From a virus: a DNA stretch of 22,112 nt. Below the pieces are notes generated by a model. It worked only from the letters and a program-made list of their open reading frames with translations, searched no databases and was not told where the DNA came from. A program made the translations under genes and the position numbers. The stretch lies in the IMG/VR virus record IMGVR_UViG_3300043449_001774, positions 1 to 22,112 of that record; one strand, written 5' to 3'. Positions 1 to 22,112 of the stretch are shown piece by piece. Position 1 is the stretch's first letter. Every line of letters starts with the position of its first letter.

Positions 1-2
1 CC

Positions 3-101
3 GGTGTGCGCACCGGTGGCAAGTCCGTGATCGAAGACATCACCGAAGCGCGCGACACGCTGACCCGCTACCTGCAATTGCACGGCGCTGCAAAGCAATG
101 A
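3..101 (+). CDS. C-terminal end of an unidentified phage gene (truncated by window edge)
   Basis: The third forward frame is open from the first base to a TGA at 99-101. It gives the last 32 residues of a protein, starting GVRTGGKSVIED and ending LHGAAKQ. The tail looks helical and amphipathic, with no diagnostic motif. It lies 46 bases before the exonuclease gene on the same strand, so it probably belongs to the same replication operon. In N4-type phages replication proteins such as the DNA polymerase lie upstream of the primase, but I cannot assign this fragment. Confidence 0.6.
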   Translation, partial: GVRTGGKSVIEDITEARDTLTRYLQLHGAAKQ

Positions 102-147
102 TGCGGCCTCCCTCCGCTTCTTCGATCAACCAAAAAAGGTTTCCCCC

Positions 148-1149
148 ATGACTGCACGTTACGCAAACGTCTCCGAAGTTCCGTTGGCGCTGGCCGTATT
201 CCTGGCCAGTGACTTCTACGACCACAACGACGACCCCAACACGATCAGCGCAACCACGCTGCTCAAACCCATCCGTCAGATCGTTCTGCCAAGCCGCATC
301 CCTCCAGGTGAAGGCCTGGTGAATCTGGCCGACATGATGAACAGCCGCATGGGTACCGCCATTCACGACGGGATCGAAAAAGCGTGGATGACCAATTACC
401 GTGAAGCCATGCGAGCCATTGGCCTGCCGGATCGCGTCATCAACAAGGTCGTGATCAATCCGGATCCGCACACACTTGAGCTGAACCCGGATGCCATCCC
501 GATCTATCTGGAGCAGCGCTTAAAGCGTCAGCTGGGCAAGTGGATGATCACCGGCAAGTTCGACTTTGTCGGTGAAGGCCGCGTGCAGGACTTCAAGTCC
601 ACCAGCACCTTCACGTACATGAAGCAGACCGGCTCGGACAAGTACCCGCAGCAAGGCAGCATCTACCGCTGGCTCGACTCGAAGATGATCCACCAGGATC
701 AGATGGACATCCATTACATCTTCACCGACTGGAAAGCGGCGCTGTCGAAGACCGATCCCAACTATCCGCCCCGCCGGTTCCACAAGCAGTCGTATCAGCT
801 GATGTCGCTTGCCGAGACGGAGAACTTTATCCGTCAGAAGCTTGCGCTCATCGAGAAGTTTTTCGATGCACCTGAAGAAGAAATTCCTCTGTGCTCGGAT
901 GACGATCTGTGGCGCTCGGAACCAGTCTTCAAATACTACAAGGATCCGGCCAACGCCAACATCCCAGGCAAGCGCAGCACCAAGAACTTCGACACCCGTC
1001 AGGAGGCCGTTATTTTCATGAGTGAAAAGGGCGGCGTCGGCACGGTCAAAGAAGTCCCAGGCCAGGTCACTGCCTGCAAATACTGCCCCGCATTCGCGGC
1101 GTGCAACCAGAAGGATCAGCTGATTGCATCGGGTGATCTGATTCTCTAA
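148..1149 (+). CDS. PD-(D/E)XK nuclease (RecB/Cas4-like exonuclease)
   Basis: The 333-aa protein carries the PD-(D/E)XK nuclease core. The motif GTAIHDGIE contains His73, the usual N-terminal histidine of RecB-type nucleases. GKFDF has Asp139, QDFKS has Asp148 and Lys150, and QGSIYRW supplies the QxxxY helix (Gln169, Tyr173). These would bind the metal and cut DNA, probably as an exonuclease in recombination or host DNA breakdown. The C-terminus has a CxxCx5C cluster (Cys310, Cys313, Cys319) like the three C-terminal iron-sulphur cysteines of Cas4/AddB. No N-terminal partner cysteine is visible, so a cluster or zinc site is possible but unproven. The start is preceded by AAAAAAGG. The primase gene follows 17 bases later, suggesting one operon. 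The nuclease fold is clear; the exact substrate is inferred. Confidence 0.85.
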   Translation: MTARYANVSEVPLALAVFLASDFYDHNDDPNTISATTLLKPIRQIVLPSRIPPGEGLVNLADMMNSRMGTAIHDGIEKAWMTNYREAMRAIGLPDRVINKVVINPDPHTLELNPDAIPIYLEQRLKRQLGKWMITGKFDFVGEGRVQDFKSTSTFTYMKQTGSDKYPQQGSIYRWLDSKMIHQDQMDIHYIFTDWKAALSKTDPNYPPRRFHKQSYQLMSLAETENFIRQKLALIEKFFDAPEEEIPLCSDDDLWRSEPVFKYYKDPANANIPGKRSTKNFDTRQEAVIFMSEKGGVGTVKEVPGQVTACKYCPAFAACNQKDQLIASGDLIL

Positions 1150-1166
1150 TTCAACGAAAGACCCCC

Positions 1167-3308
1167 ATGAAATCCTACGACGAGATGGAGTTCAACCCGA
1201 CTTCCGAAAAGCTGGTCAACATCCTTTGCAGCAAGACCCAGAACAGCAACCCGCTGTTTTTCCGAGTGCTGGTGGGCTACTACTTCAGCCTGGTGGCTTC
1301 GATGATGCGCACATCCATCGCCACGCATGATCGCGGGGACATCCCCGTGAACATGTATGCCTTGAACCTGAGCACATCGGGTTCGGGCAAAGGCTTCTCG
1401 ACCAACATCATCGAGAACCAGGTGATCAACCAGTTCCGTGGCCGTTTCCTCGAAGAGACGTTCCCGATCCTGGCTGAAAGCAACCTGCCCAAGCTGGCCC
1501 TGAAACGAGCCAACCGCAAGAGCAGCGATCCGGATGAGGAGCTGGTGCGCGTGCAGAAGGAGTTCGAAGGCCTGGGTTCCCTGGTTTTCAGCTTCGACTC
1601 GGGCACACCGGCCGCCGTGAAGCAGATGCGTCACAAGCTGCTGATGGCCGATGCCGGTTCGGTGAACCTGCAGATCGACGAGATCGGTTCGAACCTGGTG
1701 GGCAACGTGGACGTGTTGAACACGTTCCTGGAGCTCTACGACATGGGCCTGATCAAGCAGAAGCTGATCAAGAACACGACGGAGAACACCCGCAACGAGG
1801 AGATCGTCGGCCGCACGCCCACCAACATGCTGCTGTTCGGCACACCTTCAAAGCTGTTGAACGGCAGCAAGACCGAGGAGGAGCTGTACTCGATGCTGGA
1901 GACGGGCTATGCGCGTCGCTGCTTCTTCGGCTACAGCCGGGCTTCCAACAAAGCCATCGACATGACCCCGGAGGAGGTCTACACGCAGCTCACAAACCAG
2001 GACAGCAACACCTACCTGGAAGAGCTGTCGGATCGTCTGGAAGCACTGGCCGACATCATCAACGTCAACAAGCGTCTGGTGATGAGCAAGGAAACCAGTC
2101 TGCTGCTGATCGAGTACCGCCTGAAGTGCGAGCGCGAAGCGGAGCTGTACGCCGAGCACGAGGAGATCAAGAAAGCCGAGATCTCTCACCGCTACTTCAA
2201 AGCCCTGAAGCTGGCCGGCGCGTATGCGTTTATCGACGACTCGCCCGAGCTGACCCAGGAACACCTGTACCAGGCCATCAAGCTGGCCGAGGAATCCGGT
2301 GGTGCGTTCAATCAGCTGCTGACCCGCGACCGTGCTTACGTGAAGCTGGCCAAGTACATCGCCACCTGCAAGCGTGACGTGACTCAAGCCGATCTGGTCG
2401 AAGACCTGCCGTTCTATCGTGGAGCGGCCGGTCAGAAATCCGAGATGCTGAGCCTGGCCATCGCCTACGGCTACAAGAACAACATCATCATCAAGAAGTC
2501 ATTCTCCGATGGGATCGAGTTCCTGCGCGGCGAGACGCTCAAGGAGACCGATCTGAACAAGATCGTCGTGAGCTACAGCCACGACATCACGACCGACTAC
2601 CGCAACGAGTATGCCCCGTTTGATCAGCTGCACCGGCTGACTCAAGCGCCCGGTCTGCACTGGGTGGCCCACCACCTGAACGGCGGCTACCGCAATGAAG
2701 AAAACTGCATGCCAGGTTTCAACATGGTGGTGATCGACGTGGACGGCGGCGTGAACATGAGCACCGTCAAGCTGCTTCTGAAGAACTACAAGTTCCTGCT
2801 CTACACGACCAAGCGACACACCGATGTCGAGAACCGGTTCCGAATCATCCTACCAATCAATTACGAGCTGGCTCTGGATGCCAAGGACTACAAAGAGTTC
2901 ATGGCCAACATCTTCGAGTGGCTTCCATTCGAAGTGGACACAGCAACCAATCAGCGCGCTCGCAAGTGGCTGTCTCACGACGGCACCTACGAGTACAACG
3001 AAGGTGAAGTGCTCGACGCCTTGCCCTTCATTCCGAAGACCAGCAAGAACGAAGAGCGCAAGGAGCTGATGAACTCGCAGCAATCCATGGACAACCTGGA
3101 GCGCTGGGTGATCAACAACATCGGCGACGGCAATCGCAACAACATGCTGCTGCGCTTTGCCATGATCCTGTTGGATGGTGGCTTCGATTTCGAAGCGATC
3201 CGTCAGCGAGTCATCTCGCTCAACAACAAGATCGTCGACAAGCTGGACGAAGCCGAGATCATGGCAACTATTATGGTCACGGTTGCCAAGTCAATGGCTA
3301 AGCGATGA
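1167..3308 (+). CDS. Helicase-primase fusion, N4 gp42-like (DUF3987-type ATPase plus archaeo-eukaryotic primase)
   Basis: The 713-aa protein joins two enzymes. The N-terminal half (about 1-450) is a P-loop ATPase: a Walker A-like GSGKG with Lys75, a Walker B QIDEIG with Asp171-Glu172, and an arginine-rich ARRCFFGY sensor-like segment, as in DUF3987 helicases. The C-terminal half has archaeo-eukaryotic primase motifs: VIDVDGG (Asp524, Asp526), TKRHTD (His551) followed by NRFRIILP, and FEVDTATNQRARKW (Asp591). A PriCT-like tail begins GDGNRNNMLLRFA. It should unwind DNA and make primers at the phage fork. The Walker A loop has Gly rather than Ser/Thr after Lys75, which is unusual. The last 11 codons (3273-3305) appear to have been replaced by the HNH cassette that starts inside its stop codon. 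The assignment to the N4 gp42 family is from motif order and neighbours. Confidence 0.88.
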   Translation: MKSYDEMEFNPTSEKLVNILCSKTQNSNPLFFRVLVGYYFSLVASMMRTSIATHDRGDIPVNMYALNLSTSGSGKGFSTNIIENQVINQFRGRFLEETFPILAESNLPKLALKRANRKSSDPDEELVRVQKEFEGLGSLVFSFDSGTPAAVKQMRHKLLMADAGSVNLQIDEIGSNLVGNVDVLNTFLELYDMGLIKQKLIKNTTENTRNEEIVGRTPTNMLLFGTPSKLLNGSKTEEELYSMLETGYARRCFFGYSRASNKAIDMTPEEVYTQLTNQDSNTYLEELSDRLEALADIINVNKRLVMSKETSLLLIEYRLKCEREAELYAEHEEIKKAEISHRYFKALKLAGAYAFIDDSPELTQEHLYQAIKLAEESGGAFNQLLTRDRAYVKLAKYIATCKRDVTQADLVEDLPFYRGAAGQKSEMLSLAIAYGYKNNIIIKKSFSDGIEFLRGETLKETDLNKIVVSYSHDITTDYRNEYAPFDQLHRLTQAPGLHWVAHHLNGGYRNEENCMPGFNMVVIDVDGGVNMSTVKLLLKNYKFLLYTTKRHTDVENRFRIILPINYELALDAKDYKEFMANIFEWLPFEVDTATNQRARKWLSHDGTYEYNEGEVLDALPFIPKTSKNEERKELMNSQQSMDNLERWVINNIGDGNRNNMLLRFAMILLDGGFDFEAIRQRVISLNNKIVDKLDEAEIMATIMVTVAKSMAKR

Positions 3309-3859
3309 TGCAAGAAATCCATAACGGGCGATACGGTGTGGATGAAATAGGCTTCGTCTATTCTTTGCGTAACCACGCAGGGAATCGACGAACCTCACCA
3401 AAACGGATCGCAACAAAAAGAACGCCTGCTGGTTATTTGACTTGTGGTGCCTATAAAGATGGGCCTACAGGAACCAAGCGCCGAACATATTTTGTTCATC
3501 GGCTGGTTGCATTGGCATGGGTTCCTAACCCATGCAACAAACCAAACGTAAACCACATTGACGGCAACAAAACAAATAATCACCCAAGCAATCTTGAATG
3601 GGTTACTTCAAGCGAGAATTCACTCCACGCTTTTCGTCTTGGACTTCGACATGCAAACCCTGCCCCTTACAAAGGCAGGTTCAATGAGCAGCATCCAAAA
3701 AGCGCGCCTATCCGCCAATTGACTTTGAACGGGGAAGTTGTCCAGACTTTTCCATCAATGCAAGAAGCAAAGCGCCAAGGGTTCTCGCAAGCAAACATAT
3801 CATCGGTAATTGCAGGTAAACGCCAATCGCATAAAGGTTTCCGATGGGAACTTGCATGA
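3305..3859 (+). CDS. HNH homing endonuclease (free-standing)
   Basis: The 184-aa protein has the phage HNH endonuclease layout. A NUMOD4-like N-terminus (about 5-50) is followed by VHRLVALAW (His65-Arg66), then NHIDGNKTNN (Asn83, His84, Asp86, Asn88) and NLEWVT (Asn95, Trp99). The C-terminus (about 130-184) is a NUMOD1-like DNA-binding region ending in SHKGFRW. It probably nicks or cuts a site in a related phage lacking the element, so that repair copies it in. The start ATG overlaps the primase stop (ATGATG at 3305-3310), so translation is likely coupled. Its base composition is clearly more A+T-rich than the surrounding genes, suggesting acquisition. Immediately after it lies a remnant of the displaced primase tail. 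Two start codons are possible, 3305 or 3308. Confidence 0.9.
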   Translation: MMQEIHNGRYGVDEIGFVYSLRNHAGNRRTSPKRIATKRTPAGYLTCGAYKDGPTGTKRRTYFVHRLVALAWVPNPCNKPNVNHIDGNKTNNHPSNLEWVTSSENSLHAFRLGLRHANPAPYKGRFNEQHPKSAPIRQLTLNGEVVQTFPSMQEAKRQGFSQANISSVIAGKRQSHKGFRWELA

Positions 3860-3891
3860 TCACCGTGGCTAAGGCCATTTCCAAACGATAA
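3856..3891 (+). pseudogene. Displaced 3' end of the primase gene
   Basis: These 36 bases read MITVAKAISKR then TAA. The primase ends MVTVAKSMAKR then TGA (3273-3308). Seven of 11 residues are identical, the other four are conservative, and about 25 of 36 bases match, most codons differing only at the third base. The copy begins within the last codons of the HNH gene (the ATG overlaps its stop) and has no ribosome-binding role of its own. The simplest reading is that the HNH cassette inserted about 11 codons before the original primase stop and brought a recoded replacement tail, leaving the old tail as dead sequence. Confidence 0.75.
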
Positions 3892-3940
3892 AAGGCAAGT
3901 CCATGGATGACTTCATGGACGCCCTTCGATATTTAATGAA

Positions 3941-3945
3941 AGGAG
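3941..3945 (+). promoter_or_regulatory. Ribosome-binding site deciding the start of the MGCDIH gene
   Basis: AGGAG lies five bases before the ATG at 3951 and supports the shorter, family-typical start over the in-frame ATG at 3903. Confidence 0.65.
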
Positions 3946-3950
3946 CCCAC

Positions 3951-4421
3951 ATGGGCTGCGATATTCACTGGCACTCCGAAACCAAACGCAATGGTCAATG
4001 GGAGTGCGATCAAGCTGATTCGTTTCAGCTGCTTGAAGACGAAGACAATGCTCCTGACATGGATGCTTTTCCGGGTCGTGGGCGAGACTATTGGAAGTTC
4101 GGTTTGCTTCAACAAGTCAGATCGGTTTTTGACTGGTCTTTTGATGAGCGCATCAAATTTCCAAAAGATGCTTCACCAGAAATTCGTCAGATGTTTGAAG
4201 AGTGGAGTGGTGACGCTCACAGCGAAGGCTATCGAACTCGTGAAGAGCTCAAAGCCAAGCTGGAAGAACTCAAGGGCCTGAAAGCTCAGCAGCTAATCAG
4301 TCCCAGCAAAGAGGCAGAAGTGATCGACCATCACTTCCGTTGCCTAGTAAACATGCTCGGCAATTTGACCTCAGAAGTGCCTGAAAGCGATCAACGCATC
4401 GTCTTCTGGTTCGACAACTGA
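3951..4421 (+). CDS. MGCDIH-family phage protein of unknown function
   Basis: The protein starts MGCDIHWHSE, the hallmark of a widespread phage/bacterial family of unknown role. It continues with the family-type RDYWKFGLLQQVR segment and a GDAHSEGYRTREEL segment matching the usual 'HS...EL' block. The length is 156 aa from the ATG at 3951, which has AGGAG at 3941-3945 five bases upstream. The reading frame stays open upstream to an ATG at 3903, also with a Shine-Dalgarno-like AAAAGG (3890-3895). That would add MDDFMDALRYLMKGAH. I prefer 3951 because family members begin with MGCDIH. Like the HNH gene it is more A+T-rich than the genes around it and lies between primase and ATPase genes that are neighbours in N4, so it may be accessory cargo. 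Confidence 0.75.
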   Translation: MGCDIHWHSETKRNGQWECDQADSFQLLEDEDNAPDMDAFPGRGRDYWKFGLLQQVRSVFDWSFDERIKFPKDASPEIRQMFEEWSGDAHSEGYRTREELKAKLEELKGLKAQQLISPSKEAEVIDHHFRCLVNMLGNLTSEVPESDQRIVFWFDN

Positions 4422-4475
4422 TCAAGCCGTGGGGCGCTCTCCGGCGCTCCTGCGGAAAACCAAACAAGGAAACCG

Positions 4476-5201
4476 ATGTCCGACATTAACGACCACCTGG
4501 TCCTGCTCTGTGGCAAGTCTGCCACGGGCAAGTCCGCTTCCCTGATGGGATTGAAAGACCCCGAGGGCGTGCTCTACCTCAATTGCGAGGCAGGCAAGCG
4601 CCTTCCATTCCGGGCCAAGTTCATCCAGAAAACGGTCACCGACCCGCTTCAGATCAACGAGGCATTCGACTGGGCCGAAGGCAAGCCAGAGATTCACACC
4701 ATCGTGATCGACAGCCTGACCTATCTGCTCGACATGTATGAGAGCCTGTACGTGCTGAATTCCAGCAACGGCATGCAGGCCTGGGGCCAGTTCGCTCAGT
4801 ACTACAAGACGCTGATGCAGCAGTACGTGGCCCGTTCCACGAAGAAGATTATCTTCACTGCGCACACGTCCGATACGCTGAACGAATCCGAGATGCTGAT
4901 GGAAACCAAGGTGCCGGTCAAAGGCTCCTTGAAGAACAACGGCATCGAGAGCTACTTCACCGTCGTCATCGCGTCGAAGAAGGTGCCTCTCAAAGCGCTG
5001 AAGGATTATTCGTCGGAGCTTCTGACGATCACTCCTGAAGAGGAAGCACTTGGCTTCAAGTATGTCTTCCAGACCAAGATCACAAAAGACTCAGTCAATG
5101 AACGTCTGCGTGGTCCTCTCGGGTTGTTCGATACAAAGGAGACTTTTATCGACAACAATATGCAGTTGGTTTTTGACCGACTCAAAGAGTACTACGCTTA
5201 A
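4476..5201 (+). CDS. RecA-like P-loop ATPase (Sak4-like, N4 gp43-like)
   Basis: The 241-aa protein opens with a strand and a perfect Walker A loop, GKSATGKS (Gly13-Ser20). Walker B follows as TIVIDSLTYLLD (Asp79), and the next core strand is KKIIFTAHTSD. This is the compact RecA-like fold of phage Sak4 single-strand annealing/recombination ATPases (AAA_24 type). It probably works on DNA with the SSB-like protein encoded next, a pairing common in phages. AACAAGGAA precedes the ATG by a few bases. In N4 the gp42, gp43 and gp44 genes are adjacent; here the HNH and MGCDIH genes intervene. The ATPase fold is clear; the recombination role rests on family and neighbours. Confidence 0.85.
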   Translation: MSDINDHLVLLCGKSATGKSASLMGLKDPEGVLYLNCEAGKRLPFRAKFIQKTVTDPLQINEAFDWAEGKPEIHTIVIDSLTYLLDMYESLYVLNSSNGMQAWGQFAQYYKTLMQQYVARSTKKIIFTAHTSDTLNESEMLMETKVPVKGSLKNNGIESYFTVVIASKKVPLKALKDYSSELLTITPEEEALGFKYVFQTKITKDSVNERLRGPLGLFDTKETFIDNNMQLVFDRLKEYYA

Positions 5202-5256
5202 AGCGCAGTCTTCATTTCCTTAATCCAAACCATTCTCAACATCAGAAAGAAACATC

Positions 5257-5991
5257 ATGAGCTTGCTCGCATCACTCGCAACTGACAACACCATCGAAGA
5301 CGAAACCGACAGCGTAGGCAACGGCGGCCCGCTGGAGTCCGGCCTGTACCTGTGCACCGTGGCCATGGCCTACCTGTCCAAAGCCTCCAGCGGCGCTCTG
5401 GGCTTGGTCCTTACCTTGAAGACCGACGCCGGCAAAGAGTTCCGCCAGACCCTCTGGATGACTTCCGGCACAGCCAAGGGTGGCAAGAACTACTACGAGA
5501 AGGACGGTGAGAAGCGCTACTTGCCTGGCTTCAACCATGCCAACAGCTTGGCCTTGCTGACCTGCGGCAAAGAGATTTCTCAGATGGAGACCGAAACCAA
5601 AGTGGTCAACATCTACTCGGCCGAAGCCAAGTCTGAAGTGCCCACCAAAGTGGAAGTGCCAATGGATCTGCTGAACAAGGAAATCTTGGTCGGTCTCCTC
5701 AAGCAAACGGTCGACAAGACCAAGAAGAACGACGCAGGTGTTTACGAAGCCACAGGTGAAACCCGTGACGAAAACGACATCGACAAGCTGTTCCGTGCCA
5801 AGGATCGCATGACCACAGCTGAGATCCGTGCTCAAGCTGAAACCGCTGCCTTTGTGGACACCTGGGATGCCAAGCATACCGGCACCACAAAGAACAAGGC
5901 CAAGGGAGCTTCTGGTACTCCAGGTGCACCCAAGGCCCCAGGTGCTGCTCCTGCAGCTGCCAAGAAGCCGACAAACAGTCTTTTTGCCTGA
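5257..5991 (+). CDS. Probable single-stranded DNA-binding protein (N4 gp44-like / DUF669-like)
   Basis: The 244-aa protein has a beta-rich N-terminal domain (about 25-125) with the SGLYLCTVAMAYLSKASSGA pattern typical of phage SSB-like proteins encoded beside Sak4 ATPases. An extended middle follows, then a low-complexity Ala/Pro/Gly/Lys linker (about 210-238) and a short tail PTNSLFA. SSB-like proteins often use a flexible linker and terminal peptide to recruit replication partners. A matching NSLF tail occurs on the protein at 7974-8351. It lies 55 bases after the ATPase gene and is the last gene before a strong terminator. No invariant catalytic motif supports another function. The SSB call is based on fold pattern and position, so it is moderate. 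Confidence 0.6.
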   Translation: MSLLASLATDNTIEDETDSVGNGGPLESGLYLCTVAMAYLSKASSGALGLVLTLKTDAGKEFRQTLWMTSGTAKGGKNYYEKDGEKRYLPGFNHANSLALLTCGKEISQMETETKVVNIYSAEAKSEVPTKVEVPMDLLNKEILVGLLKQTVDKTKKNDAGVYEATGETRDENDIDKLFRAKDRMTTAEIRAQAETAAFVDTWDAKHTGTTKNKAKGASGTPGAPKAPGAAPAAAKKPTNSLFA

Positions 5992-6012
5992 CTGCTGCAA
6001 GAAGTCGGTCCC

Positions 6013-6046
6013 AGCCCGTTCTGATGAAAGTCAGACGGGCTTTTTT
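6013..6046 (+). terminator. Intrinsic terminator after the SSB-like gene
   Basis: AGCCCG...TCTGA pairs with TCAGACGGGCT around the loop TGAAAG, an 11-bp stem with one bulged T, followed directly by a T run (6041-6046). It begins 22 bases after the SSB-like stop and separates the core replication genes from the following cluster of small genes. Confidence 0.9.
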
Positions 6047-6074
6047 AACTTTTCTCCACTCATGAAAGGAATTT

Positions 6075-6284
6075 ATGCCACTTGACGGCAATACCCCGAT
6101 CGTCCTCAATCTCACGTTTGAGACGACCAACGTAGTGCTTGGTGCTCTCAGCGCTTTGCCCTACGAACGTGTGGCTGGATTGATCTCATCCATCCAACAG
6201 CAAGCTTCCCCCCAAGTAGCTGCTGCCAAAGTTTCTACCCAAACTGCACCAGTGGATTCGCAAAATCCAGTGGTCACTCAATGA
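6075..6284 (+). CDS. Small phage protein of unknown function
   Basis: The 69-aa product has a beta strand (IVLNLTFETT) and an amphipathic helix with LPYERVAGLISSIQQQA, a pattern seen in many small phage proteins without known function. The C-terminal third is Ala/Gln/Thr-rich and probably disordered. AAAGGA lies just before the ATG. It is the first gene after the terminator at 6013-6046, and its stop (6282-6284) is 12 bases before the next ATG. No enzyme motif is visible. Confidence 0.7.
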   Translation: MPLDGNTPIVLNLTFETTNVVLGALSALPYERVAGLISSIQQQASPQVAAAKVSTQTAPVDSQNPVVTQ

Positions 6285-6296
6285 TTGGATTCCTCA

Positions 6297-6581
6297 ATGA
6301 TGGAACGCACTGACACTCTGCCAGTCAAGGTCTCGGCCAGTGATATTCACGCCAAGATCATGCTGACTTCCTACCAGCTTCTGGAAGGAACCACCACAAC
6401 CATCTGCCGCATCTTGTTGCAGAACGGCTTCTCCGTGATCGGTACCAGCGCTTGCGTTGATCCGAAGGAATATAACCAGGCTCTGGGTGAGAAATACGCC
6501 TTCGAGAAAGCGTTCGATGAGATCTGGGCGTTCGAAGGCTACCTGCTCAAGCAACGACGTTTCGAGGCGGGCCTGCCATGA
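6297..6581 (+). CDS. Gp49-family phage protein (N4 Gp49 / Sf6 gene 66 type)
   Basis: The C-terminal half, VDPKEYNQALGEKYAFEKAF followed by DEIWAFEGY, matches the conserved part of the N4 Gp49/Sf6 gene 66 family (Phage_gp49_66). The N-terminal half is a predicted helix pair (ASDIHAKIMLTSYQLLEG). Function is unknown. I use the ATG at 6297 (94 aa); the next codon at 6300 is also ATG, while an in-frame TTG at 6285 has no ribosome-binding site. The stop overlaps the next ATG by four bases (ATGA), so translation is coupled to the Tad2-like gene. Its presence fits the N4-type assignment. Confidence 0.8.
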   Translation: MMERTDTLPVKVSASDIHAKIMLTSYQLLEGTTTTICRILLQNGFSVIGTSACVDPKEYNQALGEKYAFEKAFDEIWAFEGYLLKQRRFEAGLP

Positions 6582-7072
6582 ACCAGTACATCGGTGTCAA
6601 GCTGATCAATGCAAAGCCCATGACCCGGGCCGAGTACAACGCCTTTCGCGGCTGGCAGTTGCCTGCCGATGAGAACGGTGACGACGCAGGCTTCCTGGTG
6701 GAGTACCTCGATGGTGGCAAAGGCAACACGGATCTGTACGCAGGCTACGTGTCCTGGAGCCCTGAAGCGGTGTTCCACAACGCCTACGGCCCCACCAGCG
6801 GCATGACCTTCGGACTGGCGATCGAAGCCATGAAGAAGGGCTTCAAAGTGGGCCGCGCCGGCTGGAATGGCAAGGGCATGTTCGTCTACTACGTGCCAGC
6901 TGCCAGCTATCCGGCTGCGCGCAACGCAATGCAGACCATGGTGGGCATCTTCGAGAACGACATGGTTCCGTACCGTGACTATCTCGCCATGAAAACGGTC
7001 GACAACCAGGTCGTTCCCTGGCTCGCAAGTCAGACCGACATGCTGGCCAATGACTGGAGCATCGTGCAATGA
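6578..7072 (+). CDS. Tad2-like protein (DUF2829), candidate anti-Thoeris factor
   Basis: The 164-aa protein has two parts. Residues 4-70 form a common phage domain (KPMTRAEYNAFRGW, DAGFLVEYLDGG, YVSWSPEAVF). Residues 74-162 match DUF2829/Tad2: MTFGLAIEAMKKG, VGRAGWNGKGMF, then YLAMKTVDNQVVPW and SQTDMLANDW. Characterised Tad2 proteins bind the cyclic ADP-ribose-type signal made by Thoeris defence and so stop its effector. If this copy is active it would act in the cytoplasm as a signal sponge. It sits in a tightly coupled cluster, with ATGA overlaps on both sides (Gp49 family before, 104-aa protein after). Family membership is well supported; anti-Thoeris activity is inferred. Confidence 0.82.
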   Translation: MNQYIGVKLINAKPMTRAEYNAFRGWQLPADENGDDAGFLVEYLDGGKGNTDLYAGYVSWSPEAVFHNAYGPTSGMTFGLAIEAMKKGFKVGRAGWNGKGMFVYYVPAASYPAARNAMQTMVGIFENDMVPYRDYLAMKTVDNQVVPWLASQTDMLANDWSIVQ

Positions 7073-7383
7073 GCGACGACAACAACGAAAACACCCCTGG
7101 CCTGCCCGAAACCGTACCGGTGTCGGACCTGGACCAGTTTGTGCGACACCTGGTTGCCTGGCATCAGATGAAGATCACTGAACTTGAGCACATGCTCAAG
7201 ATCCCGCAAGGGGTCGAAGTGACCTTCAACGACGAAGGGCCACAAGTCCTCACCGGCGATCTGCACAAGGGCTTTCTCATCGGACTCTCACTGGGTCTGA
7301 TGGAGCTGGGAAGCTTGCCCTTTGTGTTCGAAACCGAAGAGGCAGCACCGTCCACGCCCGTCGATGAGCCTGTCAAGCACTGA
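7069..7383 (+). CDS. Conserved small phage protein, function unknown
   Basis: The 104-aa acidic protein starts at an ATG overlapping the Tad2-like stop (ATGA). Its core is a helix (DQFVRHLVAWHQMKITELEH), a short strand pair (GVEVTFNDEGPQVLTG) and a second helix (GFLIGLSLGLMELG). The ends are charged and probably flexible. There is no signal peptide; the second helix is glycine-rich but lies mid-protein. Its 3' end overlaps the RuvC-like gene by 20 bases. I do not recognise a function. Confidence 0.75.
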   Translation: MSDDNNENTPGLPETVPVSDLDQFVRHLVAWHQMKITELEHMLKIPQGVEVTFNDEGPQVLTGDLHKGFLIGLSLGLMELGSLPFVFETEEAAPSTPVDEPVKH

Positions 7384-7966
7384 AGCTGACCGGACCATCA
7401 AGGTCGTGGGCCAGGATCCCAGTCTTCGCAACTGGGGTCTTGCGGTGGGCACCCTGAATCTGGAAACCAAAAAACTGAAGATCGAATTCCTGGATCTGAC
7501 CAACCCCGAGCTCCCCAAGGGCAAACAGGTTCGCCAGAACAGCTCCGATCTTGAGTCCGCATTCCAGCTCTACCAGGGAGCCATTTCCGCTTCAGAGGGC
7601 GCACAAGCGGTCTTCGTAGAAGTTCCCGTCGGCAGCCAGTCCGCAAGGGCCATGGCTTCCTACGGCATCTGCGTGGGCGTTCTCGGGGCACTTCGAGCCA
7701 ACGGTATTCCCTTTTTCGAAGTGACCCCCACCGAGGTCAAGCTTGCATCGGTAGGCAACAAGACAGCCACCAAGCAAGACATGATCCGGTGGGCCATGGC
7801 TGCGCATCCCGAAGCCAACTGGCCCATGTACAAGCAAAACAGCAAGGCCATGGTCAGCGAGGCGAAAGCCGAGCACATGGCCGATGCCATTGCTGCCATC
7901 TACGCAGGTCTGGCCTGCAATTCGTTCAAACAAATGCTGCCTTTCATCGCAGCAAAACCGCACTAG
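7364..7966 (+). CDS. RuvC-like Holliday junction resolvase/nuclease
   Basis: From the ATG at 7364 the protein is 200 aa with an RNase H-like RuvC core. The first strand is KVVGQDPSLRNWGLAVG (Asp18). A second strand AVFVEVPVGS carries Glu86. A C-terminal helix EHMADAIAAIYA supplies His171 and Asp174. These acidic residues match the metal-binding site of RuvC-type junction-resolving enzymes. It would cut branched DNA from phage recombination or replication before packaging. The frame stays open upstream to 7322, but that stretch lies in the previous gene and is Arg/Pro-rich, so 7364 is preferred. It overlaps the preceding gene by 20 bases. The fold is fairly certain; junction specificity is inferred. 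Confidence 0.82.
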   Translation: MSLSSTEADRTIKVVGQDPSLRNWGLAVGTLNLETKKLKIEFLDLTNPELPKGKQVRQNSSDLESAFQLYQGAISASEGAQAVFVEVPVGSQSARAMASYGICVGVLGALRANGIPFFEVTPTEVKLASVGNKTATKQDMIRWAMAAHPEANWPMYKQNSKAMVSEAKAEHMADAIAAIYAGLACNSFKQMLPFIAAKPH

Positions 7967-7973
7967 GATCATC

Positions 7974-8351
7974 ATGCAAATCCAGCTCAAACAAGCCGAA
8001 ATCGTCATCGCTCTGAAGATGTACATCGTCAGCCAAGGCATCATCCTGGCAGGCAAGGAAGTGGGCATCTCGTTCACCGCCGGCCGCAAGGAAGCCGGTG
8101 TGTTGGCCGACATCTCCATTGAAGATCCCGCTGCCGTCAGCGTTGCCGCCTACGGCATCCCCGTGGATGCCCCTGCTGTTGAAGAGGCTCCCAAGCCTGT
8201 GGCAGCAGCAGCAGTGGCCCAGCCTACTGCCGAAACCGTCGCAGCAATGGAAGAGGCACGCGAAATAGCTGCAGCAGAAACCGCTGTGGCTGAAGAGCCT
8301 CCTTTTGCCACTGAAGCACCAGTGGCCAAGGCCAACAGCCTGTTCAGCTAA
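7974..8351 (+). CDS. Conserved phage protein with Ala/Glu-rich linker and NSLFS tail
   Basis: The ATG at 7974, just after an AGGA that overlaps the RuvC-like stop, gives 125 aa. Residues 1-52 form a compact domain (EIVIALKMYIVSQGI, GKEVGISFTAGRKEAG, VLADISIED) seen in small phage proteins of unknown role. Residues 60-118 are Ala/Glu/Pro/Val-rich, acidic and probably disordered. The end, AKANSLFS, closely matches the PTNSLFA tail of the SSB-like protein at 5257-5991. A longer in-frame start at 7884 lies inside the RuvC-like gene and is unlikely. The layout of folded head, acidic linker and short conserved tail suggests a tethered partner of the replication machinery; this is inference. Confidence 0.75.
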   Translation: MQIQLKQAEIVIALKMYIVSQGIILAGKEVGISFTAGRKEAGVLADISIEDPAAVSVAAYGIPVDAPAVEEAPKPVAAAAVAQPTAETVAAMEEAREIAAAETAVAEEPPFATEAPVAKANSLFS

Positions 8352-8363
8352 TCAGCTGACGGG

Positions 8364-8585
8364 ATGGGCTTTCTCAAAGGTGTCGGCTACGCCATAGCCG
8401 CAACTTTCGTGGTGGTGGTCCTGGGCGTCGTAGGCGCAATCGTTTCAGCAATTACTGCTGCATTCGGAGCAATCGTCAGCGCAATTGCTGTGATAGCTTT
8501 CGTGTCTTACTGCATCCAGGACTACTGTGAAACCAAGAAGACCCGCCCCACCACAGGTGAGCAAGGAAGAGAACCCGAGCGCTGA
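8364..8585 (+). CDS. Small membrane protein, two predicted transmembrane segments
   Basis: The 73-aa product has two hydrophobic segments, about residues 8-30 (YAIAATFVVVVLGVVGAIVS) and 33-50 (AFGAIVSAIAVIAFVSYC). A charged cytoplasmic-type tail (ETKKTRPTTGEQGREPER) follows. The Shine-Dalgarno is weak (GACGGG). It lies 12 bases after the preceding stop, on the same strand. A hairpin of two short helices is compatible with a holin-like or membrane-perturbing protein, but no lysis genes are adjacent, so no function is assigned. Confidence 0.6.
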   Translation: MGFLKGVGYAIAATFVVVVLGVVGAIVSAITAAFGAIVSAIAVIAFVSYCIQDYCETKKTRPTTGEQGREPER

Positions 8586-8622
8586 GCTTGAGAACCTCTT
8601 TCTGCGACCACCTAGTTACCCC

Positions 8623-8626
8623 GGAG
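8623..8626 (+). promoter_or_regulatory. Ribosome-binding site deciding the start of the H-NS-like gene
   Basis: GGAG lies five bases before the ATG at 8632. It supports this start over the open extension to 8527, which overlaps the membrane-protein gene and is not H-NS-like. Confidence 0.65.
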
Positions 8627-8631
8627 TACCC

Positions 8632-8943
8632 ATGGCCAGCAAGCTAGATGAACTCCAACAGAAGATCGCAGCCCTTCAACAGGAACACGATGAGCTGTTG
8701 GCAAGTCAGAAGTCAGAAGCTATAGAACAGATCAATGCAATGATCAAAACCTATGGCATCAAACCACACCTGCTCGACTTTGGTGGGCCCACAGTGGGTC
8801 GGACTCCAATCCGATCCACCACCAAGCCAGCAATCAAATATCGCAGCCCGAGTGGTTCATGGTCAGGTCGTGGGCGCAAACCGAAATGGGTGGATGACCA
8901 CCTGAAAAGTGGCGGTACACTCGACGACTTTCTCGTCAAGTAA
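8632..8943 (+). CDS. H-NS-family DNA-binding protein (phage-encoded)
   Basis: The 103-aa protein has the two-part H-NS plan. Residues 3-42 are a heptad-rich coiled coil (LDELQQKIAALQQEHDELLA) for oligomer formation. A basic linker follows. Residues 69-102 are the DNA-binding domain with KYRSPSGSWSGRGRKPKW and LDDFLV. The GRGRKP loop is the AT-hook-like element that reads the minor groove of AT-rich DNA in this family, and the WSGRGR form is typical of betaproteobacterial H-NS relatives. It may coat phage or host DNA, or mix with and disturb host H-NS. It is the last protein gene before the large RNA and faces the same way. Confidence 0.85.
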   Translation: MASKLDELQQKIAALQQEHDELLASQKSEAIEQINAMIKTYGIKPHLLDFGGPTVGRTPIRSTTKPAIKYRSPSGSWSGRGRKPKWVDDHLKSGGTLDDFLVK

Positions 8944-8972
8944 CCCAAGCCCGGCATTGTCTGCAGGAGGGC

Positions 8973-8980
8973 TATAAAAT
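8973..8980 (+). promoter_or_regulatory. Candidate -10 element for the large noncoding RNA
   Basis: TATAAAAT lies 29 bases after the H-NS-like stop and just before the structured region. No good -35 box is present at 17 bases. TTGTCT at 8957-8962 is only 10 bases away. GTCTGC (8959-8964) and GCAGAC (8984-8989) also form an inverted repeat around it. It may be a weak sigma-70 promoter needing an activator, a site for the phage's own middle RNA polymerase, or not a promoter at all. Confidence 0.3.
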
Positions 8981-9242
8981 CCGGCAGACCGACTCATCCC
9001 CGTAAGGGATGATCATCATGAAGGTGGATTGACAGCGAGAAGGGCTACAGCACGAAGGGTTTGATCCCCGTGGCTGGGCACCCTCGGTAGCGCACTGGCC
9101 AGTGACAGTCCACCCCCATGATGAAGCGAAGTACAAGCGAGATCACGTTACCTTGGGCAACGAAACCAAGGTGTAAGGGCCTGTGGCTGAAGTCGGTACG
9201 ATACCAAGGGTCAACGGTGGACCTGGGCAGGCAAAGACCGAG

Positions 9243-9264
9243 ACATCCCGGAGAGACGGGAACC
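9243..9264 (+). repeat. GAGAGA-loop hairpin, copy 1
   Basis: ACA-T-CCCG-GAGAGA-CGGG-A-ACC. CCCG (9247-9250) pairs with CGGG (9257-9260), extended by T9246-A9261. It abuts the 19-bp helix that begins at 9262, so the two could stack end to end. Confidence 0.85.
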
Positions 9265-9356
9265 ATCAAGCAAGCCACTGAGCCTGGGAGTCGCGCTCCG
9301 GGTCGTTTCAGATGACAACAGCCGGAAGGCTAATTGGCAGTGGCTTGCTTGATGGT
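9262..9356 (+). other. 19-bp perfect RNA helix with capped subdomain
   Basis: Bases 9262-9280 are exactly complementary to 9338-9356 with no mismatch. The 57 bases between contain a GGAG/CTCC hairpin (9287-9290 with 9296-9299) and an AGCC-GGAA-GGCT stem with a GNRA tetraloop (9320-9331). Such a long uninterrupted helix in a noncoding stretch strongly supports a folded RNA. Confidence 0.85.
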
Positions 9357-9561
9357 GACTCGTAGCACAGCCGATCCTGTGTGTAAGCCCTTGTCGTAAC
9401 TACATGCCAATGTGGGGGCTACGATTGGCCACCATCAACCAATTACTCTCACAGGTTCGCCTGTGACTTGTCGGCCCAAGATACGGGGTGCCGCACAAGC
9501 TGGATTGCTTGTAATGTGCGACATGAGAACGCCTGGAGTCAGAAGTCCAGCAGAACGGCGT

Positions 9562-9584
9562 GACATTCCGGAGAGACGGAAACC
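9562..9584 (+). repeat. GAGAGA-loop hairpin, copy 2
   Basis: GACA-TTCCG-GAGAGA-CGGAA-ACC. TTCCG (9566-9570) pairs with CGGAA (9577-9581). Compared with copy 1, the C9247-G9260 pair is replaced by T9567-A9580, a compensating change that keeps the stem. Confidence 0.85.
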
Positions 9585-9682
9585 AAACATCAACGAGCAG
9601 CGGTAATACACGATCTACCAGCATGAGTCGCCAGAGTACGCGTAAACCTCTGGGGCAAGCAACAGTGCATGAACATTCGTGT

Positions 9683-9711
9683 GACACCCCGGAGAGAAAC
9701 GGGGAGGAACC
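9683..9711 (+). repeat. GAGAGA-loop hairpin, copy 3 (loop extended)
   Basis: GACA-CCCCG-GAGAGAAA-CGGGG-AGGAACC. CCCCG (9687-9691) pairs with CGGGG (9700-9704) and the loop is two bases longer than in copies 1 and 2. It lies directly before the terminator stem. Confidence 0.8.
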
Positions 9712-9740
9712 CCCCAGGTAACACTGGGGGGTTTTTCTTT
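9708..9740 (+). terminator. Strong intrinsic terminator at the 3' end of the large RNA
   Basis: AACCCCCCAG (9708-9717) pairs with CTGGGGGGTT (9724-9733) around GTAACA, then TTTTTCTTTT. It is oriented for rightward transcripts. The T run touches the stop codon of the convergent virion RNA polymerase gene (stop at 9740-9742). In the leftward direction the hairpin is not followed by a T run. Confidence 0.95.
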
Positions 9741-12700
9741 TACTTGATCAGCGCCATCGATGCTGCCACCGCCGGCAGCTCGTCGATCACACCAAAGCCC
9801 TGCAGTGCACCCGATCGGAACGGATTGTTTCCGAAGTGGTGGATCCAGGAGCTGTCCAGAACGATGGGTCCGAGATCCACGAGCTGGCCCAATGCAGCCA
9901 ATCCCAACACCCTTGCAGGATTCTCACGAAGCGTATCCACAAGCACACGCTGAATGCGCAGGAAATACTTGCTGAACGGTGTGAAGCCCATGTCGTCGGT
10001 GTACTGCAGCGTGCGGTGCATCGGCACGTCGTAATTCACAAACGAATCCGAAGCCTCCTGGATCGCATCTTCATGCGTGAGCGGGTTCTCCGCGCGCGTG
10101 GTCAGGTGCTGATAAAGCGCATACCGAGCCACGAAGTCCGAGAGCTGCGTGGTTTTGCTCAGGAACTGGTAGGCCTTGGTGTCCCGGGTCATGAACACGT
10201 TGCGCCCCACCGTCTTCAAGCCCTCGGGCACACGGTTGGTGATGCCCTCGGTCTTGCGCTGCAAGAGCGTCTTGTACGAGTAGATGTCTTCGTCGGCCGC
10301 CACGTCTTCCACGATGGTCGGCATGAGGCCGGCATCGATCAGTTTTTTCACCGGGTTGCGATCGATCCGGTCACGCAGCTCCACCACCTGGTCGCGCATC
10401 TGCGCGTCCTTGCCCTGGGTGTACCCCAACTCGAGTTTCGTCTGCAGCTCCATCAGCTTGCGGGAATCTTCCTGATAGGCCATGGCCCCTTTGATCGCCA
10501 CGAGCTGGTGCTTCCAGCGGTCATCCACACCCTTGGCAAACAGCAGCGAGTCGTTGCTGTAGATGTTGCCCAAGAGCGTGAAGATGTTCTTCACCACGAT
10601 CACGTCCTTGATGGCTTGCACGATCTCCATCCAGCCGCGCTCGCCTTTGGCCAGAGCCACGCCCATGCGCTTGGCAAAGTCATCGGCCTGCTGCTCGTCC
10701 ATGCCCCGGGTCTTCGCATAGAGGTGAAACACGTTGCGGGCGATTCTCTGCACGCCGTCCAGGGCAGCGCGCTCCTTGCGAAGGAAGTCCGCCGCGCTCA
10801 GCTTGCGGTACCCAAAGAAGATGTCCAGCGAGTCCTTGCGCACGTACATCCCGTCGATGCCCCAGATCTTGCGCACCGCGCGCTTGGTGCCATCGGGCAG
10901 CATCTGCCAGAGCTCGCGCATCTCGGGATCCTTGCTCTTGGCCCCCACCATCACATAGGCATCGCTGTTGTAGGAGTGGTCTTCTCTGTACTGCTCGCGC
11001 AGTGCACCGATCGCCTTTTCGTTGCTCTCCTGGCTCGACACCTTGTCGAAGATCGAACCGGCCAAGGTACCCAGCACCTGGTCGAAGCGGTTGTCGCGCT
11101 CCAGCAGATCGTCCTTGGTCTTGGCCTGCATCAGGTAGCGCCAGTTCACGATCTGGCCCTTGTCGTTGTAGACCGGAGCCAGATTGCTTCGGCGCTCCTT
11201 AGACATGTCGCGGCCTGGGTCGATGACAGTCTGCAGGTTGTCCAGCTTCGCGTTGGTGATGCTGGCCTGAAGCTGGGCATTACCCAGCCCCGTGTTGTTG
11301 CGCACGTCCATGTAGCCGCTGTGCACCGAGGAGCCCTTGGACTGCATGCTGGTGAGCGACATGATGCCGGACAGCCACGGGGCCAAGCCACCGTCTCTGA
11401 GCACATAGATGTTGCGCAGCTCGGCGCTGGGGTCCGCCGGGTCGGCATAGACCTTGGCACCCTTGCTGTAGCCCTGGGCCATCAGGCGCTGGCCATCGGC
11501 CACGTTGGCCGTGGTCACCTTGGTGTGCGGGTTCACGATGTCGGGCGTGTAGCCGTGCTCCATCAGCATGGGGTTGCCGTTGAACAGCCGCTCCAGTGAA
11601 TCCTGCTCCAGCTTCTGGTGAACTTTCAACAGGAAATCCACACCGTTTTCCCCATCCGTGCGCCCGTTCTCGGCGCGCAGGATCTCCTTGGCCATGGCCT
11701 TCTCATTGGCATGGCTGTAGCGCAGCGCGTAGAGCGAAACCAGCGCAGTGATGACGGGCTCGGCAGCCTTGGCCTCTTCCTCGCTGACCAGATTCGTGTA
11801 CTGGGTGCCGGCCAGGCGCGCAATCGCATGCCCGTTGAGCATCAGAACGTCCAGCGGGTTGCCGCCGGTGGCCTTGTAAAAGCCCAAACCATTGGCCTGC
11901 TGCACGTACAGCGACTTGGCCCGGGTGTTCAGCCGCGCTTCGAACGAGGCGATGGCCTTGGTGAGCTCGGCCGGTGTGCTGAGCAGCTTGTCCATCTCGG
12001 CCAGAGTGAAGTGGGCCAGCAGATTGTGGGCACCGGTGCGCATGAACACGTTCGTGACGCTGGTCGTTTGCTCCTTGGTGAACGACGCCCCATTCTTGAA
12101 CGCCTTGACTGCCATTGCCGCGTGCTCGGTGATCAGCTTTTTACGCTGGTTTTCCCGATGCTTGACTTCGCGCAGCAACGCCCCAAATGCCTGGATTGGT
12201 CCCTTCAATTCATTCAGCAGGCCAGCCCCCAGACCATCACGCTCCTTGAACTGGGCATCGCGCACTTTGCGCAGGCTCTCCATGTACTGATCCGCATAGC
12301 CCCCGGCCACTGTCCGGGCCAGCGTTCCAGTGGCGCGCACCACGGCACTTGAGCTGTCACGCACCATGTCGGAGTTCAGCGCGGCCGTGGCCTTCTCACG
12401 CAGCGACTCGGTCACCCGCTTCACACCGCGCTCGATCGGATCGATGTAGCGGTTGCCGTCCTGCTTCAGGATCAGCGCATGGCGCTTCTTGGCCTCGATG
12501 TCCACCAGCTGCCCCACCAGGGCCTGCAGTTTCTCGTCGGCCACCTGTCCGCCAAAGACATGCGTCACCTTCTCGCTGAAGAAGGCCAGCACTTTTTCGT
12601 AGATGTTGACCAGTCGGTCGAACAGCGTGTTGCCATCGCCAAACTCACGGGTATCGGCCAGCGTATTGAACTTCAGCAGCTTGTTGAACTTCTGATTGGC

Positions 12701-15700
12701 CAGGCCTAGTGCCGCAAAGCGGGCCAGGTAGTCCGAACGCTCGCCGTTGTCCGTCGTCATGCTGAAGACAAAGTCGTAATCGGCCTGCGATGCGAAGTCC
12801 GAAGGCTTCAGTGTCGCGCGCGCCTCGGCATAGAGCTTGGTCAGCTCCTTGTAGACCATCGTGGTGGTGGCATCGTTGCCCTCCAGCGCAGCCTTGACGG
12901 TCAGCTCCACCTGTTGCATGGCGAAGTCTTCCTGCGCGCTGCCGGCAAACCCTGATGCCACGATCGCAGAAGCGAACGGAGCGCGCCCTGTTTCGATGGC
13001 CTTGAGCCAAACGGCCAGAGGGTTGTTGGCTTCGGTCTTGCGCATTGCCGCGGCAAACGCACCAAACGGGCCGTGCAGGGCCTCAACGATGCCGGACAGC
13101 AGATTGCCCAGGTGTTCCTGGAAAACGGGCTCCACGGCCCCGTTATCGAGCCCCTGCAGAATCTCCAGTGTGGTGTACGACTCGATTCTCTCGTCGGCCT
13201 CCATGTAGAAGTCCATCGAACGCTTGGGCTTGTCCTTGAAAGCAGCCGCTTCGGTGAACAAACCTGACACGTTGCTGACCAGAACAGCCATGCCGTTCTC
13301 GATCTCGGCGTCGGGACGGCCCAACAGCATCTCGGTCAGCGTCGCGATGAACTTCTGAAGCCCGTTGAGCAGAGTGTTGCCTCGGGTCTTGGATGGCATG
13401 GAGATTTTTTCCAGAACACCTTTCTGGAACTCCTCGTTCGTCAGGCCATAGGCCACGAACTCCTGGATGTCGCCCAGGGCAGCTTTAAAGCGTTGCTTTT
13501 GCTCATCGGTAGCCACTTCCATGGCTTTTGCGCGCAGATCTTCGAGCTCGGCAATCAGCGCCTTGGCTTCGGTCGATGGGCTCTCGATCGTGTAGGCGAT
13601 CGCCGCATGCACCATCTCGTGCAGCAGCAAGCCATCGTTCAACTGGGAGAGCACGTACTCGGGGCTCTTCACATAGATCTCTTCCTTGCCGGCCTTCAGC
13701 GAATACCAGCCCAGCGCCCGGGCACTGCCCATGCCCAGCACTTCGTCCTGGGTGGTCTTGGCCGTCACGTATTTGAAAGTCAGGTTCGGGCTGAGTGTCT
13801 TGCTCAGCAGGTACAGGATCTTGCGGTTCACCGGCGACAGCCGGCCAGGCTGCGACAGGAATGCCACAACCTCGCCCGAAGTCGGGTTGGGGTTGGCTTC
13901 GAAGAAAGCCACCAGCGCAGGATCACTGGCCTTGCGGGCCTGGCCAAGTTTGCCGAACGGCGTTTCGGTGACCTGAGGCTCAGCGGCCTTGGCCTGGATC
14001 TCCTCAACCTTGGCCTGAGCGTCTGCCACCGGCGCGCCGTTGGTCATGTCCATGAAGTCGAACAGGGTCTTCTCATCCGCAGCGGTCATCTTGCTGGGCA
14101 GCGAGTTCAGCATGGCCACGGCCATGTCCCGGTCATCCTTGGTGACGGCATAGCTGCCACCATCGAATGCGTACTGGTCCACCGAAGTCCACTGCGACAT
14201 CGCTTCGAGCTTGGTCTTGTTGGCCAGCAGTGCGGCGTTGAAGACTTCATAAACCGCCATGGGAACCACGGACACCGCAGGCGTCTCGCCCTTGGTGCGG
14301 TTCTCCTGCTTTTTCAGCACAGCCATCAGATTGGCCTTGGCCGCAGGGCTGAGCTTGCCTTCACCGTCCAGCGCCACAATGCCGCGCACCACCTGCATCA
14401 GCGCCTCATGCGCCGCATCGAGCGGGGAATAGTTGAGCAGGCTGTCCCAGGTGTTCTCGTTCATGGCCTGCGAAGTCGAAGCCAACGAACCAATGCCATC
14501 ACCCACCGCGTCGTGCACGTTCAGAATGTTGCGGCCCAGTTGGGTGCTGTGCGAGATCTTGCTGTCCAGCGCCTGGGTCGAGCCGGAGATGGCCATCACC
14601 CCGGGCGATGTCTGCTGCATGGCCTGGCCACGCACGGTGAGCTGGCTGGCACCGGTTGCCAGCTTGGTACCGAACTTCACCTCCACCGTGTAGCTGGGGC
14701 TGTTCACGGTGCCGCGCTCTTTCTTGGCCAGCAGGATGCCGTTGTTGATGTTGCCATCGTCCGTCGACATGGCCGTGTGCATCACAGGGGCCATGGACTT
14801 CATGCGCTCTTGCAGCTCGCGCTCTTGCTCCATGCTCAGATCGTGGATCGGAGCGCCCTTGTTCACCGGGATCCCCAGCGACTGGATCATTTCTTTGCGC
14901 ATGGCCTGGTACACGGCGTCGTAGAGCTCGTAGCTCAGCTGGGTCGTGTTGGTCAGCAGGCGGGTCTTTTCCAGCAACGGGCCAAACGATTCCTTGATCG
15001 TCTCGGTTGCAGTCTCACCGACCGTCTGCGTGTAAGCCTTCTCCAATGCCTTGGTCTGCCACTTGTTCAGCTCGGTGCGCATGTAAAACGCAATGGGCTG
15101 GCCAACAGGCAACGGTTTCTGTTTGCCTGCCTTCAACAGCACGTTCAAGCTGCTCACGAACGCATCGATCTTTTGCTGCGATGAGGATTCTCTGGAGAAC
15201 ACCTCGAACTGCGCGTAGATGCCGTCCACATAGGCGGCTGCCATGTTCTGCTGAATCTTCTTGAAGCCCGAGCCATAGTTCAAAGGGTTCAGCGCAGTCT
15301 TCAGCAGGTTGCGCCCACCCTTGGTGACGTTGCCCTCTTCATCGACCGGCACCTTGGAGGTGGCCCAGATGGCGGAAACCAGCTCAGCAAACTTGGGGTC
15401 GGCCGCAGACTGGGCAGTGATCGCTTCGTCCACCAGCTTGGCATTGGACTCGTAGATGTCGGTGTTGCCATTGCCGTACCACTCGCTGTACTTCTGGGCA
15501 ATGCTCTTGGCCGTGTAGATGCCGCCGCGCTCAAGGAGCGAGTTCAGCAGATCGGCCGACATGGCCGCGCCGTACAGGACGTGGTTCAGGATCGAGCCGT
15601 TGGACACGCCGTCCACTTCACCCATCAGGTTGGTGGTGAACTGCTCGGCATTGGTGTCCACTGCCTGCTGATAGCGCGCATAGGCAATCAGGGCGGCCAA

Positions 15701-18700
15701 CGTGTGAAACTTCTCACCGCCGGCGGCCACTGCATCGACCACAGCCTGCTGCTGCTCGGCGCTCAACTCCTCTTCAGTGAACAGGGACTGCTGAAGCGCC
15801 TTGACGCCTGCGACCATGCCCGGCTCTTGCATCTTCGAATCTAGCCAGGCCACAGACTTGCTGCTCTGGGACTTCTCGGTCTTGCGCCCCAGGCCTTCGG
15901 CCACGCGCAGCTTGAAGCCCTGCATCATTCCCTCATCAGTGAGGGAGACATCGGTGGCCCATTCTTTGGGTGACGCCAGCCAGCGCGCAATCTTGTTGGT
16001 CTGCGGATTGCCGATCGTCTCCTTCAGACCCGCGCGCTGCTGCTTCCACATGTCGGGGGTGTAGAAGAACCCTTCATCCTGCTTGCCTGCTGCCGCCCGT
16101 TCGCCGACCCAGTCCATGAACTGCTTGAAGTTGCGAACGAGCCCGTCGTTCTTGGCCTTCTGGCTTTTCTGGTTGCGCGCATGCGTGGTTTCGTTGGTCA
16201 TCGCCACCACACCGGCCATCTCCAGCGCCCGGTCTTCATCGAACGAAGCCAGCACCTTCATCGGATCCTGGTTGACGTACCACTTGTCCTGGGTCTGCTT
16301 CTGACGGAACACCCGCTTGAGCAGCTTGGTCACACCCATGCCGGTGTCAGAGGTCTGCTGGACCTTGGTCTTGGGCTCCTCGCTGGGAGCCTGAATGCCC
16401 GACTCGATGCCGAACAGGTTTGGCACCACATTCTGCGAGCCGCGCAGCGCATCGGACACGTCCGTGGACTTCTCGGCCAGCTTGAAGAAGTAGTGATCGC
16501 CCACATGGCTGTCGACCACAGGAACATCCTGTTCTTCTTTGCCTTCGTTCCTGAGCGCAGTGATCTCGGCGGCAGGAATCGCATCGCGACTCACCATGCC
16601 CTGGTCTTCCATCAGCTTGAGCGCGTGCGCACCCAGCGATGCGCGCAGCTTGGCCAGCATGTCCTGGGGTGCGTTTTTCAGCAGCTTCAAGCCAAGCGCA
16701 TCGATCACCTTGGTGCCCAGAGAATCGATCACCGCGGACTGGTACGTGCCCACGTTCTGCAATGCGCGTTTGGCATCGCCAGACACCGGGTCATCACCCT
16801 TGCGCCCCAGGATCGCATTGATGGCCGCATCGTTGTTGATGCTGCTTCGGCCCGCCTGGTCCCCGACGAACGCAAACACGGCCGCAGAGATAGCGGTCTT
16901 CACGTTCTCCTCGATGTCGGCCTTGTTGCCGGTGCCTGTGATCAGGTAGCGGATGGGGTCTTCGTAGTTGAAGAGCGCGTTGTGCGAGGGGCGCAGGTTG
17001 CGTCGGATGTTGGCCGACCACTGAGCGGACTTGGCCGCAAACATGCTGAGTGCCACACGCTGTGCATCGGTCAGGGCCTCGGCCTTCAGGTAGTCGCCCA
17101 GCTTGACCGTCTTGTCGGCCCACTGGGTCATGAAGTCCTTCACGGAGACCAGCGCACGCTTGGAGCCATCGGTGTCTTTACCGGCAGATTGCGAGAAGAA
17201 GTCACCGAACTTCTTCGCGTTGTGCGCAGTACCTTCCTCGGTGGTCTCGGCAACGGCAGCAAGCTCGCCGGTTTGTGGAACGGTGGCTTTCTCGGTTGGT
17301 GTAGTCTTCTCAGTAGACTGAGTTTGACCTTCAACCGAAGACTTAGCTTCCTCAGTAGCAGCAGTCTCTACAGCAGCATCTTCAGTTGCCACAGCAGAGG
17401 CCGGAGCCTCCTCATTTACATCATCGGCTTGGACGGTGCTGTCTTGGGCATTGTCTGTCGCCGAGGCAGCGTCGCTTCGTGCTCCGGCAGCACTGGGTGC
17501 TTCTTGTCCTTGCGCTTCTGTTTGCTGGGCTTGAGCGGCTTGAGTGCCATCGGTTTTCTCCTTGGTTGAAATCTTCATCGCAGCGATGAGTTCATCCTGC
17601 GCTTTGGTCAGTGCACCGGCTTCGGCTTTGATCTGGTTGACCAGCTTCTCCGAACGCATCGTGATGTTCAGCCCGCCGTTCTCAACGCGCGCAGCTTCAC
17701 TGCTCCACAGCCCGGGCTCAAGGCCCCAGCCTCCATTGCCGTCGCTCACCAGACGGCTGGGCACCCCAGAGTCCAGCGCGGACTGGGCCAGCGCGGCTTT
17801 CTGGTTGTGGTCATCCACGAAGCGGGACAGCTGGGCCATCTGCTTGCTGGCCGATGCGCGGTTGCCGGCATCCAGCGCCGCAGCCACGCCGGCCCGGTAA
17901 TCCTTGATGCCGACCATGGCCTTGTCGGCGTTGCCAAGGAAGATCTCCTTGGACACGTCGTCCATGCCCATCAGCTCGTTCTCGGCCTGACGTGCAGCGG
18001 AGAACTTGCGCAGGTATGCGCGCTGGTCTTCGGTGAGCGTGTTGGTGGTGTCATCGGCCATCTCGCTGGCCAGGCTTGGGCTCAGCCGCTCGGGGATGGT
18101 CATCGACAAGTTGATGATGTCGCTTGCAGCCTTGGCCGAAACCACCGGATCGGGATCCTTGAGCTTGGTGGCTTCCACCTCTGGATCGATGTCCTTGGCC
18201 TGCAGCTCCTGGTGCAACGTGGTCAGCCCGGACTTGGCAGCCATGAGCTGCTGATCGGCCTTGGCCAGCTGGGCCTGCAGGCGAGCGGCCGCTTTAGGGT
18301 CCGCACCTGCATCGGCAATCATGGTTTCGAGCAGCGCGGCCCGGGTGTCGTCGCCGTTGGCCTTGGCATCGTCCAGCTTGGCCCTGAGCGCGGACACACC
18401 TTCAGGTGACACCGTGTCATAGGCCTGTTGGGTCTCGGCCTTTTTGGCTTCCAGGTCGGCAACGATCTGGGTGGCCTTCTCCAGGCTGCTCTTCTTGGCT
18501 TCCGGGGTCGCATCCGCCCGGCTGGCATAGCCTTGCAGTGCGGCAATCGCATCGGTAGGGGAATAGCTGGCCGACTTCTGATCCAGAAGGGCAGACACGT
18601 CCCCGGTCTCCACGGCCGTCTTGATTGCGTTCCTGTCCTTGGGCGCTGGCCGGGTTTCAGCCACTGGATCGGGGATGGAAAGATCTGCGCCGGCGATGCC

Positions 18701-19885
18701 CTTGGCATTGAGGTCATTGCTGCGTGCGCGACGCATGGCAAACGCCGTTTCGGGTGCGCTTTGCGTGAATCCGGCTGCAGCTTCGATCACCGCGTCGTAG
18801 ACATCGGCTTTTCCGGTGGCAGCGAGCTCCCCCAGGTACTCACCCGTGCCTTCGCCCACCGTTTCCATCGTCAAACCAGTGGCCGCAGTCACTGCCTTGG
18901 TACCAATGTTCGATGTCTGTCCGGCAGCGGCCCGGCCAGCTGCTTTTGCGCTACCGCGCAGGATCGGATCAGCCAAAGCGGTCTCGATAGCCTGCAGACT
19001 GGTCACATCCACGCCGGCGTTGGCCAAAACGCGCGCTTCAGCTCGGGCACCCGCTTCAATGGCCGCTTTGTTGAAGGTCTTGGCTGCTTTTCCGCCCAGG
19101 CCCAGGGTCACTGCATCCACTGCAGTGATCACGCCGCCCTTGATGGCCCCTTCCTGGATCGCTTCGGTACGTTTGGCATCAGTCATGCCGCCGTCTTGGG
19201 CCTTTTCCATGGCCTTGCTGCCGGTTTCCAGAATGGCATTGCCCAAAAACATGCCACCCAGAAAACCAATGGCACCACCAGCGGCCGCACCGACCGGGCC
19301 CAGTGCTGCTCCGACGACCGCGCCGGTTTTTGCTCCAACCAAACCAGAACCCAAGGCCACCGCGCTGTTGGGCAGCTGCTCGGCAATGAATTCAGCCGTG
19401 CCTTGGGGGTTGTCGAACATGGCTCCAGAGACATTCTGGACAGCAGAGATGACGCCGGGGTTCAGATCGGCCTTTTTGCGTCGCTCGATCTCATCCATGA
19501 GCATCGATTTGGCAATCGGGCCCTTTTCACCAGCGGCTTTTTGGCTGGCAGCCAGAGCATCGATGCCTGCGTTGTTGCGGGTCAACGCATCAGCCGCTGC
19601 TCCGATCGATCGGCCCGTGTTTTTTGCGCCTTCAAAAACGGCTTCACCCACATTGACCAGTGAACTGGGAATGCCCTGGGAATCCAGACCCATCTGGCCC
19701 GCCCACGAAGCTGCCGCTTGCGCTTCTTGAGCCAAACGCAGCTTGCGCAGATCTTCCAAAGACGCCTGCTTTTCTTTGCTGGCCGCTTGCACCTGGTCGT
19801 ACTTGGTGGAAATGCCCAGCAAAGCGTTTTTCTCAATCTCCTGAGAAATGCGGTCGTTGAAATAGTCCCGGAAGTCGGTCGCCAT
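9740..19885 (-). CDS. Virion-encapsidated RNA polymerase, N4 gp50-like, 3381 aa
   Basis: This giant protein would be packaged, injected with the DNA, and transcribe the early genes. Residues about 170-225 are a Gly/Ala-rich hydrophobic stretch (GLVGAKTGAVVGAALG) that could insert in a membrane. About 775-888 is an Ala/Glu/Gln/Thr low-complexity linker. The polymerase domain (about 870-1980) has single-subunit polymerase motifs: QQR with Arg1284 followed by GNPQTNK (T/DxxGR region), EVDGVSNG with Asp1425 (motif A), RNLLKTALNPLNYGS with Arg1525, Lys1529 and Tyr1537 (motif B), and NVHDAVGD with Asp1792 (motif C). Spacings resemble N4 mini-vRNAP (R424, D559, K670, Y678, D951). LLHEMVHAAI (His2089, Glu2090, His2093) and later Glu2142 in IQEFVAYG look like a zinc peptidase site. 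The last 1200 residues are mostly helical and unassigned. GAAAGAA precedes the start. Confidence 0.92.
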   Translation of the reverse strand: MATDFRDYFNDRISQEIEKNALLGISTKYDQVQAASKEKQASLEDLRKLRLAQEAQAAASWAGQMGLDSQGIPSSLVNVGEAVFEGAKNTGRSIGAAADALTRNNAGIDALAASQKAAGEKGPIAKSMLMDEIERRKKADLNPGVISAVQNVSGAMFDNPQGTAEFIAEQLPNSAVALGSGLVGAKTGAVVGAALGPVGAAAGGAIGFLGGMFLGNAILETGSKAMEKAQDGGMTDAKRTEAIQEGAIKGGVITAVDAVTLGLGGKAAKTFNKAAIEAGARAEARVLANAGVDVTSLQAIETALADPILRGSAKAAGRAAAGQTSNIGTKAVTAATGLTMETVGEGTGEYLGELAATGKADVYDAVIEAAAGFTQSAPETAFAMRRARSNDLNAKGIAGADLSIPDPVAETRPAPKDRNAIKTAVETGDVSALLDQKSASYSPTDAIAALQGYASRADATPEAKKSSLEKATQIVADLEAKKAETQQAYDTVSPEGVSALRAKLDDAKANGDDTRAALLETMIADAGADPKAAARLQAQLAKADQQLMAAKSGLTTLHQELQAKDIDPEVEATKLKDPDPVVSAKAASDIINLSMTIPERLSPSLASEMADDTTNTLTEDQRAYLRKFSAARQAENELMGMDDVSKEIFLGNADKAMVGIKDYRAGVAAALDAGNRASASKQMAQLSRFVDDHNQKAALAQSALDSGVPSRLVSDGNGGWGLEPGLWSSEAARVENGGLNITMRSEKLVNQIKAEAGALTKAQDELIAAMKISTKEKTDGTQAAQAQQTEAQGQEAPSAAGARSDAASATDNAQDSTVQADDVNEEAPASAVATEDAAVETAATEEAKSSVEGQTQSTEKTTPTEKATVPQTGELAAVAETTEEGTAHNAKKFGDFFSQSAGKDTDGSKRALVSVKDFMTQWADKTVKLGDYLKAEALTDAQRVALSMFAAKSAQWSANIRRNLRPSHNALFNYEDPIRYLITGTGNKADIEENVKTAISAAVFAFVGDQAGRSSINNDAAINAILGRKGDDPVSGDAKRALQNVGTYQSAVIDSLGTKVIDALGLKLLKNAPQDMLAKLRASLGAHALKLMEDQGMVSRDAIPAAEITALRNEGKEEQDVPVVDSHVGDHYFFKLAEKSTDVSDALRGSQNVVPNLFGIESGIQAPSEEPKTKVQQTSDTGMGVTKLLKRVFRQKQTQDKWYVNQDPMKVLASFDEDRALEMAGVVAMTNETTHARNQKSQKAKNDGLVRNFKQFMDWVGERAAAGKQDEGFFYTPDMWKQQRAGLKETIGNPQTNKIARWLASPKEWATDVSLTDEGMMQGFKLRVAEGLGRKTEKSQSSKSVAWLDSKMQEPGMVAGVKALQQSLFTEEELSAEQQQAVVDAVAAGGEKFHTLAALIAYARYQQAVDTNAEQFTTNLMGEVDGVSNGSILNHVLYGAAMSADLLNSLLERGGIYTAKSIAQKYSEWYGNGNTDIYESNAKLVDEAITAQSAADPKFAELVSAIWATSKVPVDEEGNVTKGGRNLLKTALNPLNYGSGFKKIQQNMAAAYVDGIYAQFEVFSRESSSQQKIDAFVSSLNVLLKAGKQKPLPVGQPIAFYMRTELNKWQTKALEKAYTQTVGETATETIKESFGPLLEKTRLLTNTTQLSYELYDAVYQAMRKEMIQSLGIPVNKGAPIHDLSMEQERELQERMKSMAPVMHTAMSTDDGNINNGILLAKKERGTVNSPSYTVEVKFGTKLATGASQLTVRGQAMQQTSPGVMAISGSTQALDSKISHSTQLGRNILNVHDAVGDGIGSLASTSQAMNENTWDSLLNYSPLDAAHEALMQVVRGIVALDGEGKLSPAAKANLMAVLKKQENRTKGETPAVSVVPMAVYEVFNAALLANKTKLEAMSQWTSVDQYAFDGGSYAVTKDDRDMAVAMLNSLPSKMTAADEKTLFDFMDMTNGAPVADAQAKVEEIQAKAAEPQVTETPFGKLGQARKASDPALVAFFEANPNPTSGEVVAFLSQPGRLSPVNRKILYLLSKTLSPNLTFKYVTAKTTQDEVLGMGSARALGWYSLKAGKEEIYVKSPEYVLSQLNDGLLLHEMVHAAIAYTIESPSTEAKALIAELEDLRAKAMEVATDEQKQRFKAALGDIQEFVAYGLTNEEFQKGVLEKISMPSKTRGNTLLNGLQKFIATLTEMLLGRPDAEIENGMAVLVSNVSGLFTEAAAFKDKPKRSMDFYMEADERIESYTTLEILQGLDNGAVEPVFQEHLGNLLSGIVEALHGPFGAFAAAMRKTEANNPLAVWLKAIETGRAPFASAIVASGFAGSAQEDFAMQQVELTVKAALEGNDATTTMVYKELTKLYAEARATLKPSDFASQADYDFVFSMTTDNGERSDYLARFAALGLANQKFNKLLKFNTLADTREFGDGNTLFDRLVNIYEKVLAFFSEKVTHVFGGQVADEKLQALVGQLVDIEAKKRHALILKQDGNRYIDPIERGVKRVTESLREKATAALNSDMVRDSSSAVVRATGTLARTVAGGYADQYMESLRKVRDAQFKERDGLGAGLLNELKGPIQAFGALLREVKHRENQRKKLITEHAAMAVKAFKNGASFTKEQTTSVTNVFMRTGAHNLLAHFTLAEMDKLLSTPAELTKAIASFEARLNTRAKSLYVQQANGLGFYKATGGNPLDVLMLNGHAIARLAGTQYTNLVSEEEAKAAEPVITALVSLYALRYSHANEKAMAKEILRAENGRTDGENGVDFLLKVHQKLEQDSLERLFNGNPMLMEHGYTPDIVNPHTKVTTANVADGQRLMAQGYSKGAKVYADPADPSAELRNIYVLRDGGLAPWLSGIMSLTSMQSKGSSVHSGYMDVRNNTGLGNAQLQASITNAKLDNLQTVIDPGRDMSKERRSNLAPVYNDKGQIVNWRYLMQAKTKDDLLERDNRFDQVLGTLAGSIFDKVSSQESNEKAIGALREQYREDHSYNSDAYVMVGAKSKDPEMRELWQMLPDGTKRAVRKIWGIDGMYVRKDSLDIFFGYRKLSAADFLRKERAALDGVQRIARNVFHLYAKTRGMDEQQADDFAKRMGVALAKGERGWMEIVQAIKDVIVVKNIFTLLGNIYSNDSLLFAKGVDDRWKHQLVAIKGAMAYQEDSRKLMELQTKLELGYTQGKDAQMRDQVVELRDRIDRNPVKKLIDAGLMPTIVEDVAADEDIYSYKTLLQRKTEGITNRVPEGLKTVGRNVFMTRDTKAYQFLSKTTQLSDFVARYALYQHLTTRAENPLTHEDAIQEASDSFVNYDVPMHRTLQYTDDMGFTPFSKYFLRIQRVLVDTLRENPARVLGLAALGQLVDLGPIVLDSSWIHHFGNNPFRSGALQGFGVIDELPAVAASMALIK

Positions 19886-19921
19886 AGCGTTCTTTCTGGT
19901 TCTGGGGAGCGATCCCCGAAT

Positions 19922-19949
19922 AAAAAAAGGGACACCAATCTGGTGTCCC
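19922..19949 (-). terminator. Intrinsic terminator between the 518-aa gene and the virion polymerase gene
   Basis: On the minus strand GGGACACCA-GAT-TGGTGTCCC forms a 9-bp stem with a three-base loop, followed by seven T (complement of 19922-19928). It lies in the 84-base gap downstream of the 518-aa gene and would end or thin transcription into the polymerase gene. N4 virion polymerase promoters are also hairpins with three-base loops, but they have shorter stems and no T run, so the terminator reading is preferred. Confidence 0.85.
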
Positions 19950-19969
19950 CCATATTATCAAGCTATTGA

Positions 19970-21526
19970 TTAAGGTTTTTCGCCACCCAGCAGTTTGTTC
20001 ACTGCCTGGCGACGCTGCCATCGCAAAAGGTCTTCGCTTTCTGCCAATTGGCCGGCCACTCGGGAGGACTTGGCATTTTTCTCCAAGATCTCACGCACAT
20101 TGTCCGCGCGCACTTCGTCGCTCCAGCCAAGTCGATTGCCTTTTGCCGTGCGAACTGCGTTCCTGACATCTTCAACCGAGGGTGTCATGAACTTGCCGCC
20201 GCCGACATCGATACCGGTCGTGGCCATTTCGTAGATTAGCTTCTGAATAGCAGCCACATCTTTTTCGGTACCGAAACCAGATTGCTTGTTGATCAAACCC
20301 GGCACTTCCTTGGCCAATTCCTCGTAGCTCTTGCGCGCCTGGGGATGGTTCGGGGCATACCAGTTGTTGTTCATGCGCTCCTGGTTGATCACGTCTTCCT
20401 GAGCGGTGGCCACAGCCTTGTTGCGTGCGTCGTTGCCCACACTGCCGTTGCCTGCGTTGCTGTCAAAGCCCGATCGGATCTGCTCTTTGAACTTGCGCAG
20501 CGTGGCAGCGCGGAATTCGCCTGAGCCAGCCAACTCATCGTAAAACCTGTTGGCTGCCTGGGTGTCGCCGGTCATGAAATCCGAGGCTGTTGGAATCTTC
20601 ACCGTCTTCAGAGTTCGTGCTGCGGTGTCAAACTTGGCAACGTCTTCTTTGGTGAAGAGGTCAAAGTTTGGCGTACCGGCAGCCGTCACCGGCAAACCAA
20701 GATCCTTGGCCACGATGCCCATGTTGCGCGCTGTGTCGGTGCGGGTTTGCTGGTACTGCTGCTGGGCAACGGCCAACGTGTTGTCCAGTTTGCGTACCTC
20801 GTCTGAATCCGCGGCTTCTCGTCTGAGTTTTTCCAGGTTTAACCCAGAGACTGCAGTCGAAGCACGAGATGCAGCTGTCGAGGCACGGGACGAATCAATG
20901 CTGGCTTTCTTAGCATCAATCTCCAAGGGACGAAGTGCAGCGCGTTGAGCTTCCTCTGCTGTTTCCCACTGCTGCTTCTGCTCGTTCCAGACTCGGTCTT
21001 TCAGCACCTGCTGACGAGTGTCGATGCCTTGAGCCAGTTGAACTGCAGCGCGCAGGTCAGGTTTTGCAGCCAGTTCGGCAGCAGCAGCGGTAGGGTCGGT
21101 AAGAGTCAGCATCTGGATGCGGCGAACTTCAGGTGCTTGGGCTTCGTCCAGCATCGTGTTCTTGTACTGGATACCGGCCACGTCCCGTTGCTGCAACGTC
21201 GCCATGCGACCATCCATTGCGGTTCGGGCCGCAGCCTGGTCGATCTGTGCACCGTTTGCAGCCAGCATGCGCTGCAGCTCGCCCGAGTCCTGGAGCGCCT
21301 TGAAGCCCTCAGCGCCCTGGGCTTGGAGCAGCCGGCTCATGAACGCATCGGTGTTGTTGCGCTTGACCTGATCCCAGTTGGCATTATCGACATCGGTCTG
21401 CTGCTTCAACACGTTGTTGAACGAATCGAAGCCAGAGTTGATGCCCTGCTGGGCCAGGGCCAGACCTCGGCTTGCGTCCGCAAACGAGGGTGCGGCAATG
21501 TTTTGCCAAGTGATGGGTCTGGACAT
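19970..21526 (-). CDS. Probable internal virion/ejection protein, 518 aa
   Basis: The protein is largely alpha-helical and rich in Ala, Gln, Asp and Arg, with long stretches suited to coiled coil (about 215-270, including SRASTAASRASTAVSG and KLDNTLAVAQQQYQQTR). It starts SRPITWQNIAAPSFADASRG, a start style seen in phage structural proteins. No enzyme motif, signal peptide or membrane segment is visible. It overlaps the upstream gene by one base (TAATG), so the two are coupled, and it precedes the virion RNA polymerase gene. The order of small, medium and giant protein parallels T7 gp14, gp15 and gp16, which form the DNA-ejection channel; that role is inferred from context only. A terminator follows it. 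Confidence 0.65.
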   Translation of the reverse strand: MSRPITWQNIAAPSFADASRGLALAQQGINSGFDSFNNVLKQQTDVDNANWDQVKRNNTDAFMSRLLQAQGAEGFKALQDSGELQRMLAANGAQIDQAAARTAMDGRMATLQQRDVAGIQYKNTMLDEAQAPEVRRIQMLTLTDPTAAAAELAAKPDLRAAVQLAQGIDTRQQVLKDRVWNEQKQQWETAEEAQRAALRPLEIDAKKASIDSSRASTAASRASTAVSGLNLEKLRREAADSDEVRKLDNTLAVAQQQYQQTRTDTARNMGIVAKDLGLPVTAAGTPNFDLFTKEDVAKFDTAARTLKTVKIPTASDFMTGDTQAANRFYDELAGSGEFRAATLRKFKEQIRSGFDSNAGNGSVGNDARNKAVATAQEDVINQERMNNNWYAPNHPQARKSYEELAKEVPGLINKQSGFGTEKDVAAIQKLIYEMATTGIDVGGGKFMTPSVEDVRNAVRTAKGNRLGWSDEVRADNVREILEKNAKSSRVAGQLAESEDLLRWQRRQAVNKLLGGEKP

Positions 21527-22089
21527 TACTTCACCCCGTTCTGGTTCATGTATTCACCCACCGACTGGTAGGCCCCGGCATTGGATGCCACGCGAGCACG
21601 CTGGCGATCTTCAAGCTGAGAGTTGGTCAGGTTCTTCTGGACAGCAAACTGCTTGTTGAACGAGTCCTTCTGGAAGGCCAGCGAATCCTTGGCCAGGTTG
21701 TACTGCTGCATGCCCAGGTACAGCCCGCCCAGGCCTTGCAGGGCACCAAGCGCCGCAGTGCCGTAGCCACCCGAGGTGGTGCCGTCGACATTTCGCTGCT
21801 GCAAGAAGCTGTCCATGATGCTGCGCGGCTGGGCGACGGCAGGGGTGCTTGCACCCATTGCTGGAGCCATGTCTTCGTAGGCCCCAAGCCAAGCGCCGTT
21901 GCCCATGCCTGCGCTCACGGGCCCGGTGGCTGTGGCAACGGGAAATGTCCGGGGTGTCGGCTGAGGCGGATTCCACCAGCTGGGCGGTTGCTGCTGCTGG
22001 GGCTGCGTCATGGCAAATGGAGCCATGGGCTGGTATTGCTGGCCCATGCCATAGTTGCCCATGGTCAGGTAATTGGTATTAGGCTGCAT
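21526..22089 (-). CDS. Probable small internal virion protein, 187 aa
   Basis: The N-terminal half (1-85) is Gln/Pro/Met/Gly-rich and probably disordered (MTQPQQQQPPSWWNPPQPTP). A short glycine-rich hydrophobic segment follows (GYGTAALGALQGLGGLYLGM, about 107-126), then a basic, Gln/Asn-rich helix (DSLAFQKDSFNKQFAVQKNL). A glycine-rich membrane-compatible segment followed by a charged helix resembles T7 gp14-type proteins placed in the outer membrane during ejection, but similarity is only in layout. The ATG at 22089 has AGGAG nearby, and its stop overlaps the 518-aa gene start. The promoter must lie beyond the window edge. Confidence 0.65.
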   Translation of the reverse strand: MQPNTNYLTMGNYGMGQQYQPMAPFAMTQPQQQQPPSWWNPPQPTPRTFPVATATGPVSAGMGNGAWLGAYEDMAPAMGASTPAVAQPRSIMDSFLQQRNVDGTTSGGYGTAALGALQGLGGLYLGMQQYNLAKDSLAFQKDSFNKQFAVQKNLTNSQLEDRQRARVASNAGAYQSVGEYMNQNGVK

Positions 22090-22098
22090 TGAGTTCTT

Positions 22099-22103
22099 CT
22101 CCT
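22099..22103 (-). promoter_or_regulatory. Ribosome-binding site of the 187-aa virion protein gene
   Basis: AGGAG on the minus strand lies nine bases before the ATG at 22089 and supports that start. Confidence 0.6.
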
Positions 22104-22112
22104 AACGTGTCA

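Follow-up and report, generated by a model that had tools for sequence, protein, structure and literature searches.

The window (the whole 22,112-nucleotide stretch analysed, a 22-kb viral record) contains at 8949-9741 (+) an element of about 790 noncoding bases, which is almost certainly a real structured RNA and a member of a modular connector-hairpin family. This family is large and phage-borne: closed helical domains are joined by a TGACA-hairpin-ACC connector, the domains are swappable, and they sometimes carry a tRNA or tRNA-like insert. The member in the window consists of a 5′ pseudoknot leader, two P3/b:c domains, the modules M2 and M3, three connectors and a terminator. With somewhat less than even confidence, we propose that it represents a phage RNA of a new kind, in which folded cassettes that can replace one another are strung together by a shared connector hairpin and receive tRNAs and other structured domains. 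Such an RNA would have a built-in three-strand exchange, in which the near-identical strands a and c compete for strand b, and unrelated phages, of Pseudomonadota and of other phyla besides, would share it through recombination.

The gene content of the window is that of an N4-type (schitovirus-like) phage, and its rightward genes encode a primase, an HNH endonuclease, a Sak4-like protein and a single-strand binding protein (SSB). The endonuclease, at 3305-3859 (+) between the primase and the downstream genes, is of the homing type with an I-HmuI/NUMOD-like tail. Directly 5′ of the RNA, 8632-8943 (+) encodes a 103-aa H-NS-like protein (Pfam Histone_HNS, E = 3.6e-12, with the similarity in the C-terminal domain), relatives of which also occur in L006, L007, L012, L016, L043, L045 and L050. 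The giant leftward gene at 9740-19885 encodes 3381 aa and has a virion RNA polymerase domain that scores slightly below the curated cut-off. The RNA occupies the convergent gap between these two genes, with the following features.

8949-8989 (+): 5′ leader, an H-type pseudoknot of 8949-8952:8969-8972 and 8959-8964:8984-8989, with an A-rich loop between
8994-9012 (+): leader hairpin TCATCCC/GGGATGA with loop CGTAA, sitting where a connector hairpin would
9013-9124 (+): first P3-type domain, helix 9013-9034/9103-9124, 82% paired, around an insert
9242-9261 (+): connector hairpin 1, GACA-TCCCG-GAGAGA-CGGGA
9262-9356 (+): P3 domain, a 19-bp perfect helix of strand a (9262-9280) and strand b (9338-9356)
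9321-9330 (+): GGAA-capped hairpin in the P3 insert
9349-9438 (+): b:c domain, b 9349-9357 TTGATGGTG and c 9430-9438 CACCATCAA
9450-9465 (+): TTCG tetraloop hairpin CACAGG/CCTGTG (CACTGG/CCAGTG in L016)
9472-9560 (+): module M2, helices 9472-9475/9490-9493, 9530-9533/9557-9560 and 9534-9537/9546-9549
9561-9584 (+): connector hairpin 2, TGACA-TTCCG-GAGAGA-CGGAA-ACC
9588-9681 (+): module M3, helices 9609-9613/9677-9681, 9621-9624/9665-9668 and 9631-9636/9648-9653
9682-9704 (+): connector hairpin 3, TGACA-CCCCG-GAGAGAAA-CGGGG, a variant with an 8-nt loop
9708-9741 (+): intrinsic terminator of the rightward transcript, as read from the sequence

A first-pass annotation of the window had described a large structured noncoding RNA at this convergent boundary in an N4-type phage, and both the covariation and the lack of a conserved frame reported below support that description. 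Its individual elements were also recovered: 15 inverted-repeat pairs lie within 8900-9760, where at least ten complementary segments had been counted, one of them being the 100% identical 19-nt pair that forms the described 19-bp helix, and the GGAA and TTCG tetraloops fall at the positions listed. The longest stop-to-stop frame is only 114 codons, in agreement with the claim that the region has no plausible gene, and M2 and M3 have no frame, on either strand, that stays free of stops in all homologues. The MFE of the region is -325.5 kcal/mol (z = -6.4), which none of 20 shuffles equalled. The minus strand folds about as stably (z = -6.3), so that energy alone cannot pick the RNA strand. A long-range pair in the MFE structure, 9036-9046/9386-9396, was judged to be chance because L016 retains its second strand without the first. 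Group I/II introns, RNase P and tmRNA were considered from motifs and obtained no model support.

The crossing pairing of the first-pass annotation corresponds to the H-type pseudoknot of the leader. In L007, 65 nt are 100% identical at this place, and in L041, L043, L045 and L050 the pseudoknot stems vary in a compensatory manner (CCCGCC/GGCGGG, CCTGCC/GGCAGG and GCCC/GGGC; GTCTGC/GCAGAC and GTCTTGC/GCAAGAC). Because of this pseudoknot, the 5′ limit of the annotated region (8987-9736) should be moved to about 8949, so that the pseudoknot is included. The leader hairpin becomes GGTGCC/GGCACC or CACACC/GGTGTG in relatives with its CGTAA loop kept, and the insert of the first P3-type domain varies among them. 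At the 3′ end, the annotated terminator was found as CCCCCCAG-GTAACA-CTGGGGGG followed by TTTTTCTTTT; it is missing from the output of the automatic scan, probably since its hairpin pairs part of the T run.

A feature absent from the first-pass annotation is the presence of three copies of one connector hairpin, and the RNA is therefore a tandem of modules. The consensus of the connector is TGACA-[5-bp stem, GARAGA loop]-ACC, and in all three window copies this arrangement, with a covarying stem, follows a closed helix. Scans of collections with exact patterns, which are biased toward copies with the fixed letters, found the connector in at least 120 viral stretches, versus 14 stretches in 84,980 prokaryote genomes. 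The outermost stem pair, which the scan pattern left free, is paired in 105 of 106 non-redundant copies (as GC, CG, TA or AT), versus 50 expected. Moreover, the bases just 5′ of TGACA close a helix in 87 of 106 copies, compared with 51-68 in shifted controls, and AA precedes this closing helix in 23 (controls: mean 6, maximum 14). On the other side, a P3 helix with a score of at least 9 begins exactly at ACC in 17 of 102 loci, versus 1 and 0 when the start is moved one and two positions upstream; examples are ACCATCA/TGATGGT, ACCAACA/TGTTGGT and ACCTATA/TATAGGT. A reading of hairpin-ACC as a tRNA-like minihelix that mimics an RNase P substrate was attractive and was rejected; ACC pairs within P3 in about one-fifth of cases.

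The P3 and b:c domains form a three-strand arrangement, which in the window is made of 9262-9280/9338-9356 and 9349-9357/9430-9438. The b:c domain encloses GTAGC 9362-9366/GCTAC 9418-9422, and strands a and c have ACCATCAA in common, so that both compete for b. Homologues preserve b:c by compensation, sometimes better than a:b, as in L053 (12 bp), L121 (12 bp), L125 (15 bp), L154 (GAGGGTG/CACCCTC) and L107 (TTGTTGGTG/CACCAACAA). In the wider set of loci with domain B (described below), b:c has a mean of 8.2 pairs, versus 4.4 when the partners are exchanged at random (no more than 4.7 in any of 200 shuffles), and an a:b score of at least 11 was obtained in 19 of 99 loci, versus 1-2 in controls. 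These strands may act sequentially: as they emerge, c would displace a from b via branch migration, and this exchange would decide which fold results, or would link adjacent molecules. We consider such a step in folding unlikely. In L052, at 1001-1024 (-), a connector is joined straight to ACCATCAACC without an insert, as if a P3/b:c domain had been lost between the direct repeats a and c. Since strand b covaries with a as well as with c, this 'empty' form is unlikely to reflect an intron or transposon.

Covariation among homologues, which the first-pass annotation had set as a check, is strong for the connector, M2, M3 and the b:c helix. For M2 (13 sequences), 96.4% of cells are paired versus 81.3 in shuffled alignments, two-sided changes occur in 9 of 17 pairs, none of 500 shuffles did as well, and the covariation score is 0.416 versus 0.132 for shuffled and at most 0.092 for slid structures. 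For M3 (8 sequences), the corresponding values are 93.1% versus 84.2, 11 of 20 pairs, 0 of 500 shuffles, and 0.341 versus 0.163 and at most 0.120. These alignments are small, and the counts include connector 2 for M2 and connector 3 for M3. In addition, the structures were partly read from the tested sequences, which makes the slid controls somewhat favourable to these structures; the two-sided changes are independent of that. The stretch 9588-9612, GAGCAGCGGTAATACAC, resembles the 16S rRNA 530 loop and is kept in M3 copies, probably by coincidence; the likeness of M3 (GAGCAGCGGTAATAC) to this loop is supported by no SSU model.

Relatives of the array were located via neighbouring proteins and one conserved 20-mer. 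In N4-like relatives, pieces of the window RNA stand at the same place, about 80-100% identical and rearranged, drawn from a shared pool of modules: the leader, M2, M3, P3 helices that hold varied inserts, and a number of alternative b:c domains. L045 and L048, for example, carry the insert block of the window P3 domain (9262-9356) at other places of their arrays. Order and number of modules vary widely and the arrays range from only 114 nt (L007 and L009) to about 1.3 kb (L025), which counts against a precise multimer. Hence, the single fixed molecule of about 750 nt that had been annotated gives way to a mosaic of modules shuffled between phages. Since modules and not the whole RNA are conserved, a blastn search of named phages with the complete window RNA gave only one 33-nt match at chance level.

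The annotated assignment to GOLLD or ROOL was not borne out: no Rfam family reached its gathering score in the window, and nothing relevant was found to E = 10 on 8900-9780. The accession that had been given for GOLLD (RF01998) is presumably not that of GOLLD (RF02032), and this slip is immaterial because all Rfam families were searched. Connector and domain B likewise matched no Rfam family in the related loci examined. GOLLD and ROOL are phage-encoded RNAs near tRNA islands that form RNA-only cages, and GOLLD sometimes has a tRNA within its linker region and has one universally conserved 3′ region (PMC12286853). The array resembles GOLLD as a large noncoding RNA of phages or prophages, and ROOL as a large, ornate, phage-encoded RNA. 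Proximity to tRNAs may be a further likeness, since tRNAs are enriched across the family as a whole, but the window itself has no tRNA. However, neither covariance model matches the window or the related loci, the architecture differs from that of ROOL, and exchangeable modules with a repeated connector stand in place of the conserved 3′ region of GOLLD. Size, phage location and tRNA association would fit a very divergent GOLLD or ROOL, but with no match to E = 10 and a modular rather than fixed architecture, we find this scarcely credible.

Following b:c outward revealed domain B, GGTGAAT-GCGC-AGGCTGAT-GCGC ... CCGG-AGATCAGCA-CCGG-CCACC, in 87 stretches via its 5′ side and at least 120 via its 3′ side. 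Many members of the family, but not all, carry domain B. In the window, the place between b and c is taken by another domain (9358-9429), and only the b:c socket is common to it and domain B; connector, P3 helix and this socket are the shared elements. The loops of domain B are mutually complementary, with variants GCTGAT/ATCAGC, GTTGAT/ATCAAC, TTGC/GCAA and TGGTG/CACCA. The shuffle test of this loop-loop pairing is borderline (5.04 observed, 5.04 in the best of 300 shuffles) because most copies share one sequence.

A small conserved core, covarying stems and a loop-loop contact would also suit self-cleaving ribozymes, in which the connector junction or domain B would cut itself and separate the units. 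Like hammerheads and other self-cleaving ribozymes of phages, these are small covarying RNA motifs in intergenic regions, and one connector has a hammerhead-like sequence upstream (CTGATGAG..CGAAAC, stem III ACC-GCGA-GGT, L057 4371-4438), whose match to Rfam Hammerhead_3 (E = 0.014) is below the gathering score. However, connector and domain B match no Rfam ribozyme model and no cleavage-site signature was recognised in them, and we regard this explanation as quite improbable.

Domain B is widespread among phages. With two queries containing it, blastn matched 247 and 185 named phage records, some in part only, and related domains occur in P1, P7, HK620, Felix-O1-like phages and one phage of the BASEL collection. 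In complete E. coli genomes, the P1 form was matched in 840 of 5,426. In P1, domain B lies directly 3′ of tRNA-Asn and tRNA-Thr. The P1 record (L386) has two tandem a/b/c units right after tRNA-Thr at 2430-2790, the first with a T-arm hairpin insert, and no RNA is annotated there. In the Felix-O1-like phage Henu11, domain B is within the tRNA cluster, and in the schitoviruses IME11 and nithesis it stands between the SSB operon and the virion RNA polymerase gene, which is the position of the window array. In IME11 (Escherichia phage, Gamaleyavirus), about 2 kb without gene annotation extend from the SSB operon to gene 66 (L388 2058-4142) and contain domain B, tRNA-Ile, a second tRNA and more tRNA-like hairpins.

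In HK620, the related domain is located between pR′/qut and the annotated late terminator tQ and is therefore expected in the pR′ leader transcript. This position is that of the lambdoid late-leader RNA (6S-type, from pR′ to the late terminator), whereas the window array follows rightward genes of an N4-like phage. The classical 6S leader is not known to hold these modules. The late-leader region of HK620 (L391 1390-1600) holds the same modules as a schitovirus. HK620 and IME11 have the block CGCACTGGCCCGGTGTGATTAATAATGGGCACACAACAGGTAAGAGCATT in common, and array segments thus pass between unrelated phages. This segment common to a lambdoid phage and a schitovirus, the mosaic module order and the L052 connector, which resembles an empty site, might also reflect an element acting at the DNA level, with the hairpins as recombination sites or as parts of a non-autonomous mobile element that moves between phages. 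However, RNA is indicated by compensatory changes that preserve pairing, by the complementary loops and by tRNA inserts confined to one strand; inspection of the surroundings, short of a systematic search, showed no transposase; and homologous recombination between shared modules suffices to explain the shuffling. The probability of a DNA-level element is very small.

Both connector and domain B are associated with tRNAs. A tRNA on the same strand within 600 nt was found at 15 of 106 connector loci, versus about 2.6 expected, and tRNAs occur at 12 of 134 domain-B loci, versus 1.3 expected. T-arm hairpins are present on the same strand in 25 of 134 domain-B loci, versus about 1 expected, and on the opposite strand in none. 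Given this strand asymmetry together with the terminator, sequence evidence points to the + strand of the window as the probable RNA strand. The inserts and neighbours range from full tRNAs (L051, L095, the tRNA-like sequence of L051 being the P3 insert) to decayed ones (L025, L174). This range, the enrichment and the restriction to one strand could indicate tRNA decoys that absorb anticodon nucleases or further systems directed at tRNAs; such a role would account for the fast shuffling. But a tRNA-like character is lacking in most modules and in every module of the window; we consider the decoy explanation improbable.

As the best overall explanation, to which we give about an even chance, we propose a modular phage RNA that is transcribed and acts in trans as a scaffold of exchangeable domains. 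During infection, the rightward transcript of the middle genes would end with the array, which would then carry or display its domains in an RNA-only or RNA-protein assembly. By analogy, this trans-acting role may be comparable to that of GOLLD and ROOL; we hold this part more tentatively. Counting against it, many connectors stand singly right before a gene or tRNA, which suits a cis role, and no single gene family was found downstream. For this reason the main rival is that the units are cis-acting processing or stabilising elements, with the connector and its closing helix shielding or defining the RNA ends where genes and tRNAs are transcribed together, and with several such elements in a row making up the array. 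Connectors are often placed shortly after a stop codon and 20-50 nt upstream of the next start codon, tRNAs start directly or shortly after ACC in L073, L166, L181, L183 and L139, and what follows 3′ may be unrelated genes of all kinds, tRNAs or more modules. However, cis elements leave unexplained the covarying M2, M3 and domain B, the loop-loop pairing and an array that has only a terminator at its 3′ side, and we judge this rival to be unlikely.

If the scaffold explanation is right, a very widespread family of structured phage RNA has been overlooked, and what GOLLD, ROOL and other large, ornate RNAs of phages do could be tested with standard laboratory phages of E. coli K-12. For RNA folding and RNA engineering, the modular architecture and the competition among strands a, b and c would be of interest too. 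In the open-access literature, the connector and domain B sequences were not found in any phage context, nor was a paper found on noncoding RNA of N4-like phages. One viral contig with a domain-B copy also carries, at L190 8777-8959, the reverse-transcriptase-associated RT-15 RNA (RF03018, 167 bits).
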